From Halobellus litoreus (lineage in GTDB: Archaea > Halobacteriota > Halobacteria > Halobacteriales > Haloferacaceae), in assembly GCF_024464595.1 (NCBI RefSeq), contig NZ_JANHAW010000001.1, positions 682,001 through 746,000 on the forward strand: 64,000 bases of DNA. The letters are read 5' to 3'. The notes below the pieces were generated by a model. That model was not told the DNA's origin, did no database searches, and saw only the letters and a list, made by a program, of their open reading frames with translations. Positions 1 through 64,000 of the stretch are shown here, in pieces (positions within the stretch are counted from its first letter, which is position 1; the number at the start of each line of letters is the position of its first letter). A program made the translations under genes and the position numbers.

Positions 1-427
1 CGGTGACCTCCTCGATCGTTCGGACGTCGCTCCCGGAGAGCGCGTTGACCGCCGCGCGGACGCTGGCGCGCTCGGGGAAGTACACCTCGTCGACGTACTC
101 CTCGTACTCGTCGCCCGCGCGGTCCTCGATGCGAGCGACGGTCCGGAGCCCCGTGGCGTACCGCTTCGCGGCCATACAGACGACCAGGTTCGTGTCCTCC
201 TTGTCGGTGAGCGCGCCGACGACGCCCGTCGCGTCGGTGATCGCCGCTTCCAACACCGAGGGTTTCGTCGCGTCTCCCTGAACGACTTCGACCTCGTCGC
301 CCTCGAACGCCTCGCTCGGATCGGGGTCGACGACGGTGACCGAGCGACCGCGGTCGGCGAAGTGCTGTGCCACGCGGTGTCCGACTCGTCCGCTCCCCGC
401 GATCACGACGTGCTCCGTATCAGTCAT
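1..427 (-). CDS. TrkA-N family NAD-binding protein (partial, 3' end outside window)
   Basis: The minus-strand frame opens at ATG 427 and runs off the left edge after about 142 codons. The N-terminus reads as a Rossmann fold: a hydrophobic strand followed by G-S-G-R-V-G (GxGxxG), then an acidic residue pair ending strand 2 (VVDPDP). This is the pattern of TrkA/RCK_N potassium-channel regulatory subunits and KTN domains, which bind NAD(H) or ATP and gate Trk/Ktr transporters or channels at the membrane. A TATA-like CTTATTT lies about 25 nt before the start on the minus strand. The remainder (TrkA-C or a membrane part) is not visible, so whether it is a free Trk subunit or a longer protein is open. 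Confidence 0.8.
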   Translation of the reverse strand, partial: MTDTEHVVIAGSGRVGHRVAQHFADRGRSVTVVDPDPSEAFEGDEVEVVQGDATKPSVLEAAITDATGVVGALTDKEDTNLVVCMAAKRYATGLRTVARIEDRAGDEYEEYVDEVYFPERASVRAAVNALSGSDVRTIEEVT

Positions 428-686
428 ATTCGTTCATTATAGTCGTATCAAATAAGCGTCACCCCGGGTCACTCGTGGTCTTCAAAAGGGCGGCTTTCGC
501 GGGTCGCGTAACGGAGCCCCGACCGCCGCAGATTCGACTGCGAGGACGGGGCCCATCGGCCGCCGGCGACCGCCTCGGTCGCTGCCGTGGTGACGGCCGA
601 ATTCCTCACGAACGTCCGTTGTATCGGCCAATTGAGAGAGATCCGGTCCGAAAGCCACTTACTCGCGAGCGGTGGACTGAGAGCCA

Positions 687-2120
687 ATGACACGTGAGAC
701 GTGGGCGACGCGCGCGGGGTTCATTCTCGCCGCCGCGGGCTCGGCGGTCGGTCTCGGGAACATCTGGCGCTTCCCGTGGGTGACGGCGGACAACGGCGGA
801 AGCGCCTTTTTGTTAGTGTATCTCGGCATCGTTCTGCTCGTCGGCGTCCCCGGCCTGCTCGGCGAGTTCGTGATCGGGCGAGGCGGAAAGAAGAGTCCCG
901 TGGGCGCGCTTCGCGATCTCTCGGGATCGAGCGCGTGGGGACTGTGGGGCGTGTTCTACGTCGTCACCGCGATCGCGCTGATCTCCTTTTATAGCGTCGT
1001 CGGCGGGTGGATCCTCCGGTACTTCGGCGAGAGCGCGCTCGGACTCGCGGGCGCGCGGCCGGCGTACTTCGCCGCACCGGGGCAGTACTTCGGAGGAGCC
1101 GCCGCCGGCCTCGACGCGCTCGGCTTTCACCTCCTCTTTCTCGGCCTGACCGCGCTGGTCGTCTACGCGGGCGTCCGCCGCGGCATCGAACTGGGGACGA
1201 AGGTGATGATGCCCGCGGTGCTGGCGCTGCTCGTTGGCCTCGCGGTCTGGGCCGGCACGCGCCCCGGTGCGGCCGAGGCGTACGCCTTCTATCTCAGCTT
1301 CGATCTCGAGACGGTTCGCGCGAACTTCTTCGACGTGCTCGCGCCCGCGGCGGGACAGGCGCTTTTCACCCTCTCGCTCGGGGCGGGGACGATGATCACC
1401 TACGCCTCCTACATCGACGAGGACCGCTCGCTCCCGTTCGACGGGACGGTCATCGCGGTCCTGAACACGCTGGTGGGCGTGCTCGCCGGCCTCGTCGTCT
1501 TTCCGCTCCTGTTCTCGCTCGGCGTCGATCCCTCCCAGACCGCGCCGGGGCCCGGCGCGCTGTTCGTCGGCCTCGCGGGCGCGTTCTCCCAGTTGCCGGC
1601 GGGCGCGCTCGTCGCGACGGCGTTCTTCGGCGTCGTCGTCCTCGCGGCGCTCTCGTCCTCGATCAGTATGCTCGAAATCCCGGTCTCCTTCCTCGTCGAC
1701 GAGTACGGGCTCTCCCGACGGCGCGCGGTGGCGCTCGTCACGGGCGCGGTCGTCGTGACGGGCGGCGTCTGCGCCATCAACCCGACGATCGCCGGGACCG
1801 CCGTGTTCGGCTTCGTCGCGGGCCCGCTCGTCGATACCCTGCTGACGGCCGGGCTGACCGCCGTCCTGATCTTCGTCGGCTGGGTGATGGGCCGCGACGC
1901 CGTCGCGGAGTTCCGCTCGGGGGCCGGTGGCTTCTCGGCCGCGCTCGCGACGCCGTGGCTCTTGGCGACCGGGGTCGCGCTCCCGATCTTCCTCCTCTTC
2001 ACGCTGCTGACGACGTTCGGCGTCGACGCGAGCCTCGGCTTCTGGCCGACGGTGCTCGTCGCCGTCCTCGTCGGTGCCGCCGCCTTCGTCGGCCTCCGGA
2101 CCGAGCGGTCGCTGGTCTGA
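687..2120 (+). CDS. Sodium-dependent transporter, neurotransmitter:sodium symporter (NSS/SNF) family
   Basis: A 477-residue integral membrane protein, close to the usual prokaryotic NSS length (about 450-510). The first helix carries the family signature around residues 17-31 (GSAVGLGNIWRFPW), which in NSS proteins forms the unwound Na+/substrate site, followed by the NGGSAFLLVY segment of helix 2. About 11-12 hydrophobic segments follow. Members import amino acids or related amines with Na+. A CACTTACT box 26-33 nt upstream of ATG 687 suggests a leaderless transcript. It is flanked by unrelated genes; substrate cannot be read from sequence. Confidence 0.9.
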   Translation: MTRETWATRAGFILAAAGSAVGLGNIWRFPWVTADNGGSAFLLVYLGIVLLVGVPGLLGEFVIGRGGKKSPVGALRDLSGSSAWGLWGVFYVVTAIALISFYSVVGGWILRYFGESALGLAGARPAYFAAPGQYFGGAAAGLDALGFHLLFLGLTALVVYAGVRRGIELGTKVMMPAVLALLVGLAVWAGTRPGAAEAYAFYLSFDLETVRANFFDVLAPAAGQALFTLSLGAGTMITYASYIDEDRSLPFDGTVIAVLNTLVGVLAGLVVFPLLFSLGVDPSQTAPGPGALFVGLAGAFSQLPAGALVATAFFGVVVLAALSSSISMLEIPVSFLVDEYGLSRRRAVALVTGAVVVTGGVCAINPTIAGTAVFGFVAGPLVDTLLTAGLTAVLIFVGWVMGRDAVAEFRSGAGGFSAALATPWLLATGVALPIFLLFTLLTTFGVDASLGFWPTVLVAVLVGAAAFVGLRTERSLV

Positions 2121-2154
2121 ACGTCGGGACGCTGGCGGCCGCCGGGCGAGATAC

Positions 2155-2355
2155 TCAGTTGGGGCCGAGCGAGATCGTGCGTCGACGGATCGCGCCACAG
2201 CCCGGACAGACGTGTCTGTACTGAACGACGCCGCCGGTGGTCACCGCCTGCCACTCGCCGTCGTCGTCGTCGTAGCCGCACTTCGGGCAGACGAGGTCGA
2301 CGTCGCTGTACTGCCGCTTGAGCCGCTCGAAGGGAGACCGGTTCGAACTCGTCAT
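2155..2355 (-). CDS. Small zinc-finger protein (HVO_0649-like)
   Basis: A 66-residue protein with two CPxCG-type knuckles (CPKCGY near residue 23 and CPGCG near residue 51) spaced to form one zinc ribbon; the middle is acidic. The ATG at 2355 is preferred over an in-frame upstream ATG at 2388 because the TATA-like CTTATGA (2384-2390 read on the minus strand) lies about 30 nt upstream of 2355 and would overlap the upper start. Similar small CPxCG proteins are abundant in haloarchaea and usually unassigned; nucleic-acid or protein binding is the general expectation. It converges with the NSS transporter gene. Confidence 0.75.
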   Translation of the reverse strand: MTSSNRSPFERLKRQYSDVDLVCPKCGYDDDDGEWQAVTTGGVVQYRHVCPGCGAIRRRTISLGPN

Positions 2356-2528
2356 TGTGTCACTACGTACCACGGCCTCCTCGGTCATAAGTATAATTAA
2401 TAATTGTTTACTTCTAACCCGTTTCGGACGGGAACTATCGACGTTCGACGAACCGTTCTTTGTCGGATTGCGGAAACCCTTTTGCCTCCCGTCGGTACGT
2501 ACGGGACGATGATCGGAGGTGGTCCGAC

Positions 2529-4079
2529 GTGACGATGGAGGACCGGATCGAGGAGCTGCGCGAGAAGCGCGAGCGCGCGCTGAAGGGCGGCGGGCAGGAC
2601 CGCATCGATTCCCAGCACGAGAAGGGGAAGATGACCGCCCGCGAGCGCATCGACTACTTCCTCGACGACGGGACGTTCAGAGAGATCGACCAGCTCCGCA
2701 CCCACCGGAACCACAACTTCGGGATGGAGGAGAAACAGCTCCCGGGCGACGGGGTCGTGACGGGCTACGGCGAGGTCGACGGGCGGAAGACGTTCGTCTT
2801 CGCCCACGACTTCACCGTCTTCGGCGGCTCCCTCGGCGAGGTGCTGGCCGAGAAGATCACCAAGGTGATGGACAAAGCCGTCGAGGTCGGCGCGCCGGTC
2901 GTCGGCCTCAACGACTCCGCCGGCGCGCGGATCCAGGAGGGCGTCCAGTCGCTCGCTGGATTCGGCGAGATCTTTCGACGAAACACCGAGGCCTCCGGCG
3001 TCGTTCCCCAGATATCCGCGATTATGGGCCCCTGTGCGGGCGGCGCGGTCTACTCGCCGGCGCTGACGGACTTCACGTTCATGGTGAAGGACACGAGCCA
3101 CATGTTCATCACCGGCCCCGACGTGATCAAGACCGTCACCGGAGAGGAGGTGAGCTTCGAGGAACTCGGCGGCGCGGTCACTCACGCCGCCACGTCGGGC
3201 GTCGCGCAGTTCGCCTGCGACACCGAGGAAGAGGCCCTCGACGACATCCGGCGGCTGCTCTCGTATCTCCCCCCGAACAACGTCGAGGACCCGCCGCGCG
3301 TCGAACCGTGGGACGACCCCGAGCGCGCGGACGAGTCGCTGAACGCCGTCGTGCCCGACGAGCCGCGAAAGCCCTACGATATGCACGACGTGTTCGACGG
3401 CGTCCTCGACGAGGGCTCCTTCTTCGAGGTCCACGAGGGCTTCGCGAAGAACGTCCTCGTCGGCTTCGCCCGCCTCGACGGCCACTCCGTCGGCGTCGTC
3501 GCCAACCAGCCGCGCGTCAACGCGGGGACGCTCAACATCGAAGCGTCCGAAAAGGCCTCCCGCTTCGTCCGCATCTGCGACTCGTTCAACGTGCCCATCG
3601 TCACCTTCGTCGACGTCCCCGGCTTTCTCCCCGGCACCGACCAGGAACACGGCGGGATCATCCGCCACGGCGCGAAACTGCTGTACGCCTATTCGGAGGC
3701 GACCGTCCCGCTGCTCACGGTCATCACTCGGAAGGCCTACGGCGGCGCCTACGACGTGATGGCCTCGAAGCACCTCGGCGCCGACGTCAACTACGCGTGG
3801 CCGACCGCCGAGATCGCGGTGATGGGACCGCAGGGCGCGGTCAACATCCTCTACAACGACGAACTCGCCGCCGCCGAGGACCCCGAAGAGCGCCGCGACG
3901 AGTTGATCGAGGAGTACCGCGAGGAGTTCGCGAACCCCTACACGGCCGCCGATCGCGGCTTCGTCGACGCCGTGATCGAACCGCCGGAGACGCGCTCGCG
4001 ACTCGTCGCGGACCTCGAACTGCTCCGCTCGAAGCGCGAGTCCCTGCCGGAGAAGAAACACGGGAACCTCCCGATCTGA
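2529..4079 (+). CDS. pccB: Acyl-CoA (propionyl/acetyl-CoA) carboxylase carboxyltransferase (beta) subunit
   Basis: A 516-residue carboxyltransferase with both crotonase-like halves: N-terminal [17 protein letters not shown], the [12 protein letters not shown] segment, and a C-terminal half with [16 protein letters not shown]. It transfers carboxyl from carboxybiotin to propionyl- or acetyl-CoA. I chose GTG 2529 (V-T-M-E-D-R), since it follows GGAGGTG by 7 nt and gives the N-terminus common in haloarchaeal homologues; ATG 2535 is the alternative. The small PccX-like gene starts 7 nt after the stop, so the two are likely co-transcribed. The biotin carboxylase/BCCP subunit is not in the window. 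In haloarchaea this complex feeds methylmalonyl-CoA metabolism and, in some species, PHBV synthesis. Confidence 0.9.
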
Positions 4080-4085
4080 CCGAGG

Positions 4086-4388
4086 ATGGCGGGCGAACAC
4101 GACACCGAGTCCGGCGATCTCACCGAGCGCCTGTCGATCCCCGACGACGCCACCGACGAGGAGGCGGCCGCGATCGCCGCGGCGGTCGCGGCCCACGTCG
4201 CCGACGGCGAGCGCGCGGCGGCAGCGGCTGCGGCGGCCGCTGCGTCCCAATCAGAGCCGACGTGGACGGGCGAGAAGTGGACGTTCGCGGGGCGACTCGA
4301 AGCGACGGGCGGGCGTCGCCCCCGGCGCGTTCCGAACGGCGCACCGCGCGAGAAGTGGACGGCCGCGGCGCGTTCGGACCGGTTCTAG
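4086..4388 (+). CDS. pccX: Small acyl-CoA carboxylase subunit, PccX-like (acc operon protein)
   Basis: A 100-residue protein beginning 7 nt after pccB. Residues 1-25 are acidic, then an alanine-rich helix (about 22-55) with acidic and basic residues, then a short tail containing W-T-G-E-K-W-T-F and a second EKWTAA. This layout (acidic helix plus a Trp-containing tail) matches the haloarchaeal PccX third subunit, described as needed for propionyl-CoA carboxylase activity in Haloferax mediterranei, and is loosely like the actinobacterial epsilon subunits. Assignment rests on position, size and the Trp-rich tail; there is no catalytic motif. Confidence 0.75.
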
Positions 4389-4509
4389 CGGTAGCCGGCC
4401 GCGGCGCGCGGAGCAGTGCGAAGACCTGCGCGCGACGGCTGCCGCTCGCGAACGCGGGACGACCTTGTGGCGTCGGCGACCCCGACGACTCCGAAGAGAG
4501 AGATCCGAT

Positions 4510-4713
4510 CTACGCCGAGGAGGAGGGCTGGTTGCCGCCGCTCTTCTTGCGCGTGATGTACCCCGCGATCCGGTTTCGGACGCCCTTCGATTCGACGTTC
4601 GTGAGCGTCGTGACGCTCTCCTTGTTCGTCTCGAAGTCCGTGTTGAACGCTTCCGGATACTTCTCTAAGAGCAGCTTCCCCAGCTGTTTGACGTATTTGG
4701 GTTTGATCGCCAT
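4510..4713 (-). CDS. rps17e: 30S ribosomal protein S17e
   Basis: A 67-residue basic protein starting MAIKPKYVKQLG and containing the diagnostic ESKGVRNRIAGYITRK segment of archaeal/eukaryotic S17e; length is normal for archaea (about 60-70). It is a small-subunit ribosomal protein without a bacterial counterpart. In-frame codons extend upstream to 4938, but the family N-terminus is at 4713. The Gly/Ser-rich C-terminal tail (SGGNQPSSSA) is a short extension. It stands alone, divergent from the PKD protein gene. Confidence 0.95.
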   Translation of the reverse strand: MAIKPKYVKQLGKLLLEKYPEAFNTDFETNKESVTTLTNVESKGVRNRIAGYITRKKSGGNQPSSSA

Positions 4714-4959
4714 ATAGCGTCTACTACTCGGCGAGTTTAGTAAAGTTTCGTCTTCGTCCGACCGGACCGAGCACCGGACGGGCGTGCCCGGAGCCGGGCT
4801 TCGATGGGACCACGACGCGGGTGGCCCTCGGCTACAGTCACGCGGACACGTTCGAGTTCCGACGTATTTGAGTAGTTCCTCGGTAACGACGACGCCGAAC
4901 CGGATTTGTAATGGAATAACAATCGGCCACTCCGGCAAATATGCGTTCGATTGATACGT

Positions 4960-6384
4960 ATGATCACCACATCGAAGGCCGTGACGACGGGCGTCGTAGT
5001 GCTCGTGCTACTCGCGGGCGGGGGCTACGTGGCAGCGAGCGACATCGGCGGCGAGTTGCAGATCACCTCCCTGACACAGGGCCAGGAGGGTGGGGCTGAT
5101 GGAGACGCTGCGCAACGAGCCACCGCAGAGCGCACCAGGACGGGCTCGAACGACGCCGCAGACCGTTCGAGCACGGGTTCCGACGACGAGGCGAATACCG
5201 GTGACGAGGCCGCAACGGCTCGGGCAACGAACGCGGCACCGTCGGCCGAGGCCGGGGAGAATCGGACGGTCCCGGAGGGGAGGGTCACGGACCTCGACGC
5301 GACCGACTCGACCGATTCGGACGGCGAGATACGATCGTACGCGTGGCGACAAACGGACGGGCCGAGCGTAGCGATCGAGGACCCGGAGACATCGACCGCC
5401 TCGTTCACCGCGCCGTCGATCGACGCGGAGCGAGCGAACCTCACCTTCGTGCTTACCGTCCGTGACGACGACGGAGCGACCGCCACGGACGCCGTCACGG
5501 TCACCGTGAACCGCCGGGCCGAGGAGGACGATGACGACGACCACCTCCACCCGCCGTCCGCCGAGGCCGGGAGCGACCGGACCGTCGACGAGGACGCGAC
5601 CGTGACGCTCGACGCGACGGCCTCCTCGGACCCGGACGGTAGCGTCCAGTCGTACGCGTGGACGCAGACGGCCGGTCCCGACGTCGCGCTCTCGGAGCCG
5701 GACGCAGCGTCGACCGCGTTCACGGCCCCGTCAGTTGATTCGGTGGTGACGCTCACGTTCGAGGTCAGCGTCACCGATGACGACGGCCGAACCGACGCCG
5801 ACACCGTCGAGATCAGCGTCGAGCCCGACACCCGCGAGAGTTCGGCCCCGAGCGACGGCGAGTCGTACACGCGCGACGAGATCGCCCGTGCGAAGTACGA
5901 TGCAGCTTTCAGCGACCTGGGAGCGGAGCGCGCGGGGCGGGTCGAAGAGCTCTATCTCCGACAGCCGTTCGCCAACGCGACGTCGCCCGGTGAGATCCGG
6001 ACGCGCGACGAACTCGCGAACGAGCGGTACGAGAGCGACTTCGACGGGCTGGATCGAAACCAAACGGTCGACGTGCAGCGGGCCTTCGACGGACAGTTCG
6101 GAGCGGCAGGTTCCGAGGGCGAACACTCCCGCGACGAGATATCCCTGGCGAAGTACGACTACGAGTTCCGTAACTTGAGCACCGAGACGGCCGGCGAGAT
6201 GGAGGAGCTCTACAACCGACAACCCTTCGCCAACGGAATGGATCCCGAGGACGTTCGCACGCGCGCGGAGATAGCGGACGACGAGTACGGGGAGTCGCTC
6301 GACGAACTGAGCCGCGAGACGCGGATCGAAATCGAAAACGAGTACCACGAACAGTTCGCCGCAGACGACGGCGGCGGCGAATAG
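4960..6384 (+). CDS. Secreted/anchored PKD-domain surface protein with four C-terminal 42-44 residue repeats
   Basis: A 474-residue protein. Residues about 8-32 form an N-terminal hydrophobic segment (signal peptide or membrane anchor). A Glu/Asp/Thr-rich linker follows, then two PKD/cadherin-like beta domains (about 91-183 and 197-291), each starting P-S-A-E-A-G and containing the T-x-D-S/A-T..SYAW and FTAPS strands. Residues 303-474 are four tandem units of 44, 42, 44 and 42 residues with the core RDEI..AKY...F..L, then EELY.RQPFAN; units 1 and 3 resemble each other more than units 2 and 4. ATG 4960 is the first ATG in frame. Function is probably cell-surface adhesion or matrix binding; the repeat type is not one I can name. 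Confidence 0.75.
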   Translation: MITTSKAVTTGVVVLVLLAGGGYVAASDIGGELQITSLTQGQEGGADGDAAQRATAERTRTGSNDAADRSSTGSDDEANTGDEAATARATNAAPSAEAGENRTVPEGRVTDLDATDSTDSDGEIRSYAWRQTDGPSVAIEDPETSTASFTAPSIDAERANLTFVLTVRDDDGATATDAVTVTVNRRAEEDDDDDHLHPPSAEAGSDRTVDEDATVTLDATASSDPDGSVQSYAWTQTAGPDVALSEPDAASTAFTAPSVDSVVTLTFEVSVTDDDGRTDADTVEISVEPDTRESSAPSDGESYTRDEIARAKYDAAFSDLGAERAGRVEELYLRQPFANATSPGEIRTRDELANERYESDFDGLDRNQTVDVQRAFDGQFGAAGSEGEHSRDEISLAKYDYEFRNLSTETAGEMEELYNRQPFANGMDPEDVRTRAEIADDEYGESLDELSRETRIEIENEYHEQFAADDGGGE

Positions 6385-6437
6385 CACGGCGCACCCCGCG
6401 ACTATCGATCGCCGCCGGCCGTGCTTCCGTCGCGGAC

Positions 6438-6860
6438 CTACGGCGACCGGCCGAGGCGCTCGTCGAGGATCAGCCGCGTCTTCGTGTTCTTCACCTCGTC
6501 GAGTTCGCGCGCGCGAGTGATGAGTTGGTTCACCGCGCGCGTGTCGGCGGCGTCGACGACGAGGACGACGTCCTCCTCGCCGGAGACCTGCCAGACGAAG
6601 TCCACCTGCTCCCACTCGGTCATCTGTTCGGTGATCTCGGTCGTGTCGACGTCGACTTTCACCGACACCTCGATCATCGCCTTGATGTTCCCGGTCCGCG
6701 TCGAGACGGTGAACCGTTCGATGATCCCCTCCTCGGTCAGCCGCTCGACGCGGTTCCTGACCGTGCCCTCCGAGGTCCCCACCTGCGAGGCGATTTCCGT
6801 GTAGGGCGTCCTGGCGTCTCGTCGCAGGATGTCGAGGATCTGCCGGTCGAGATCGTCCAT
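6438..6860 (-). CDS. Lrp/AsnC family transcriptional regulator
   Basis: A 140-residue protein with the standard Lrp layout: N-terminal winged HTH (residues 1-50; DRQILDILRRDART..IA..VG.SEGTVRNRVERL) and a C-terminal RAM/AsnC ligand domain (about 62-135; GEEDVVLVVDA). Such proteins form octamers and sense amino acids. The gene is divergent from carA with only 97 nt between the start codons; a perfect 6-3-6 palindrome in that gap lies 32-46 nt before this start, so autoregulation together with control of carA is a reasonable inference. Length is normal. Confidence 0.92.
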   Translation of the reverse strand: MDDLDRQILDILRRDARTPYTEIASQVGTSEGTVRNRVERLTEEGIIERFTVSTRTGNIKAMIEVSVKVDVDTTEITEQMTEWEQVDFVWQVSGEEDVVLVVDAADTRAVNQLITRARELDEVKNTKTRLILDERLGRSP

Positions 6861-6891
6861 AGCGTCCCAACGACCTCCGGGGGCTTACCGA

Positions 6892-6906
6892 TTACGAAAA
6901 TCGTAA
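6892..6906. promoter_or_regulatory. Palindromic operator candidate between lrp and carA
   Basis: TTACGA-AAA-TCGTAA is a perfect 6-3-6 inverted repeat. Related half-sites follow at 6912-6917 (CTACGA) and 6953-6958 (TCGTAA, overlapping the carA start codon). On the carA side the palindrome is about 20 nt upstream of the TATA-like box; on the lrp side it overlaps the position expected for the core promoter. The geometry suits an Lrp-type dimer. Confidence 0.6.
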
Positions 6907-6925
6907 CTGAGCTACGAAAGCAACA

Positions 6926-6931
6926 CTTATA
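6926..6931 (+). promoter_or_regulatory. TATA-like box of carA
   Basis: CTTATA lies 27-32 nt before the carA ATG, so transcription should begin at or next to the start codon (leaderless mRNA). No ribosome binding site is present. Confidence 0.6.
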
Positions 6932-6957
6932 CCCCCGGATCACGTGCGTTTCTCGTA

Positions 6958-8022
6958 ATGTCGGACGCCTATCTGGCCCTGGAGGACGGCCGCGTGATCG
7001 AGGCCCGCGGTCGCGCTCCGGGACGGACCCGCGGCGAGCTAGTGTTCACGACCGCCTACACCGGCTACGAGGAGAGCCTGACCGACCCCTCCTACGAGGA
7101 ACAGGTGCTGACGTTCTCGTACCCGCTCATCGGCAACTACGGCGTCCGAGAGGAACGATTCGAGTCCGATCGCGTCCACCCGCGCGCGGCGATCGCCCAC
7201 GAGTTCACCGAGGACGTCGTCGAGTGGTTAGCGGCGGAAGACGTGCCCGCGATCGACCACATCGACACCCGCGACCTCGTCACCTCGATCCGCGAGGAGG
7301 GGGCGATGAAGTGCGGCATCGCGGTCGGCGACGACGTCACCCCCGAGGACGCGAAGGCCGAACTGGCCGAGTGCAAGGGGATGAGCGAGCACGTCGACAT
7401 CGGCAAGCGCGTCACGACCGTCGAGCACACCACCTACGGCGACGGCGACACCGACGTCGCGCTCGTCGACTGCGGCGCGAAGATGTCCATCGTCGAGTCG
7501 CTCGTCGAGCGCGACGCGACAGTGCACGTGCTCCCGTACGACACGACGCCCGAGGAACTCGCCGCGGTCGACCCCGACCTGCTCTTCATCTCGAACGGCC
7601 CGGGCGACCCGGCGAACTTCGAGGCCGCACAGGAACTCGTCGAGGAGTACGTCGGCGAGGTGCCTATCGCGGGCATCTGCCTCGGCCAGCAGGTCGTCGC
7701 CCGCGCGCTCGGCGGCACCACCGAGAAGATGGACTTCGGCCACCGCGGCGTCAACCAGCCCGTCCGCGACCTCGACTCGGGGAAGGTCGTGATGACCACC
7801 CAGAACCACGGCTACACCGTCGGCGAGCCCGGCGACGAACTCGACGTCAAGCAGGTCAACGTCAACGACGGCACCGCCGAGGGCCTCGCGAACGACGAAC
7901 TCGACGTGATCACCCGGCAGTACCACCCCGAGGCGCATCCGGGCCCGCACGACTCGCTGGGCTTCTTCGACGACGTGCTCGCGATGACGAGCGAGAGCCA
8001 CCACGTCGTCGCCGACGACTGA
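6958..8022 (+). CDS. carA: Carbamoyl-phosphate synthase small (glutaminase) subunit
   Basis: A 354-residue protein. The N-terminal CPSase_sm_chain domain (about 1-130) is followed by a class I glutamine amidotransferase domain (about 165-350) with the oxyanion-loop motif SNGPGDP (about 212-218), the nucleophile Cys241 in GICLGQQ, and the catalytic His-Glu pair in QYHPEAHPGP. It hydrolyses glutamine to give ammonia to the large subunit for carbamoyl phosphate (arginine and pyrimidine pathways). carB is not in the window. The divergent Lrp gene and palindrome suggest amino-acid-responsive control. Confidence 0.95.
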   Translation: MSDAYLALEDGRVIEARGRAPGRTRGELVFTTAYTGYEESLTDPSYEEQVLTFSYPLIGNYGVREERFESDRVHPRAAIAHEFTEDVVEWLAAEDVPAIDHIDTRDLVTSIREEGAMKCGIAVGDDVTPEDAKAELAECKGMSEHVDIGKRVTTVEHTTYGDGDTDVALVDCGAKMSIVESLVERDATVHVLPYDTTPEELAAVDPDLLFISNGPGDPANFEAAQELVEEYVGEVPIAGICLGQQVVARALGGTTEKMDFGHRGVNQPVRDLDSGKVVMTTQNHGYTVGEPGDELDVKQVNVNDGTAEGLANDELDVITRQYHPEAHPGPHDSLGFFDDVLAMTSESHHVVADD

Positions 8023-8161
8023 ACCGGCGCGTTGCGAGCGGGTTTCTGACACCGATACGTCGCGTTCGAGCGGACTCGACGCCCTTTTCCCGCCGTTTTC
8101 ACTGTCGACGGACGCGAAGAATACCCACGGATTTATGACGAAACGGACGGAGAACGGTGGT

Positions 8162-9520
8162 ATGAGCCAACCGGAGATCGTCCAGGCCGACCTCGACGAC
8201 GAGGACGTGGTCGCGCGAGTCGACCTCGGCGGCGAGGACGAACTGTACGTGACGCCGACGCGGACCCTGCTCTATCGGGCCGAGGGACTGCTCTCCGACG
8301 AGTCCGTCGAGGAGTACCCCCACGAGGCCGAGCGAGTCACGGTTTCGGAGGGTCGCCGCAAGGCGAAGGTGACACTCGACTACGGGCTCGACGGCGAGAA
8401 GACGATCTCGCTGCCGGCCAAACGTCTCGAACGCGCGCTCCATCCGATCGTCGAGGGCGTGCTCAAGGCGAACGGGCTCCTCGAAGCCGACGAACCGATG
8501 GAGCGGCTCTTCCGGTTCAGCGAACTCACCATCGCGATCGCGGGCGAGCGCGTCGTCCGCCACATCGGCCCGAGCCTGTGGGACGAGGACTGCGAGACCT
8601 ACCACTACGGCGACGTGAGCGACCTCGACTTCGAGGACGGCAGCGTCGCCACCTCGGTCGTTCTGACCGTGAACGGCCGACAGGAGCGGTTCAAGGCGCC
8701 GAACGACGAGGCCCGGGCGGTCCGCTCCGCCCTGGAGACGTCGCTGCTTTCCTACTGGGGAGTCGAGTCGGTCGAGGAGCTCCGCGCCGCCGCCGAACCC
8801 GACGAAGACGACGCGGCCGAGGTGGCCGACGCCGCCGAGGGACGAGACGTGTCCTTCGGCGACGGCCCCGACCCGCTGATCGCCGACCCCGCGGAGCCCG
8901 AGGAACTGCCCGAGAACGCGACGCGGTCGGACGACGCGGGCGAGGAGACAGAGCCGACGGCCGGGAGTTCCGAACGCGGGAGCCCGGACGCGGTCGCCCA
9001 ACAGGTCGAGCGGCCGCCGGAGTCGGAGGCCGAGGCCGACCCCCTCGCAGAGCGCGATCCGACGCAGCGGACCGAGGCGGAATCGCCCGGTGAGCCGGCA
9101 CGCGGATCGGCCGGCGAGGCCGCCGAGGCGGATGCAGGTGAGGTCGAGTCGTCGTGGTCGCAGCCGGCGACGACAGAACGGGAACAGGCGGCACCGGAGA
9201 CCGCGGAATCGGGGTCTGCGGGGACCGAACCGGTCCGAAACGCTCCCGAGTCGGGGCGCGAGGAACCGCCCGAGCGCACCACCAACCCGCAGGCGGGCGC
9301 CGGCGAATCCGCCCGCGAGACGGACGCGGCTGAGAGATCGAACCGCCCGGACGCCGGCTTCGCGGGGTCGGGGTTCGAGTCGGCCGCGCCCGCGGTGGAC
9401 GAGCAGATCCGCGACGAACTGGCGGACCTGCGCGAGACGGTCGAGCGCCAGAACGCGGAGTTGCAGGCCCAGCGCGAACTGGTCGAACAACTCATCGAGG
9501 AACTCCGTCGCGGTCGGTGA
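8162..9520 (+). CDS. DUF7115-like haloarchaeal protein with acidic linker and C-terminal coiled coil
   Basis: A 452-residue protein. Residues 1-205 form a folded domain made of two similar halves (each opening with a VDLGGED/ELTIAIAGERVVRHIG-type strand and an R-x-R strand), suggesting a pair of PH-like beta units. Residues 210-400 are a long, low-complexity Glu/Ala/Ser/Pro linker. Residues about 410-452 make a heptad-rich coiled coil (DELADLRETVERQN..LVEQLIEEL). ATG 8162 is used because ATTTAT at 8131-8136 sits 26-31 nt upstream; an in-frame ATG at 8135 overlaps that box. The family is common in haloarchaea without an assigned role; the coiled coil suggests oligomerisation. Confidence 0.75.
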   Translation: MSQPEIVQADLDDEDVVARVDLGGEDELYVTPTRTLLYRAEGLLSDESVEEYPHEAERVTVSEGRRKAKVTLDYGLDGEKTISLPAKRLERALHPIVEGVLKANGLLEADEPMERLFRFSELTIAIAGERVVRHIGPSLWDEDCETYHYGDVSDLDFEDGSVATSVVLTVNGRQERFKAPNDEARAVRSALETSLLSYWGVESVEELRAAAEPDEDDAAEVADAAEGRDVSFGDGPDPLIADPAEPEELPENATRSDDAGEETEPTAGSSERGSPDAVAQQVERPPESEAEADPLAERDPTQRTEAESPGEPARGSAGEAAEADAGEVESSWSQPATTEREQAAPETAESGSAGTEPVRNAPESGREEPPERTTNPQAGAGESARETDAAERSNRPDAGFAGSGFESAAPAVDEQIRDELADLRETVERQNAELQAQRELVEQLIEELRRGR

Positions 9521-9523
9521 GGG

Positions 9524-9544
9524 CGCCCCGAGTCGATCGGGGCG
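9524..9544 (+). terminator. Perfect hairpin after the DUF7115-like gene
   Basis: CGCCCCGA-GTCGA-TCGGGGCG is an 8-bp perfect inverted repeat with a 5-nt loop, starting 4 nt after the stop codon. No T-run follows, so it may be a 3'-end structure or processing signal and not a classical intrinsic terminator. Confidence 0.4.
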
Positions 9545-9616
9545 TCGCCTCGGTCACCTCAGTCGGCGCTCGCGGGCGGGCTGCCGGCTCCGTACTCTCG
9601 TTCGACTACCGGCCCC

Positions 9617-10192
9617 TTACTCTCGCCCGAGAATTTTCCGCACGCAGGAGGGTCCGAACGGCCCGAGCTCGCCGGACTCGAACCTGACGAAGTGCCCCGT
9701 CGAGAGCCCCGCCCCGCAGCGCCGGCACTCGTAGTCGCCCTCGCGCTCGACGACCTGCCGTTCGAAGCGGACGAACGTGCCGCCGCGCCGGGTCCGGAGC
9801 CGTCCCTCCTCGCGCTCGATGACGCCGCGTAACTCGGCCGTATCGAGGATCTCTCTGGTCAGCGCGGGGTTCGTCGTCACCGACTCGATCCGGTCGACGG
9901 CCGCCGACAGCGACAGCGACTCCCGCTCGACGTGGGCGAGGAGGTCGACGCCGAGTTCGACGCGCTCGCTTCGGTCGAGTTCGGAGACGGGGCGAACGCT
10001 CTCGGCGTCCGGCGCGTCCGGGATGTCTCCGGTGATAGCGCCGTCTTCGCCCGGGGAACGTCCAGCGTCCGACGGGCGTCCAGTGTCGCCCGCGGAGCGT
10101 TCAACGTCCGATGACGACTCGGCGTCGTCCGAGCCGCGCTCGCCCTCGCCCGCCTCGAACGACGAGCGGTCGGGTTGATCGTCGTCGGCCAC
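9617..10192 (-). CDS. DUF5830 family protein
   Basis: A 191-residue protein when started at GTG 10192. The N-terminal 70 residues are acidic and disordered; the conserved domain (about 72-191) has an HTH-like segment (LSLSAAVDRIESVTTNPALTR..LDTAELRGVIER) and a C-terminal zinc knuckle pair: CRRCGAGLSTGHFV..and GPFGPSCVRKI. GTG 10192 is chosen because TTATTT about 32 nt upstream on the minus strand would give a leaderless transcript there; GTG 10216 is the alternative. Possibly a nucleic-acid binding protein. It diverges from the TVP38-like gene, sharing a 70-nt promoter region. Confidence 0.75.
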   Translation of the reverse strand: MADDDQPDRSSFEAGEGERGSDDAESSSDVERSAGDTGRPSDAGRSPGEDGAITGDIPDAPDAESVRPVSELDRSERVELGVDLLAHVERESLSLSAAVDRIESVTTNPALTREILDTAELRGVIEREEGRLRTRRGGTFVRFERQVVEREGDYECRRCGAGLSTGHFVRFESGELGPFGPSCVRKILGRE

Positions 10193-10262
10193 GGTTCGCT
10201 CGGTGGTCCGCGCCACAGTGACAAAATAACTGTTATGCCCGCCCGGAGGCGACGCGGAGACG

Positions 10263-10940
10263 ATGGACCGATCCCGCCTTCGGGCGCGCGTCGCGCTGGG
10301 CGCAGCACTCGCAGTCGTTCTTGCGGGGACGCTCCTCGTTTCCCCGGAGGCGGTGCTCTCGCGGGCGGCGTGGCTCGTGGCCGATCCGGTCCGGCTGGTC
10401 GCCGCCTCGGTCGCGCTCGCGGCGGTCCGGCCGCTGGTGGCGTGGCCGACGACGGTGCTCGCGGTGCTCTTGGGGTACGGGCTCGGTCCGGCGGGGTTCC
10501 CCCTGGCGCTCGCGCTCGTCGCACTCACGAGCGTCCCGCCGTTCCTCCTCGCGCGGCGGTTCGGCCAAGTCGGCGAACTCGCAGAGTCGGGAGCGGCCTT
10601 CGTCGATCACACCGGCGGCGTACGGAGCGTCGTCGCCAGCCGGCTCGTTCCCGCGCCCTCGGACGTCGTGAGCGTCGCCGCCGGGATCGCGGGCGTTCGG
10701 CTCTCGGTGTTCCTCGTCGGGACGGCCATCGGCGAGATCCCGTGGGTCCTCGCCGGCGTGCTCGCGGGAGCGTCCGCGGAGTCGCTCGCCGCCGGCGACC
10801 TCGCGAGCGCGGCCGACCTCCGTCTCGTCGCGGCCGCGGGGCTCGCGGCCGTGCTGTTGCTCGGGCCGAGGGCCTACGAGTGGTACCTCGACCGGGACAG
10901 CGGCGACGACGCGGGCGATCCCGTCGACGGCGATTCGTGA
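10263..10940 (+). CDS. TVP38/TMEM64 (DedA/SNARE-associated) family membrane protein
   Basis: A 225-residue membrane protein with about 6 hydrophobic segments. The central region has the family pattern: a reentrant loop with G-Y-G-L-G-P-A-G-F, then a basic loop (LARRFG), and the R-L-V-P-A-P-S-D-V motif near residue 127 followed by AAGIAGV. DedA-superfamily proteins act as lipid scramblases or undecaprenyl-phosphate-type flippases and affect membrane potential. The C-terminus is an acidic cytoplasmic tail. GTTATG 27-32 nt upstream supports a leaderless start at ATG 10263. Confidence 0.8.
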   Translation: MDRSRLRARVALGAALAVVLAGTLLVSPEAVLSRAAWLVADPVRLVAASVALAAVRPLVAWPTTVLAVLLGYGLGPAGFPLALALVALTSVPPFLLARRFGQVGELAESGAAFVDHTGGVRSVVASRLVPAPSDVVSVAAGIAGVRLSVFLVGTAIGEIPWVLAGVLAGASAESLAAGDLASAADLRLVAAAGLAAVLLLGPRAYEWYLDRDSGDDAGDPVDGDS

Positions 10941-11031
10941 CGCGGACCCGCGGCGGTCGGTCCCGGCTGAGGGCGTCGCCGTCGTCGGACTTGCGAAGGT
11001 TTAAGAACGTCATCGGCCAACGGTGAGACGA

Positions 11032-11186
11032 GCCCGGGTGGCTTAGCTGGACATAGCGCCGCACTCATAGGGTTTCCTGAGATTCGGTGCGGTACGCCTT
11101 GGAAGCCTCCGCCGCTCCCCACGGGGCCCGCCGAGCCTCGGACCTGGGATATGCGGAGATCGTGGGTTCGGAGCCCACCCCGGGCA
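11032..11186 (+). tRNA. tRNA-Met (anticodon CAU), elongator type, with intron
   Basis: The 5' exon is 11032-11069 and the 3' exon 11151-11186, giving a 74-nt tRNA. Acceptor GCCCGGG (11032-11038) pairs with CCCGGGC (11079-offset: 11179-11185), discriminator A11186, and no CCA is encoded. The anticodon stem CCGCA (11059-11063) pairs with TGCGG (11152-11156); CAT is at 11066-11068. The T arm is GTGGG-TTCGGAG-CCCAC (11162-11178). The intron sits between positions 37 and 38, as in the known haloarchaeal tRNA-Met. A GTTTAAG box lies about 27-34 nt upstream. The acceptor stem argues for elongator and not initiator or Ile2. Confidence 0.93.
11070..11150 (+). other. 81-nt tRNA intron with bulge-helix-bulge splice sites
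   Basis: The central 4-bp helix is CTCA (11064-11067) with TGGG (11145-11148). It is flanked by two 3-nt bulges: TAG (11068-11070) cut after A11069, and ATA (11149-11151) cut after T11150. Below it, GGTTT (11071-11075) pairs with GGACC (11140-11144), including two G-U pairs. This fits the substrate of the archaeal splicing endonuclease exactly. Confidence 0.88.
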
Positions 11187-11286
11187 CTTTCTTCCTCGTC
11201 GTCGTTCCCGACACAGCCGCGACGCCGTCACTACTGTCGACGTCGCCGCGTGGGCGGTCGCGAAGACGAGGGCGAACCGCTCGCCG

Positions 11287-12726
11287 TCAGCGACCGCTGT
11301 TGTACTCGTTCACCACCGCCTGCATCGACTCTCTCGCGTCGCCGTAGAGCATCAGGGCGTTGTCCATCGTGAACAGCGGATTCGGAATGCCCGCGTAGCC
11401 GGGGCTCAGACTCCGCTTGTTGACGACGACCGTCTCGGCCTCCCAGACGTTCAGGACGGGCATTCCGGCGATCGGACTCTCCTCGTCCGAGTAGGCGGTG
11501 GGGTTGACGACATCGTTCGCCCCCGTCACGAGGACCAGGTCCGTCTGCGAGAAGGTCGGGTTGATCTCCGCGAGTTCCCGCATCTGCTCGTAGGGGACGT
11601 TCGCCTCGGCCAGGAGGACGTTCATATGACCCGGCATCCGGCCGGCGACGGGATGAATGCCGAAGACGACTTCCACGCCGTCGGCCGTCAGTAGCTGTGC
11701 CAACTCGGCCACGGCGTGCTGGGCCTGCCCCACGGCCATCCCGTAGCCCGGCACGATAACCACGCGGCGGGCCGTCTCCAGGAGCATCGCGACTTCCTCC
11801 GGCGACGTCGAGACGACGTTGCCTTCGTAGATATCGGCCGCTCCGTCCGCCGTTTCCGATCGGCCGTATCCGCCGAAGAGCACGTTGGCGAGGGATCGGT
11901 TCATCGATCGGCACATAATCCGCGTCAGGATGAGCCCGGAGGCCCCCACGAGCGTCCCGGCGACGATGAGAACGCTGTTGTTCAGTACGAACCCCGTCGA
12001 GGCGGCCGCCAGTCCGGAGCCGGCGTTCAACAGGGCGATGACGACCGGCATATCCGCACCGCCGATCGGGACGACCACCAGCACGCCGAGCAGTGACGCG
12101 ACGACGAGCAACGCCCAGTAGGGCGCGACCAACTCGCCCATCGGCAGTAGTCCGAGGGCAGGCTGGGTGAGGAGCGCCAGTCCGACGAGAACCGCGACCC
12201 CCGCGATCCCGACTTTCACCGCGTTCTCGACGGGGTAGTGAATGGGCCGGTCGTAGATCCCGTGGAGTTTCCCGGCGGCGACGAGACTGCCGCAGAACGT
12301 GACGGCGCCGATCAGTCCGGTGACGGCGGCCGCCCCCGTCGCCGTGAGCGTGAGGTCGGCCACGCCGGCCGTACCGACCTGATCGACGAGTTCCGCGCCA
12401 GCGACGAGGGCGGACGCGCCGCCACCGAAGCCGTTGAACAGCCCGACGAGCTGCGGCATATCCGTCGTCTCGACGGACAGCGCCAGCCAGGTCCCGATGC
12501 CGGCGCCCACGAGGAGCGCGGCTCCCAGGACGAGCGGGGAGAGAATCTCGAACCAGAGGACGGTGACCCCCACGGCGAGAGCCATTCCGCTCGCCGAAAT
12601 GAGGTTGCCACGCGCGGCCGTTCGCGGATGCGTTAGCCTCCGGAGACCGACAATGAACAGGACGGCGGCGACGAGGTAGACGAAGGAGAGCGCGTCCGGC
12701 GGCAGACCGTCGAGGAGGCCCGCCAT
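11287..12726 (-). CDS. pntB: NAD(P) transhydrogenase subunit beta (PntB)
   Basis: A 479-residue protein of normal PntB length: about 8-9 transmembrane helices in residues 1-270, then the soluble NADP(H)-binding domain III (about 290-479) with VIVPGYGMAVGQAQHAV, the GIHPVAGRMPGHMNVLLAEA motif, and VLVTGANDVVNPTA, all hallmarks of dIII. It couples proton translocation to hydride transfer from NADH to NADP+. It is the last gene of a minus-strand operon SDR-pntAA-pntAB-pntB, with 3 nt between pntAB and pntB. Confidence 0.95.
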   Translation of the reverse strand: MAGLLDGLPPDALSFVYLVAAVLFIVGLRRLTHPRTAARGNLISASGMALAVGVTVLWFEILSPLVLGAALLVGAGIGTWLALSVETTDMPQLVGLFNGFGGGASALVAGAELVDQVGTAGVADLTLTATGAAAVTGLIGAVTFCGSLVAAGKLHGIYDRPIHYPVENAVKVGIAGVAVLVGLALLTQPALGLLPMGELVAPYWALLVVASLLGVLVVVPIGGADMPVVIALLNAGSGLAAASTGFVLNNSVLIVAGTLVGASGLILTRIMCRSMNRSLANVLFGGYGRSETADGAADIYEGNVVSTSPEEVAMLLETARRVVIVPGYGMAVGQAQHAVAELAQLLTADGVEVVFGIHPVAGRMPGHMNVLLAEANVPYEQMRELAEINPTFSQTDLVLVTGANDVVNPTAYSDEESPIAGMPVLNVWEAETVVVNKRSLSPGYAGIPNPLFTMDNALMLYGDARESMQAVVNEYNSGR

Positions 12727-12729
12727 CGA

Positions 12730-13014
12730 TCACTCCCCTCCGCGACGGCCGAAACTCCGGAGCATCTTGTGACTCACGAGGTAGCCGCCGACGACGTTGA
12801 TAGTCGCCAACACGACGGCGAAGAAGCCGAGCACGGACGCCAGCGTCGAGTTACCCGATCCGGCGACGACGACGGAGCCGATCAGCGTGATCCCCGAAAT
12901 CGCGTTCGTCCCCGAGATCAGCGGCGTGTGAAGCGTCGCCGGGATCTTCGTGACGAGTTCGTACCCGAGGAATCCCGCGAGGACGAAAAGCGTCAGGTTC
13001 TCGATGAACGCCAT
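12730..13014 (-). CDS. pntAB: NAD(P) transhydrogenase membrane subunit alpha-2 (PntAB)
   Basis: A 94-residue protein with three hydrophobic helices and the family segment ELVTKIPATLHTPLISGTNAISGITLIGS (residue numbering about 19-47; only short pieces are diagnostic, e.g. HTPLMSGTN-like HTPLISGTN). It is domain II-alpha, split off as a separate chain as in Rhodospirillum-type three-gene transhydrogenases. ATG 13014 follows GGAGGT by 7 nt; a GTG three codons earlier is too close to that SD. Located between pntAA and pntB. Confidence 0.92.
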   Translation of the reverse strand: MAFIENLTLFVLAGFLGYELVTKIPATLHTPLISGTNAISGITLIGSVVVAGSGNSTLASVLGFFAVVLATINVVGGYLVSHKMLRSFGRRGGE

Positions 13015-13032
13015 CACGCCCACCTCCGTCCC

Positions 13033-14181
13033 TCACGCGGCATCGACACCACCCGTTCTGTGTGGCGCTCGGACCGTCCCCTCGTGGGTGAGAAGCGTCG
13101 CGTCGACGAGCTGGTCGGTGACGTCGACGTGGAGTCGTTCGTCTTCGAGCAGCGCGTCGAGGAAGTTGGTGACGTTGTTCGAAAAGAGCTGACTCGCCGT
13201 CTTCGCGACGGTCGCGGGGACGTTCGTCGGACCGAGGATCGTGACGCCCTCGCGTTCGACCGTCGCTCCCGGCTGGGTCGGCTCGCAGTTGCCGCCGCCG
13301 TCGGCCGCGAGGTCGACGACGACGGACCCGGCGTCCATCCCGGAAACCATCTCTCCCGTGACGAGCGTCGGAGCGGTCCGCCCCGGAACGGCGGCCGCGG
13401 TGACTACGACGTCCGCGTTCCCGACGGCCGTGGTCATCGCCTCCCGCTGTTTGCGGTAGAACACCTCGTCCTGTTCGCGCGCGTATCCCCCTTCGGTCGA
13501 GCCCGCGGTCGGTTCGAGGTCGAGTTCGAGAAAGTCCGCGCCGAGACTCTCGACCTCCTCCTTGACGGCCGGTCGGATGTCGTAGGCACGCACCCGCGCA
13601 CCGAGGCGTCCGGCGGTCGCGATAGCCTGTAAGCCGGCGACCCCCGCGCCGACGACGAAGACGTCCGCTGGCCGCACGGTTCCCGCGGCCGTCATCTGCA
13701 TCGGGAAGAGGCTGGGCAAGGCGTCCGCGGCCATCACCACCGCTTTGTACCCGCTCACGCTCGCCATCGAAGTCAACACGTCCATACTCTGCGCGCGGCC
13801 GATTCGGGGGAGCAGTTCGAGCGCGAAGGCGCTGACGCGCCGGTCCGCGAGGGTATCGAGCGTCTCCCTGTCGAGGCCGTAGGGGCCGAGTAGGCCGATC
13901 ACGGTCTGGCCGTCCCGATACGCCTCCATCGGCGTGTGGGGGAGACTCCCCAGGGCGCGGACGTGGAAGATCACGTCCGACCGATCGAAGACGTCGTCGC
14001 GGGTTTCGACGGTTTCGCAGCCGACGGCGGCGTACTGTTCATCACTCCAGCCGGCGTCGGTCCCCGCCCCGGCCGACACGAGCACCTCGTGGCCCCGGTC
14101 GACGAGTTTCTTCGCGACCGGCGGGACGAGGGCGACGCGCCGTTCCCCCGGCGCGGTCTCGCCCGGAACGCCGATCCTCAT
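13033..14181 (-). CDS. pntAA: NAD(P) transhydrogenase alpha subunit, NAD-binding part (PntAA)
   Basis: A 382-residue soluble protein, domain I of transhydrogenase, in the alanine dehydrogenase/PNT family. It starts MRIGVPGE, has the N-terminal catalytic region with GERRVALVP, and a Rossmann domain (about 165-300) with FVVGAGVAGLQAIATA (GxGxxG). It binds NAD(H). ATG 14181 overlaps the SDR stop (ATGA), showing translational coupling. No transmembrane helix is present, consistent with the separate PntAB gene. Confidence 0.94.
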   Translation of the reverse strand: MRIGVPGETAPGERRVALVPPVAKKLVDRGHEVLVSAGAGTDAGWSDEQYAAVGCETVETRDDVFDRSDVIFHVRALGSLPHTPMEAYRDGQTVIGLLGPYGLDRETLDTLADRRVSAFALELLPRIGRAQSMDVLTSMASVSGYKAVVMAADALPSLFPMQMTAAGTVRPADVFVVGAGVAGLQAIATAGRLGARVRAYDIRPAVKEEVESLGADFLELDLEPTAGSTEGGYAREQDEVFYRKQREAMTTAVGNADVVVTAAAVPGRTAPTLVTGEMVSGMDAGSVVVDLAADGGGNCEPTQPGATVEREGVTILGPTNVPATVAKTASQLFSNNVTNFLDALLEDERLHVDVTDQLVDATLLTHEGTVRAPHRTGGVDAA

Positions 14182-14957
14182 CGCCAACTGGTCCAGCCGC
14201 CGTCGACGACGAGCGATTCGCCGGTGACGTAACTCGCCAGGTCGCTCGCGAGGAACGTCGCCGCGCCGGCGACGTCCTCCGGTTGCCCGTATCTGCCGAG
14301 CGGCACCATCTGCGTGAACTGCTGGGCCTGTTCGGCCGCCGCCTCCGGCTCCGACGGTTCGCCGCCGATCATCGTCTGAATCCCGCCGGGGTGGATCGCG
14401 TTCACGCGAACCCCGCGGTCGCCGAACTCGTGCGCGAGGGAGTACGTCAGCATCGTCAGTCCGCCTTTCGATGCGGCATACGTGGGCCAGTTCCCGTTGC
14501 CGAAGAGCCCGGCGATGCTCGAGATGTTGATGATCGAGCCCCCGCCGTCGTTCTCGACCAACCGTTCGGCGGCGATCTGCGCGCCGAAGTACGCCCCCTT
14601 GAGGTTGATGTCCATCATCCGCTGATAGTCGTCCTCGGTCACGTCGAGGAAGTCCTCCGCGCGCCAGATGCCCGCGTTGTTCACCATCACGTCGAGTCCA
14701 CCGGCGGCTTCGGCGGCGTCGACCGCCGCAGTCAGATCCGACCGGCGTGTCACGTCACACTCGACGAACACCGACTCGGTGTCGGTTTCCGCTTCGAGAA
14801 GCTCGTGCGTCGGGGGGCCGTCCTCTTTCGGCTCTTCGCGGATGTCGGCGACGACGACCGCTTCGGCGCCGTGTTCCGCGAACCCGCGTGCGATTCCCCG
14901 ACCGATTCCGGAACTGCCGCCGGTGACGACCGCCGTGATCCCATCGAGAAGCGTCAT
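14178..14957 (-). CDS. SDR family oxidoreductase (classical short-chain dehydrogenase)
   Basis: A 259-residue classical SDR: cofactor motif TGGSSGIGRG (residues about 12-21), the NNAG motif, Ser in INISSIAG, the catalytic YAASK pair, and a C-terminal YVTGESLVVDGGW. An Asp-containing VVADI after strand 2 favours NAD(H). ATG 14957 is preferred over an in-frame ATG 14990 because TTATAAC at about 14993-14998 overlaps the latter's expected transcript start. It leads the transhydrogenase operon with a 4-nt overlap, so its reaction is likely tied to NAD(P) balance; substrate unknown. Confidence 0.9.
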   Translation of the reverse strand: MTLLDGITAVVTGGSSGIGRGIARGFAEHGAEAVVVADIREEPKEDGPPTHELLEAETDTESVFVECDVTRRSDLTAAVDAAEAAGGLDVMVNNAGIWRAEDFLDVTEDDYQRMMDINLKGAYFGAQIAAERLVENDGGGSIINISSIAGLFGNGNWPTYAASKGGLTMLTYSLAHEFGDRGVRVNAIHPGGIQTMIGGEPSEPEAAAEQAQQFTQMVPLGRYGQPEDVAGAATFLASDLASYVTGESLVVDGGWTSWR

Positions 14958-15176
14958 CGTACTTGCACCACTCAGACTAGAGGCGAGCATATGTTATAAA
15001 ATTGAAGCGTGGGTCGGACGCCCCCAGCGCCGACGCAGGAGGCCGATCGACCGTAATTTCGATCGAGAGGGGTTGGATTCGAGCGGTCAGCGAGGGTCGC
15101 GAGACGGGCGAAGAGACGAACCGGTCGCAGCCGCCGACTACCAACGTCTTTACGCCACGACGAGTAATCCGACCGT

Positions 15177-16121
15177 ATGGATTCGATCAACCGGATGGCC
15201 ATCGAACTGATCGACGAGGCCATCGACTTCGCGGAGGAGCTCCGCGTCGTGCCGCACGAGCTGGAGTCGGGGGCGACCGTCCTCGACTTCGGCGTCGACG
15301 CGCCGGGCGGCGTCGAGGCCGGGATGCTGCTAGCGGAGGTTCAGACCGCCGGCCTCTCGACGGTTCAGACCCGGATGGACGACGTCGCGGGCGCGCCCAC
15401 CCCGCACGTCGAACTGCAGACCGACAACCCCGCGCTCTCGCTTCTCTGCTCGCAGAAGGCCGGGTGGGAACTCACGTTCGAGGACCCGCCGTACGACGGT
15501 CTCGGTGCCGGTCCGGCCCGCGCGCTCGTCGCCGAGGAAGAGGAGTTCCACGAGTTGGACTACTTCGACGAGTTCGACCTCACGGTCCTCTCCGTCGAGA
15601 GCATCGACCTCCCGGGCGACCGGATCGCCGAACACGTCGCCGAGCGCGCCGGCGTCGAACCGAGCGGCGTCTTCCTGCCCGCCTACGCCACGGGCTCGAC
15701 CGTCGGGAGCGTCACCGCGGCCGCCCGCGCGGCGGAGCTCGCCGTCTTCCGGCTCTTCGAGCTCGGCTACGACGTCCGCAACGTGCAGTCGGCGTTCGGC
15801 TCCGCCCCCATCGCACCCGTCAGCTACGACGAGAGCGTCGCGATGGCCCGCACGAACGACGCCGTCGCCTACGGCGGCGAGGTCCACCTCACCGTCGCCG
15901 AGGACTTCGAGGCGTTCGACCGCGTGCCCTCCAGCGCGCGGGCGGAGTACGGAACGCCGTTCGAGGACATCTTCGACGAGGCGGGCTGGGACTTCTACGA
16001 GGTCCCCGAGACGATCTTCGCGCCCGCGACGGTGACGGTCGACGTCGTCGACGGCCCGACGCACGTCCTCGGCGAGACCGACGAGGAGATTCTCGCCAAA
16101 TCGTTCGGCTACCGGTCGTAG
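15177..16121 (+). CDS. mch: Methenyltetrahydromethanopterin cyclohydrolase
   Basis: A 314-residue protein of the Mch family. It begins SINRMAIELIDEAIDFAEELRV, has the EVQTAGLSTVQT strand, a long insertion-rich centre with LGAGPARAL, and a C-terminal PVSYDESVAMARTNDAVAYGG motif. It interconverts methenyl-H4MPT (or the H4folate analogue in haloarchaea) and the formyl form, a C1 carrier reaction. Haloarchaea are not methanogens but retain Mch homologues, probably for folate-type C1 metabolism. CTTTAC 23-29 nt upstream fits a leaderless start. The next gene starts directly after the stop. Confidence 0.92.
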   Translation: MDSINRMAIELIDEAIDFAEELRVVPHELESGATVLDFGVDAPGGVEAGMLLAEVQTAGLSTVQTRMDDVAGAPTPHVELQTDNPALSLLCSQKAGWELTFEDPPYDGLGAGPARALVAEEEEFHELDYFDEFDLTVLSVESIDLPGDRIAEHVAERAGVEPSGVFLPAYATGSTVGSVTAAARAAELAVFRLFELGYDVRNVQSAFGSAPIAPVSYDESVAMARTNDAVAYGGEVHLTVAEDFEAFDRVPSSARAEYGTPFEDIFDEAGWDFYEVPETIFAPATVTVDVVDGPTHVLGETDEEILAKSFGYRS

Positions 16122-16616
16122 GTGAGCGTGCGATTCAAACTCCTGCCCGACCCGCCGGATTCGCTCGGCGTCGTCGCCGACGCCCAGCGCGCCGTCCCGC
16201 TCGTTCCGGCGAGCGAGGACGACTGCACCGCCCGCCTGCTGCGACGCCTCGAGTTCCCCTCGCGCGACGTCGCCCGGACGTGGCTCACGTTCCTGCGCGC
16301 GCTCGAACTGGCGATGGAGACGCCTTCGGGGTTCGTCAGGGAGTCGACGGAGCCCACCCCCGAGCACCTGCGATCGGCGTTCCGGCGCCGGATCTACGGC
16401 GCGCGCGAGGTGCTGGACGCCCTCGACGCCGACGACCCGCGGACCGTCGAAGAGGTGTTCGCCGACTTCGAGGAGCGCGTCCCCGTCTGGGAGACCCACC
16501 GGGCGGCGGGGGACTGGCGCGACGTGTGGCGCGAGCGCGTCGAGCGGATCGTCGCGTGGGCCGTCCTCCTCGGTCTCGCCGCCGAGCAGGGCGACGGATA
16601 CGTCCGCGTCGAGTGA
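16122..16616 (+). CDS. Uncharacterised protein co-transcribed with mch
   Basis: A 164-residue predicted helical protein with no motif I recognise. GTG 16122 abuts the mch stop codon with zero spacing; a second GTG two codons on is possible. Residues 1-35 look like a small beta segment (RFKLLPDPPDSLGVVADAQRAVPLVP), then Arg-rich amphipathic helices (LLRRLEFPSRDVARTWLTFLRALELA). GC3 and composition match neighbours. Tight linkage suggests a role with C1 carrier metabolism, but this is inference. Confidence 0.7.
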   Translation: MSVRFKLLPDPPDSLGVVADAQRAVPLVPASEDDCTARLLRRLEFPSRDVARTWLTFLRALELAMETPSGFVRESTEPTPEHLRSAFRRRIYGAREVLDALDADDPRTVEEVFADFEERVPVWETHRAAGDWRDVWRERVERIVAWAVLLGLAAEQGDGYVRVE

Positions 16617-16638
16617 CGCGGCCCGACGGCCGCACGCG

Positions 16639-17952
16639 TCACGTCGCCGACGGCGGAACGTCCGGCCCGCTCTCGTCGCCACCGACGTCCTCGCTCGCGC
16701 CGTCGCCGCCGTACTGTTCGCGGAGCCGTCGGATCCGCTCGGGGATCGGCGGGTGCGTCATATGGAACGCGGCGTAGGCCGGATGCGGGAAGGGATTACT
16801 GAGGTTCTCGCCCGCGAGCGTCTCTAAGGCGCGGGTCATCGACGCCGCCTCGCCCATCGTCTCCGCGGCGAAGTCGTCGGCCTCGCGCTCGTGCGCGAGC
16901 GAGAGCTGATTCGTCAGCGGCGCGGTGAGCGAGAGCAGCGGTCCGGCGTACAGCAGTCCGATCCCGAGCGCGGCGTACGTCTCGCCCGGCAGACCGAACG
17001 CGGCGTACACCCACTGCGACGTCGTCACCCACCACAGGAACGCGAAGACCACCGCCATCTGGACCGCGGAGGCGCCCAGTTGCTTCCAGATGTGGTTCCG
17101 CTTCCAGTGGGCGAGTTCGTGCGCCAGCACGGCCTGAATCGCCTCCCGGTCCATCTGGTCGACGAGCGTGTCGAACAGCACGACCCGCTTCGCCCGCCCG
17201 AACCCGACGAAGTAGGCGTTCGAGTGCGAGGAGCGACGGCTCGCGTCCATCTCGTAGACCTGCTCGCAGGCGAATCCCGCGCGCTCGAAGACGTTCTCGA
17301 CGGCGTCTCGGAGGTCGCCGGCCTCGATCGGCTCGAAGTCGTTGAACAGCGGCGCGATCACGCGCGGGTAGACGACCATCATAAGCAGCGAGAAGCCCAC
17401 GACGAGCGCCCAGCCGACGACCGGCCAGAGCGCGGGGAGCGCCTCGACGGCGAGGAGCACGCCGCCGGCGACGAGGCCGCCGAGGGCGAGCGCGAGAACG
17501 GTTCCGACGAGGAGGTCCCGGAGCCACAGGGGCACGGTCTGGTTGTTGAAGCCGAACCGCTCCTCGACGACGAACGTCTCGTAGGCGTCGAACGGCGCCG
17601 ACAGGAGCCGTCCCGCGACGACTGCGCCCGCGAGGAGGACGACGCCCTGGGCGACGCTCGGCAGTCCCGTCGCCGTCAGCGCCGTGACGACCTCGCCGTA
17701 CAGCCCCGAGACGACGACGGCGAGGACGGCGACGACGCCGAGCCAGGACTGGAGTCCGGAGAGGAGCGTCTTCGAGCGCTGATACGCCAGCATCTTCTCG
17801 GGGTCGCCGACGTCGAGCGCGTTCCGGACCCACTCGTCGGCGTCGCGGACGGCCACAGCGCCGTACCGGAGGTTCAGGTGATCGAGGACCGTCTCCAGAA
17901 GCTGTACGCCTCCCAGGAGCGCGACGAGCGCGAGCGCGGCCGTAGATACCAT
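16639..17952 (-). CDS. M48 family metallopeptidase, Ste24/CAAX prenyl protease 1 type
   Basis: A 437-residue polytopic membrane protease with about 7 hydrophobic segments and the zinc motif HELAH at residues 278-282, followed by a second zinc ligand in the AHEREADDFA motif (about residue 353). The FVVEERFGFNNQTVP segment and the SSHSNAYFVGFG motif are typical of Ste24-like M48A proteases. Archaeal members probably cleave membrane proteins or signal-type substrates. The C-terminus is an acidic tail. It converges with the mch operon. Confidence 0.9.
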   Translation of the reverse strand: MVSTAALALVALLGGVQLLETVLDHLNLRYGAVAVRDADEWVRNALDVGDPEKMLAYQRSKTLLSGLQSWLGVVAVLAVVVSGLYGEVVTALTATGLPSVAQGVVLLAGAVVAGRLLSAPFDAYETFVVEERFGFNNQTVPLWLRDLLVGTVLALALGGLVAGGVLLAVEALPALWPVVGWALVVGFSLLMMVVYPRVIAPLFNDFEPIEAGDLRDAVENVFERAGFACEQVYEMDASRRSSHSNAYFVGFGRAKRVVLFDTLVDQMDREAIQAVLAHELAHWKRNHIWKQLGASAVQMAVVFAFLWWVTTSQWVYAAFGLPGETYAALGIGLLYAGPLLSLTAPLTNQLSLAHEREADDFAAETMGEAASMTRALETLAGENLSNPFPHPAYAAFHMTHPPIPERIRRLREQYGGDGASEDVGGDESGPDVPPSAT

Positions 17953-18066
17953 TACCGAACAGTCGGACCCGAGCGGACTTCAACGTCGCGGGCGAGTCGA
18001 ACGTCAGCATCGCGCGCGGTCGAGAACGACCCGCGGACCCCCACTGAACGCGAGCGCTCGTCGCCG

Positions 18067-18097
18067 AGAGTTCAGTTCACTATCGCGAACTGATCTC
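18067..18097 (-). terminator. Stem-loop between GTPBP1-like and M48 genes
   Basis: TCAGTTC (18072-18078) pairs perfectly with GAACTGA (18087-18093) around an 8-nt loop; GAGA (18067-18070) and TCTC (18094-18097) extend the stem across a 2-nt bulge. It lies about 56 nt after the GTPBP1-like stop and 115 nt before the M48 start, both on the minus strand, so it may be a 3' structure or an operator. Confidence 0.35.
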
Positions 18098-18152
18098 TGT
18101 CGACTCCCAGCCGGTCGCGCCTACTGTTCTCCGTCGGCTCTCGCCCCGTCGC

Positions 18153-19772
18153 CTACCGTCCGTCGTCGCCGACGTCGAGCACCGTTCCGACGCCCTTCGA
18201 TTGGCCCTCGCGGAAGACGAACCGCTGGCCCGCCTCGACGAGGTACGGCCGGAACTTGAACTCGACCGTCGCCGTGCCGGTATCGCCCGGAAGCAACTGC
18301 CCGCCCTCCGGGCGGAACACGACCGCCTCGCTCACGGTTTCGAGGTGCACGACGGGCTCGTAGCCCCCCCGGATCCGCGTGGGGTGGTTCAACACCATCA
18401 CTTCGGCCTCGAAGGAGCGGACCGCCGGCGGGTCGACATCCGCGGGAAGCAGCGCCATCCCGCGCTCGATGTCCTCCTCGCGCACGCCCTTGAGCGCGAT
18501 ACCGACGATGCGCCCGGCCTTCGCCCGGTCGACCCGGTGGTGGTGCATCTCGATCGAGCGGACCTCGACGTCGCGGTAGGAACCGTCCGGCATCGGCCCG
18601 ATCTGCAGTTCGTCGCCGGCCTCGACGCTCCCGGCGTTCACCGTCCCGGACGCGACTGCCCCGACGCCCGTCACCGAGTACGTGCGGTCGACGTACATCC
18701 GGAAGTCGTCGCCGGCCTCCCGGGTCGTCTTCGGGAGTTGTTCGAACATCGCATCGAGGTCGTCGAGGCCGTCCATCGTGACCGCGCTGGTCCCCAGGAT
18801 CGGAACGACGGAGTCGCTCAGCTCCTCGACGGCGACCCCGACCCCGTGTCTGTCGACCCGAAGCGGCGTCCGCCCGACGTCCCGAAGCAGCCGTTCGACC
18901 TCGCGTTCGACGGATTCGAGCCGGTCCGCGTCGACGACGTCGGCCTTCGTGATCGCGACGATCGTCGGCAGTTCCATCGCGAGCAGGATCCCGAGGTGTT
19001 CGCGGGTCGTCTTCGTCGGCCCGTCGTCGGCGGCGACCACCAACAGGCCGTAGTCGAGTCGCTGCCCGACGAGCCCCCGAATCGTCGTCCGCAGCCAGGG
19101 CTCGTGGCCGACCGTGTCGACGAAGGAGACCAGGCGGTCGGACTCCTCGACCACCCGTGCCCGGTCGGACTTGCGGTGCGGGTTGTCCAGGTGGACCGCG
19201 CCGTCGTCGGTGAACCCGTAGACGGCGTAGGAGAGGTCCGCCGAGAGCCCGCGTTCGACCTCGTGCGGTTGGACGTCGAGGAAGCCCCGGGTCTGTCCCT
19301 GGCCGTCGTCGGCGGTGCCGGTGACGAGCGACCCGACGAGCGTCGACTTCCCGTGATCGACGTGACCCGCCGTCCCGACGACGATGTGGTCGTCGTCGAC
19401 GTCCAGGACCGCACCCTCGGTGACCGTCGCGACGCCGACGAGGCCGCGGTCGCCGTCGTCGCCGACGCCCCAGGTCTCGACGTCGTCGATGTGAGCGCCC
19501 GCCTCCTCGGCCAGAATCGAGAGGACGTCCATCGATTCGGAAAACTCCTCGGGCGTGATGCCGGCGATGCCGCCGTCGTCCGTGACGCCGACGACGTACG
19601 TCGCCGTGCCGTCGCCGGAGAGCACGCGGTGGCGTAGTTGCGCCGCGAGGCTCTCCAGCCGACCGTCGGCGAGGTGGAGGTCCCGCGAGAGCCGCTCTTT
19701 GAATTCGACGCTGCCACCCTCCTGCTCGCCGCGCTCGAGGGCCGATTCCAGTACGGCCCGGTCAGCGCTCAT
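18153..19772 (-). CDS. GTPBP1-like GTPase (EF-Tu superfamily)
   Basis: A 539-residue translational-type GTPase. The N-terminal 125 residues form an extra domain; the G domain then shows G1 GHVDHGKS (136-143), G3 DTVGHEPW, G4 TKAD and G5 GTSA, followed by two beta-barrel domains (about 380-539) like EF-Tu domains 2 and 3. This matches the archaeal/eukaryotic GTPBP1/2 family, linked in eukaryotes to ribosome rescue and mRNA turnover. It appears monocistronic. A start at ATG 19772 is the first in frame and preceded by AT-rich promoter-like sequence. Confidence 0.88.
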   Translation of the reverse strand: MSADRAVLESALERGEQEGGSVEFKERLSRDLHLADGRLESLAAQLRHRVLSGDGTATYVVGVTDDGGIAGITPEEFSESMDVLSILAEEAGAHIDDVETWGVGDDGDRGLVGVATVTEGAVLDVDDDHIVVGTAGHVDHGKSTLVGSLVTGTADDGQGQTRGFLDVQPHEVERGLSADLSYAVYGFTDDGAVHLDNPHRKSDRARVVEESDRLVSFVDTVGHEPWLRTTIRGLVGQRLDYGLLVVAADDGPTKTTREHLGILLAMELPTIVAITKADVVDADRLESVEREVERLLRDVGRTPLRVDRHGVGVAVEELSDSVVPILGTSAVTMDGLDDLDAMFEQLPKTTREAGDDFRMYVDRTYSVTGVGAVASGTVNAGSVEAGDELQIGPMPDGSYRDVEVRSIEMHHHRVDRAKAGRIVGIALKGVREEDIERGMALLPADVDPPAVRSFEAEVMVLNHPTRIRGGYEPVVHLETVSEAVVFRPEGGQLLPGDTGTATVEFKFRPYLVEAGQRFVFREGQSKGVGTVLDVGDDGR

Positions 19773-19875
19773 AGCGGCGGATAGGGAATCGCTTGATAAA
19801 ACCCTTTTCGTGGTGTGGGTTCTCGTGTCACAGTAGCGGTATTGAGGCGAAACGCCTCGAAGCGGCGACTGCAGA

Positions 19876-20427
19876 TCACTCCTTGAGCCGCTCGTAGGCG
19901 CGGTTCACGCGCTTGAACTGCTCCTCGTCGCCGTCGTCGGTATCGGGGTGGACGGCCTTCACCCGCTCGCGGTAGGCGGCTTTCACCGCCGCCTGATCCG
20001 CGTCGGCGTCGAGGCCGAGCGTCCGGTATGCCTCCGCACGCGTGGGTTCGTTCGGATCGCGCCGCTCCCACTGCCGACCCGCGGTCGCGCCGCGGCCGTC
20101 CGCTCGGCGCTCCCACCCGTCGCCCGCCCGGCGCCGGCGTCCCGACCCCGCCGCCCGCCGGCCCGGTCCGAACCCCTCGAAATCGCCCGGTCCGCGCGAT
20201 GCGGCGTTCGCTCGGCGGCGATTCCGCTCCCGTGCGGTCCCGGCCGTCCTCCTGATTCGCTCGCCGAGGCGGCCGCTCGCGTGGTACCACAGGAGGTACG
20301 TCGCGAGGCCGAATATCGCCGCGAAGAGCAACAGCAGCGGCTGATAGACGAATCCGAGGACGCCGAACAGCACCGTCGTCCCGGCGAACACCGCGGCGAT
20401 GCCGATGACGAGTCCGTCTTCGTCCAC
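19876..20427 (-). CDS. Membrane-anchored J-domain protein
   Basis: A 183-residue protein. Two transmembrane helices (about 5-45) are followed by a very basic, Arg/Gly-rich linker (about 50-125) and a C-terminal J domain (about 130-183) with EAYRTLGLDADADQAAVKAAYR, the HPD tripeptide (VHPDTDD) and a final helix FKRVNRAYERLKE. J domains stimulate DnaK ATPase; the anchor suggests recruitment of DnaK to the membrane. This is not DnaJ proper (no Gly/Phe or zinc region). Confidence 0.85.
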   Translation of the reverse strand: MDEDGLVIGIAAVFAGTTVLFGVLGFVYQPLLLLFAAIFGLATYLLWYHASGRLGERIRRTAGTARERNRRRANAASRGPGDFEGFGPGRRAAGSGRRRRAGDGWERRADGRGATAGRQWERRDPNEPTRAEAYRTLGLDADADQAAVKAAYRERVKAVHPDTDDGDEEQFKRVNRAYERLKE

Positions 20428-20577
20428 AGCGGAGAGAGGGGGTCGAGAAACGTAAGCCTCCCGGCGTCGGCGGACGGTGCTCCCGGATCAACGGCACCGG
20501 GCCGCGCGATCACCACGCGGATCCGACGCCGCCCCGGAGGCGACAGAACGATTACCCGGGTCGAAGAAAGCCCGGTG

Positions 20578-21036
20578 ATGATCCCGCTCGAAGACACGTA
20601 CATCGAAAACCGCGTCCTCGTACAGCCGAACGATACCAACAACAACGAAACCGCCCACGGCGGCAACGTCATGAAGTGGATGGACGAGGTCGGGGCGATG
20701 TCGGCGATGCGCTTCGCCGGCCAGACGGTCGTCACCGCGCAGATGGAGGGCGTCGACTTCCACCGTCCGATTCCGCGGGGGAACACCGCCCTCATCAAGT
20801 CGTACGTCTACGACGCCGGCACGACGAGCGTCAGCGTCTACCTCCGCGTGTTCAGCGAGGACCCGCTCTCGGGCGACACCGAACTCACGACCGAATCGCA
20901 CTTCGTCTACGTCGCCATCGACGAGGACAACTCCCCGACCCCCGTTCCCGACCTCGACGTCTCCTCCGAGCGTGCGATCGAGCTCAGAGACGCCGCAAAC
21001 GGCGACCGACACGACGAGCGCGTCGACGACCGGTGA
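20578..21036 (+). CDS. Acyl-CoA thioesterase (hotdog fold)
   Basis: A 152-residue hotdog protein of the YciA/BACH (acyl-CoA thioester hydrolase) type: an N-terminal strand, the NNNETAHGGNVMKWMDEVGAM active-site helix (Asn/Asp catalytic residues) and the VEFHRPI-like VDFHRPIPRG strand. It hydrolyses acyl-CoAs in the cytosol. ATG 20578 is preceded by GTG 20575; the ATG begins the family N-terminus. The ORF continues open upstream but without similarity. Confidence 0.88.
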   Translation: MIPLEDTYIENRVLVQPNDTNNNETAHGGNVMKWMDEVGAMSAMRFAGQTVVTAQMEGVDFHRPIPRGNTALIKSYVYDAGTTSVSVYLRVFSEDPLSGDTELTTESHFVYVAIDEDNSPTPVPDLDVSSERAIELRDAANGDRHDERVDDR

Positions 21037-21349
21037 GTCGAGTCGGAGCCCGCAACCTCGCCCGCCGAATCGAACTGCCGCCGTCAGCGCCGAGTGCCTC
21101 GGCTCCCGAACTCGGTCGTGCGCGTTCGATCGGTCTCCCACACCCGGGTTCCGGTCTGGGACTGCACCCGCGCGAATCAAATATCCGACTCTCACGGCCA
21201 ATTATCGAGGACATAGCGTTCGCGAAAAAACCGCGATACCGACCGCGCGGCGATACCAGAGTGGGTCGCTGGCATTCACTCGAATAATCAAAATAATCTC
21301 CGTTGTGAATTTGTGCGGGAATTAGGACGGTGTGATCCGATACCGGAGT
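21037..21349. other. 313-nt intergenic stretch
   Basis: No gene is supported. The first 150 nt is GC-rich; the latter part (about 21175-21330) is AT-rich with CAAATATCC and ATAATCAAAATAATC runs, and a GAATTAG element 24-30 nt before ATG 21350 is the probable core promoter of the next gene. Confidence 0.6.
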
Positions 21350-21697
21350 ATGAACGAGCGGCTCTCCGTCAGCTCTTTCGACGAGCAATTGACGGCGATA
21401 TCGAATCTCGAACGTCGTCGGCTGCTGCTCGCGCTGCTGAACGCGACGCGGAACGGTGGGCTCCCGCTGGATGCCGGCGCGATCGAGTCCGACATCGACG
21501 AGCGACGGCGACGTATTCAGCTGACCCACGTCCACCTCCCGAAGTTGGTGTCGGGAGGCTACGTGGATCAGCCTCGGAAGGGCTCCCCGGATAGACAGCG
21601 ACTTCTCGTCACCGACGGGCCTCGATTCGACGAAATCAGGCCGCTGTTGGAGCTACTCGAAGCCAATCGGGGACTGCTACCCGAGGACTGGAAGTAG
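21350..21697 (+). CDS. DUF7344-like small winged-HTH protein
   Basis: A 115-residue protein containing the haloarchaeal short winged-HTH pattern: an N-terminal helix with AISNLERRRLLLALLNA, then a recognition region with a QLTHVHLPKLVSGGYVD wing, and a C-terminal helical extension. It resembles the DUF7344 regulators abundant in Halobacteria. ATG 21350 is preferred over GTG 21332 because of the AT-rich element 24-30 nt upstream. It converges with the TrmB-like regulator; target unknown. Confidence 0.75.
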   Translation: MNERLSVSSFDEQLTAISNLERRRLLLALLNATRNGGLPLDAGAIESDIDERRRRIQLTHVHLPKLVSGGYVDQPRKGSPDRQRLLVTDGPRFDEIRPLLELLEANRGLLPEDWK

Positions 21698-21791
21698 CGG
21701 CGGGTTTCGGGACCGGAGTTCCGCTCGATCCGCCGGAACGCACCTTTCCGCGCGCTGTCCGTCGAGCGCTGTGAGTCCGCCATTCCGAATC

Positions 21792-22598
21792 TCAATCCTC
21801 GCGGGGATCGCGGCCGGGAAACAACCCCTGTGACAGCAGTCGTTGCGCGATCACGATGAGGCCGTTTCGGAATCCGCCGCCGAAGATCGCCTGTTCCTCG
21901 CGCGTGTCAGAGAGGATCGTGCTCACGAGGACGTTCGAGCGATCGACGAGGAGGAGTCGTCCGATCGCCAGTTCGTCCTCCGAGTTCGGCTGCGGACGCA
22001 ACCACTCGAGACCGGAGACGAACGTCGTGACCCCCGGAAGCACCCTGTGAATCTGCGCTTCGAGCGATTCGTTGACTGCGCCGACGAGTACGTCGACCTC
22101 GTCTTCGAGTCTCTCCACGGCGTCGATCAAATCGTCCGTCAGTAGTGAGTCGTCGCCGAGTACTAAGACGACCTCTTCGTCGGCACCGCTGATGAGCTGA
22201 TTCGATCTGTTCGCGATCGCGTCACTTCCCGAGAGCGCCCACACCTCCTGAACGGGATCCTCTTCTTCTCTTTCGATATCGCCAGCGCTCCTGAGGGCCT
22301 CCCCCAGACGTTTCACCCGCGACTCGTACTGATCACGGAGCGTTTCGGTCGCTTCCTCCAGTGGAACCGCGCGAAATCGCTGCGGGCTCGAATGCTGGAT
22401 TTCGACGAGTCCCTGCGCCTCTAAGACTCGAACGGCGTCGTACACCCGAGTTCGGGGCACGTCGGTGATCTCGCTGAGCTGTTTTGCCGTCCCCGTCGAG
22501 AGTCGCGAGAGACCGACGAAACACTTCGCTTCGTACTCCTTCAGCCCCAGTTGCTGGAGCACCTCCGTTGCCTCGTCTAACGCGTTTTCCGTACTCAT
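21792..22598 (-). CDS. TrmB family transcriptional regulator
   Basis: A 268-residue protein: N-terminal TrmB winged HTH (about 8-80; LGLKEYEAKCFVGLSRLSTGTAKQL..T.VPRTRVYDAVRVLEAQGLVEI) followed by a coiled segment and a C-terminal phospholipase-D-like/ligand domain (about 115-268). TrmB proteins sense sugars or other metabolites and control many haloarchaeal metabolic genes. ATG 22598 is used; the in-frame extension adds three codons. A TGTGTCCCAAC element overlaps the start codon region and recurs at 22892. Confidence 0.88.
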   Translation of the reverse strand: MSTENALDEATEVLQQLGLKEYEAKCFVGLSRLSTGTAKQLSEITDVPRTRVYDAVRVLEAQGLVEIQHSSPQRFRAVPLEEATETLRDQYESRVKRLGEALRSAGDIEREEEDPVQEVWALSGSDAIANRSNQLISGADEEVVLVLGDDSLLTDDLIDAVERLEDEVDVLVGAVNESLEAQIHRVLPGVTTFVSGLEWLRPQPNSEDELAIGRLLLVDRSNVLVSTILSDTREEQAIFGGGFRNGLIVIAQRLLSQGLFPGRDPRED

Positions 22599-22705
22599 GT
22601 GTCCCAACTCACACCCCGGGATACCCCGCGGTCGTCAAACTCTCTCTCCGCTGGGCAAATAGGCGTTGTTACTGGGGGACCCGCCTACTCGGCCGTTCGA
22701 ACCGA

Positions 22706-22724
22706 GCTAGCGAGTTGCGCTAGC
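22706..22724. promoter_or_regulatory. Inverted repeat upstream of TrmB gene
   Basis: GCTAGCG-AGTTG-CGCTAGC is a perfect 7-5-7 inverted repeat, about 108 nt before the TrmB start and in front of an AT-rich run (ATAACATAATTTG). It is a candidate binding site for a dimeric regulator or a small hairpin. Confidence 0.4.
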
Positions 22725-22843
22725 GGGGGTATTCGATAACATAATTTGTTGTTGCTAGAATGATCACAGTAGATTCAAAACGTCTCAAACGGAAGTATAT
22801 AGACGAGAAATAAATATTGAAGTTTAACTCGATTAATCACAAA

Positions 22844-23293
22844 ATGATTATACCGGAGGAAGGCTATCGTGTATCTGGCGCGTTGAGGAATTGTGTCCCA
22901 ACCACAACCCGAACGCGCGCCGGCTCGGCCACCACCGTGGCTGAGTTTCGCGGCTCTGGAGGGACGTTACATATGGACGCAGATTCGGCCGGAACCTCCG
23001 CAATCCCCAACAGTCGGGCACCCCACCGGTTCGACCCCGAACGGACCCTTTTTTATGAGTGCGTAGCGGCGCGATTCGGCTGCATCCTCGACTCAGTTGA
23101 GAACTGGATCGGCGACGCCGCATCGAAGAACGACGTCGTCGTCGGGGGCCAGTCCGTCTCGACCGCGGGCGCTGGCCGGGGTATTGTCAGAGTGCTAGAC
23201 AACCAGATGTACGGACCGACGGGAACAGCCACATCGTTGTACCCAACCGACTCTCACGTGACGACTCACGGCGTGGAGCCGATCGAACACTGA
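22844..23293 (+). CDS. Uncertain hypothetical protein
   Basis: A 149-codon frame from ATG 22844 (or 107 codons from ATG 22973). The codons are GC3-rich from about 22975 on, as in real local genes, and AAATAAATAT lies 26-34 nt before 22844; both favour coding. Against it: the first 40 residues are low in recognisable pattern, no domain is seen, and part of the region is AT-rich. It precedes the HalOD1 gene by 37 nt on the same strand. Confidence 0.35.
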   Translation: MIIPEEGYRVSGALRNCVPTTTRTRAGSATTVAEFRGSGGTLHMDADSAGTSAIPNSRAPHRFDPERTLFYECVAARFGCILDSVENWIGDAASKNDVVVGGQSVSTAGAGRGIVRVLDNQMYGPTGTATSLYPTDSHVTTHGVEPIEH

Positions 23294-23330
23294 CAATGCA
23301 ACAGAGCGGAACATCACTGAAGGAGGCGAA

Positions 23331-23645
23331 ATGAGCGACGAACGAACGAAGGACCCGACCGATTCGAATCCCGATCACGAAACCGTCCGCGCGCGGTACG
23401 ACTGGGAATCGACGCCGCCGTCGACGGCGATCGTCGAGACGATAGCGGAGGCGACCGGTGACAACCCGACAGCCTTGGAACCCCTGTACGAATCGGTGGA
23501 TCCCGACGCCCTGAACGCGCTCTTGACGTCGGTCCCGTCGCGTACTGCCGGACGTGATCTCCGTATCTCGCTGTCTGTGGACGGACACGCGATCACGGTC
23601 TTCGGCGACGGCGGAATCGTCGTCCGACCCGACGGGATGGCGTGA
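23331..23645 (+). CDS. HalOD1 output-domain protein
   Basis: A 104-residue protein. Residues about 30-104 match the HalOD1 pattern (PSTAIVETIAEATG.., EPLYESVDPDALNALL, LRISLSVDGHAITVFGDGGIVV). HalOD1 is a halobacterial output domain linked to signalling and regulation. A strong SD (GGAGGCG) stands 4-5 nt before ATG 23331, unlike most genes here, so it may be translated from a leadered or polycistronic message. Confidence 0.85.
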   Translation: MSDERTKDPTDSNPDHETVRARYDWESTPPSTAIVETIAEATGDNPTALEPLYESVDPDALNALLTSVPSRTAGRDLRISLSVDGHAITVFGDGGIVVRPDGMA

Positions 23646-23786
23646 TCCACGGGGCGATCCTGGACCGTCCCCGACGTACCGACAGTTCGCGGCCGATAGA
23701 TTCCGTATCGTGAAATACGATATATGGATGCGAGATCGGCTGATCGAATCAGTATCTTCAACACCGCCCGTCGCAAACCCGCTCGT

Positions 23787-23948
23787 ATGAGTCTCGAACG
23801 CGAGTACGAGTGCCCCGAGTGCGGTCACACGGGATTCTGGAAGACTGCGTCGATGGAGCTCCACCTCGGCACGAAGACGAAGTGGAGTTGCAACGAGTGC
23901 GGCTACGGCTTCATCGAGATCAACGGCATCAGCACCGCAAAGGCGTAA
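23787..23948 (+). CDS. Small zinc beta-ribbon protein (DUF7838-like)
   Basis: A 53-residue protein with two CxxC knuckles (CPECGH near residue 9, CNECGY near residue 36) separated by a beta segment, forming a zinc ribbon. ATG 23787 is chosen since the protein then begins MSLEREYECPECG; upstream codons look non-coding. A T-rich stretch (CTGTTTTTC) follows the stop at about 23950, a possible terminator for this convergent end. Confidence 0.7.
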   Translation: MSLEREYECPECGHTGFWKTASMELHLGTKTKWSCNECGYGFIEINGISTAKA

Positions 23949-23966
23949 TCGCTGTTTTTCGATCGC

Positions 23967-25388
23967 TCACTCGTCGCCGTCGAGCGCCCGCCAGGAGAGC
24001 CGCGGGTTCCGCGCGGCGTCGGCCTGGTCGATCCGGCGCGCCGTCGTCTTCGACGGCGCGGTCTCGAGTTCGGCGTCGGAATCGGCCATCGCGGCGTCGA
24101 AGGCCGCGGCGAGGTCGTCGAGTGACGCTTTGTTCTCGGCCTCCGTCGGTTCGGTGAGCATCGCCTCCGGGACGAACTCGGGCCACTTCGTCGTCGGCGG
24201 GTGGACGCCGTAGTCGAGCATCCCCTTCGCGATATCGGCCGCGTCGCGCTCGCCCGCCGTGGCCGCGAACTCGTGGTGGAACGGGCCGTACGGGATGTCG
24301 TAGTCGATTCGTTCGGCGAGGTAGTTCGCGTTCAACACGGCCTTCGCCGAGGTGTCTTTCAGTCCCGCGTCCCCGAGCCGGGCGATGTAGGCGTAGGCCT
24401 TCACCAGGACCAGCCAGTTGCCCTGATAGCCGTGGACCTTGCCGATGCTCCGTTCGGGATCGTACAGTTCGTAACGACCGTCGCGCTCGCGAACCCGGGG
24501 TCGCGGGAGGAACTCCGCGAGTTCGTCGACGACACCGACCGGACCGGCACCCGGGCCACCCCCGCCGTGCGGCGTCGCGAACGTCTTGTGCACGTTGTAG
24601 TGCATGATGTCGAAGCCCATATCGCCGGGACGCGCACGGCCGAGCAGCGCGTTGAGGTTCGCGCCGTCGTAGTAGAGCAGACCGCCCGCGTCGTGGACGA
24701 TCTCGGCGATCTCTTCGATGTCGCGCTCGAAGAGTCCGACCGTGTTCGGGTTCGTCAGCATCAGCGCCGCCGTGTCCTCGGAGACGGCCGCCTCCAGCGC
24801 GTCGAGGTCGACCCGACCGTCCTCGCCCGAGGGCAGTTCGACGACGTCGTAACCCGCCATCGCGGCGCTCGCGAAGTTCGTGCCGTGGGCCGACGCGGGC
24901 ACGATCACTTCAGATCGCGGGTCGCCGCGGGCCTCGTGACACGCTTTCGCGATCATAATCCCGGTGAACTCCCCGGCCGCGCCCGCCGGCGGTTGCAGCG
25001 TCACCGCGTCCATCCCGCCGATCCGCGCGAGGTAGTCCTGGAGGCCGGCGAGCAGTTCGAGCGTCCCCTGGACGGTCTCCTCGGAGCGGTCGGGGTGGAC
25101 GCCGCCGTTCGGATCGGCCGCCACGTCCTCGGTGAACGAGGGGTTGTACTTCATCGTACACGACCCGAGCGGGTACGGCCCGGTCTCGACGCTCCAGTTC
25201 ATCTGCGAGAGCCGCGTGTAGTGGCGGGCCAGTTCGGGCTCGGAGAGCCCCGGCAGTTCGAGGCTCTCGCGGGTCAGATCGTCTGGCAACGGCGATTCCT
25301 CGCCGACGTCGACGGTCGTCGCGTCCTTCTCGGAGAGCAGCGGTTCGTATCGGTCGTCGTCGCCGTAGCGTGCCTGATCGTGGTTCAT
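23967..25388 (-). CDS. gcvPB: Glycine dehydrogenase (aminomethyl-transferring) subunit 2
   Basis: A 473-residue PLP enzyme, the C-terminal half of the P protein. The PLP-lysine is in HYNVHKTFATPHGGGGPG; PLGSCTMKYNP and SAHGTNFASAAMAGY are also diagnostic. It pairs with GcvPA to decarboxylate glycine and load the aminomethyl group on lipoyl-GcvH. ATG 25388 shares its A with the gcvPA stop (TAATG), so translation is coupled. The C-terminal 40 residues are a haloarchaeal acidic extension. Confidence 0.95.
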   Translation of the reverse strand: MNHDQARYGDDDRYEPLLSEKDATTVDVGEESPLPDDLTRESLELPGLSEPELARHYTRLSQMNWSVETGPYPLGSCTMKYNPSFTEDVAADPNGGVHPDRSEETVQGTLELLAGLQDYLARIGGMDAVTLQPPAGAAGEFTGIMIAKACHEARGDPRSEVIVPASAHGTNFASAAMAGYDVVELPSGEDGRVDLDALEAAVSEDTAALMLTNPNTVGLFERDIEEIAEIVHDAGGLLYYDGANLNALLGRARPGDMGFDIMHYNVHKTFATPHGGGGPGAGPVGVVDELAEFLPRPRVRERDGRYELYDPERSIGKVHGYQGNWLVLVKAYAYIARLGDAGLKDTSAKAVLNANYLAERIDYDIPYGPFHHEFAATAGERDAADIAKGMLDYGVHPPTTKWPEFVPEAMLTEPTEAENKASLDDLAAAFDAAMADSDAELETAPSKTTARRIDQADAARNPRLSWRALDGDE

Positions 25389-26734
25389 TATAGCGCCTCC
25401 TCGAACGCCTCGACGAGCGCGTCCGTCTCGCTTGCGTTCACGTCCGTGACGCACGCCTGCAGGAGGTGGTCGTCGACGACGTGAACCGCGAACCCGTTCG
25501 CTTCGAGATCCTGCGCGATCGCCGGGGCGGGCTGGTCGGTGCGGACGAGGAACTCCCGGAAGTGATGCCGGTCGTGGACCGGCGCTCTGACGCCCGGAAG
25601 TTCGTCCAGCTGTGCGGCGAGGGCCGCCGCCTCGCGAACGCACTGGCTCGCGAGATCGACGAGGCCGTCCGCGCCGAGCAGCGCGAGGTGCATCGCGGTC
25701 CGCAGCGCCACCCACGCCTGGTTCGTACAGATGTTCGAGGTGGCGCGCTCCTTGCGGATATGCTGCTCTCTGGTCTGCAGCGTCAGCGTGTACGCGCGCT
25801 TGCCGCCGGCGTCCTCGCCGGCCCCGACGAGGCGGCCGGGGACTTGCCGGAGGAACTTCTCGCGCGTCGCGAACAGCCCCAGGCCCATCCCGTAGGCGGT
25901 CGGCAACCCCAGGGCGTCCGCCTCGCCGACGACGACGTCCGCGCCGACGCTAGCCGGTTCCTCGAGGAGTCCGAGCGCGACGATGTCGGTGCCGAGACAG
26001 AACAGCGCGCCCGCCTCGTCGGCGACGGCACCGACCTCGGAGAGCCGCTCCTCGATCGTCCCGTGGACGGTCGGGTTCTCCGCGTAGATCATCGCCGTCT
26101 CCGCGTCCGCGAGTTCCGAGAGCGCCTCGACGTCGACGGTACCGTCGTCCATCGGGTACGTCTCGATCTGCAGGTCGGTGCCGTCGACGTAGTTCGCGAG
26201 CACGGCGCGCTTGTTCTCGTGGAGGATTTCGGGGACCAACACGGCGGACCCGGACACCCTTCGAACCCGATCGGCGAGTCGGGCCGCCTCTCCCAGCCCC
26301 GTCGCGGCGTCGTACATCGAACAGTTCGCGACCGGGAGGCCGGTCAGTTCGACGAGTTGCGACTGGTACTCGAAGAGCGCCTGCAGGAAGCCCTGAGTGA
26401 TCTCCGGTTGGTACTGCGTGTAGGAGGTCAGAAACTCCGCGCGCTGTGAGAGGTCGTCGACGACCGAGGGGACGTAGTGGGAGTGGTGATCGCGGCCGAG
26501 GAACTCCGTCAGGTCGTCGTTCTTCGCGAGCGTCGACGACAGTTCCGCGCGGAGTTCGCGCTCGCTCCGGGGTTCGATCCCGAGGTCGTCGTCGAAGCGG
26601 ACCTCGGACGGAACGTCGAAGAGGTCGTCCTCGCTGTCGACCCCGACCGCGGCGAGCATTTCTGCGGTCTCCTCGGCCGTGTGCGGCGCGAACGGGCTCC
26701 CCTCGGTCCGCTCGTGACGACCGCCGTCACGCAT
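25388..26734 (-). CDS. gcvPA: Glycine dehydrogenase (aminomethyl-transferring) subunit 1
   Basis: A 448-residue protein, the N-terminal half of the split P protein (fold type I-like, without the PLP lysine). Motifs: [52 protein letters not shown]. It forms an alpha2beta2 enzyme with GcvPB. ATG 26734 sits 7 nt after GGAGGTG; an in-frame GTG at 26743 overlaps that SD. Third gene of the gcvT-H-PA-PB operon. Confidence 0.95.
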
Positions 26735-26803
26735 CGGCCGCACCTCCCGCTGCCGGGGGAAGCCGCGTGGCTCCGCGTCGACGAACGTTCGGGTTCATCG
26801 TGA

Positions 26804-27184
26804 TCACTCGGTCTGCTCGCGGTAGTCGTCGGCCGAGAGCAGCTCGTCGAACTCCGAGTCGTCGCTGACCTCGACTTCGAGCATCCAGCCGTCGCCGTAC
26901 GGCTCCTGGTTCACCAGTTCGGGGCGGTCGAACAGGTCCTCGTTGACGGCGGTTACGGTTCCCGAGATCGGTGCGTAGAGGTCCGAGACGGCCTTGATCG
27001 ACTCGACGACGCCGAACTCGGCCCCCTGCGTTACCTCGTCGCCGACTTCCGGCAGTTCGACGAACACGACGTCGCCCAGTTCGTCCTGGGCGAAGTCGGT
27101 GATGCCGACTGTCGCGGTCTCGCCGTCGGTCGTGGCGTACTCGTGTGATTCCTGGTACTTGCGGTCTGTGGGTACTTCGAACAT
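26804..27184 (-). CDS. gcvH: Glycine cleavage system H protein
   Basis: A 126-residue lipoyl protein of normal length, with the lipoyl-lysine K64 in [14 protein letters not shown]. It shuttles the aminomethyl group between P and T proteins. Its ATG (27184) shares a base with the gcvT stop (TAATG overlap). A 69-nt gap separates it from gcvPA. Confidence 0.97.
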
Positions 27185-28275
27185 TAGTTGTCCTCGATGA
27201 ATGGTGTGGGAACGATTTCAGCGCGTTTCTCCTGGTCGCGAACGACGACTGCGAGCTCCGTTCCGGGCTCCGACAGCGACGTCGGGACGTAGCCGAGTGC
27301 GATCGGCTCGCCCAGCGTTGGACTCATCGTCCCGCTCGTCACGTGGCCGACGACCTCGCCGTCCGCGACGATGTCGTGGCCGTGCCGGGCGATCCCGCGT
27401 TCCCGCAGGATCAGCCCGACGAACGTCTCTTCGACGCCCGCCTCGGCGACGGTCGCCAAGGCGTCGCGACCGACGAAGTCGGTGTCGAGCGCGACGGTCC
27501 AGCCGATGCCCGCCTCGTAGGGGGTCCGCGGCTCCGCGTCGGGATCGAAGTCCTGCCCGGAGAGGAGAAACCCCATCTCGGTCCGAAGCGTGTCGCGGGA
27601 TCCGAGCCCGCAGCGCGTGCAGTCTTCCGCGAACGCGGACCAGATCGGTTCGATCTCGTCGGTCGGCGCGATGATCTCGAAGCCGTCCTCCCCGGTGTAT
27701 CCCGTTCGGGAGACGTACGAGCGGACGCCAGCGACCTCCGTCTCGATCACGTCGCCCCACGACAGCGGGGTGACGTCGGCGTCGCTCGCGCGGTCGACCG
27801 TTTCGACCGCATCCGGCCCTTGCACTGCCACCATCGCCCACGCGTCGGTCTCGTTGCGGACGTCGGCGTCGAGGCCCCACTCGTCTCGGTGGTCGACCCA
27901 CCGCCGATACGCCTCGTCGTCGTGGCCGGCGTTCGGCACGAAGAGGTATCGGTTCTCCTCTTCGGGGAGTCGGTACACGATCGTGTCGTCGACGATCGTC
28001 CCCGATTCGTCGGTGATCGTCGAGTACTGCGACTCGCCCGGTGAGAGCGCCTCGACGTCGTTGGACGTGAGCCGCTGCATCAGAATCGTCGCGTCCGGTC
28101 CGTTCACGACGATTTCGCCCATATGCGAGACGTCGAAGATCCCGACCGAGTCGCGAACGGCCTTATGTTCGGTCCGAATCGACTCGAACTCGACCGGCAT
28201 ATCCCACCCCCCGAACCCGGTGAAGGTCGCGTCCTCGGCGTAGACGTCGTACAGCGGTGGCTTCCGAAGGGCCAT
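27184..28275 (-). CDS. gcvT: Aminomethyltransferase (glycine cleavage T protein)
   Basis: A 363-residue protein starting [12 protein letters not shown], with the folate-binding [35 protein letters not shown]-terminus, [12 protein letters not shown] and a C-terminal barrel ([19 protein letters not shown]). It transfers C1 to tetrahydrofolate (or the haloarchaeal analogue) and releases NH3. ATG 28275 begins the family; the frame is open further up but without similarity. It is first in the operon and is preceded by a palindrome at the promoter. Confidence 0.95.
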
Positions 28276-28348
28276 ACTGGTGGGTAGGTTCGCGGCAAGA
28301 AATGTTTTGGTATGTTCGCCGCAGTTCCGACCGATTTTGCGGTGATAA

Positions 28349-28363
28349 ATCGCATACTGCGAT
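28349..28363. promoter_or_regulatory. Palindromic operator candidate at the gcv promoter
   Basis: ATCGCA-TAC-TGCGAT is a perfect 6-3-6 inverted repeat. On the minus strand its distal half runs into CGATTTATC, a TATA-like box about 70-75 nt before the gcvT ATG. Binding here would overlap the core promoter, so repression (or glycine-responsive switching) is plausible. The geometry matches the lrp/carA palindrome though the sequence differs. Confidence 0.55.
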
Positions 28364-28464
28364 AGCAAATAGCGTCAGCGGGGGTCACACCGGACAGCTA
28401 TCGGTTCCGATCGGTGTCTCAGTCCCGAACGGGTCGTCGTCGTCTCACGGCGACGCTCGACTCC

Positions 28465-28953
28465 CTATGCGGATCGGTCGCTACTGAGGAAGGTTCGATG
28501 GTGAGCGAGGCGATCGTATCCGCCGCCGAGCACGAGTCCGTAGAGGAGATACGCGACGAACGTGACGAGCAACATCGGGAGGTTCTGGCCGACCGTCTGC
28601 CCGCCGAGACCGACGTTGGCCAACACGACGGCGACGTAGCCCGCCCAGAGGAGAAGGCCGAACACGACCCCGTGTGCCAGTCCGGTCTCGCCCGGAAGAC
28701 CCCAGGTGAACCCGGCGAAGAGGAGCGGCCAGGCGACGGCGTAGAGAAGGAAAAACCAGAGAATCGTCAGTAGCGTCGCGGTCGAGGAACCGAGTTCACA
28801 GTAGGGTGGTCCGCCGACGGCGCACAGACTGGTGAACGTGGCGAACACGAAGATATCGACGCCTGCGAGGAGGAAGTCCGTGATCAGCAGAAAGATCAGT
28901 AGCGCGATCGTCGCCGCGATGCCACCGGCGAGGCTGCTTCGCACTGGGTCCAT
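28465..28953 (-). CDS. DUF6789-like membrane protein
   Basis: A 162-residue membrane protein with four to five hydrophobic helices and a loop VGGPPYCELGSSTATLLT containing a lone Cys. The helices contain G-rich packing (GLPGETGLAHGVVFGLLLWAGY). It resembles haloarchaeal DUF6789 proteins. No enzymatic motif. It diverges from the CDGSH gene across 246 nt and stands at the distal side of the gcv promoter region. Confidence 0.65.
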   Translation of the reverse strand: MDPVRSSLAGGIAATIALLIFLLITDFLLAGVDIFVFATFTSLCAVGGPPYCELGSSTATLLTILWFFLLYAVAWPLLFAGFTWGLPGETGLAHGVVFGLLLWAGYVAVVLANVGLGGQTVGQNLPMLLVTFVAYLLYGLVLGGGYDRLAHHRTFLSSDRSA

Positions 28954-29199
28954 ACTTTCACTTCAGTATCATATATCAAAAATATGTCTAGCTGTCAGAG
29001 AGTAAATGTATTCGACGGCCCGCCGGTTTCGGTTCCATCTCCACGGGGAGTTCCGACCAGCGCTGCGGAACAGGTGGCCACACCACGACCGTCGTGTCGC
29101 TGCGGCACGGTCCCCGTCGGCGTCGCTGCATCGGGACGCGACGGCCTCCGGAATCGAACGAGCGCCGTCGTTATCTGTTCCGCCGGAAAACACCCGACT

Positions 29200-29475
29200 A
29201 TGAGCCGATTGGTGGAACACGACGCGACGGGACCGCTGAAACTGGACGAGTCCGACCTCGACCCCGAGAAGGGAGACGTCGCCGTCTGTCGGTGCGGGCT
29301 GTCCGGTGACTTTCCGTTCTGCGACGGGACCCATCGGAACACGAGGTCCGAAGACGAGGACGTGCTGTATCGGTACGTCGAGGAAGACGGGTCGCTACGT
29401 CGTCGCGAAGTCGACCGCGTCGCGTACGCCGCCGACGAAACGGCCGACGACGACGCTGCCGAGAACGCGGAATGA
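29200..29475 (+). CDS. CDGSH iron-sulfur domain protein
   Basis: A 91-residue protein. The CDGSH motif is CRCGLSGDFPFCDGTH (about residues 29-44), giving the 3Cys-1His ligands of a [2Fe-2S] cluster. Flanks are acidic. TTATCT 25-31 nt upstream supports a leaderless start at ATG 29200. Probably redox or iron-sulfur handling; the partner is unknown. Confidence 0.9.
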   Translation: MSRLVEHDATGPLKLDESDLDPEKGDVAVCRCGLSGDFPFCDGTHRNTRSEDEDVLYRYVEEDGSLRRREVDRVAYAADETADDDAAENAE

Positions 29476-29557
29476 GCACGGTCGGGAAGTCGGCATGGGT
29501 GTCGTAACCGGATTCCGTTCCGCTATTCTTAATTGATTATCTCATATGGTTTCTACT

Positions 29558-30490
29558 ATGGCTAGTGGGACGACTGTCTCGCGACGTACCTACCTGGCGG
29601 CGCTCGGAACCGCCGCCGTCGGTGGATACGCTGGCTGCGTAGGGTCGGCCACCGAGTCGGTCTTCGTCCTGTCGGCCGGAAGCCTCGCCAGTACCTTCGA
29701 CGACCACGTCGCTCCCGCGTTCGAGGCGGAGACGGGGATTACGGTCCACGGCGAGTACTACGGGACCAACGCGGTGATGCGGATGGTCGAGGACCGGACG
29801 AAACACCCGGACGTGATCGTGAGCGCCGACGCGACGCTCCTCCGGGACCGTCTCTACGGCGAGTTCACGGACTGGGACGTGGAGTTCGCGACGAACAGTC
29901 TCGGCCTCGGCTATCACGAATCGACGTCCGTCGGTCGCGCCCTCGACGCCGGACAGCCCTGGTACGAGGTGGTTCGGGGGGCCGATCCGGGAGAGGTCGC
30001 CATCAGCGATCCGGACCTGGATCCGCTCGGCTACCGGGCCGTTCAGGCCTTCGAACTCGCTGCGCGCGAACACGATCTCGACGGGTTCCGAGAACAGATG
30101 CTGCAGCGCGTGTACACGGAGCCGGAGGAACCGCAAATGATGGCCGGGGTCGAGAGCGGGTCCCGCGCCGCGGCGGTCGTCTATCGGAATATGGCGATCG
30201 ACCACGAGATGCCGTTTTTCGAGTTCCCCGACGCGTACAACTTTTCGGACCCCGAGTTGGCGGACCACTACGCGACCGCCACCTACACCACTGACGAGGG
30301 ATACACCGCGGCGGGCCGACCGATCATCTACAACGCGACCACGAAGGACGGCGCCGACAACCCGGACGCGGGCAGGCGGTTCGTGCAGTTCCTCGCCGAC
30401 AACCCGGCGATACTCGACGATGCCGGGCTGACCGTCACGACAGCGTTACCCGAGAGCAACGGTGACCCCCCGGGAGCCATCGACGTATGA
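29558..30490 (+). CDS. wtpA: Tungstate/molybdate ABC transporter substrate-binding lipoprotein (WtpA-like)
   Basis: A 310-residue Tat lipoprotein: RRTYL at residues 9-13, hydrophobic stretch, and a lipobox Y-A-G-C with Cys27. The rest is a type II binding protein with the VLSAGSL start and DVIVSADATLL segment of ModA/WtpA oxyanion binders. I chose ATG 29558 (an earlier ATG is at 29546); TTAATT at 29528-29535 is about 25-30 nt before 29558. The permease gene starts 4 nt before the stop. Tungstate versus molybdate cannot be distinguished here. Confidence 0.85.
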   Translation: MASGTTVSRRTYLAALGTAAVGGYAGCVGSATESVFVLSAGSLASTFDDHVAPAFEAETGITVHGEYYGTNAVMRMVEDRTKHPDVIVSADATLLRDRLYGEFTDWDVEFATNSLGLGYHESTSVGRALDAGQPWYEVVRGADPGEVAISDPDLDPLGYRAVQAFELAAREHDLDGFREQMLQRVYTEPEEPQMMAGVESGSRAAAVVYRNMAIDHEMPFFEFPDAYNFSDPELADHYATATYTTDEGYTAAGRPIIYNATTKDGADNPDAGRRFVQFLADNPAILDDAGLTVTTALPESNGDPPGAIDV

Positions 30491-31305
30491 ACCGCACCGA
30501 TTCCGTCCGTTCGAGGCGATCGCTCCGAATACCGGGACGGTTGGTCCCGGTGGTTCTCGGCGGTCTCCTCCTCGTTTATCTCGCGCTCCCCTTTCTCGCG
30601 TTTCTCTCGCGCACCGGGACGGCGAACGTGATCGCCAGACTGTCGGCGCCGGAGGCGCAAGTGGCGATCCGAAACTCCCTGCTCACGGCGCCCGTCTCGA
30701 CGGCGATCGCGACGCTGTTCGGGGTTCCCCTGGCTTTCGCCCTCGCGCGGACGTCGTTCGCCGGCAAACGGCTGGTCGAGGGGATCGTGATTCTGCCGCT
30801 GGTGCTTCCCCCGGTCGTCGGCGGGGCGATGCTCCTGACGGCTGTCGGCCGCTTCACGCCGATCGGACGGGTCGCGGCCGCCGCGGGCGTCCCGCTCACC
30901 GGGAGCCTCCTCGGCGTCGTCCTCGCCCAGACCTTCGTCGCCGCGCCCTTCGTGGTCATCACCGCGCGCGCGGGGTTCGGTGCCGTCGACGAACGCCTCG
31001 AACAGGCCTCCCGCTCTCTCGGATACGGGCCGCTCGCGACGTTCTGGAACGTCTCGCTCCCGCTGGCTCGCGGCGCGATCCTCGCCGGGGTCACCCTGAC
31101 GTTCGCGCGGGCCATCGGCGAGTTCGGGGCGACGATGATGGTCGCGTACAACCCCCGAACGATTCCGACCCGGATCTGGATCGACTTCATCGCGGGCGGC
31201 ATCGATACGATCGTACCGCTCGCGCTCGCCTTGCTCGCCATCACGCTCGTCGTCATCACGGCGGTACAGCGGTTCGGTCGGATTCCGACGGTGGTCGAGG
31301 AATGA
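30487..31305 (+). CDS. wtpB: Tungstate/molybdate ABC transporter permease (WtpB-like)
   Basis: A 272-residue permease with about 6 helices, a Tyr-free basic N-terminus and an ABC-permease EAA-type loop (EQASRSLGYGPLATFWNVSLPLARGAI). The MFS-like C-terminus ends ..VVEE. It overlaps the wtpA stop (ATGA-type, 4 nt) and ends in the tandem duplication that leads into the ATPase gene. Confidence 0.88.
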   Translation: MNRTDSVRSRRSLRIPGRLVPVVLGGLLLVYLALPFLAFLSRTGTANVIARLSAPEAQVAIRNSLLTAPVSTAIATLFGVPLAFALARTSFAGKRLVEGIVILPLVLPPVVGGAMLLTAVGRFTPIGRVAAAAGVPLTGSLLGVVLAQTFVAAPFVVITARAGFGAVDERLEQASRSLGYGPLATFWNVSLPLARGAILAGVTLTFARAIGEFGATMMVAYNPRTIPTRIWIDFIAGGIDTIVPLALALLAITLVVITAVQRFGRIPTVVEE

Positions 31306-31330
31306 GGCTGGTGATCGAGCAATGAGGCTC
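31291..31330 (+). repeat. Two 20-nt imperfect tandem copies at the wtpB/wtpC junction
   Basis: Copy 1 is 31291-31310 and copy 2 is 31311-31330; 17 of 20 positions agree (differences at positions 4, 10 and 20). Each copy carries an AATGAGGCT start region. The first ATG (31302) opens only a 7-codon frame; the second (31322) begins wtpC. The unit is not a multiple of 3, so the two starts are in different frames. Confidence 0.8.
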
Positions 31331-32410
31331 GCGGTCGACGGGCTCTCGCATCGCTACGGCGACGAACTGGCCGTCGACGACGTGTCGTTCGGAATCGAGG
31401 CGGGCGAGCTGGTCGCGCTGGTCGGCCCCAGCGGCTGCGGGAAGACGACCGTCGTCCAGTCCGTCGCGGGCCACGTCCGCCCGACGGCCGGGCGGATCGC
31501 GCTCCGCGGCGAGGACGTGACTGGCGTGCCGCCCGAGGACCGCGGGATCAGCGTCGTCTTCCAGCGGTCGACGCTGTATCCGCACATGACCGTGGGCGAG
31601 AACGTCGCCTACGGGATCGCGGCCCGCGGTATCGACCCCGCTCGCCGGGACCAACTCGTCGACGACCACCTGAAGTTGGTGTCGCTCCGCGAACAGCGGG
31701 AGGCGCGGCCGGCCGAGTTGAGCGGCGGGCAGCGGCGACGCGCGGAACTGGCTCGGGCGCTGGCCCCGTCGCCGGACGTGCTGCTGCTCGACGAGCCGCT
31801 GTCGGCGCTCGATCGGACGCTGCGCATCCGGTTGCGGGAGGAGATCGCGCGGATCCAGCGGGAGACCGGCGTGACCACGCTGTTCGTCACGCACGACCAG
31901 GAGGACGCGATGGCCCTCGCCGACCGCCTCGTCGTGATGAACGGCGGTCGGATCGCCGGCAGCGGACGGCCGCGAGAGCTCTATGAGTCCCCGCCGGGAC
32001 CGTTCGTCGCGTCGTTCCTCGGCCGGTCGAACACGTTCTCGGGCGCGATCTCGGGAGGGGCCCCGCTCAGGATCCGGGCGGGCGAACAGGAGATCGAGCT
32101 CCCGAGCGTCGAGGCGGACGTGCCGGACGGCACGACCGTCACCTGTCACGTGCACCCCGAGGACCTCTCGATCCGTGATCCCGACGTGGAGACCGCGTTG
32201 CCCTCGATAGCGGGTCGGGTCAGTCGCGTCGCGGACGTCGGCCGCCGGTACGACGTGACCGTCAGCGTCGGCGACGGAGCAGAACTGGTCGCGGAACACG
32301 CGTCGTCGCCGCCGGCGGTCGACGACGCCGTCGCGGTCGCCTTTGCGGCGGACCGACTACACCTGTTCGACCGCGACGAGGGCCGGCGGGTCACGCTCTT
32401 GGAAACCTGA
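31322..32410 (+). CDS. wtpC: Tungstate/molybdate-type ABC transporter ATP-binding protein
   Basis: A 362-residue ABC ATPase. Walker A GPSGCGKT (35-42), signature LSGGQ (133-137), Walker B VLLLDEP (153-159), switch His in VTHDQ. Residues 230-362 form a regulatory C-terminal domain with TOBE-like beta strands, usual for oxyanion and sugar importers. It follows wtpB through a duplicated start region. Confidence 0.9.
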   Translation: MRLAVDGLSHRYGDELAVDDVSFGIEAGELVALVGPSGCGKTTVVQSVAGHVRPTAGRIALRGEDVTGVPPEDRGISVVFQRSTLYPHMTVGENVAYGIAARGIDPARRDQLVDDHLKLVSLREQREARPAELSGGQRRRAELARALAPSPDVLLLDEPLSALDRTLRIRLREEIARIQRETGVTTLFVTHDQEDAMALADRLVVMNGGRIAGSGRPRELYESPPGPFVASFLGRSNTFSGAISGGAPLRIRAGEQEIELPSVEADVPDGTTVTCHVHPEDLSIRDPDVETALPSIAGRVSRVADVGRRYDVTVSVGDGAELVAEHASSPPAVDDAVAVAFAADRLHLFDRDEGRRVTLLET

Positions 32411-32584
32411 TCCCGAGATCCGCCGTCGACGACGCCCTGTCCACGAGGATCGCTGCACCCGTCACCCCCTGGCACCGGTGATGTCTCGCCGATTCTCGCG
32501 AGACGCTCGTCCGTGCTCACACGAATTGCCCGGAATTTTCGGGCGAGATTCAAGATTTATTCAACCAGAATTTTTCACGATACC

Positions 32585-32601
32585 GAATAGAATCATTCTA
32601 T
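32585..32601. promoter_or_regulatory. Upstream ArsR-operator candidate (palindrome)
   Basis: ATAGAAT-C-ATTCTAT (32587-32601) is a perfect 7-1-7 palindrome. It includes GAATAGAATC (32585-32594), whose exact reverse complement recurs at 32649-32658 beside the arsR start. AT-rich palindromes of this kind suit ArsR dimers. Confidence 0.55.
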
Positions 32602-32648
32602 AGCGCTTTCAGTCGCACTTCTACCAAGCTACCGAAACAATTAATTTA

Positions 32649-32658
32649 GATTCTATTC
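32649..32658. promoter_or_regulatory. Downstream inverted copy of the ars element
   Basis: GATTCTATTC is the exact reverse complement of GAATAGAATC at 32585. It lies between a TTAATTTA box (32641-32648) and the arsR ATG, at the expected transcript start, so bound repressor would block initiation. Confidence 0.5.
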
Positions 32659-32670
32659 AACTGATTCTCG

Positions 32671-33096
32671 ATGGCACAAGCAACGGAGCGGCTCCGGCGC
32701 TACTTGGAGGACGAACTCGGGGAGTGTCGAAGCGAGGACGTCGAACGCCGACTCGACGAACTGGGAACGCTCGAAGCGGCGCTCGGGAAAACGCAGGTCG
32801 AGGCCGAACTCGACGTCGTGTCGGCGCTCGCCAACGAGACGCGCTACACGCTCGTCAGGGTTCTCGTCGCCGCCGAGGGTGAACTCTGCGTCTGTGAGTT
32901 GAACGCGGTCGTCGACGTGAGCGAGAGCGGCCTGAGCCACGCCCTCTCGAAACTCGTCGACGCGGGCCTCGTCGAGGGCCGAAAGGACGGTCGCTGGAAA
33001 ATGTACCGGGCGACGAACCGGGCGGTGGCGTTCGTCACCGTCATCGAGGGGAGCGTGAGCGGCGGCGAGAGAGGCGACGCACCGGGAGGCGAGTAA
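32671..33096 (+). CDS. arsR: ArsR/SmtB family metalloregulator
   Basis: A 141-residue winged-HTH repressor. The metal-sensing motif is E-L-C-V-C-E-L with Cys73 and Cys75 in the recognition-helix region, as in As(III) sensors. An N-terminal extension of about 45 residues precedes the HTH; it is acidic and helical. TTAATTTA 23-30 nt upstream fits a leaderless start. The ACR3 gene starts 5 nt later, so this is the arsenic operon repressor. Confidence 0.9.
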   Translation: MAQATERLRRYLEDELGECRSEDVERRLDELGTLEAALGKTQVEAELDVVSALANETRYTLVRVLVAAEGELCVCELNAVVDVSESGLSHALSKLVDAGLVEGRKDGRWKMYRATNRAVAFVTVIEGSVSGGERGDAPGGE

Positions 33097-33101
33097 GGGC
33101 G

Positions 33102-34286
33102 ATGAGTGCCGTCGAACACGAGCACGGCCCCGACTGCGAGTGCGAGAGCTGTGGTGATCCCCGGTCGATGGACTTCCTCGACAAGTACCTCACTGTCTGG
33201 ATCTTCGGTGCGATGGCGATCGGCGTCGGCCTCGGCACCGTCGCACCGTCGGTGACCGGGCCGATCCGGAACCTCCACCTCGTCGAGATCGGACTCGTGC
33301 TGATGATGTACCCGCCGCTCGCGAAGGCCGATTACTCCCGGCTCCCGACGGTCTTCAGCAACTGGCGGGTCCTCGGATTGAGCCTGGTGCAGAACTGGCT
33401 CATCGGCCCGACGCTGATGTTCGGACTCGCAGTCGTCTTCTTCAGCGGACTCGTCCCCGGACTGCCCGCGCGCCCCGAGTACTTCCTCGGACTCGTGTTC
33501 ATCGGGATGGCGCGGTGCATCGCGATGGTGTTAGTCTGGAACGAACTCGCCGAGGGCTCGACGGAGTACGTGACGGGGCTCGTGGCGTTCAACAGCCTCT
33601 TTCAGATCGTCACCTACGGGGTCTACGTCTGGTTCTTCGCGCTGTTTCTTCCGCCGCTGCTCGGGATGGACGCGCTGTTCGCGGGCATCACGACGTTCGA
33701 CGTCACGCCGATGCAGGTGTTCGAGGCCATCGTCGTCTTCCTCGGAATCCCGTTCGCCGGTGGCTTTCTGACCCGCTACGTCGGGACTCGGGTCAAGAGC
33801 CGCGCGTGGTACGAGGACGTGTTCGTCCCGACGATCGATCCGCTCACGCTCGTGGCGCTGTTGTTCACGGTGATCGTGATGTTCGCGACGCAGGGCGGCG
33901 CAATCGTCGCCTCTCCGGGCGACGTCCTGCTGATCGCCGTGCCGCTGACCATCTACTTTGTCGTGATGTTCCTGGTGAGTTTCGGGATGGGACGCGGCAT
34001 CGGCGCGGACTACTCGACGACGACGGCGATCGGCTTCACCGCGGCCTCGAACAACTTCGAACTCGCCATCGCGGTCGCCGTCGCGGTCTTCGGCGTCGGC
34101 TCCGGTGTCGCCTTCGCGACGGTCGTCGGCCCGCTCATCGAGGTACCTGTCCTGTTGGCGCTGGTGAACGTCGCGCTGTACTTCCAAGACCGGTACGACT
34201 GGGGCGGGTACACGACCGGCAGCCTCGATGGACCAGCGGGCGACGCTGCGACGGAGCCGACCGAACCGACGACGGACGACGACTGA
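33102..34286 (+). CDS. arsB: ACR3 family arsenite efflux permease
   Basis: A 394-residue membrane protein with about 10 helices. The ACR3 signature GMARCIAMVLVWNEL in helix 4 contains the conserved functional Cys. The N-terminus carries a His/Cys-rich extension with H6, H8, C12, C14 and C17 before the first helix, not part of the usual ACR3 core, perhaps a metalloid-binding tag. It exports As(III). C-terminal Glu/Thr-rich tail. Gene symbol acr3 is equally valid. Confidence 0.9.
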   Translation: MSAVEHEHGPDCECESCGDPRSMDFLDKYLTVWIFGAMAIGVGLGTVAPSVTGPIRNLHLVEIGLVLMMYPPLAKADYSRLPTVFSNWRVLGLSLVQNWLIGPTLMFGLAVVFFSGLVPGLPARPEYFLGLVFIGMARCIAMVLVWNELAEGSTEYVTGLVAFNSLFQIVTYGVYVWFFALFLPPLLGMDALFAGITTFDVTPMQVFEAIVVFLGIPFAGGFLTRYVGTRVKSRAWYEDVFVPTIDPLTLVALLFTVIVMFATQGGAIVASPGDVLLIAVPLTIYFVVMFLVSFGMGRGIGADYSTTTAIGFTAASNNFELAIAVAVAVFGVGSGVAFATVVGPLIEVPVLLALVNVALYFQDRYDWGGYTTGSLDGPAGDAATEPTEPTTDDD

Positions 34287-34320
34287 CGGACGGCGGACGC
34301 TTCGACGCGCTCGTTTCGGC

Positions 34321-35664
34321 TCACGCGTACGCCTCGAACTCCTCGCCGAACAGGAGGAAGTAGCCCGTGCCGACGATACCGACGGCGGCCGCGACGGAGA
34401 ACGCCACCTCGGGGCTCACGAACTCCCAGAGGGCGCCACCGAGCGCCGCGCTCGGGATCACGACAGTGTTTCGCAACAGGTAGTACGTTCCGGTGACGCG
34501 TCCACCGGCACCCTGCTGTGCGGGGCCGACGATCAGCGCCTTGTGGGAGGGAAGCCCGGCGAACCGGAGGCCCGAGAACGCGAAGACGACGACCATCGCC
34601 ACCGAGGTCGCCGGCGCGTTGATCAGGACGACCGGGAAGACGGCGTAGACGGCGAAACCGAGCGCGACGACGGGCTTCAGTCCCACGCGTTCGGCCGCCT
34701 TCGCGGCGGGAGCCATCACCAGCAGCGCGACCAGCATCTCGACGCCGAGCAGGTAGCCGAAGAACGCGGCCGGCGAGAGGTCGACGGCGTAGGAGAGTCC
34801 CGCGAGCGAGACTGTCGTCTCCAGGCCGACCCCGTAGGTCCGCGTGACCACGAGCACGAAGAAGACGTAGACCATCCCGTTGGCGAAGCGGACGAGCGTG
34901 TCGCCGACGAGGAGCGGGCGAAGTTCGCTCGGCATCTCCCCGAGATCCCGACGGATCCGCGCGAGGCCCGCAAAAGAACCGCCGATCGTGTCCTCGCTCG
35001 CGTCGTACAGCAGATGCTGCGCGACGGTCCCGACGACGCCGAAGACGACCGCGACGCCCAAGACGTACCGGAAGCTCACCGTGAACGCCGGATGCAGACC
35101 GATGAGGACGGCCGCGAGCACGGGGCCGAGCAGGAACGCGGTCCGCCGGAACGTCTCGGTGCTGGCGAAACCCGCCGCGAGCCGGGACGGATCGGTCGCC
35201 TGCTTGACGACCGCGAAGGTGGCCCCGAGTCCGAACGACTTCCACGCCTGCGCGAGGAGGAGGCCGGCGAAGATCCAGACCCACGGCTCGACGGTCAGGC
35301 CGGCGACTGAGAGCGGTCCGATGCCAGGCGCGACGAGCCAGAGGCCGAACCCGAGCGTCGACACCAGGCCGAACAGCGTGAGCGCGTGCCGCGAGCCGAT
35401 CCGATCGGAGATCGCGCCGCCGGGATAGGGGTACACCGCGGAGACGACGTTGCCGACGGTCCCGAACAACCCGACGACGAACCCGCTCGCGCCGAGGGCG
35501 ACCAGGTACTCCGGGAGGAAGCGGTTCGTCATCTGGAAGCCGAGGCTGAACGCGAACATCGCGAGCGACAGCACCAGGACGTCGCGTTCGAGCGCGAAGA
35601 ACTGGCGGAAGGCGTGAAACGGTCCCGACTCGTCCGCCTCGGTCGCAGTTCGTCCCGACGTCAT
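34321..35664 (-). CDS. MFS transporter
   Basis: A 447-residue major facilitator protein with 12 predicted helices. The loop after helix 2 contains P-G-G-A-I-S-D-R-I-G-S-R (a variant of the G-x-x-x-D-R-x-G-R/K-R motif A). The C-terminal half has a second symmetrical repeat. It converges with the ars operon, 35 nt after acr3, but on the other strand, so it need not be part of arsenic resistance. Substrate unknown. Confidence 0.85.
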   Translation of the reverse strand: MTSGRTATEADESGPFHAFRQFFALERDVLVLSLAMFAFSLGFQMTNRFLPEYLVALGASGFVVGLFGTVGNVVSAVYPYPGGAISDRIGSRHALTLFGLVSTLGFGLWLVAPGIGPLSVAGLTVEPWVWIFAGLLLAQAWKSFGLGATFAVVKQATDPSRLAAGFASTETFRRTAFLLGPVLAAVLIGLHPAFTVSFRYVLGVAVVFGVVGTVAQHLLYDASEDTIGGSFAGLARIRRDLGEMPSELRPLLVGDTLVRFANGMVYVFFVLVVTRTYGVGLETTVSLAGLSYAVDLSPAAFFGYLLGVEMLVALLVMAPAAKAAERVGLKPVVALGFAVYAVFPVVLINAPATSVAMVVVFAFSGLRFAGLPSHKALIVGPAQQGAGGRVTGTYYLLRNTVVIPSAALGGALWEFVSPEVAFSVAAAVGIVGTGYFLLFGEEFEAYA

Positions 35665-35710
35665 CTGACGACCGGACGTCGGAACCGGAGTGAGATATAT
35701 CCCGGTGACC

Positions 35711-36214
35711 CTACGCGTCCGAGTGACGCTCTGCCGATCGCTCGGCCTCGTACCGCGCAGCCTGCTCGTCGAGAACTGCCTGTCGTTTTCTCCTCGCGCC
35801 CTCAGACATCAACTCCTCGCTCCACTCGAACCCGGCGTCGGTGTCGAGTTCGACCGAGCCGACGCCGTCGAGGTCGCCGACGCCGGATTCGACTTCCTCG
35901 TAGAAGTACGGAACCATATGGCACATCGGCGAGGTGAGCCGCATCTCGACGTCGACGTGACCGTCGTCGACGTCGACGGATTTCACCAGTCCCATCTCGA
36001 CGATGTCGAGGTTCGACCCCGTGGCGGCGCTGCAGGGGTCGACGACCTCGCGGAGGCGCTCGCAGACGCGGGAGACGGGGACGCTCCCGTCGGCGTCGAC
36101 ACGGTCGATGGTATCGGGGGCGACTGCGGCCCCGGCGTCGATGGATCCCTCGGATTCGACGTCGCCAGGCCTCTCGGATTCGACGTCGTTGGACTCTTCG
36201 GATTCGGCGCTCAT
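35711..36214 (-). CDS. Metal-sulfur cluster assembly factor, MIP18 (DUF59) family
   Basis: A 167-residue protein: an acidic disordered N-terminus (1-40), a MIP18-like domain (about 48-125) with VERLREVVDPCSAATGSNLDIVEMGLV and LTSPMCHMVPYFYEEVE, and a basic C-terminal helix. In the MIP18 family the Cys in M-C-H is conserved and involved in Fe-S or metal handling. ATG 36214 overlaps the amidohydrolase stop (ATGA), so both are in one transcript. Confidence 0.8.
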   Translation of the reverse strand: MSAESEESNDVESERPGDVESEGSIDAGAAVAPDTIDRVDADGSVPVSRVCERLREVVDPCSAATGSNLDIVEMGLVKSVDVDDGHVDVEMRLTSPMCHMVPYFYEEVESGVGDLDGVGSVELDTDAGFEWSEELMSEGARRKRQAVLDEQAARYEAERSAERHSDA

Positions 36215-37281
36215 TCGGCCACCTCGAACCCCGTGGACTGCCACTCGTCGGTCAGTTCGACGTCGCTGTACTGGTCGTCCTCGGTTTCCGATCGGATCTC
36301 GTCGATATCGAAGCCGTGCGCCTCCGCCCAGTTCTCACCGAGGATCTTCTTCTTGTCCTCCTTCGTGATCTCGAACGTCCCGGAGAAGCTCTTCATCTCC
36401 GGGAAGTCGTACTCCCAGAAGCGTTCGAGCAGGAGACCGGGGTGGAAGTGCGGCGCGCCGGTGCCCCAGAGGATCTTGTCGAGCGCCTGCTCGCCCCCGC
36501 CGTAGAGGAGGTCTTCGAGCGTCTCAGCGAAGGACTCGGGCGACGTGACGAGTTCCGCAAGCGTGAGTTCGAGATTGACGTAGACGTTGGGGTGCCGGGC
36601 GATCTGCCAGCCGGTCTCCTTGGCGAACGAGAGCCCGCCGTGGACGATCTCGAAGGTGAGATCCGGGAACGACGCGGCCGCCTCCTCGACGTCGCCGACC
36701 TTGTACGAGTCCATCGGGACCGCGCCGAAGGGGAGTGCCTTGTGCACGGCGACGACGTCGAGGCCGAGGTCGGCGGCGTGTTCCCACAGCGGGAACGCGA
36801 CCTCGGGGTCGTCCATCTTGAAGCCGTGGTGGGTCCCGTCCTGTTCCCAGTAGGAGGGGTACACCTTCACGCCGTGGGGGTCGAACGCCTCGACCTGCCG
36901 GGTCAGTTCCGCCTGCGGGTCCTCCATCCCGACGGCGTCGACGCTGGCCAGCGCCGCCGCCCGCGTCGGGTTGCGCTCGACGAACTCCCTGGCCTTCGCC
37001 TCGGCGGTGAGCCCGTCGTGGAACACCGTGATGGACTGGGGGTGAACGACGGCGAAGTCTGTCCGGCTCTCCCGGAAGAGCGAGTTCTCGGTCTCCTCGA
37101 TCGGCCAGTCGCTGAGGAACGACTCGCGGGTCCGCCGGTACCCCTCGGGCATCTTGCTCTCCAGTCCGACGCCGATCTCGGCGACCTGCTGCGCGTACCG
37201 CGGCACTCGGAAGTTCGATTCGGCCTGGTTGTACGCGTGCACGACGGCGTCCGCGACGAACACGTCGTCCAGTTCGCTCAT
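36211..37281 (-). CDS. Amidohydrolase family protein (amidohydrolase 2/ACMSD-like)
   Basis: A 356-residue TIM-barrel hydrolase of the Amidohydro_2 type: PHGVKVYPSYWEQDG, VVAVHKALPFG, FEIVHGGLSFAKET and ILWGTGAPHFHPG. The usual N-terminal H-x-H metal pair is H-A-Y here (AVVHAYN), and the late Asp is replaced in GTGAP, so metal binding may differ from the classical enzymes. Co-transcribed with the MIP18-like gene; this same pair is known beside di-iron alkane/propane monooxygenases in actinobacteria. No monooxygenase lies in the window. Confidence 0.85.
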   Translation of the reverse strand: MSELDDVFVADAVVHAYNQAESNFRVPRYAQQVAEIGVGLESKMPEGYRRTRESFLSDWPIEETENSLFRESRTDFAVVHPQSITVFHDGLTAEAKAREFVERNPTRAAALASVDAVGMEDPQAELTRQVEAFDPHGVKVYPSYWEQDGTHHGFKMDDPEVAFPLWEHAADLGLDVVAVHKALPFGAVPMDSYKVGDVEEAAASFPDLTFEIVHGGLSFAKETGWQIARHPNVYVNLELTLAELVTSPESFAETLEDLLYGGGEQALDKILWGTGAPHFHPGLLLERFWEYDFPEMKSFSGTFEITKEDKKKILGENWAEAHGFDIDEIRSETEDDQYSDVELTDEWQSTGFEVAE

Positions 37282-37497
37282 AGCTCTTTAATGATAGACC
37301 GTAATCATATGTGTTTGGGAGCGGGAGACCCACGCTCGTGGTAAAGAGGCGGCCCGGAGCGGTGTCGAACCGCGAGAACGAGAGCCGCAGGGAGAATAGG
37401 GAGTCCCGTAGCCATCCGGCAGGTTCGGTCGGGACGGGATACCGGTGACGCTCGTTCCCCGGCCGCGGGAACCTATGGGCGACTACGATACTGCCGA

Positions 37498-37776
37498 TCA
37501 GCTTCCGGCGGATCCGGTCGCGACCTCGGCGCGAGGCCGAGAGACGGCGTCGTCGGCACGCCAGACGTTCCCACGGCGGCCGACGCGCGAGAGGTCGAGG
37601 CGGACGGACTCGCCGACCGACAGCGACGAAAGCGCCTCCCGGGTGGCGTCGTCGGCGAAATCGACCAGGTGGTAGGTCGCGTGTGTCGTGGTCGAACGAA
37701 CCGTCACCGCGTCGTGGCTGTTCATCTCGGAGACTACTGTGAACGAATCAGGACTAGAACCGGTATTTGAACTCAT
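37498..37776 (-). CDS. Small uncharacterised protein (DUF7999-like)
   Basis: A 92-residue protein with a conserved core MNSHDAVTVRSTTTHATYHLVDF followed by a Ser/Leu-rich region and VRLDLSRVGRRGNVWRA. The start could be ATG 37776 or the internal ATG at 37725; TTTATC about 27 nt upstream of 37776 supports the longer form. The core resembles a haloarchaeal DUF7999 protein. Function unknown. Confidence 0.65.
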   Translation of the reverse strand: MSSNTGSSPDSFTVVSEMNSHDAVTVRSTTTHATYHLVDFADDATREALSSLSVGESVRLDLSRVGRRGNVWRADDAVSRPRAEVATGSAGS

Positions 37777-37982
37777 TCTATCCAGTTAGAAGAGGAATTA
37801 GTTGATAAATCTACGCTATAAAGAATATAAGGGGTATGAACGTGTTATTCGAAATGGAGGAGACAACCTCGGACAGGTCGGATGCGAGACGTTCCCATCG
37901 GTAGCTGGTTGTCGGCTTCGAGCGACTCGATCGACAGTTGTCCCCGAGAAACGGTTATCTCACCGAGTCGCCATCAATCGGT

Positions 37983-39131
37983 ATGATCGAGCCACTGATC
38001 CGACTCTTCGAGGGCCTGTCCGCGAGCGAAGCGACGCTCGTGGTGCTTATCGTCTCTCTCGCGGCCGCCGTCGCGATGGAGTTCGTCGTCCTCCGACTCG
38101 CCAAACGGTACGTCTCCGCCACCGACACGGAGTACGACAACATCGTCTTCTCCACGCTCCGCGTGCCGATGGTCGTCACCGCGGCGCTGGTGGGGGTGTT
38201 CGTGCTCACGCAGGTCCCCTCGGTGCGATCGTCGGTGGTAATCGATCCGGGGACCCTCGACGACCTGTTCGGACGACCCGCGCTCTCGATTCTCGTCCTC
38301 GTGTGGGCGTACGCCGCCAACAAGGTGGTGAACCGACTCGTCGCCGCCGTCAACGAGGAGGGCGGGCGGTTCGACTTTGCACCCGTCTTCTCGAACATCT
38401 GGACGCTGTCGGTCGTCGTCGGCAGCGCGGGGACGCTGCTGTGGCTCTGGGGCATCGAGATCACGCCGCTTCTGGGGGCCGCGGGCGTGGCGGGGATCGC
38501 CGTCGGCTTCGCCGCGAAGGACACCGTCGCGAACTTCTTCGGGGGGATCGCCCTGTACTTCGACGACACCTACAAGCTCGGCGATTACATCGTCCTCGAC
38601 GACGACACCGCCGGGACGGTCATCAAGGTCGGCGTCCGCTCGACGACGCTTCTCACCCGCGACGAGGTGATGGTCACCGTTCCCAACGCCGCGCTCAACG
38701 CCGCGAAGGTGACGAACGAGTCCGCGCCGCAGCGCCGCCGTCGCATCCGGGTGCCGATCGGCGTCGCCTACGGGACCGACATCGACGCGTTCGAGGAACT
38801 CCTCGTCGAGGTCGCGATGGCGGAGTCGCTGGTTCGCGACTCGCCGAAGCCGCGGGCGCGGTTCCGCTCGTTCGGCGACTCGGCGCTGCAGTACGAACTC
38901 CTCTGCTGGGTCAACGGTCCCACGCGACGGCGGCGCGCGCAGCACGAACTCAACCGCGCGCTGTACAAGGCGCTGAACGCGGCCGGGATCGAGATTCCAT
39001 ACCCGAAGCGCGACGTGACAGTCACCGGAGCGGTCCCCGACCTCGCGACCGAGGCGAACGCCGGGAGGACGGCGGTCCACTCCGCAGAGGAGGGCGTCGC
39101 TAACAGGCGCGACAGGCACGATCCGGCGTAG
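37983..39131 (+). CDS. MscS family mechanosensitive ion channel
   Basis: A 382-residue protein: two to three N-terminal helices, the pore helix with GVAGIAVGFAAKDTVANFFGGIAL (about 165-188), a beta domain with YKLGDYIVLDDDTAGTV and VPNAALNAAKVTN, and a soluble C-terminus with LNAAGIEIPYPKRDV. It opens on membrane tension to relieve osmotic downshock. TTATCT 24-29 nt upstream supports ATG 37983. Confidence 0.92.
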   Translation: MIEPLIRLFEGLSASEATLVVLIVSLAAAVAMEFVVLRLAKRYVSATDTEYDNIVFSTLRVPMVVTAALVGVFVLTQVPSVRSSVVIDPGTLDDLFGRPALSILVLVWAYAANKVVNRLVAAVNEEGGRFDFAPVFSNIWTLSVVVGSAGTLLWLWGIEITPLLGAAGVAGIAVGFAAKDTVANFFGGIALYFDDTYKLGDYIVLDDDTAGTVIKVGVRSTTLLTRDEVMVTVPNAALNAAKVTNESAPQRRRRIRVPIGVAYGTDIDAFEELLVEVAMAESLVRDSPKPRARFRSFGDSALQYELLCWVNGPTRRRRAQHELNRALYKALNAAGIEIPYPKRDVTVTGAVPDLATEANAGRTAVHSAEEGVANRRDRHDPA

Positions 39132-39210
39132 ATGCAGCGGTCTCGGAGGGCCGCAGCGTCGTGAGTTACGACATCGTCGTCGTTATGGTTGCCCCCGCGA
39201 ATGCTGCGGT

Positions 39211-39723
39211 ATGGACCTCCTGGGACGGCTGTACGCGGAGGACTCCGACGGCGACGACCCCGCGGAACCGCGGGTCGCGCTCTTCGTCGACGGGCCGAAC
39301 GTCCTCCGCGACGAGTTCGACGTCGACCTCGACGACGTCCGCGAGGCGGCCGCGGCGGCCGGGCAGTTGACCGCGATGCGGCTCTATCTCGACGAACACG
39401 CGACGCCGGGGCTGATTCAGGCGGCGGAAGCGCGGGGCTTCGAGGTCGTCGTCACGAGCGGCGACGTCGACGTCCGGCTGGCGGTCGACGTGACCCGCTT
39501 CGCCGTCGAGGACCGCGCGGACGTGATCGCCATCGCCTCCCGCGACACCGATTTCAAGCCCGCTATCGAGACCGCGAACGCCTACGGCTGTCGGACGTTC
39601 GCCATCGCACCGGGGGAGTTCGGCCGCTCGGACGCCCTGCGGAACGCGGCGACCGAACGCGTCACGATCGAGGAGGCGAGCGACGAGGACGACGGCCCCA
39701 CCCTGGTCGGGTACGACGGGTAA
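39211..39723 (+). CDS. NYN domain protein (PIN-like RNase fold)
   Basis: A 170-residue protein with the NYN/LabA-type acidic motifs: FVDGPNV (residues about 25-31) and a late SRDTDFKPAI (about 109-118), with a conserved DVDVRLAVD between them. NYN proteins use PIN-type acidic active sites to cleave RNA. The C-terminus is acidic. The TatD-like gene follows after the 19-bp repeats. Confidence 0.8.
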   Translation: MDLLGRLYAEDSDGDDPAEPRVALFVDGPNVLRDEFDVDLDDVREAAAAAGQLTAMRLYLDEHATPGLIQAAEARGFEVVVTSGDVDVRLAVDVTRFAVEDRADVIAIASRDTDFKPAIETANAYGCRTFAIAPGEFGRSDALRNAATERVTIEEASDEDDGPTLVGYDG

Positions 39724-39725
39724 AG

Positions 39726-39782
39726 TGGCACGGTCACACTGTCGTGGCACGGTCACGCTGTCGTGACACGGTCACGCTATCG
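39726..39782. repeat. Three tandem 19-bp repeats upstream of the TatD-like gene
   Basis: Copies are 39726-39744, 39745-39763 and 39764-39782. Each contains a GTGRC-ACG-GTCAC core; in copy 3 it is a perfect 5-3-5 palindrome (GTGAC-ACG-GTCAC). They begin 2 nt after the NYN stop codon and end 44 nt before ATG 39827. The 19-bp spacing is just under two helical turns, so dimers would sit on roughly one face. Confidence 0.75.
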
Positions 39783-39826
39783 CCGAAAAGCGGACGAACT
39801 TTTGCACCCGAGCGAGGAGAGAGTGT

Positions 39827-40675
39827 ATGGAAGAGCTCGGAACGCCGGTGCTCGACAACCACCTCCACCTCGACCCGAAGCACGGCCGCGGCCTCGACGC
39901 CGTCCGCGACTTCGCGCGTCTCGGCGGGACGCACCTGCTCGTCGTGAACAAGCCGTCGTGGCTCCTCGGCGTCGAGCCCGACGCGGGCGGCGACTTCCGT
40001 CCCGTCTTCGAGACCACGATCGACGTCGTCGACCGCGCGAGCGAGATCCTGCCGGGGACGGCGTGGCCCGTCCTCGGCGTCCACCCCGGTCTCGTCTCGA
40101 AACTCGTCGACGACCGCGGGTTCTCCTCCGCGGAGGCGGGCGAACTGATGCGCGCGGGGTTGGATCAGGCAGCCGAGTTCGTCCGCGACGGCGACGCGCT
40201 CGCGCTGAAGTCCGGCCGACCGCACTACGACGTCTCCGATGACGTGTGGGCGGCCTCAAACGAGGTGATGCGGCACGCGTTCGCGCTGGGCGCGGACCTC
40301 GACTGCGCCGTGCAGTTGCACACCGAGGCGTCCGAGGACCTGACCGAGGTGGCCGAGTGGGCCGAGGAGCGCGGCCTGCCGTCCCACCGGGTCGTCAAGC
40401 ACTACGCCGGCGGCACGCTGGCCGGGCCGACGCCGAGCGTGATGAGCGAGAAAGAGCGACTGGAAGTCGCCGCCGAGTCGGGCGCGCCGTTCCTGATGGA
40501 GACGGACTTCGTCGACGACCCCGACCGCCCGGGCGCGGTCCTGGGTCCGAAGACCGTCCCGCGGCGCGTCCGGTGGCTGCTCGACGAGGGCCACGGTGAG
40601 GCCGTCGAGCGCGCCCACGTGGAGACGCCGCAGCGGGTCTACGGGATCGACACGCGCGCGACGCTGTCGCGGTGA
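39827..40675 (+). CDS. TatD-related metal-dependent hydrolase
   Basis: A 282-residue TIM-barrel protein beginning with an N-terminal DNHLHLDP (HxH metal site), GVHPGLVSKL, QLHTEASED (His), VKHYAGG (His) and METDFVDDPDRPG (Asp). It is the archaeal TatD-like group, larger in its loops than bacterial TatD DNases, and may act on nucleic acid 3' ends or another substrate. AACTTTTGC is 22-29 nt upstream. Confidence 0.88.
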   Translation: MEELGTPVLDNHLHLDPKHGRGLDAVRDFARLGGTHLLVVNKPSWLLGVEPDAGGDFRPVFETTIDVVDRASEILPGTAWPVLGVHPGLVSKLVDDRGFSSAEAGELMRAGLDQAAEFVRDGDALALKSGRPHYDVSDDVWAASNEVMRHAFALGADLDCAVQLHTEASEDLTEVAEWAEERGLPSHRVVKHYAGGTLAGPTPSVMSEKERLEVAAESGAPFLMETDFVDDPDRPGAVLGPKTVPRRVRWLLDEGHGEAVERAHVETPQRVYGIDTRATLSR

Positions 40676-40779
40676 GGACTCGCCGTTCGGTCTGGGGCGG
40701 GCCTCGGCCCCTGTCCACCTCCGGGGGCGCGGGAAGTACCGTATCAATACTTATGTTTTCGAGCCGACTACTTCTAGCT

Positions 40780-40935
40780 ATGCCCCACGGTCACGACCGG
40801 GACAGCCGGAACGCGTCAGGCACCGACTCGACCTACGAGTGCCTGCGATGCGGCAGCATCGTCGAAGCGAGTTCCAACCCCGGGACCTGCGAGTGCGGTG
40901 GGCAGTTTCAGAACCGGCGCAAGTCCCTGGAGTAA
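40780..40935 (+). CDS. Rubrerythrin-like zinc ribbon protein (DUF7129-like)
   Basis: A 51-residue protein with two CxxC-type knuckles (YECLRCGS and GTCECGGQF) making a rubredoxin/rubrerythrin-like zinc ribbon. TTATGT 25-31 nt before ATG 40780 indicates a leaderless start; the frame is open further up. Small haloarchaeal ribbon proteins of this sort are mostly unassigned. Confidence 0.75.
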   Translation: MPHGHDRDSRNASGTDSTYECLRCGSIVEASSNPGTCECGGQFQNRRKSLE

Positions 40936-41089
40936 CGACCGAAGTGGTCGATCGACGACGGTGTGTCGGCGTTCGGGCGTCGGGGGCGGGGTCACGGCAA
41001 TCACGACACCGAGAGATGAGTTATCGTGAGCCCCGCAAAACCGGGCCTCGACAAGAAAGGCATTTGAATCCCGGCGGGAATGGTGGAGT

Positions 41090-41695
41090 ATGACCGAGGC
41101 CGAGGAGACCTACTACACCGAAGAACGCTGGCAGAACTGGCTCTCCCGCGTCGAAGAGGAAGAGCTCGATCCCGAGAACGAAGACTCCGCGCGATTGCTC
41201 CTGAATCTCCAGGACGACGCCGCCATCGCGGTGGCGAAGATCGTCTCCGCGTACGAGGAGGATCGGCTCGACGACGAGGAAGCGATCGAAGAACTCGAAC
41301 GCGTCCGGACGATCGTCCTCTCGGAGCCCGAACTGGACATCGAGGATGACGCCGCGCGCGAGGACAAAGAGATGCTCGTCGACGGCGTCCAGACGAGCCT
41401 CGTCTGCGTCTTCTACGCCGCGGAGGAGTACATCGTCGCCGGCGCGGCCGAGGAGGCCCCGCTCTCGGAGTACGTCGAAGCCGCGGCGGCCGCCGAGCAG
41501 GACGACGATATGGACGCCGCACTGGGCTACCTCGTGCAGGCCGGCACGCGGATCATCGTCGGCGACGAACTCGATATGGCCGTCGTCGACGACCTGGAGT
41601 ACGGCCTCGTCTCCGAGTGGGTCAACGGCCTCGACAGCCTCCAGAGCGCGATGAGCGACCCCGAAGTCGTCGAAGAAGAGGAAGACGACGACTGA
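41090..41695 (+). CDS. DUF2150 family protein
   Basis: A 201-residue, highly acidic helical protein: YYTEERWQNWLSRVEEEELDPE at the N-terminus, a helical core (LLLNLQDDAAIAVAKIVSAYE), and a second helical half ending in an acidic tail. It matches the archaeal DUF2150 pattern. No catalytic motif is visible; TTTGAATC lies about 25-32 nt upstream. Solitary gene. Confidence 0.85.
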   Translation: MTEAEETYYTEERWQNWLSRVEEEELDPENEDSARLLLNLQDDAAIAVAKIVSAYEEDRLDDEEAIEELERVRTIVLSEPELDIEDDAAREDKEMLVDGVQTSLVCVFYAAEEYIVAGAAEEAPLSEYVEAAAAAEQDDDMDAALGYLVQAGTRIIVGDELDMAVVDDLEYGLVSEWVNGLDSLQSAMSDPEVVEEEEDDD

Positions 41696-41788
41696 AACCT
41701 GAGCGGAGCCGACGTCACTCGTTCCGGCCTCGGTTCGTCCCCCGTCTCGGCGGCAACGTTTTTATCCGGTAGTCGCCGAATCGGAACC

Positions 41789-43573
41789 ATGTCTCTCCGA
41801 GACGACGACAGGGCCGTGACCGTGCAGATCGGCGCGGTCCTGTTGCTCGGGTTTCTCGTCGTCTCGCTGTCGCTGTACCAGGCGACCGTCGTCCCGAACG
41901 AGAACCGCCAGGTCGAGTTCCAGCACAACCAGCGCGTGCAGGCGGATATGCAACAGGTCAGGAACGCCATCCTCGGGACGGCCGCGACGGGATCGTCAGC
42001 ACCGACCGGCGTCGAACTCGGGACGCGCTATCCGACGCGCGTCGTCGCCGTGAACCCCGGCCCGCCGAGCGGGACGCTCTCGACTGCGGACCTCGGAACC
42101 ATCCGGATCGAGAACGCGACGGCCGACGATGAGTCGACGGCGGGTCCCGACTACCCCGAGACGGCGGACTTCTGGGACGGCGACACCACGCGCACCTACA
42201 CCACGAAGTCGCTGGTCTACCGACCGGACTACGCGAACTACGACGCCGCCCCGACGACGGTCTACGAGAACGGGGTCGTGTACAACCGCTTCGACTCGGG
42301 GACCCTCACGCGGACCGGGCAACCGATCGTCGCCGGGAAACGGATCTCACTCGTCGCGCTCTCGGGGAACCTCTCGCGCGGCGGGGCCAGCACGCTCTCG
42401 ATGAATCCGCGGGCGGTGAGCACCTCGACACGGACGATCAGCGTCTCGAACGTCGCGGAAGGCGAGAACGTCTCGGTCTTCGTCCCCTCGCGGCTGAACG
42501 CGCAGTCGTGGACGGACCTGCTGAACGAGACCGGCGAGTACGACCCGGCTGCCGACCCCGATAACGACGCGTACGTCTACCGGGTCGAGAACGTCGAGAA
42601 CGGCGGACAGGACGGCGTCGAACTGTTCTTCGAGCCCGACGCGACCTACCAGCTGAAGCTCTCGAAGGTCGGCGTCGGGAGCGGCGTCGGCGACACCGAG
42701 CCGGCGTACCTGACGAGCGTCGACGACCTCGAGTCGAACCCCTTCGAGAGTCGCACTTATCCGTTCACGGTCGAGTTGCGCGACAAGTACAACAATCCCA
42801 TCGGACGCAGCGTCGAGGCCGGGAGCGAGGAGACGACGATTCCGGACGGCGTGGTTCTCGAACCGGGACGCTACCGCTATCGGTACACCGCGCCCGACAG
42901 TTCGGCGGCGAGTTCGGACTCGATTGGCGTGACGTTCCTGACTGAGTCCAGCGATCCCGTCTACGACGTCGGGAACCCATCTTTCGAGGGAGAGCGCGTG
43001 GAAAACGTGGAGTACGACGTGGACATCCAAGCGGCGGGTGGGGGTGGTGACGGTGGGGGTGGCGACGGCACAGGTCCGCTCGCCTTGCAGGCAGGCAGTG
43101 GCGAAGCGAACGCGAACGGAGGTGAATCGACTGGAATTCAGTTCGTGATGAATAACGAGGGAAGCGAGGCAGTGACGATCGAGAGCATCGAACTGTCCGA
43201 TCCCTCAAACACTGCGTCGCTGGTGTACGAAAGCAACGGCGGTGACGGTGACGGACAAAACGAAGTGTTCGTCGACGTCGGCGATAACGGCGCCAACACA
43301 AACGATCCGGAGGACGGATACTACGATTCTGGCGACGGGAACGGAAACAATAACAACTGGCAAACCGGGACGACCGGCACACTCGACGACTCGGCACAGT
43401 TATCCGGATCCGAGTCTGCGCGGGTGTACATCTACCGATTTTACCAGTCACGAAGTGGCGCGGGGAGCAGCACGACGGCAGATATGACTGGTGAGAGTAT
43501 TACAGTTAGATTCACATACACTGTAAACGGCAATGAGTACACGGAAAGTTACGACGTAACCGCTTCGGCGTAG
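41789..43573 (+). CDS. Large surface protein with pilin-like N-terminal anchor
   Basis: A 594-residue protein. Residues 14-33 are hydrophobic after a short basic/acidic tip (R-A-V-T-V-Q-I-G), followed by a charged helix (VPNENRQVEFQHNQRVQADMQQ), as in archaeal type IV pilin-like proteins processed by PibD. Residues about 50-430 are Ser/Thr/Asp-rich beta domains. The C-terminal domain (about 430-594) is Asn/Gly/Asp-rich and its codons are much less GC3-biased than the rest, e.g. near 43500-43560. It may be a pilin-like adhesin or assembly protein working with the next gene, which starts 64 nt later. Confidence 0.7.
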   Translation: MSLRDDDRAVTVQIGAVLLLGFLVVSLSLYQATVVPNENRQVEFQHNQRVQADMQQVRNAILGTAATGSSAPTGVELGTRYPTRVVAVNPGPPSGTLSTADLGTIRIENATADDESTAGPDYPETADFWDGDTTRTYTTKSLVYRPDYANYDAAPTTVYENGVVYNRFDSGTLTRTGQPIVAGKRISLVALSGNLSRGGASTLSMNPRAVSTSTRTISVSNVAEGENVSVFVPSRLNAQSWTDLLNETGEYDPAADPDNDAYVYRVENVENGGQDGVELFFEPDATYQLKLSKVGVGSGVGDTEPAYLTSVDDLESNPFESRTYPFTVELRDKYNNPIGRSVEAGSEETTIPDGVVLEPGRYRYRYTAPDSSAASSDSIGVTFLTESSDPVYDVGNPSFEGERVENVEYDVDIQAAGGGGDGGGGDGTGPLALQAGSGEANANGGESTGIQFVMNNEGSEAVTIESIELSDPSNTASLVYESNGGDGDGQNEVFVDVGDNGANTNDPEDGYYDSGDGNGNNNNWQTGTTGTLDDSAQLSGSESARVYIYRFYQSRSGAGSSTTADMTGESITVRFTYTVNGNEYTESYDVTASA

Positions 43574-43637
43574 ATACACTATCAGGGCTGAAATTTAGAA
43601 GGGACATTTTATCAGAGTACCACGGATATAGCCGCGA

Positions 43638-45986
43638 GTGAGCGGTCCGCTACCTACTACTGTCAACCGCGCCCAAACAGAGTCCCTCGGGAGCCTGCTC
43701 CTCGTCGCGGTGGTCGTCGTCAGCGGAGCGACCTTCGGCGCGTACTACGTCGCCTCGACGAGTGGCGGTGGTGCGGGCGGGTCGGCGGGCGGTGCCGGCG
43801 GTGCGGCAGGGTCGACGGCGGACTTTACGCTGTCTGCGAGTGAGGAAACGCTCCAACTCGAACACAACGGCGGGCCGTCGTTCTCGGTCGACGACCTTCG
43901 CGTGACCGTCAGGAACGACTCCGGGGAGTTCTCGTACGCCTTCGCTGACGGACAGATCCGCGGCGACGCGAACGGGCAGTTCGACCCCGGAGAGACGTGG
44001 CAACTGGCGTGGGCACAGTCCGCCGGTGCGGACGTCACTGTCTCGCTCGTCGACGACGACGCGGAGACGCTCCTGCTTCAGGAGACGGTCTCGATCACCG
44101 AGAAGTCGACTGTTCGCCCGGCCGACCTCGCACAGGGAGAGACAGCATCTGACGGCGGGAGTCTGCCTCCGGGTGATGAAGACGGCAGCGACCAGACTCC
44201 GGGCGATGGCGAGGATACCGACGAGGCGGAGAAGCCTTCAGGGCCGTGGTTAGACGTCGACGACGACGGCGAGTACGAGACCGCCGACGGCGACGTAACC
44301 GTCGACCTCTCGTCCGGGACGGTCCCCGGCAGTTACTCCGAGACGGCGTCGTCGGCCACGCTTCGCGTTCCGGACGACGTAACGGTCGAGACAGGGCGGA
44401 ACGCGATCGATCTGAGCGCCGAAAACGTACGTCTCGCCGGCACGCTACGAACGAAGGGTTCGGTCGCGCTCAACGTGCCCGGGTACGTGGCTCTTCCCGG
44501 AGGCACGATCGACAATGCGGGCGGATGGAACAGTGTCACGGTGAAATCAGGCGATGACCGTATCACCGCCAGCAGTGCATCCATTCAGTCGAGAGGAAGC
44601 ATCTCGATATCCGGAGCCCACGGCGTACAGATGACGGAGTCCGTCGTCGACAACACCGCCAACTGGAACAGTATCAGCATCAAGTCCGGCGACGGGGCGA
44701 CCGATCTCGAAGGGACGACCGTGGCCTCGCGGGGCAGTATCTCGGTCGCGGCGTCGGACGCGGTGCGACTCCGCAACGGACAGATCAATAATCTACGGGG
44801 CTCGAACAGCGTGACCGTCAAATCCGAGCAAAGTGCCGTCGTCGCCCCTGGGGTGAGTGTCACCTCAAAAGGCTCTATTTCGATCTCTGGCTCGCAGGGC
44901 GTCCAAATGGGGTCGGCTACGATCACCAACGCCGCCGGGAGCAACAGTCTCACCGTCGCGTCCGGTGGCGGGGCAGTCGACGTTCACAACGCTGATATCG
45001 GATCGAAGGGGAGCATCTCGATCACGGGATCGACTGGCGTCGACACCACCTCCACGTCGATCGATAACGAAGCGGGGTGGAACAGCGTCACCGTCTCGAC
45101 GGACGACGGCTCGGTTTCTGGCGACCGGATGACGATCAAGTCGCAGGGAAGCGTGACCGTCAAAGCCAGTGACGGAGTTATTGCTCAAAACACGGAGATA
45201 ATCACCCGAAGTTCGGTAGCTATCAGAGGGTCGACGGCCGTCGACGTCGGCCAGTCGCTGATTACCAACGAGGAAGGTGACGGCAGTGTAACCGTGATTT
45301 CGGATACTGAGGCGGTCGACGCTGTCCGAACCCGCGTGGCCTCCGGCGGGAAGGTGTCTATCACCGCGGGGTCGTCAGTGCGCCTGACGGGAACGACGGT
45401 CGACAACACTGCGGGATGGAGCGGCGTGTACGTCACGTCCACGGACCGTCGTCTCTCGGCCCGTGAACTATCGGTCAAAACGAAGGGCGATCTCCGTCTC
45501 ACCGGGGACGAGAACGTGACGCTGACAGACGCCGAACTGGACGCCTCGGAGGGGTGGGGTAGCCTCGACGTGAGTTCCGGGAACCGCCTCGAAATCGATA
45601 ACGCGACCGCCGTCGGCAAAGGGCAGATATCGATCAGCTCGGGACGTGGCATCGACGCCACCGGGTCCACCCTCGACAACGCGGAGAGCTACAACAGCAT
45701 CTCCCTTGCAGTGAGCGATGCAGGCGATATACTGCTCGTCGAGACGACGATCCGGTCACGAGGGCACGCTTCGGCTGAAGTTCCCGTGGAGTCGAGCAAC
45801 CCCCAGGGAGAAGGTAGCGGACGTGGGAAAGGCCAGGGCCGCGGGGAGGGCACCTCAGACGACGAAAACGCTTACATCGTCGACGTCACGGACGCCATTA
45901 TCGGCGACGCGGACGGGTACTTGGAGGTCTCTCCGGAGAGCGCGGTGGTCGGCGACCCGGCATCGGGAGTCGCCGGCAGCAACTGA
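43638..45986 (+). CDS. Pilin-type anchored beta-solenoid surface protein
   Basis: A 782-residue protein starting at GTG 43638 with TTTTATC 25-31 nt upstream. Residues about 10-40 have the pilin-like pattern (R-A-Q-T-E-S-L-G-S-L-L-L hydrophobic). Residues about 55-145 resemble an archaeal pilin/DUF1628 beta sandwich (LQLEHNGGPSFSVDDLRVTV ... FDPGETWQLAWA). From residue 292 on, nine 46-residue units (one 45, one 21-residue half) repeat the pattern DN..GWNSVTVKSGD...TV.SKGSISISGS.GV...T, i.e. two 23-residue coils each, the size of right-handed beta-helix rungs. The C-terminus is Gly/Arg-rich then acidic. Likely a surface adhesin or filament cap. Confidence 0.72.
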   Translation: MSGPLPTTVNRAQTESLGSLLLVAVVVVSGATFGAYYVASTSGGGAGGSAGGAGGAAGSTADFTLSASEETLQLEHNGGPSFSVDDLRVTVRNDSGEFSYAFADGQIRGDANGQFDPGETWQLAWAQSAGADVTVSLVDDDAETLLLQETVSITEKSTVRPADLAQGETASDGGSLPPGDEDGSDQTPGDGEDTDEAEKPSGPWLDVDDDGEYETADGDVTVDLSSGTVPGSYSETASSATLRVPDDVTVETGRNAIDLSAENVRLAGTLRTKGSVALNVPGYVALPGGTIDNAGGWNSVTVKSGDDRITASSASIQSRGSISISGAHGVQMTESVVDNTANWNSISIKSGDGATDLEGTTVASRGSISVAASDAVRLRNGQINNLRGSNSVTVKSEQSAVVAPGVSVTSKGSISISGSQGVQMGSATITNAAGSNSLTVASGGGAVDVHNADIGSKGSISITGSTGVDTTSTSIDNEAGWNSVTVSTDDGSVSGDRMTIKSQGSVTVKASDGVIAQNTEIITRSSVAIRGSTAVDVGQSLITNEEGDGSVTVISDTEAVDAVRTRVASGGKVSITAGSSVRLTGTTVDNTAGWSGVYVTSTDRRLSARELSVKTKGDLRLTGDENVTLTDAELDASEGWGSLDVSSGNRLEIDNATAVGKGQISISSGRGIDATGSTLDNAESYNSISLAVSDAGDILLVETTIRSRGHASAEVPVESSNPQGEGSGRGKGQGRGEGTSDDENAYIVDVTDAIIGDADGYLEVSPESAVVGDPASGVAGSN
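44511..45782 (+). repeat. Nine 138-nt coding repeats (46 residues) of the beta-solenoid
   Basis: Units begin at codons 292, 338, 384, 430, 476, then a 21-residue half unit at 522, then 543, 589, 635 and 680 (partial). DNA identity is low but protein spacing is exact, showing old duplication under structural constraint. Each unit is an A coil (NSVTVKSGD..) and a B coil (SISISGS.GV..). The half unit at 522-542 is a B-like coil, so the A/B alternation breaks once. Confidence 0.85.
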
Positions 45987-46063
45987 GACGACGCCGCCGC
46001 ACTTAGACGATCGTCGACAGTGCTATCGACAAACCAATAAGCGGTACGCGAGATAGACGAGGT

Positions 46064-47401
46064 ATGACTGCCGTCGGCATCGACGCCATCGAACTCTGGA
46101 CGGGTAAACTGCGACTCGATCTGCCGAATACCTTCGCGCCGGTGAAGGGCGAAGACCCCGGCAAGTACACGAAAGGAATCGGCATCGAGTACTCCTCGCT
46201 CCCGGACGTCTACGAGGACATCGTGACGATGGGCGCGAACGCGGCGAAGCGCCTGATGGACCGCGAGGGACTCACCCCCGACGACATCGGTCGGATCGAC
46301 GTCGCGACCGAGTCCGCCTTCGACAACTCCAAGCCGGTCTCGACGTACGTCGCCGGCTGTTTAGAGCAGGTCTACGACGGCGACTTCCACCACGCGAACA
46401 AGGGCGAGCGGAAGTTCGCGTGCCTGTCGGGCACGCAGGTCATCGACGACGCGTACAACTGGATCCGCGCGGGTCGGAACCGCGGGCGCGCGGCGCTCGT
46501 GATCGCGACCGACACGGCGCTGTACGAGCGCGGCGACCCCGGCGAGGCCACCCAAGGGGCCGGCGCGGTGGCGATGCTCGTCGACGAGGACCCCGACGTC
46601 GTCGCGCTCTCGACCGAACAGGGCTACGGGAGCGCCGACGAGACCGACTTTCTGAAACCCAACCAGCAGTTCCCGAGCGTCGACGGCAAGCGCTCGATCC
46701 AGGTGTATCTCGCGCGGATGCGCGAGGCCCTCGAGGACTACGAGTCAGTCGCCGGCGACACCCACCCCGACGATTTCGTCTACTTCCCGTTCCACACGCC
46801 GTACCCGGGAATGGTCCGGAAGGCCGCGTTGCTCGGGTATCGCCACATCACTCGCGGCACCGACATCGAGGACGCACTCGCCGACGACATCGGGATGCAG
46901 CCGCGCGAAGCCGACTTCGCGGAGTGGGACGACTACGAGGAGGCGATCCGGGCGTACATGGACGAACTGAAGGAGACGCGTCGGTACCGCGAGTGGTACG
47001 AGCGAGCGATCGATCCGACGGTCCGGATCGCCGGACAGGTCGGCAACTGGTACACCGGATCGGTCCACCTCGCGCGGCTGTCGGCGCTCCGTGCCGCCGC
47101 CGAGGAAGACGCCGACCTCGTCGGCGAGAAACTGCTCGTCGGCTCTTACGGGTCCGGCGCGCAGGCGGAGATTCACGCCGAGACCGTACAGGACGGCTGG
47201 CGCGAAGGCGTCGAGGCCGTCGACGTCGAAGCCCGCCTCGACAATCGCTACGACCTCTCGTACGAGGAGTACGAACTCGTTCACGACGTGCACAACCACG
47301 AGAAGGAGGTCGAGGTCGACGAGTTCACACAGCCCTCCGGCGAGTTCGTCTTCACCGGTTGGGGACGGATGAACGAACGACGCTACGAATACGTCGAGTA
47401 G
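46064..47401 (+). CDS. hmgB: Hydroxymethylglutaryl-CoA synthase
   Basis: A 445-residue archaeal HMG-CoA synthase. Catalytic Glu83 (ATESAFDNSKP), Cys120 (FACLSGTQ) and the His in FPFHTPYPGMVRKA are present. It condenses acetyl-CoA and acetoacetyl-CoA for the mevalonate route to archaeal lipids. CAATAAG about 25-30 nt upstream supports ATG 46064. Length is normal for haloarchaea. mvaS is the bacterial-style name. Confidence 0.94.
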   Translation: MTAVGIDAIELWTGKLRLDLPNTFAPVKGEDPGKYTKGIGIEYSSLPDVYEDIVTMGANAAKRLMDREGLTPDDIGRIDVATESAFDNSKPVSTYVAGCLEQVYDGDFHHANKGERKFACLSGTQVIDDAYNWIRAGRNRGRAALVIATDTALYERGDPGEATQGAGAVAMLVDEDPDVVALSTEQGYGSADETDFLKPNQQFPSVDGKRSIQVYLARMREALEDYESVAGDTHPDDFVYFPFHTPYPGMVRKAALLGYRHITRGTDIEDALADDIGMQPREADFAEWDDYEEAIRAYMDELKETRRYREWYERAIDPTVRIAGQVGNWYTGSVHLARLSALRAAAEEDADLVGEKLLVGSYGSGAQAEIHAETVQDGWREGVEAVDVEARLDNRYDLSYEEYELVHDVHNHEKEVEVDEFTQPSGEFVFTGWGRMNERRYEYVE

Positions 47402-47447
47402 AGGCTGCCGAACCAGTTTTTACGGTACTGACGCGAATGTCGAGTCG

Positions 47448-48152
47448 ATGAGCGAGCGATCGTGGCGCTTCCGAACCACCCGCGGACTCGTGACCGTCCG
47501 CGAGGACGCGATCGCCGTCCGATCGACGCCCGGTCGGTTTCTCGCCGGGCAGCGGCGGCGGTGGTGGGCCGGTGACTGGCGGGACCGGGGGTGGATGGCG
47601 TTTCAGGCGACCGGGTTGCTCTGGTCGCTGGGGGGACTCGCGCTCCACGCCGCCGACGCCCTCCAAGCAGGGGTGACGGGCGTGGGACTGGCGTCGACGC
47701 CGCACCTCGTCGCCTTCGCGCTGTTCGCGTACGCGTTCTGGTCGAACCACGTGGGGGAGACCACGATCCCCGTCTCGAACGTCGAACGAATCACGCTGGA
47801 CGAGGAGGCGGGAGAGCTCACGATCGAACACCGGACCGACGGGGGCCTCCGCTCGGTCGTTTCGGACGACGAGCGGGAGTTGAGCCTCTCGCTTTCGACT
47901 GCGGAGGCCCGTCGGGAGGCCAGAGAGATCTTCCGACTCCGGGGCATCGATCTCGATGCGCCCGAGGAACCGGAGGAAGAGCCCGAATATCGGATGGTGA
48001 CGAAGAGCGGCGTCTGTTTCTGTGCGGACTGTCGATCCCAGGTGTCGCCCGGTGACGATACCTGTCCCGTGTGCGGGTACGCGTTGCGAGTTACGCGGTC
48101 GGCCGACTCTGACGCCGACCGGATCACCGAGGAGTCCGTCGCACGGGCGTGA
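47448..48152 (+). CDS. Membrane protein with C-terminal zinc ribbon
   Basis: A 234-residue protein. Residues 1-45 are a basic beta segment, followed by two hydrophobic helices (about 50-95). Residues 100-170 form another beta-like region (VSNVERITLDEEAGELTIEH) and residues 178-210 a zinc ribbon (CFCADCRSQV and CPVCGY). It resembles PH-like (DUF) membrane proteins with ribbon tails; no family is named with confidence. GC3 is normal. Confidence 0.6.
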   Translation: MSERSWRFRTTRGLVTVREDAIAVRSTPGRFLAGQRRRWWAGDWRDRGWMAFQATGLLWSLGGLALHAADALQAGVTGVGLASTPHLVAFALFAYAFWSNHVGETTIPVSNVERITLDEEAGELTIEHRTDGGLRSVVSDDERELSLSLSTAEARREAREIFRLRGIDLDAPEEPEEEPEYRMVTKSGVCFCADCRSQVSPGDDTCPVCGYALRVTRSADSDADRITEESVARA

Positions 48153-48189
48153 ATCGGGCCGGTCCGGTGTGTCACCGACGACGCGCCGG

Positions 48190-48897
48190 TCAGGGGAGTC
48201 GCCGCAGGTCCTCCAACATCTCCTCGAGGTCGCGGTTCGATATCGCGAGCGAAAACCCGTCGATCGTCGCGAGCGCCGGCGCGTGCTCCCAGAGGTCGTC
48301 CTCGGTGAGACCGTGGAGGATGACGGCGTTCGGGGTCGGGTTGACGACGCGCATCGCCACGAGCGGCGACTCACCGCGGGTGACGCCCGTGAACACCAGG
48401 GCTCGCGACGTCGACTGACCGTAGAGGCGGTAGAACTCCTCGGAGGACAGCCGAGTGATGGCCTCGATGCTGTTGATCACCGTGTGCCCGCTGATCCGGT
48501 CCTGATCGCCGCGGACGAGTTCGGTCGCGTCCATCGCCTCGTACAGCGTCTCCAGCGGGATCGAGGTCGGGTATTCCCGAAGGTCCTGGACGATGTCGCT
48601 CTCGAAGCCCGCGGAGATGACCCGGGCGTACTGGCGGATGCGGCCGCCGCCCCGGGATTCGTCGATGTCCAGCAGCGCCTCGACCATCCGCCGGACGACG
48701 CCGATACCGGGGCTCTCGCGCCGGCCGCTCTCGTAGTCGGAGATGACTGAGGAGGAGACGTCCAGTTGCTCGGCGAGGGCGGTCTGAGAGACGTCGAAGT
48801 CCGTCCGCCACTTCCGGAGCGTCGCGCCCGGATCGTCACTCAACGTAATTTCGCCCGCGATCCGACGTGCGAGGTCTTCTCTGGGAACAGTCGTCAC
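48190..48897 (-). CDS. HTH transcriptional regulator (COG1709-like)
   Basis: A 235-residue protein. Residues about 30-90 are an XRE-type HTH (LRKWRTDFDVSQTALAEQLDVSSSVISDYESGRRESPGIGVVRRMVEALL). The rest (about 100-235) is a conserved alpha/beta domain with FYRLYGQSTSRALVFTGVTRGESPLVAMRVVNPTPNAVILHG. This is an archaeal regulator family. GTG 48897 gives an N-terminus as in relatives (VTTVPRED) and is followed by no better in-frame candidate; V39 at 48906 abuts the SD too closely. Confidence 0.75.
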   Translation of the reverse strand: MTTVPREDLARRIAGEITLSDDPGATLRKWRTDFDVSQTALAEQLDVSSSVISDYESGRRESPGIGVVRRMVEALLDIDESRGGGRIRQYARVISAGFESDIVQDLREYPTSIPLETLYEAMDATELVRGDQDRISGHTVINSIEAITRLSSEEFYRLYGQSTSRALVFTGVTRGESPLVAMRVVNPTPNAVILHGLTEDDLWEHAPALATIDGFSLAISNRDLEEMLEDLRRLP

Positions 48898-49055
48898 GAC
48901 CGGCACCCCTCCGGTATCGGGCTCTCTCGGCACATACTGGTGGAACGTGGGAGAGGCGGCCGCAAAAGCGTATCGAAGGTGGGGTTCGACGAACGCCGAT
49001 ACCCGACGGGAAGGGGGCACGAACGTTCAAGTCCGATCACGGCGCAGATACCTGC

Positions 49056-49760
49056 GTGCCTTCCACGCTCGTTCACGTCTCGCTCGCGTTACTGCTCGCC
49101 GCCGGGCTCCTCGGCGAGGAGTTCGACGCCCGAAGCGCGCTCGTCGTCGCGGCGGTGACCGTGATCCCGGACCTCGACGTCGCGCTCGAACCCGTGCTGT
49201 CGGGCGCACATCGCTCCGTCGGCCACACGTTCCTGCTTCCGGCGATCCTGTTCGCGGCGCTCCTGTGGGACTCCCGACGCGGGACCGCGTCCGCCCTCCG
49301 GCGTCGGTACGGTGCCCGCGGCGTCCGCGTCGCGTTCGTCGCGGTCTTCTGTCTCTTCGGGGCCGCGATCGTTCCGGACCTCGTGGTCGGCGGAGTGAAC
49401 GCGTTGTATCCGCTGCACGACACGTTCTATACGGTCGACGGACGGTTGTTCTACTCGACCGACCGCGGGTGGGTCCAGACGTTCGTCGACCTCTCGCCCG
49501 ACGAACCGACGGAGCGGCGGACGACGGGCAACTTCGACTTCCGGACCGTGCTCGACGCGGAACCGACGCTCGGCGTCGAGCAGTCGGGTTCCGGTGGATC
49601 GGGAGCGGGCGGCGACGGCGGGTCCCAGCGCGTCGAGCGCCTCTTCCCGGTCGCGATGACGGGCTTTCGCGCGTGGCTGCTCCCGCTGTCGGCGTTCGTG
49701 ACGGTGACTCGACTGTGGCGGGCCCACCGGACGTCCGGCGGCGACGCGGGCGGCCGATGA
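49056..49760 (+). CDS. Membrane-bound metal-dependent hydrolase (DUF457/YdjM type)
   Basis: A 234-residue membrane protein: the N-terminal PSTLVHVSLALLLAAGL with a His, PDLD in helix 3 (VIPDLDVAL), and H-x-H near GAHRSVGHTF; these form the metal motif of the YdjM/DUF457 family. The C-terminus has four to five hydrophobic segments plus an acidic loop. GTG 49056 is used because GTTCAAG is about 25-31 nt upstream. Confidence 0.75.
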   Translation: MPSTLVHVSLALLLAAGLLGEEFDARSALVVAAVTVIPDLDVALEPVLSGAHRSVGHTFLLPAILFAALLWDSRRGTASALRRRYGARGVRVAFVAVFCLFGAAIVPDLVVGGVNALYPLHDTFYTVDGRLFYSTDRGWVQTFVDLSPDEPTERRTTGNFDFRTVLDAEPTLGVEQSGSGGSGAGGDGGSQRVERLFPVAMTGFRAWLLPLSAFVTVTRLWRAHRTSGGDAGGR

Positions 49761-49829
49761 ATCGAGGGGCTCGAGTCGCGGCGGCGACCGATGACAGCGT
49801 TCTTGTCGCTTCCCCGTGGAACTACATCG

Positions 49830-50402
49830 ATGAGCGAGCAGGCAGCCGCCGACGGACGCGTCCGTCCGTACGACCGCGAAACCGACCGCGAAGCGCTCTG
49901 GGAGTTGAAACGGGGCTTCGAGACGGGAATCGGCGAGGGAACCGGCGGCGACGACAAGGGGGCGGTTTACGAGGAGAAGTTGACCGACGAGTACCGCGAG
50001 CGGTGGCTCGCGTGGGTCGACCGCTGCGTGGAGGAGGACCCGGGATGCGTCGTCGTCGCCGCGGCCGACCCCGCGGATTCGACGGCGACGGTGGGCGATT
50101 CCCCCGCGGATTCGAAGCGGCGTGGGGACGCCGACCTCGTCGGATACGCGTTCGTCCTGCCGGAGTCGCTGTCGTTCGTCTGGGACGCCGCCGTCCTCAA
50201 CGAGATCTTCGTCGCTCCCGAGGAGCGTGGAACGGGCGTCGCCGACGATCTGATGAAGGCCGCCGTCGAGTGCGCTCGATCGCAGAACCTCCCGCTCGAT
50301 CGGATGGTGCTCGACGTGGATCGGGAAAACGACAGGGCGCGGGCGTTCTACGAGCGCTACGGCTTCGAACACTGGGGCGAGATGGTCGCGAGAGAGCTGT
50401 AG
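49830..50402 (+). CDS. GNAT family N-acetyltransferase
   Basis: A 190-residue GNAT protein. Motif A is at about residue 128-140 (EIFVAPEERGTGVADDLMKAA, a VxPxxRGxG variant), then DVDRENDRARAFYERYGF, the acyl-CoA binding and C-terminal segment. The acceptor cannot be inferred. An acidic insert (about 75-105) is a typical halophilic addition. ATG 49830 is preferred over ATG 49791. Confidence 0.85.
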   Translation: MSEQAAADGRVRPYDRETDREALWELKRGFETGIGEGTGGDDKGAVYEEKLTDEYRERWLAWVDRCVEEDPGCVVVAAADPADSTATVGDSPADSKRRGDADLVGYAFVLPESLSFVWDAAVLNEIFVAPEERGTGVADDLMKAAVECARSQNLPLDRMVLDVDRENDRARAFYERYGFEHWGEMVAREL

Positions 50403-50447
50403 CGAGGGATCGTCGGTAGTGAGCGCGTTACGCCGGCGGCGAGCGGG

Positions 50448-51044
50448 TTACGCCCGACTGCCGGACGCGAACGAGCCCACGGCACCGCCGAGCGCCCCGA
50501 AGACGAGCGGGTAGACGAGCCCTGCGAGGAGAACTGCGGTCACGAGCGTCGGGCCGGCCGTCGAGTCGCCGACGGCGATCGAGAAGAGGAACGCGCCGGC
50601 GACGGCCAGTGGGAGGTAGCCGAGCGTGACCGATGCGCCGCCGACGGCCCCGGCGACGGCCGTTTCGGACCGGCCGACGACGGCGACGAGAGCGCCGGCG
50701 ACGACGAGCACGACCGGCGGGAGGAGAAAGAGCGCCGCCGGGAACGTGTCGCCGCGCCCGACGAGGTTCACCGCCGTCGAGCCGAACAGTCCGGGGATCT
50801 CGCTCGTGACGTAGTGGGCGCTGTAGAACACCCAGCCGACGAGTTTCCACGTCCCGGGATCGCCCGTGGCGATTTCCAGCACGCGGGCCGCCAGCGAGTT
50901 CGCGATCTGTTGGCCGGTCACCGCGTACGTGATCGCGTACGCGACGAGGTACGAGAGTACGCCGCCGACTGCGGCGGTACCGAGTGTTCGTCGATCCGGA
51001 GCGATTCCGTCGCCGGACGCCGGGGCCGATTCGGAGCGAGACAT
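50448..51044 (-). CDS. DUF7978-like membrane protein
   Basis: A 198-residue protein with five to six hydrophobic helices. N-terminal half: VGGVLSYLVAYAITYAVTGQ and GWVFYSAHYVTSEIPG; C-terminal half AGPTLVTAVLLAGLVYPLVFGALGGAVG. It resembles a haloarchaeal DUF7978 membrane family. No motif for transport or catalysis. ATG 51044 follows an upstream ATG in frame at 51053. Confidence 0.65.
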   Translation of the reverse strand: MSRSESAPASGDGIAPDRRTLGTAAVGGVLSYLVAYAITYAVTGQQIANSLAARVLEIATGDPGTWKLVGWVFYSAHYVTSEIPGLFGSTAVNLVGRGDTFPAALFLLPPVVLVVAGALVAVVGRSETAVAGAVGGASVTLGYLPLAVAGAFLFSIAVGDSTAGPTLVTAVLLAGLVYPLVFGALGGAVGSFASGSRA

Positions 51045-51196
51045 CGTTTCCACGTGGCCAAGGGTACATAGGTATCTTCTGGTCCCGACCGTCGAGCGGC
51101 AATCGCTCAGAAGCGCCTATCGACGGCGGAGCTCCGACGGGCGTCGACTGCGGAGGCCGCCGACCGCCGCCGGCCGGGGCCGAAGCCCGCCCGCCG

Positions 51197-51649
51197 TCAC
51201 TCGATTCCGACGGGCGGTTTCTCCCGGCGGCCCGTGATTTCGTCCGGGTGGAGTCGGTAGAGTTGATACTCCAGTTCCCGCGGGGCCTCCTCGTAGATCG
51301 TGAAGAACGGAATGTCGATCGATCGAATCGCCTCGACCACCGTCCCGTCGATACTCGCCTCGGGGATCTCCGAGAGCGTTCCGCGGACGACCGTCGACTC
51401 CCATCCCAGGTCGCCCTCGTTGGTGACCACGAGGACGACCCGTTCGGAGTTCGCGAGATACTGTTTCTTTTCGGAGTCCTCGCCGAATCCGAGGCGGAGG
51501 TACACGTCGTCGCCGTCGTAGCCGTACGAGACGGGAATCGCGTAGGGATCGTTCTCCTCGGCGAGCGCCAGCACGCCGACGCCGCCGGTCCCGAGCAGTT
51601 CGTCGATCTCATCGCGGTCCATCACGACCGCGCTCTCTTCGTCGGTCAT
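51197..51649 (-). CDS. Pyridoxamine 5'-phosphate oxidase-like flavin-binding protein
   Basis: A 150-residue split-barrel protein of the PNPOx-like group: GTGGVGVLALAEENDPYAIPVSYGYDGD (early strands) and a later VVRGTLSEIPE. It binds FMN or F420 in its relatives; here redox role is unassigned. It diverges from rfcL. Length is typical of small PNPOx-like proteins. Confidence 0.85.
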   Translation of the reverse strand: MTDEESAVVMDRDEIDELLGTGGVGVLALAEENDPYAIPVSYGYDGDDVYLRLGFGEDSEKKQYLANSERVVLVVTNEGDLGWESTVVRGTLSEIPEASIDGTVVEAIRSIDIPFFTIYEEAPRELEYQLYRLHPDEITGRREKPPVGIE

Positions 51650-51769
51650 ACCTAATTGTTCGGTCTACTGACTCATAAACCATCGCTCGGTGTACCAAAT
51701 TGTCCACCGTCGCGGCCGGCGGGCATCCGACCCGCAGAAGCTAAACGGGTCTCGCCCCTTCGCCCGACA

Positions 51770-53251
51770 ATGACCGACTGGACCGAACGGTACCGTCCGT
51801 CGACCCTCTCGGAGGTCCGCGGCAACAACAAGGCCCGCGACGCCCTGAAAGAGTGGGCCGAGACGTGGCCCGACCACCGCGAGCCGGTCGTCCTCCACGG
51901 TGCGCCCGGCGTGGGAAAGACCTCCGCGGCCCACGCGCTGGCGAACGATCTGGGCTGGGAAGTCGTCGAACTCAACGCCTCCGACGAGCGGACTGCCGAC
52001 GCCATCGAGCGGTTCGCGGGCCGGGCGTCACGCAACACGACGCTCGCCGGATCGGTCGGCGACGGCAGCGGCGGCCGCCAACTCGTCGTGATGGACGAGG
52101 CCGACAACATCCACTACCAGTACGATCGCGGGGGCAAACAGGCAGTCACCAGCCTGCTGAAGGAGGCGAACCAGCCGATTGTCCTCATCGCCAACGAGTA
52201 CTACGATATGTCGAACGGCCTGCGCAACGCCGCGCGGGAGATCGAGTTCCGCGACGTCTCAGCGCGGTCGATCGTGCCCGTCCTCCGCGACATCCTCCGC
52301 AAAGAGGGAGTCGAGTTCGACGAGGAGGCGTTAGAGCGGATCGCCGAGGCCAACAGCGGCGACCTCCGCGCCGCGGTGAAGGACCTCCAGGCGACCGCCG
52401 AAGGCCTCGAGAAAGTGACGCTCGACGACGTGACGACGGGATCGAGAAACCGCACAGTCGGCCTCTTCGAGTTCCTCGATGCGGTGTTGAAAGAGAAGCC
52501 CGCCGAGGAGGCGCTTCGGACCGCCTACGACGTCGACGAGACGCCCGACGACCTCCTCAAGTGGGTTGAGGACAAAGTGTCGTTGGTCTACGAGGGCGAG
52601 GAACTCGCCCGCGCTTACGAGTTCCTCTCGAACGCCGACGTCTGGACGTCCCGCGTGTACACGACGGACTTCGACTACAGCTGGTGGCGCTACGCGACCG
52701 ACAACCTCGCCGGGGGCGTCGCGGCCGCGCGCGACCGGACCCGCGGCGGGTGGACCCAGTACGGGGGCGCACCCTACCGCTCGACGCGCGATGCGACCCG
52801 GGACGCGGTGGTCCGCTCGATCGCCGAGTCCGGCGGCTTCTCGATGGCGACGGCCCGCCTGGACGTGCTGCCGTTCCTCGCAGCGATGACGCACCACTGC
52901 AAGCCCCGAGAGCTGACCGTCGCGATGGCCGCGTGGTACGACCTCGACGAGGCCGGCGTCTCTTACGTCACGGGCAGCGGCGAGACGACGAACAAGGTGC
53001 AGTCGATCGTCGAGGACGCGAGCGAACTGCGGGCGGAGGCGGTCGAGGATCACGCCGGCGACGCGTTCGGGGAACGCGAAACCGAGGGAGACGTGGACGA
53101 GGAGTCGGGGACCGAGGACGCCGACGACCAGCAGACGTTCGATTCCGACGTCCTGGACCGCGAGGGCGCGGACGAAGGCGGTTCGGAGGCAGACGACCCC
53201 GAAGCGGCCGACGAGGACGACGGACAGGCGGGCCTGTCGGACTTTATGTAA
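51770..53251 (+). CDS. rfcL: Replication factor C large subunit
   Basis: A 493-residue clamp-loader large subunit. Walker A GAPGVGKT (44-51), Walker B LVVMDEADN, sensor and Arg finger regions follow. The C-terminal 100 residues are acidic and end in Q-A-G-L-S-D-F-M, a PCNA-interacting (PIP-like) tail. It loads PCNA on primed DNA. ATG 51770 is the first start within the family; the frame extends upstream without similarity. The small RFC subunits are not in the window. Confidence 0.95.
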   Translation: MTDWTERYRPSTLSEVRGNNKARDALKEWAETWPDHREPVVLHGAPGVGKTSAAHALANDLGWEVVELNASDERTADAIERFAGRASRNTTLAGSVGDGSGGRQLVVMDEADNIHYQYDRGGKQAVTSLLKEANQPIVLIANEYYDMSNGLRNAAREIEFRDVSARSIVPVLRDILRKEGVEFDEEALERIAEANSGDLRAAVKDLQATAEGLEKVTLDDVTTGSRNRTVGLFEFLDAVLKEKPAEEALRTAYDVDETPDDLLKWVEDKVSLVYEGEELARAYEFLSNADVWTSRVYTTDFDYSWWRYATDNLAGGVAAARDRTRGGWTQYGGAPYRSTRDATRDAVVRSIAESGGFSMATARLDVLPFLAAMTHHCKPRELTVAMAAWYDLDEAGVSYVTGSGETTNKVQSIVEDASELRAEAVEDHAGDAFGERETEGDVDEESGTEDADDQQTFDSDVLDREGADEGGSEADDPEAADEDDGQAGLSDFM

Positions 53252-53254
53252 ATT

Positions 53255-53291
53255 GCCTCGGGGTCAAGCCCGAAGCTTTCGCGTGAACGCG
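53255..53291. other. Double inverted-repeat element immediately after rfcL
   Basis: GCCTCGGG (53255-53262) pairs with CCCGAAGC (53269-53276), 7 of 8 bp, with a 6-nt loop. CGCGT-GA-ACGCG (53280-53291) follows, a perfect 5-2-5 palindrome. It starts 4 nt after the rfcL stop. It may be a terminator or a remnant of a mobile-element end; nothing else supports a mobile element here. Confidence 0.4.
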
Positions 53292-53352
53292 TCGGAACCG
53301 CGAGGCCGACCGCAACGCCCGTCACCCGGCCGCGAGACCGACACGCCCGACG

Positions 53353-53892
53353 CTACGGAGCCGACGCGGGGCGGTCGAGCGTCGAGACCGCGACTTCGAT
53401 GAGGACGCTGCCGACGGCGGCCGGCCCCGCGATGAGCGCGCCGAGCGCCGCGGCCTCGACCGCCCCGGTGAGCGCGATGCCGGCGACCGCGCCGCCGACC
53501 CCGCCGAGGGCGTAGCCGGCGGTGGCGTAGCCGAGCGCCGACCCCCACGAGACGTTTCGGAACACGACGATGAGCGCCGCGCCGAGCGCGATCGGAATCC
53601 CCTCGGCGACGGCCGCGAGCAGGAGTCCCGCGGCGAGCACCACGGCCGTGAACCGGGCCAGTCCGACGACGGTGCCGAGCGTGAGTTGCTCCAGTCCGCT
53701 GGCGGGACCGGTAGCCGCGACCGCGACTCCCGCGAGCACGGCGAGCGCGTGGACGGCGAGGAGCGTCACTTCGATCCGCCTGCCGGTCACGCGGGAGACC
53801 AGCAGACTCAGCCCCGCGAGGGGCGGGAGGGCGAGAAGCGTCGCGATCGCCGCGAGGATGACGACGAACCCGGCGCCGGGGACGTTGGTCAC
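53353..53892 (-). CDS. Uncharacterised membrane protein
   Basis: A 179-residue protein with about 5-6 hydrophobic helices and Gly/Ala-rich packing (LGYATAGYALGGVGGAVAGIAL). GTG 53892 is chosen because CTTATC lies about 25 nt upstream on the minus strand. No motif. It converges with rfcL and diverges from the small gene at 54087. Confidence 0.6.
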   Translation of the reverse strand: MTNVPGAGFVVILAAIATLLALPPLAGLSLLVSRVTGRRIEVTLLAVHALAVLAGVAVAATGPASGLEQLTLGTVVGLARFTAVVLAAGLLLAAVAEGIPIALGAALIVVFRNVSWGSALGYATAGYALGGVGGAVAGIALTGAVEAAALGALIAGPAAVGSVLIEVAVSTLDRPASAP

Positions 53893-54086
53893 GGTCGACG
53901 CTACGCGGACGGGCGATAAGTGCTTTGTCGAGCGGTCGAGCGTCAGGCATCGGCGCGCGTTCGCGACGAGGGTTCCGTCCGCAGTTCGTCGCATCGACTG
54001 ATCGGGTCGCCAGCCTGTCGAGTCGTCGAGGCGCAGCGGCAGAAGACTTAGAACGCGTCCTCCGTTTGGGGTCACACGATCGGCGT

Positions 54087-54308
54087 ATGGTGCTCACCGA
54101 AGCGACGGGCGTCCTGTGCGTGCTCGCCGGGGGATACGCGCTGGCTCGCCCGCTGTCGATCCGCAACTACCCGAGCGCGGACCACTGGGAGTCGGACCCC
54201 GAGAGCGCGAAGCAGGAACAGCGCGCGTACGCATCGATGACGGCGTTCTTTATGATACTGGGCGGGATCGCGCTCGTCGTTCTCGGACTGCTCGGGCACG
54301 GGCCCTGA
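54087..54308 (+). CDS. Small two-helix membrane protein
   Basis: A 73-residue protein with two hydrophobic helices (about 3-20 and 48-70) joined by an acidic/basic loop ([19 protein letters not shown]). Function unknown; composition is typical of small haloarchaeal membrane proteins. Start ATG 54087 is the first ATG with good codon bias. Confidence 0.6.
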
Positions 54309-54356
54309 GCGGTACCGCAGAATGGGAACCGCGGCCCCGCTGTCCAACGAGCGCTC

Positions 54357-55097
54357 TCAGAGGATCTTCGAGAGGAACTGCTCGCCGCGATCGGTCTGTG
54401 GATTCTCGAAGAACGACTCGGGAGCGCCGGTCTCGACGATGCGCCCCTCGTCCATCAGCACGATGCGGTCCCCAACCTCGCGGGCGAAGCCCATCTCGTG
54501 GGTGACGACCATCATCGTCATTCCCTCGGCGGCGAGGTCGCGCATCACTTCGAGCACTTCCCCCACGAGTTCGGGGTCGAGCGCACTCGTCACCTCGTCG
54601 AACAGCATCACGCGCGGGTCCATCGCGAGCGCGCGAGCGATGGCGACGCGCTGCTGTTGGCCGCCGGAGAGCTGGTTCGGATACGAGTTGGCCTGGTCGC
54701 TCAGCCCGACGTCCGCGAGGAGTTCCTCCGCGCGCTGCCGGGCGGTCGCCTCGTCGATCCCGCGGACTTTCCGCGGCGCGAGCGTGACGTTTTCCAGCGC
54801 CGTCTTGTGCGGGAAGAGGTTGAACGACTGGAACACCATCCCGATGCGCTGTCGGAGGCGGTTGATGTCGGCGTCGGGATCGGAGATCGATCGACCGTCG
54901 AGTCTGATCTCGCCGTTCTGGATCTCCTCTAAGCGGTTCGCACACCGGAGCAGCGTCGATTTCCCCGATCCGGAGGGACCCACGACGACGCACACCTCGC
55001 CGTCTTCGATGTCCAGCGAGACGTCTTTGAGGACGTGCGTCTCGCCGAAGTACTTGTCTACGTGGTCGAATTCGAGCAGCGAGTGGTCGGTACTCAT
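54357..55097 (-). CDS. Polar amino acid ABC transporter ATP-binding protein
   Basis: A 246-residue ATPase of the GlnQ/HisP type: Walker [10 protein letters not shown] (about 40-48), signature LSGGQQQR, Walker [13 protein letters not shown], and the His switch [10 protein letters not shown]. The start overlaps the permease stop by 4 nt (ATGA). It couples ATP hydrolysis to import by the adjacent permease. Confidence 0.92.
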
Positions 55098-55921
55098 TGC
55101 GACTCACCCCCCCAGTCTGCGCGGTTTTCCAGGTACTCCACGAGTCGTCCCATCGGGATCGTGATCGACAGGTACGCGATGGCGACGAGCACCAGCGGCG
55201 TCCACGGATCGAACGTCGCGCTGTTGACGTCGCGGAACTGCTGGATGAGTTCCGGCACCGCAATGACCGTCAGCAGCGAGGTGTCCTTCACCAGGATGAT
55301 CTGGTCGTTGCCGACCGCGGCGAGGGCGTTGCGCCACGCCTGCGGGATCACGACCTCGCGCATCGCCTGCACGTAGCCCATCCCCAGCGAGCGGGCCGCC
55401 TCCATCTGGCCGTCGTGCACCGCACCGATCCCGCCGCGGACCGCCTCGCCGACGTAGGCCGCGTGGTTCAGTGTCAGCGCGATGATCGCCGTCGGGATCC
55501 CCCAGTTCGAGATCGGGAACGTGCCGGGCCACAGGGTCGGAATGCCGAAGTAGACGACGAAGATCTGAAAGAGCAGCGGCGTCCCGCGGAAGAACTGCAC
55601 GTACGCCGCCGAGATCCCGCTCGTGATCGAGGTCTTCGAGACGCGGGCGAGGCCGACGAAGATCCCCGAAGTCACCGACAGCACGCTGGCCGTGACGACG
55701 ATTCCCAGTACCAACACGTAGGCGTTGATGAACTGCGGGAGGACCGTCGGAATGAGCGCGTAGTCGACCTGCACGGCCAGAATGTAGAGCACGAGCAGCA
55801 CGATCCCGAGCGCGACGAGGCTCGAGAGGCCGACGCCGAGGTACTTCAGCGTCTGGTCGTCGAAGAACCCGTCGGCCGCAGCGTTGGCTTCGGGTGACGC
55901 CCCCGAGTATGAATCAGCCAT
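55094..55921 (-). CDS. Polar amino acid ABC transporter permease
   Basis: A 275-residue HisMQ-type permease with about five helices, an acidic N-terminal extension (residues 1-25) and the EAA loop [27 protein letters not shown]. It pairs with the substrate-binding lipoprotein upstream (34 nt away) and the ATPase downstream. One permease gene implies a homodimer. Confidence 0.92.
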
Positions 55922-55954
55922 AGTTGCGAGGTTGTGGTGCGGAGCCGAGTTATA

Positions 55955-56851
55955 TTATCCGGAGAAGTACTCCGAGTAGATCTCGTCGTACGTGCCGTCC
56001 TCTCTGATCGCAGCGAGCGCCTCGTTGACGCGCTCGCGGAACTCGTCGTCGTCCTGCCGGAACGCGATGCCGTAGTTCTCGATCGTGAGCGTGAGGTACG
56101 GCGGCGCCTCCTGGTCGCTCTCGGCGGCGACGCCCTCGCCTTCGAGGAAGACGACGTCGTCGCGGTCGTTGGCGAAGCCGGCGTTGACGGTGTTGTCGTT
56201 GATGACGGCGTTGACCTGGCCGTTGATGAGCGCCTGGAACGCGCCGTTGATCTGGTCGTAGCTCTTGATGTCGAGTTCGCCGTCGAACTCCGATTTCAGT
56301 TCCTCGGCCGCGCCGGCCCCGGTCGTCCCCTTCTGGACGCCGACGGGGTTGCCGCGGAGGTCTTCCTTCGAGGAGATCTCGCTGTCGGCGCGAACGATGA
56401 CCGTCTGGTAGGCCGTGAAGTAGGGATCGGAGAAGTCGACCTGCTCGGCCCGCTGGTCGTTGATCGTCATCGCGGACATGATGATCCGGAAGTTGTTGTT
56501 GTTGAGCGAGGGGATGATCGAGTCGAAGCTCGTCGGCTTGAACTCGTAGGACACGCCGAGTTGCTCCTCGAAGATCGCCGCCGCGATGTCGACGTCGAAC
56601 CCGGTCAGTTCCCCGGAGGTGGTCTCGTACTCGAAGGGGCGGTACGGGATGTCCGATCCGATGACGACGTTCGAGGGGACGACCGATTCGGTCGTCGCCG
56701 CTTCGGTCGCCGTCTCGGTCGCGTCGGATCCCGAGTCGCCGTCGCTCGTCGTTTCAGTTGCCTGGTCGCCGGACCCGCCACCGGTACAGCCGGCGAACAG
56801 ACCGCCGGCCAGAACGCCAGCACCGGTCTTCACGTACGTCCGTCTGTCCAT
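55955..56851 (-). CDS. Amino acid ABC transporter substrate-binding lipoprotein
   Basis: A 298-residue Tat lipoprotein: RRTYV at residues 3-7 and lipobox F-A-G-C with Cys22, then an acidic Ser/Thr linker and a type II periplasmic-binding fold (SBP_bac_3: IGSDIPYRPFEYETTSGELTGFDVDIAAAI). It gives substrate to the permease. ATG 56851 is chosen because the Tat motif should be near the N-terminus; ATG 56884 adds 11 residues. Confidence 0.9.
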   Translation of the reverse strand: MDRRTYVKTGAGVLAGGLFAGCTGGGSGDQATETTSDGDSGSDATETATEAATTESVVPSNVVIGSDIPYRPFEYETTSGELTGFDVDIAAAIFEEQLGVSYEFKPTSFDSIIPSLNNNNFRIIMSAMTINDQRAEQVDFSDPYFTAYQTVIVRADSEISSKEDLRGNPVGVQKGTTGAGAAEELKSEFDGELDIKSYDQINGAFQALINGQVNAVINDNTVNAGFANDRDDVVFLEGEGVAAESDQEAPPYLTLTIENYGIAFRQDDDEFRERVNEALAAIREDGTYDEIYSEYFSG

Positions 56852-57006
56852 AACATCGTCCAATTGTAGAGAGGAATATAACAACGTGTCGCTTCGGTAT
56901 ACGTCCGTTCACCCGTCTGAAGGGATTATGAACGGTCGTCCGGCGTCAGAGCTGTTCCCGGGGGCGCACCCGAGTGGAACCGCGAGAACCATCGCCGGCG
57001 ACGCGT

Positions 57007-57870
57007 TCAGTCGCCGCCGGGAACGCCGCGAGACCCGGAGACACCGGCGTCCCGACGAAGCGTGTACCACGCCGCGACAACGAGAGCGAGGGCGAGGAGT
57101 CCGCCCGCGAAGGAGACGCGCTGGAGCGTCCCGCCGTACACCAGTCGCCCGGTGACGAGGAGCGAGACCACGACGGCGGCGGCGGCCGCACTCAATCGGC
57201 GGACGCGGCGGCCGGACCGCGGCCCGGTCGACGGCGAAGTCCAGACGGCCGCCGCGAGCAGCGCCGCGTAGGTCCCGAGGCCGAGGAAGTAGTAGACCGC
57301 CTGGATCGGCGGCCCGAACGTAACGAACGCGTGGGGGGTCAACACGAGCAGGATCGGGAGCGCCGCGGCCGCGGCGGCGAGCGCCTTGTCGGTCCCGTCG
57401 GAGGCATCCGCGCTACTTCTGCCCGAGGCCGTCTCGTCGCCGGACGGTCCGTACGTCCAGGCGGCCGCGAGCGCGACGCCGGTGAAGATGATCGACGCCG
57501 TCCCGAAGTGCGCCAGCAGGATCGCCCACTCGTAGGTCGTCACCGTGAGCGCACCGAGGATGATCTGCGAGGGCAGGAGGATCGTCGCGCCGGCGAGCGC
57601 GAGTCGAATCCGACGATCCGCCCCCGTCCGCCAGGCGTGGATCGTCGTCCCGAGGACGACGAACCCGGTGATCATCGCGACGAGGCGGTGGAACCACTCG
57701 ACGAAACTGCTCCAGTTCGCCGGGAACAGACCGAGGAAGCCGTCGCAGAAGGGCCAGCGACCGGCGCAGGTCAGTCCCGCGCCCGTCGCCGCGGTGTACA
57801 CGCCGAGCACCATCAGGAGACCCGTAAGCGCGGCGGAGACGCCGACGAACCGGCGGAGACGCGCGTCCAT
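57007..57870 (-). CDS. ctaA: Heme A synthase (CtaA/COX15 family)
   Basis: A 287-residue membrane protein with about eight helices and the family's paired histidines: FVEWFHRLVAM near residue 60 and LAHFGTAS near 120, plus GAGLTCAGRWPFC. CtaA oxidises heme O to heme A for cytochrome oxidase. The archaeal form is shorter than mitochondrial COX15. It converges with nothing close; the M24 gene is divergent. Confidence 0.85.
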   Translation of the reverse strand: MDARLRRFVGVSAALTGLLMVLGVYTAATGAGLTCAGRWPFCDGFLGLFPANWSSFVEWFHRLVAMITGFVVLGTTIHAWRTGADRRIRLALAGATILLPSQIILGALTVTTYEWAILLAHFGTASIIFTGVALAAAWTYGPSGDETASGRSSADASDGTDKALAAAAAALPILLVLTPHAFVTFGPPIQAVYYFLGLGTYAALLAAAVWTSPSTGPRSGRRVRRLSAAAAAVVVSLLVTGRLVYGGTLQRVSFAGGLLALALVVAAWYTLRRDAGVSGSRGVPGGD

Positions 57871-58067
57871 ACTACAGCCTCGGGGTCGGAGCTACTTGAA
57901 TCGATCCTTCGCCGCGCCAGCGTGACGGTCTGCGGCCAGTCAGCGGTCGCTCGGTGGCGCAGATTCGCGGTCGCCTCTGCGGCCGGTTCGTGATCATTCG
58001 ACCGCTTCGGGGGCGGCGTCGGCAGCGATTCGACACGTTTCAAAGGCCATCGACCGAACGCGAGGGT

Positions 58068-59225
58068 ATGACCGACGACGCCGCCGACTGGGGAGACAGC
58101 GTGATCGATCGGACGGAGGAACACCTCGAACACCGCCGCGAGCGACTCGCGGACGTCCTCGACGCGCAGGAACTGGACGCCGTCTGGTTCGGCCGTCCGA
58201 ACTCCTTCGCGTGGCTCACCGGCGGCAGCAACGTCGTCGACCGCGACGCCGACGTCGGCGTCGCCGCCGCCGGATACACCCGTTCGGACGGGTTCGTCGT
58301 CGTCACGAACAACATCGAGGCCGAGCGCCTCGCGACCGAGGAGGTGCCCGCGGCGTTCGACGTCACGTCGGTCCCGTGGTACGAGTCGTCGCTCGCGTCG
58401 GCCGTCGCTGAGGCCACAGAGGGTGTGGGAGCCGCCGACTTCGAGGTGCCGGGATTCGAGGCGCTCGACGCGAGTCGCCTCCGCCGTCCGCTCGCGCCGA
58501 GCGACGTCGAGCGCTACCGCACGCTGGGACGCGACGTCGCGGACGCGCTCGAACGGGTCGCCCGCGAACTGCACGCCGACGATACCGAACACGAGGTCGC
58601 CGCGGGCCTTCGCGTCTCGCTCGCGACGCGCGGGATCGAGGCCCCCGTGGTGCTCGTCGGGGGGAGCGAACGCGCGCAGCGGTATCGGCACTACACGCCG
58701 ACGCGGAGCGAGCTCGGCGAGTACGCGCTGCTGTCCGTGACTGCCGAACGCGGCGGCCTCTACGCGAGCGCGACGCGGACGGTGTCCTTCGAGGACGCGC
58801 CCGCGTGGCTCGCGGACCGACACGGGAAGGCGATGCGCGTCGAGGCGACGGCGCTCGACGCGACGCGGCGCGCGGCCGAGAGTGCCGGGACCGCCGGGGA
58901 CGTCTTCGACGATATCGCGGCCGCCTACGACGCGGTCGGGGAGCCTGACGAATGGAAGCACCACCACCAGGGCGGAGCGGCCGGCTTCGCGGGCCGCGAG
59001 TGGATCGCGACGCCCGAGAGCGACGAGGCGGTCGAGGCCCCGCTCGCGTACGCGTACAACCCAACGGTCCGGGGCGCGAAGTCCGAAGACACCGTGCTCC
59101 TCACGGACGACGGCGCCGAGGTGCTGACGACGACGGGCGAGTGGCCGACCGCGTCGGTGCGTTCCTGCGTCGACGACGGCTTCGAGATGGAACGACACGC
59201 GGTCCGTTCGCTCGCCGACGAGTGA
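58068..59225 (+). CDS. M24 family metallopeptidase (Xaa-Pro aminopeptidase-like)
   Basis: A 385-residue protein. Residues 1-160 form a creatinase-like N-terminal domain; residues about 170-385 the pita-bread domain with GDVFDDIAAAYD, the KHHHQGGAAGF region and the acidic end. The canonical metal ligands DxxxxxxxxxxxD are not both obvious: the ERGGLYASATRTVSF segment lacks the first Asp, so activity may be altered. ATG 58068 lies 39 codons into a longer open frame. Confidence 0.75.
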   Translation: MTDDAADWGDSVIDRTEEHLEHRRERLADVLDAQELDAVWFGRPNSFAWLTGGSNVVDRDADVGVAAAGYTRSDGFVVVTNNIEAERLATEEVPAAFDVTSVPWYESSLASAVAEATEGVGAADFEVPGFEALDASRLRRPLAPSDVERYRTLGRDVADALERVARELHADDTEHEVAAGLRVSLATRGIEAPVVLVGGSERAQRYRHYTPTRSELGEYALLSVTAERGGLYASATRTVSFEDAPAWLADRHGKAMRVEATALDATRRAAESAGTAGDVFDDIAAAYDAVGEPDEWKHHHQGGAAGFAGREWIATPESDEAVEAPLAYAYNPTVRGAKSEDTVLLTDDGAEVLTTTGEWPTASVRSCVDDGFEMERHAVRSLADE

Positions 59226-59339
59226 CCGCGGCCCGTCGTCCGTTGGCCGAATCGACGGACTCAGACGCCGTCGAATCGGCGGCGCCGCGGGGCTTCGACC
59301 CGGCGGACGAACAACTCGACTTCGAGTAGTTCTTCGTCG

Positions 59340-59374
59340 TCTGTCGAATCACCGTTCGACAGATAGCTTTTTTT
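59340..59374 (+). terminator. Stem-loop with T-run between the M24 gene and malic enzyme
   Basis: TCTGTCGAA (59340-59348) pairs perfectly with TTCGACAGA (59355-59363) around a 6-nt loop, followed by a run of seven T at 59368-59374. This is a classical terminator shape for the M24 gene. The T-run also lies 24-30 nt before the malic enzyme start and could be its core promoter, so the stem could equally be an operator. Confidence 0.55.
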
Positions 59375-59397
59375 GTGCCGGTATCCTCGCCGCCGCT

Positions 59398-61641
59398 ATG
59401 GGACTGGACGACGACGCGAGGGAGTATCACCGCGAGGAACCGCCCGGCAAGATCGAGATCTCGACGACGAAACCGACGAACACCCAGCGGGACCTCTCGC
59501 TGGCGTACTCGCCCGGCGTCGCCGCGCCGTGCCGCGACATCGACGCGGACCCAACCCGCGCCTACGAGTACACCGCGAAGGGGAACCTCGTCGGCGTCGT
59601 CTCGAACGGCTCTGCAGTGTTGGGTCTCGGCGACATCGGCGCGCAGGCCTCGAAACCCGTGATGGAGGGGAAGGGCGTCCTGTTCAAGCGCTTCGCGGAC
59701 ATCGACGTCTTCGACATCGAGCTCGACTTGGCGGACCCCGACGACATCGTCGACACGGTGCGGGCGATGGAGCCGACATTCGGCGGCATCAACCTCGAAG
59801 ACATCAAAGCGCCGGAGTGTTTCGAGGTCGAATCCCGTCTCCGCGAGCAGGTCGACATCCCCGTCTTCCACGACGACCAGCACGGGACGGCGATCATCTC
59901 CGGGGCGGCGCTCCTGAACGCCGCCGACGTCGTCGACAAGGAGCTCGACGACCTGAACGTCGTCTTCTCCGGGGCCGGCGCGTCGGCCATCGCGACCGCG
60001 CGGTTCTACACCTCGCTGGGCGTGCAGCGCGAGAACATCGTGATGTGTGACTCCTCGGGCGTCATCGGGACCGATCGCGGGGGGCTCAACGAGTTCAAAG
60101 CCGAGTTCGCCTCCGAGACGGAAGACGAGACGCTGGCGGACGCGCTCGCGGGCGCGGACGTCTTCGTCGGCCTCTCGGTCGGCGGGATCGTCTCCCAGGA
60201 GATGGTCGCCTCGATGGCCGACAACCCGATCGTCTTCGCGATGGCCAACCCCGATCCGGAGATCGATTACGAGGAGGCGAAGGCCGCCCGCGACGACACC
60301 GTCATCATGGCGACGGGACGCTCTGACTACCCGAACCAGGTGAACAACGTCCTCGGGTTCCCGTTCATCTTCCGCGGCGCGCTCGACGTGCGCGCGACGG
60401 AGATCAACGAGGAGATGAAACGCGCCGCCGCGGAGGCGCTGGCGGATCTCGCGCGCCAGGACGTCCCCGACGCGGTCGTGAAGGCCTACGGCGACCAACC
60501 GCTGCAGTTCGGCCCCGACTACGTCATCCCGAAGCCGCTCGACCCGCGGGTCCTCTTCGAGGTCGCGCCCGCGGTCGCGGAGGCGGCGATGAACTCCGGC
60601 TGTGCCCGGACCGAGGTCGACCTCGACGACTACGAGGAGCGACTGGAGGCGCGGCTCGGCAAGTCCCGGGAGATGATGCGCGTCGTCCTCAACAAGGCGA
60701 AGTCCGACCCCAAGCGGGTCGCGCTCGCGGAGGGCGGCGACGAGAAGATGATCCGAGCGGCCTATCAGATGCAGGAGCAGGGGATCGCCCAGCCGGTCCT
60801 CGTCGGCGACGCCGACGAGATCGCCGCCACCGCCGCAGACCTCGGGTTGGAGTTCGCCCCCGAGGTCGCCGACCCCTGGGCCGGCGACTGGGACCACTAC
60901 GCCGACCGCCTCTACGAGCTGCAACAGCGCAAGGGCGTCACGAAGCGCGAGGCGCACGAACTGGTTCGCGGCGACAGCAACTACCTCGCGAGCGTGATGG
61001 TCGAGCAGGGCGACGCCGACGCGATGCTGACGGGGCTGACCCACCACTACCCCTCGGCGCTGCGGCCGCCGCTGTCGATCATCGGCACCGCGCCTGACGC
61101 CGACTACGCGGCCGGCGTCTATATGTTGACGTTCAAGAACCGGGTCATCTTCGCCGCCGACACGACGGTCAATCTCGACCCCGACGCGGACGTGCTCGCG
61201 GAGATAACTAAACACACCGCGGACCTCGCCCGACGGTTCAACGTCGAGCCGCGCGCGGCGATGCTGTCGTACTCGAACTTCGGGAGCGTCGACAACGCGG
61301 GCACGCGGAAGATCCGCGACGCCGTCTCCGAACTCCACGGCGACGCGGAGGTCGACTTCCCGGTCGACGGCGAGATGCAGGCCGACACCGCCGTCGTCGA
61401 GGACATCCTCGAAGGCACCTACGAGTTCTCGCAACTCGACGAGCCCGCGAACGTGCTCGTCTTCCCGAACCTCGAAGCGGGGAACATCGGCTACAAACTG
61501 CTGCAGCGCCTCGGCGGCGCGGAGGCCATCGGCCCGATGCTCGTCGGGATGGACAAGCCCGTCCACGTCCTCCAGCGCGGCGACGAGGTGAAGGACATCG
61601 TCAACCTCGCCGGCGTCGCCGTCGTCGACGCGCAGGAGTAA
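59398..61641 (+). CDS. maeB: NADP-dependent malic enzyme with phosphotransacetylase-like domain (MaeB type)
   Basis: A 747-residue fusion. Residues 1-430: malic enzyme with [14 protein letters not shown], the [10 protein letters not shown] motif and a NAD(P) fold ([17 protein letters not shown]). Residues about 430-747: a PTA-like domain ([38 protein letters not shown] end). It converts malate to pyruvate with NADPH, feeding lipid synthesis; the PTA-like part is usually regulatory and lacks transferase activity. Length matches MaeB. Confidence 0.93.
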
Positions 61642-61779
61642 CGACGCCCCCAACCCCTGCAGAACAGTCGCGAAGGGTGGAGCGGGAGCACGGTGAGAGG
61701 GAGGAGTGACCCCAGTCCGTTGTCACGCCGTGGGAATTTCAGTTAGAATATATACACGATATGTGCGAACTCCTCGGTG

Positions 61780-62124
61780 ATGTCACGCACGGAAGACCTC
61801 GCCGACCTCAAGGGAGCGTTGGGCGACCTGATCGAGGAAGCACCGGAACTCGAATCGTTCGTCGGGTTCGTGGAGTCCGCAGAGGCGACTGAGACCATCG
61901 ACAACAAGACGAAAGAACTGATGTCGCTGGCGATTTCGGTGGTAGTCAGGTGCGATCACTGCATCCTCTGGCACACCGACGCGGCGCTGGACGCCGGTGC
62001 GACGCACGAGGAGATCGTCGACGCGTTGAAAATCGCCGTCGTGATGGGCGGTGGCCCGGCGATGACCTATGCCGTCGAGGCCTACCGAACGCTCGAAGCG
62101 CTCGAAGCGGAACGGGCCGAATAG
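61780..62124 (+). CDS. Carboxymuconolactone decarboxylase family (AhpD-like) protein
   Basis: A 114-residue helical protein with the AhpD-type CxxC motif (VRCDHCILWH, residues about 48-57) and a conserved His nearby; these form a peroxidase or disulfide-relay site. A strong ATATATAC box lies 25-32 nt upstream of ATG 61780. It could serve in oxidative stress or have an unassigned role. Confidence 0.88.
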   Translation: MSRTEDLADLKGALGDLIEEAPELESFVGFVESAEATETIDNKTKELMSLAISVVVRCDHCILWHTDAALDAGATHEEIVDALKIAVVMGGGPAMTYAVEAYRTLEALEAERAE

Positions 62125-62281
62125 CCTCGAAGCCGATCGACAGCATATCGACAACGAATTTTCGGGACGCGTAGTAAGGCTCGGTGTCCCGCACGGTTTC
62201 CGGGGTCCGACCGGCGTACCGCCGTACCGGTGTCGCGTCCGCGTTTTCGCGACTCCCGCGTCGCCGGCCGCCCGCGAGCAC

Positions 62282-62974
62282 TCAGTCGCTGGCCCGTCCC
62301 TCGAACCGCGACGGCGGCGGATACTGCGGGTCGCGCTCCTCGGCGCCCGTTCCCGGCGCCTCCGAGTCCGTCGCTGCCCCGTTCGCCCGCCCCGTTCCGG
62401 CGTCGATCGGATCGGGCAGGACGCAGTGGTCGGCGCGACGGTTCACGTGCGCGTAGTCGCCCGGGGCGTTCGCGAGCGGGTGCGCGGGGTTCTCGCGGCC
62501 GTCGATGCGGGCCGCGCGGAGTTCCTCGAAGCCGGCGATGCGGGCGCGGATGCCGCGCCAGTGCGATTCGCTGCCCGAGGGGACCCGCTGGCGGCCGTTC
62601 GGTCGCCACTCGGTGTCGCCGCCCGACGCGGCGAGCACCTCGCCGTTCACCGCGGCCGCGAGGTGGTCGTGGTCGACGAGGACGCCGACGCGCGCGTTCG
62701 CCGGCGTTCTGGCCGCGAGGACGTCGAGACCGAGGTGCAGCGCGCGATACTCCGCGACGTTGTTGTTCGGGGCGGCGTCGGGCACGGAGATGCGCGCGAC
62801 GCGGGTGCCGTCCCGCGTTTCGATCACCGCGCCCAGTCCGCCGCCGTCGCGGCGATACGACCCGTCGGTCGCGACGTAGAAGTGTCGGTGGTGGGTGCGC
62901 GGCGGGTGCGCGATGTGCGGCGTCGGCGAGTCGTCGAACAGGTCACGGAGCGTCGGACGGCCGTGAGCGGCCAT
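62282..62974 (-). CDS. rnhA: Ribonuclease HI (archaeal, RnhA-like)
   Basis: A 230-residue protein. The RNase H core begins near residue 32 (FYVATDGSYRRDGGGLGAVI, with the first Asp), has the NNNVAEYRAL motif with the catalytic Glu (about residue 74), and LVDHDHLAAAVNGE with an Asp. It removes RNA from RNA-DNA hybrids. The N-terminal 30 residues and C-terminal low-complexity tail (about 190-230) are extensions. Confidence 0.85.
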   Translation of the reverse strand: MAAHGRPTLRDLFDDSPTPHIAHPPRTHHRHFYVATDGSYRRDGGGLGAVIETRDGTRVARISVPDAAPNNNVAEYRALHLGLDVLAARTPANARVGVLVDHDHLAAAVNGEVLAASGGDTEWRPNGRQRVPSGSESHWRGIRARIAGFEELRAARIDGRENPAHPLANAPGDYAHVNRRADHCVLPDPIDAGTGRANGAATDSEAPGTGAEERDPQYPPPSRFEGRASD

Positions 62975-63088
62975 ACCCCCGCTAGTTCGCGCGCGTTCTT
63001 AAAGATAACTCAGCCGACACCCCCGAAATACCGCCGCGTCCCCCATTCGGGCGGAATAATTAGACCGCCGGGCGACGAACCGACGCGT

Positions 63089-63610
63089 ATGGCCCGAATC
63101 CAGTCGCTGACGGCGCGGGAGTTGATGACGACTGACGTCGAGACCGTCTCGCCCGACGACGACGTGAGCGAGGTGCTCGGCCGGCTCGCCCGCGCGGACT
63201 TCAACGGCTTCCCCGTGGTCGACGAGGACGACGCGGTCGTCGGCATCGTCACCCAGCACGACCTCGTCGGTCTGTTCCAGACGAAGGATCGGACGCTGTG
63301 GATCCCCGTCGGCTTCCCGCCGTTCCTGGAGACGCTCACGTACGCGGTCGACATCTCCTGGGACGACCTGGACCTCGGGATCGACCTCCTGCGGAACACG
63401 AACCGGCCGATCCGGGAGGTGATGACCGAGGACGTCGTGACCGTCGCACCCGAGGCGTCGCTGGACGAGATTCTCGACCTCCTCGCCGACGAGGAGCGCG
63501 ACATCAACCGGCTGCCGGTCGTCGAGGACGGTGGACTCGTCGGCATCGTCGCCCGACAGGACGTCATCCGCGCGATCCGGGACGAGCGTCGGGAGGGCGG
63601 AGCGAGCTAG
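63089..63610 (+). CDS. CBS-pair domain protein
   Basis: A 173-residue protein made of two CBS domains (about 8-62 and 112-165): LMTTDVETVSPDDDVSEVLGRL... GFPVVDEDDAVVGIVTQHDL and VMTEDVVTVAPEASLDEILDLL..NRLPVVEDGGLVGIVARQDV. The Bateman module binds adenine nucleotides. ATAATTA 27-33 nt upstream supports ATG 63089; the frame is open much farther up. Confidence 0.92.
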   Translation: MARIQSLTARELMTTDVETVSPDDDVSEVLGRLARADFNGFPVVDEDDAVVGIVTQHDLVGLFQTKDRTLWIPVGFPPFLETLTYAVDISWDDLDLGIDLLRNTNRPIREVMTEDVVTVAPEASLDEILDLLADEERDINRLPVVEDGGLVGIVARQDVIRAIRDERREGGAS

Positions 63611-63828
63611 CGGATTCGGACTCGGATGACCATCACACAGGACCGATTCGTCCGGCCGCTCGGTGGTCGTGCCGTTCGCGGGTGAGGTGTCGTCCTGGAA
63701 GAGAGCGGGGGAGTCGGCCTCCGAAGAGGCAACAGTCGGCCTCAAAAAAGGTCGTGGCGTGCGCGCCGCGGACGGACAACCGTGTCGGCGAACGAAACGT
63801 TGAGGACACACGGGGCCACAGGTTCGCT

Positions 63829-64000
63829 GTGACCCGGTATCGAAACCTGCTCCTGTTCCTCCTCCTCGCCGCCGCGTGGGGCTCGGCCTTTATGGCGATC
63901 AAGGCCGGCCTGGCGTACATTCCGCCGGTGCTCTTCGCGGCGTTCCGCTACGACGTCGCCGGCGTGCTGATGCTCGCGTACGCGTTCTACGCCACAGACG
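63829..64000 (+). CDS. EamA/DMT family transporter (partial)
   Basis: The frame from GTG 63829 runs off the right edge (57 codons). The N-terminus shows a hydrophobic helix followed by AAAWGSAFMAIKAGLAYIPPVLFAAFRYDVAG, the standard opening of EamA/RhaT-type drug/metabolite transporters. It is likely a 10-helix exporter; substrate unknown. Confidence 0.8.
   Translation, partial: MTRYRNLLLFLLLAAAWGSAFMAIKAGLAYIPPVLFAAFRYDVAGVLMLAYAFYATD

Follow-up and report, generated by a model that had tools for sequence, protein, structure and literature searches.

A pilin-type gene pair in a fixed genomic slot

The window (the whole 64-kb stretch of DNA that was analysed, C1:682001-746000) contains two neighbouring genes for surface proteins, here gene 1 and gene 2, with the following features in and around them:

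41090..41695, + strand: DUF2150 gene, conserved upstream border of the slot (PF09920, E 6.5e-66)
41759..41765, + strand: TATA-like box TTTTTAT, ~30 nt 5' of the gene 1 ATG
41789..43573, + strand: gene 1, pilin-like surface protein, ATG start, 594 aa
41789..41815, + strand: gene 1 leader ending R8-A9, predicted prepilin peptidase site between A9 and V10 (RAVT)
41789..42988, + strand: gene 1 constant region, residues 1-400
43031..43573, + strand: gene 1 tail, residues 415-594, Gly-rich linker and a haloarchaeal C-terminal module ("VEF", a label coined here)
43607..43612, + strand: TATA-like box TTTTAT, ~31 nt 5' of the gene 2 GTG, within the gap between the genes
43638..45986, + strand: gene 2, predicted modular pilin, GTG start, 782 aa
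43638..43673, + strand: gene 2 leader ending R11-A12, predicted prepilin peptidase site between A12 and Q13 (RAQT)
43821..44093, + strand: gene 2 Pilin_N-type beta-sandwich, residues 62-152 (pLDDT ~85)
44370..45782, + strand: gene 2 beta-helix solenoid, residues 245-715, 46-aa repeat equal to two three-strand coils
46064..47401, + strand: HMG-CoA synthase, conserved downstream border of the slot (NF041302, 874 bits, cut-off 800)

The coordinates bear out the preliminary description of two real, co-oriented genes 64 nt apart (gap 43574-43637). Because each gene has a separate TATA-like box ~30 nt before its start (TTTWWW within such an 18-nt upstream stretch is found at 0.145% of random window positions), we do not infer co-expression. 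The position of the slot, between DUF2150 and HMG-CoA synthase, is fixed. Among 100 gene-1 loci (80 from Haloferacaceae and 20 others), DUF2150 is found near gene 1 in 79 (61/80 Haloferacaceae, 18/20 others) and HMG-CoA synthase lies downstream on the gene 1 strand in 86 (69/80 and 17/20, respectively); three further loci have HMG-CoA synthase with gene 1 reversed. We found no paper on this locus among the open-licence full texts searched (supplements excluded); its counterparts in Haloferax volcanii may be HVO_2418, HVO_2420, HVO_2421 and HVO_2422.

Gene 1 is class-wide and near-universal and gene 2 is optional: homologues of gene 1 are found in 162 of 170 genomes of the family and in 260 of 292 genomes of the class Halobacteria, and 39 of the 100 loci have a gene-2-type domain no more than 1.5 kb from gene 1. 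The adjacency thus recurs, and the refuting condition set in the preliminary description, genes that are neighbours in no relative, does not hold. It is unlikely, though an alternative of some weight, that the two genes are functionally unrelated and are neighbours only through a shared site, the spot before HMG-CoA synthase being one that tolerates pilin-like genes. Such a reading would fit the 61 loci in which gene 2 was not found next to gene 1, the 16 changes that gene 2 requires on the gene-1 tree, the separate TATA-like boxes, and the mostly independent exchange of the tails (see below). It fits less well with the regular arrangement of the pair, since in 34 of the 39 adjacent cases gene 2 follows gene 1 in the same orientation, and the gap is at most 15 nt, or the genes overlap, in 8 of 23 refined pairs; the use of the same modules at both genes also speaks against it.

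Class III signals

Both proteins begin with a pilin-type leader, short and ending in R-A, ahead of a hydrophobic helix (MSLRDDDRA followed by VTVQIGAVLLL in gene 1, and MSGPLPTTVNRA followed by QTESLGSLLLV in gene 2, whose model places a helix at residues 11-33 with low confidence). The predicted sites resemble those described in PMC4371748 for H. volcanii PilA4-6 (RAVS, compare RAVT in gene 1) and M. maripaludis EpdA (RAQI, compare RAQT in gene 2). We aligned 55 gene-1 sequences (the window and 54 of the first 60 loci, leaving aside L105, L106, L111 and L125, with no refined start, and L104 and L113, with long leaders) and 25 gene-2 sequences (the window and 24 loci out of 30 in which the gene-2-type domain is strong, leaving aside L108, L115, L118, L124, L126 and L130). 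R8 and then A or G at position 9 are each found in 55/55 gene-1 sequences; R, A or G, and Q13 are each found in 25/25 gene-2 sequences. Because R is invariant and followed by A or G in every one of these sequences, chance can be ruled out as the source of the signals. Among the homologues left aside, L104 and L113 still have D-R-A/G ahead of the helix, and all six of the gene-2 type have R-A/G-Q there. Of the short charged tip and pilin-like helix first noticed at both N termini, the pilin-type signal holds for both proteins, but the charge less so, as the gene 2 leader is weakly charged.

Domain composition of gene 1

The constant region shares 84-86% identity with the two nearest relatives, and in many homologues a Big_1-type Ig domain lies near its end (Big_1 is found in 28/55 gene-1 members). 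The tail has a GC3 of 0.641 versus 0.895 in the constant region, and its VEF module is found in 37 gene-1 homologues and 2 gene-2 homologues. A Pilin_N (PF07790) match was seen in one of the 55 gene-1 members (E 0.0056) and none in the window gene; as gene 1 has no recognisable PF07790 domain, we call it pilin-like rather than a pilin. Since its structure model also failed (pLDDT 39), gene 1 may not polymerise. The Pfam families DUF7289 and DUF7266 were compared: 9 of the 55 homologues match DUF7289 (E <=0.01, best E 1.8e-5), and window gene 1 itself scores 13.7 bits against DUF7289, below the cut-off of 27.

Domain composition of gene 2

Based on the family and the structure model, the first globular domain of gene 2 is predicted to be Pilin_N. 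PF07790 is matched by 22 of the 25 gene-2 members (the window gene alone reaches 15.2 bits, below the cut-off of 25.2), and the gene-2 family profile matches the H. volcanii pilus (8fj5) at E 2.6e-9. With the model as query, Foldseek ranks 8fj5 first (E 4.4e-3, with no match at E <=0.001), and the VIA comparison with 8fj5 gives Z 9.1 and an rmsd of 2.9 over 89 residues.

The solenoid that the preliminary description saw in gene 2 is confirmed by its period (self-identity is 24.3% at lag 46, versus a mean of 9.1% over lags 10-139) and by a model, confident over most of its length, of a right-handed beta-helix. According to VIA, this model is most like right-handed beta-helices, including 2uve (exopolygalacturonase; best match, Z 12.9, rmsd 4.1, 292 aligned residues, 11% identity) and 4kh3 (titled 'bacterial self-associating protein', which we take to be Antigen 43; Z 10.9), although the VIA rows for gene 2 mostly span residues 53-158, so that the solenoid is thinly compared. 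Gene 2 thus has, as predicted from family and model, the layout of a modular pilin, i.e., Pilin_N (62-152) followed by a beta-helix (245-715).

The best match being an exopolygalacturonase, one could read the solenoid as a surface-tethered enzyme, a pectinase-like beta-helix acting on polysaccharide. We regard this as highly improbable given the 11% identity, the short and regular 46-aa repeat, the size of the module in relatives (as short as ~120-230 residues), and the Pfam matches of these relatives (haemagglutinin repeat or generic beta-helix). We note that the solenoid is not pilin-specific (9 of its best 30 matches are on another surface protein), and that a profile built from the single window solenoid recovered L073 alone. 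No autotransporter barrel or secretion domain is found among the Pfam matches of gene 2 at E up to 1, and we do not class gene 2 as an autotransporter or two-partner-secretion adhesin.

Tail exchange and a shared module pool

Each gene combines a conserved front with a tail that has been swapped between lineages, in many cases accompanied by a break in GC3. We compared fronts and tails of the window with those of seven relatives. Against L071 and L072, respectively, identities are 98/99% for DUF2150 and 97/96% for HMG-CoA synthase, 84/86% for the front of gene 1 and 74/76% for that of gene 2, and 35/28% and 25/26% for the two tails, whereas L073, which is more distant than either, retains 55% and 72% identity in the tails. 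GC3 is lower in the tail than in the front in 82 of 92 loci, by more than 0.1 in 30 of the 92; the control comparison, between two parts of HMG-CoA synthase, shows a difference above 0.1 in 2 of 89. L079 has no gene-2 tail.

The two carriers use one pool of tails and modules, as seen for VEF and for the beta-helix solenoid, which is located in gene 1 in seven homologues and in gene 2 in another seven. The preliminary description had one protein as filament or anchor and the other as solenoid tip. We reject such a fixed division of roles, since the solenoid occurs on either gene; besides, the filament-type Pilin_N sits on the solenoid's own gene, the near-universal gene 1 mostly occurs with no gene 2 beside it, and the tails change mostly independently.

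We also considered matched tail pairs, using the 24 loci with both tails of at least 60 aa (gene 2 is downstream in 34 loci altogether). The tails are correlated (partial r 0.26, permutation p 0.0004), yet close pairs show mostly independent exchange: L071 and L072 have a gene-2 tail similarity of 0.59 and a gene-1 tail similarity of 0.14, and the close pair L121/L127 likewise shares its gene-2 tail but not its gene-1 tail. These mostly independent swaps speak against modules that must occur as matched pairs.

Assembly in trans and a possible display mechanism

No assembly genes were found in the 64-kb window. As the preliminary description anticipated, the locus has no assembly ATPase of its own and pilus machinery is encoded elsewhere in the genome: contig C2 carries every T2SSE match (six) and every T2SSF match (eight), and the one Peptidase_A24 match lies at C1:1180439.

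The lack of a linked assembly gene, the single copy of gene 1 in this genome and its lack of a detectable pilin globular domain would suit membrane-anchored monomers, in which the class III signal serves export and anchoring, nothing polymerises, and the modules project through the S-layer, much as in the substrate-binding proteins of Sulfolobales that bear a class III signal. Some prepilin-peptidase substrates are binding proteins rather than pilins, as described in PMC4371748. We find this explanation rather unlikely, however, as the Pilin_N fold predicted for gene 2 is nearest to a solved pilus subunit, and several PilB/PilC-type genes are present in the genome, such sets being proposed to serve pilins encoded in trans (PMC4858521).

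We consider it somewhat probable that the locus is instead a variable display slot, whose modular type IV pilins are filament subunits assembled in trans. Both proteins would be exported and cut after R-A by the single prepilin peptidase, and would then be low-copy subunits of a filament whose assembly depends on a PilB/PilC pair from another part of the genome. Gene 2 would join the filament through Pilin_N and project a rigid beta-helix of ~20 coils (~10 nm long if each coil has the usual rise), and gene 1 may be its companion, possibly a tip or base subunit, projecting an Ig-type domain together with a second module. Through these modules cells would bind one another or a surface, and swaps would change specificity. 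On this reading the proteins are probably minor subunits, haloarchaeal modular pilins presenting putative adhesive modules, and the slot suggests a display site that lets haloarchaea alter what their surface filaments stick to. We propose more tentatively, as possible but short of probable, that two pilin-type carriers in one class-wide slot trade adhesive C-terminal modules, both between themselves and across lineages, with filament specificity evolving by cassette replacement; if so, specificity for a partner, a surface or a virus would evolve by cassettes, the carriers remaining constant.

According to PMC4371748, H. volcanii has 47 predicted prepilin-peptidase substrates, six of which are adhesion pilins, and most haloarchaeal substrates have no known role. 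One such substrate is now given a family, a fixed class-wide address and a testable idea, in which a near-universal carrier is joined by an optional second pilin presenting exchangeable, probably adhesive modules. Removal or exchange of a single tail would make it possible to test how Halobacteria choose partners, aggregate or bind viruses.

Comparison with known systems

Modular pilins bearing adhesive modules are established in bacteria, according to PMC8179133 and PMC9934059, and the present reading would extend the principle to a variable locus in Halobacteria. In PilB and the PilA/PilC pair of Streptococcus sanguinis, a class III signal and pilin module carry an unrelated, often adhesive graft, as here; many modules on one kind of carrier, and minor pilins as partners, are further shared traits (PMC8179133, PMC9934059). 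Unlike the bacterial cases, the carriers here are archaeal (Pilin_N in gene 2, an unnamed constant region in gene 1), the slot stands alone, distant from assembly genes, and the modules move between two adjoining carriers. ComZ of Thermus thermophilus, likened here by description, is a minor pilin with a large, putatively DNA-binding beta-solenoid set within the pilin sheet (PMC8179133), whereas the solenoid of gene 2 comes after the pilin domain.

H. volcanii PilA has the same type of site (RAVS) and genes unlinked to pilB/pilC, as here (PMC4371748). Its globular fold (8fj5) is that predicted for the first domain of gene 2, but the 8fj5 chain has 145 residues, to which gene 2 adds ~600, and the gene 1 ectodomain differs. 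With adhesins of the Antigen 43 and filamentous-haemagglutinin type, gene 2 shares the right-handed beta-helix (and its relatives the haemagglutinin-repeat Pfam matches), but it has a pilin-type N terminus, and no autotransporter or two-partner-secretion part was found.

Origin and orientation of the genes

A viral, phage or plasmid origin of the genes was rejected: relatives of gene 1 were absent from the viral contigs searched, relatives of gene 2 from the plasmids and phages searched, and the six plasmid records that gene 1 matches each have <60% identity. An invertible switch was likewise rejected. The reversed gene-1 copies (L110, L112, L114, L118 and L126) form a single clade (support 100), and therefore look like one old lineage rather than a flipping segment.

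Two co-oriented genes with pilin-type signals

The preliminary description had placed two co-oriented genes only 64 nt apart, and both were confirmed at these positions.

41789-43573, (+) strand: gene 1, pilin-like surface protein, 594 aa
43638-45986, (+) strand: gene 2, modular pilin, 782 aa, GTG start

The sites in the window, RAVT in gene 1 and RAQT in gene 2, agree with published archaeal processing sites (RAVS in H. volcanii PilA4-6 and RAQI in M. maripaludis EpdA; PMC4371748). All 55 aligned gene-1 sequences have R8, followed by A (32 sequences) or G (23) at residue 9 and by V, Q or A at residue 10. All 25 aligned gene-2 sequences have R11 and Q13, with A (18) or G (7) at residue 12 between them; start codons of the relatives were picked by a script seeking a hydrophobic helix. 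A signal in a single protein alone would be weak evidence; conservation to this degree, over 55 and 25 aligned sequences, cannot be put down to chance. Both proteins would be cleaved at this signal.

Domains and predicted structures

The gene-1 and gene-2 proteins of the window match no Pfam family at or above the cut-off. In scans of the individual family members, Pilin_N is matched by 22 of 25 gene-2 sequences, many of which continue with PKD-type or other Ig-like domains; the 55 gene-1 sequences match Big_1 (28), DUF7289 (9) and Pilin_N (1). The gene-2 family profile finds pilus subunit 8fj5, from the H. volcanii type IV pilus (E 2.6e-9, positions 8-118). AlphaFold's gene-2 model (mean pLDDT 76.8) has three parts, and no usable fold was obtained from the gene-1 structure model.

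Parts of the gene-2 AlphaFold model
Residues 11-33: helix, low confidence
Residues 62-152: beta-sandwich, pLDDT about 85
Residues about 245-715: beta-helix (the solenoid), pLDDT mostly 84-96

With this model, Foldseek ranks 8fj5 first (E 4.4e-3, probability 1.00), and VIA aligns 89 residues to it (Z 9.1, rmsd 2.9). Lamin Ig domains score no lower in VIA (Z 9.8), so the sandwich fold class by itself is not specific and the predicted Pilin_N assignment is carried by the sequence profile. The predicted solenoid has a repeat of 46 residues, equal to two coils of three strands each, and VIA places it closest to 2uve (Z 12.9, rmsd 4.1) and 4kh3 (Z 10.9, rmsd 15.0).

A class-wide slot with one constant and one optional occupant

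Within the GTDB family, 162 of 170 genomes (27 of 28 genera) have a gene-1 homologue; within the class, 260 of 292 genomes at least 90% complete do (68 of 76 genera). Halobellus rarus, Halobellus sp. Atlit-31R, H. clavatus, H. rufus and Haloferax mucosum are the named records in which gene 1 was found. A whole-phylum draw, which contains class members, gave gene-1 matches in 204 of 295, many of those beyond the class being weak or confined to the N-terminal part. For gene 2, a single-query search matched 48 of 170 family genomes.

We compared 100 gene-1 loci (80 from the family, 20 from other families), hand-picked among the listed matches to span genera and thus biased toward good matches. 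HMG-CoA synthase lies 3' of gene 1 on the same strand in 69 of the 80 family loci and 17 of the 20 others (it was not found within the fetched stretch in 11 of the 100), and DUF2150 is near gene 1 in 61 and 18, respectively. Thirty-five family loci and 4 others have a gene-2-type domain no more than 1.5 kb from gene 1; these 39 neighbors are downstream on the same strand (34), divergent (4) or upstream on the same strand (1). From the genome counts and these neighborhoods, the slot between DUF2150 and HMG-CoA synthase is deep and class-wide, with gene 1 as its constant occupant and gene 2 as an optional addition. On a quick gene-1 tree, in which 32 of 98 inner branches are open, gene-2 presence requires 16 changes and solenoid presence 9.

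Some relatives (L numbers denote their loci) are arranged differently. The gene-2-type domain of L171 (3775-4257) is 5' of gene 1, not 3', and L173 (3647-8707) and L186 (3-7508) have tandem pairs of gene-1 homologues. In L110, L112, L114, L118 and L126, gene 1 points the other way with respect to DUF2150 and/or HMG-CoA synthase. The five inverted copies make up a single clade (support 100), apparently one old, divergent lineage in this slot.

Exchange of the tails

Identity was compared region by region in seven relatives. Between the window and its nearest relatives, L071/L072, identity is 98/99% in DUF2150, 84/86% and 74/76% in the conserved N-terminal fronts of genes 1 and 2, and 97/96% in HMG-CoA synthase, and only 35/28% and 25/26% in the two C-terminal tails. 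L073 is further from the window in all fronts (94, 68, 56 and 89%), and nonetheless retains 55% and 72% identity in the two tails. The tails have thus been exchanged, either by import into the window or by replacement in the other loci.

GC3 of the window's gene 1 falls from 0.895 in the front to 0.641 in the tail. Among 92 loci with a gene-1 tail of at least 100 aa, it is lower in the tail in 82, by more than 0.1 in 30, and differs by more than 0.1 in the opposite direction in one; as a control, two parts of HMG-CoA synthase are more than 0.1 apart in 2 of 89. Of 100 gene-1 proteins, 10 have a GGG stretch in the front and 53 have one within the 130 residues that follow the front.

A common pool of tail modules

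A solenoid profile seeded with the gene-1 tail of L107 and iterated against every reading frame in the 100 loci collects 14 proteins and nothing more: seven of gene 2 (window, L073, L121, L124, L127, L187, L190) and seven of gene 1 (L082, L095, L107, L128, L130, L202, L207). This set hinges on the iteration, since the L107 tail as a single query finds three proteins only. The window's gene-1 tail module is carried by 37 gene-1 and 2 gene-2 homologues. The two genes thus draw on common modules, and their tails have mostly been swapped independently. The core pilin idea of the preliminary description stands; the division of labor it proposed, with one protein as filament or anchor and the other as solenoid tip, does not.

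The solenoid alignment was matched in 49 of 167 family genomes. In 21 of the 30 solenoid loci kept, the carrier is a gene-1 or gene-2 protein; in the other nine (L227, L229-L234, L236, L237) it is a different surface protein, with neither gene-1 nor gene-2 type detected. Five N termini compared for this protein have a common motif of the kind SFSTIAGDRPVD, loosest in L236, and show no class III site; in four copies scanned with Pfam, no N-terminal family was matched. The solenoid-tailed gene-1 homologue of L207 (6004-8313), annotated as 'hemagglutinin repeat-containing protein', is located among transposase genes on plasmid pHsi204 of Haloarcula sinaiiensis, by which tails may be transferred.

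Assembly and expression

The locus is real and well supported. Among described systems, the bacterial modular pilin comes nearest in principle, and S. sanguinis PilA/PilC exemplifies a pair of minor pilins working as partners (PMC8179133, PMC9934059); the word archaea is absent from the main text of PMC8179133, and the review PMC10191384 describes the modular-pilin strategy for bacterial species. The gene-1 and gene-2 proteins would enter a filament together as minor subunits, with the assembly machinery supplied in trans, and their tails would mediate adhesion or self-association. Haloarchaeal ATPase/TadC modules have been proposed to serve pilins encoded in trans (PMC4858521).

About 30 nt 5' of the start of each gene lies a TTTWWW box (frequency at random positions, 0.145%), a spacing consistent with leaderless transcripts in haloarchaea. 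In 23 refined pairs, the two genes are separated by a median of 81 nt (range -29 to 596 nt).

In the window's own genome, T2SSE has six matches, T2SSF eight, Pilin_N five and Peptidase_A24 one, none of them inside the window. About 12 kb past the window's end, at C1:757976-759062 on the contig that contains the window, lie three consecutive clear Pilin_N genes, possible major pilins of this genome.

Follow-up and report, generated by a model that had tools for sequence, protein, structure and literature searches.

Genes and features of the locus

The window analysed here is a stretch of 64,000 nucleotides of Halobellus litoreus (contig NZ_JANHAW010000001.1, positions 682,001 to 746,000), in which two genes of large pilin-like proteins, designated below as carrier A and carrier B, stand one after the other between a DUF2150 gene and the HMG-CoA synthase gene. 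The interval between these two border genes is referred to as the slot. The features, all on the forward strand, are the following:

41090..41695 (+), DUF2150 gene, left slot border (PF09920, 6.5e-66)
41789..43573 (+), carrier A, 594-aa pilin-like protein with a weak DUF7289 match, ending 64 bp upstream of carrier B
43079..43570 (+), C-terminal tail of carrier A, variable among relatives (GC3 0.646 versus 0.879 in the rest of A)
43638..45986 (+), carrier B, 782-aa pilin-like protein with a solenoid (GTG-start ORF, same-place orthologues, AF2 model)
43638..43757 (+), predicted class III signal of carrier B, leader MSGPLPTTVNRA followed by QTESLG..., hydrophobic helix to about residue 40
43815..44099 (+), archaeal pilin beta-domain, residues 60-154 (AF2 pLDDT ~84, Foldseek and VIA match to 8fj5, weak Pilin_N)
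44088..45988 (+), putative exchanged ectodomain segment (blastn breakpoints, GC3 0.755 versus 0.88-0.94 in flanking genes)
44100..44246 (+), acidic unstructured linker, residues 155-203 (27% D+E; pLDDT <50 across 156-221)
44253..44288 (+), EF-hand-like loop DVDDDGEYETAD, residues 206-217, start of the solenoid module (aligned in 8/8 founding members)
44508..45782 (+), beta-solenoid coils, residues 291-715, 46-residue period (autocorrelation, AF2, unit table, VIA)
45873..45983 (+), C-terminal piece YIVDV...YLEVSPESAVVGDPASGV, residues 746-782 (like the P-x-x-x-V-x-G-x-P-x-x-G ends of many module proteins)
46064..47401 (+), HMG-CoA synthase, right slot border (NF041302, 1.7e-263)

Carrier A has its own pilin-like N-terminus, DRAVTVQIGAVLLLGF..., and its AF2 model reached a mean pLDDT of 46. 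Neither carrier is adjacent to pilus machinery genes, and no pilB or pilC lies beside them within the window. The host genome encodes a single prepilin peptidase and pilins of the Pilin_N type, and has six matches to T2SSE-type ATPases; three Pilin_N (PilA-type) genes are found within ~1.1 kb at G000:C1:757976-759062, ~12 kb past the right end of the window.

Two other observations concern the surroundings of the slot. Three tandem 19-bp copies (GTGGCACGGTCACGCTGTC, 92% match), possibly regulatory, are located at 39725-39782 between LabA-like and TatD-like genes, and at 22001-24000 the local G+C falls to 0.591, the surrounding genome region being at ~0.67.

Pilin-type anchor of carrier B

The archaeal prepilin rule demands a charged residue at position -2 and G, A, or S at position -1 (PMC4371748). 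In accordance with it, residues 11-13 of carrier B are R-A and Q, followed by a hydrophobic helix, and the PibD cut is predicted between A12 and Q13, where processing would take place. R11, Q13, and S16 are invariant across 8 orthologues, and the H. inordinatus orthologue occupies the same chromosomal place with 68% identity over nearly full length. The AF2 model, built on a six-row alignment, consists in this part of a helix at residues 11-32 and a beta-domain at residues 62-152 with pLDDT ~84. The best Foldseek match of carrier B in PDB was the Haloferax volcanii type IV pilus 8fj5 (E 2.9e-3), VIA gave Z 8.9 for the same structure across residues 59-154, and archaellins together with FlaF/FlaG were also present in the list of fold matches. 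Both assignments of the sequence-only reading for this part of the protein, namely, a PibD-processed pilin-like N-terminus and an archaeal pilin beta domain at residues 55-145, agree with these results.

With the Pfam Pilin_N model (PF07790) carrier B scored 15.2 bits (E 0.042), which is under the curated cut-off of 25.2 bits, while its slot relatives clear this cut-off with 27.8-53.3 bits. Judged by these scores, carrier B is kin to Pilin_N through intermediates, yet it is no filed member of the family.

Solenoid of carrier B

Behind the linker the AF2 model places a beta-solenoid that spans residues 233-715 with pLDDT mostly 85-97, this part of the model resting on just two aligned sequences. 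Its 46-residue period gave a lag-46 autocorrelation of z=12.4 versus shuffles, none of which came near. The solenoid is regular, with ~20 coils of three short strands each, and a low-complexity segment follows it. The sequence-only reading had proposed nine 46-residue beta-helix units, each of two 23-residue coils; the beta-helix and the period are present in the model, whereas the unit proved to be ~24+22 residues and the row of nine is broken by one additional coil at ~521-541. By its sequence the C-terminal piece, residues 746-782, is to be counted as part of the solenoid module. We infer calcium binding for the EF-hand-like loop at the module start.

Among right-handed beta-helices the solenoid was matched by VIA to the P22 tailspike 2xc1 (Z 14.4), the GH28 exopolygalacturonase 2uvf (Z 12.5), and Ag43 chains (Z 12.6-13.1). 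In the Pfam and NCBIfam scan of carrier B no model covered the solenoid module, and no lyase, hydrolase, other enzyme, or lectin family was matched; TIGR01731 gave 10.8 bits, under its 18-bit cut-off, and PF13332 (Fil_haemagg_2) gave no match, while two relatives (L036 and L109) pass the Fil_haemagg_2 cut-off. The phmmer search against PDB sequences returned weak matches only, one of them a pectin lyase-like chain with E 0.035, and the Foldseek search against viral structures gave nothing under E 0.001.

Six of the nine units carry an aromatic residue in one register (5 W and 1 Y), and all 11 aromatics from residue 231 onward are kept in the H. inordinatus orthologue, where overall identity is 72%. 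This register suggests a putative binding face for an extended polymer, for example, a polysaccharide. Haloarchaeal proteins are acidic in general, and the acidity of the solenoid (pI 4.4, 7% K+R) is little informative on the ligand.

Solenoid module family in haloarchaea

The search for the module, with an alignment of eight module starts as a query, found it in 66 of 391 haloarchaeal genomes, belonging to 22 of 86 genera; the phylum-wide sample added one genome outside the order (G604), where it lies in a 1536-aa ORF (G604:C1:484872-485285, E 4e-18). N-termini judged from sequence in 57 module proteins are A-type pilin (22) and B-type pilin (11), the others being SipW/TasA-like, of “RPVDVSV” type, or unassigned. 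The pilin-type N-terminus and the solenoid are therefore joined in homologues as well, and none of the observations that the earlier reading had named as refuting it (no beta-helix in the model, no pilin-like N-terminus, parts never joined) was made. The module lies toward the C-terminus in 57/57 proteins, few of which have >100 residues past the last match; the EF-hand-like loop D-x-[ND]-x-[ND]-G-x-Y is present in 44 of them, and a terminal P...V.G.P..G motif is common to many. In the cap alignment the fully conserved positions are only D, G, Y, L, and G of the loop and coil. According to these sequence comparisons the solenoid represents a module family that has no name yet and combines with N-termini of at least four kinds.

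The A-family carries the module itself in other genera, while in H. litoreus it is carried by B. Because the module is found on A or on B of the same slot depending on the genus, the two proteins plausibly present their heads in the same structure.

Several members of the family deserve separate mention. The short SipW/TasA-like N-termini (..TTYGxFSDxExxxGSIQAA..) precede the module at L086, L087, L089-L091, L094, L096, L101, L102, and L036, possibly as a second haloarchaeal surface-fibre type. Thirteen proteins (L095, L099, L103-L107, L110, L112, L117, L120, L122, and L125) have an undescribed N-terminus LWYxGVL..VPTGSFSxxxGxRPVDVSV. In genome G340 (L079:1922-4628, minus strand) a B-type N-terminus of 145 aa overlaps a PKD-plus-solenoid ORF in a different frame, which may be a frameshift, an assembly error, or a split gene. 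Weak module-like matches at L034 and L035, obtained in the single-sequence search, were dismissed as chance, since the ORFs concerned read as ABC-transporter-type permeases.

Slot between DUF2150 and HMG-CoA synthase

The DUF2150 gene was found in 391/391 haloarchaeal genomes searched, and the order DUF2150, A, B, HMG-CoA synthase is kept in 8 genomes besides H. litoreus. In a sample of one locus per genus from 40 genera (loci L136-L175) the two border genes were linked within the fetched stretch in 30; between them lay an A-type pilin in 23 of these linked genera, and an empty gap of 112-212 bp was observed in the other 7. The slot is conserved across haloarchaea and holds one or two large pilin-like carriers. 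The domains of the slot proteins include PA14, Laminin_G_3, Malectin, PKD, fn3, CARDB, FG-GAP-like, and LTD-like ones, several of which are carbohydrate-binding or adhesive elsewhere, and many A stalks contain an invasin/Big_1-like domain. The solenoid module was absent from all slot proteins of this unbiased 40-genus sample; the solenoid-bearing slots were found via their module, so that they prove its occurrence and give no frequency.

Ectodomain replacement

The B proteins of five Halobellus species share the pilin domain (48-67% identity in the matched part), and PKD-like domains follow it in place of the solenoid; one further species of the genus has a B that ends with a short acidic tail, and in a different genus B runs on into PKD, malectin, and an LTD-like domain. 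Within Halobellus only H. litoreus and H. inordinatus carry the solenoid on the slot B. In the tree of flanking proteins, H. litoreus is grouped with two genomes of PKD type, G009 and G011 (support 100/98), and H. inordinatus (G014) with G015, also of PKD type (support 100/99). The flanking genes reject the solenoid pair as a clade (p-AU 7e-5), and so does the B pilin domain alone (AU p 0.002). The pilin domain of H. litoreus B is 75% identical to that of G009 and 55% to that of G014, while its solenoid is 72% identical to that of G014.

The blastn similarity to G009 and G011 is lost at ~44087, at about residue 150 on the border of pilin domain and linker, and the similarity to G009 is back at 45989, 3 bp beyond the carrier B stop codon. 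GC3 of the B ectodomain (0.755), as well as of the A tail (0.646), is below that of the carriers or neighbours (0.81-0.94). The tree conflict together with the breakpoints argues for ectodomain exchange inside the carrier B gene, and in the simplest account the ectodomain would have been replaced by recombination, either twice or once with subsequent transfer. Alternatively, the solenoid may be ancestral and repeatedly replaced by PKD heads, which would still need head switching.

The tail of carrier A is of three unlike types within Halobellus, which suggests that it represents a second exchanged segment. One tail type is common to both solenoid genomes; another genus pairs a similar tail with a PKD-type B, so that tail and head types do not vary together in a strict way. 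Silent donor cassettes were also considered and rejected, since the module matches in the H. litoreus genome are confined to the carrier B gene. No relative of the solenoid was found among PLSDB plasmids. The conserved slot, the partner pilin A, and the ectodomain exchange had been missed by the sequence-only reading.

Interpretation and alternatives

Taken together, we consider it probable, with moderate confidence, that carrier B is an archaeal representative of the modular pilins and that its solenoid serves as an exchangeable head for adhesion or glycan binding, replaced at the slot by recombination. The class III signal would direct the protein to Sec and PibD, after which the mature pilin module would remain in the membrane and/or join a type IV pilus, where it would most likely be one of the minor subunits exposed at the tip, beside the large pilin-like A. 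From what is established on type IV filaments, the tip is the best place for a pilin that bears a bulky module at its C-terminus. Outward from the pilin module, the flexible acidic linker would carry the calcium-loop-capped right-handed beta-solenoid as an exchangeable head, and haloarchaea retain the pilin carriers in the slot and swap their heads. Sequence and model directly show the architecture, the fold, the slot, the replacement of heads, the phylogenetic conflict, and the common module family, whereas PibD cleavage, pilus assembly, and the partnership with A belong to the proposed part of this reading. Against it weigh the Pilin_N score under the cut-off, the lack of pilus machinery genes next to A and B, the two-sequence basis of the solenoid model, the low-confidence model of A, and the loose pairing of A tails and B heads. 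We infer an adhesin role of the solenoid, possibly with an aromatic ladder that binds a polysaccharide or surface, and this role is favoured because carbohydrate-binding-type domains substitute for the solenoid in relatives.

The main rival explanation, which we regard as rather unlikely though worth serious attention, is that the pilin-type N-terminus merely anchors B in the membrane and never enters a pilus, the solenoid projecting through the S-layer from the cell body. It would account for a length of 782 aa, far exceeding ordinary pilins, for the location of A and B away from pilB/pilC genes in the window, and for the module occurring also behind SipW/TasA-like and other N-termini, so that the module can be used without assembly of a pilus. 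However, a conserved pilin beta-domain matching solved pilus subunits exceeds the needs of a plain anchor, and similarly built bacterial modular pilins sit in pili (PMC8179133, PMC9934059).

The remaining alternatives keep the pilin and differ in the work of the solenoid. As a passive rigid spacer or stalk without its own ligand it would explain the regular row of coils, the low-complexity segment behind them, and the missing Pfam enzyme or lectin domain, but no large domain follows the solenoid, every module protein has the module close to its C-terminus, and it stands in for binding-type domains at the same position, so that we hold this role to be improbable. A surface enzyme, that is, a carbohydrate-active beta-helix of pectin lyase or GH28 type on a pilin, is brought to mind by the VIA matches to 2uvf and 2xc1; the non-enzymatic Ag43 is in the same Z range, no lyase or hydrolase family was matched, and full conservation of the cap is limited to D, G, Y, L, and G, all of which make enzymatic activity very improbable. 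We give equally little credence to the receptor role in DNA uptake that has been proposed for Thermus ComZ. ComZ uses lysines, whereas the solenoid of carrier B is acidic and poor in lysine and arginine, as is to be expected to some extent of haloarchaeal proteins. Although ComZ binds DNA and is, like carrier B, a pilin with a beta-solenoid (PMC6561018), its solenoid lies within the pilin beta-sheet as an insertion (PMC8179133), while that of carrier B follows the pilin domain.

A bolder version of the preferred modular pilin reading, which we offer tentatively as somewhat short of probable, is that the slot is a dedicated head-exchange locus where A and B assemble into a heteromeric adhesin at the pilus tip, with ectodomain cassettes recombined between species and the calcium-capped solenoid as one of several heads. 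To our knowledge, little has been described so far of the tip adhesins that archaeal type IV pili carry. The locus offers a testable set, in which sister species combine one pilin anchor with natural heads of different kinds and the same module is swapped between two carrier families. It is also a natural system for studying the forces behind ectodomain turnover, be they surfaces, mating partners, or viruses.

Comparison with known systems

The sequence-only reading knew of no named system of such make-up, which did not hold. Modular pilins are a named kind in bacteria, with lectin and PA14 modules listed among their heads (PMC8179133), and a large beta-solenoid is present on the pilin ComZ of Thermus thermophilus, which binds DNA through lysines and for which a pilus-tip position was argued (PMC6561018). 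Carrier B shares several features of this kind, namely, a predicted class III signal, a pilin module with a pilin fold and, joined to it, an extra module without pilus specificity, here the solenoid; for processing and polymerisation into a filament the host genome encodes a prepilin peptidase and assembly ATPases. The published census of modular pilins used bacterial IPR012902-type pilins (PMC8179133). As a kind, the modular pilin is known from bacteria; what the present locus adds is its archaeal setting, a solenoid module family without a name, and a slot in which heads are exchanged.

The nearest counterparts are PilB (vWA) and PilC (lectin) of S. sanguinis, which, like carrier B, consist of a class III signal, a pilin module, a linker, and an unrelated C-terminal binding module (PMC8179133, PMC9934059). 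The PilB/PilC set resembles the slot also in having two modular pilins in one gene set, with lectin and PA14 among the head types. Carrier B differs in its archaeal pilin fold and beta-solenoid head, and the slot differs in its housekeeping location without pilus machinery genes and in that closely related species exchange heads at a single locus. A tip position was argued for PilB and PilC as well as for ComZ (PMC8179133, PMC9934059, PMC6561018). ComZ is similar in its large beta-solenoid; in carrier B, however, the AF2 model places an acidic solenoid C-terminally, behind a complete pilin domain and linker, and the anchor is unrelated.

Among archaeal proteins, the H. volcanii PilA-type pilins (Pilin_N, PF07790; 8fj5) match the pilin beta-domain of carrier B but are short adhesion pilins without an extra module. 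In the Sulfolobus bindosome, large non-pilin ectodomains likewise stand behind archaeal class III signals, though these are solute-binding proteins and not solenoids (PMC4371748). Adhesins of the Antigen 43/FHA type (Fil_haemagg_2, TIGR01731) have a beta-helix architecture like the solenoid, and relatives of the module match Fil_haemagg_2, while carrier B stays below the family cut-offs, lacks autotransporter or TpsB secretion, and has an archaeal pilin anchor. If the bolder reading is true, the head-exchanging tip of A and B would be the archaeal answer to the PilY1 and PilABC tips.
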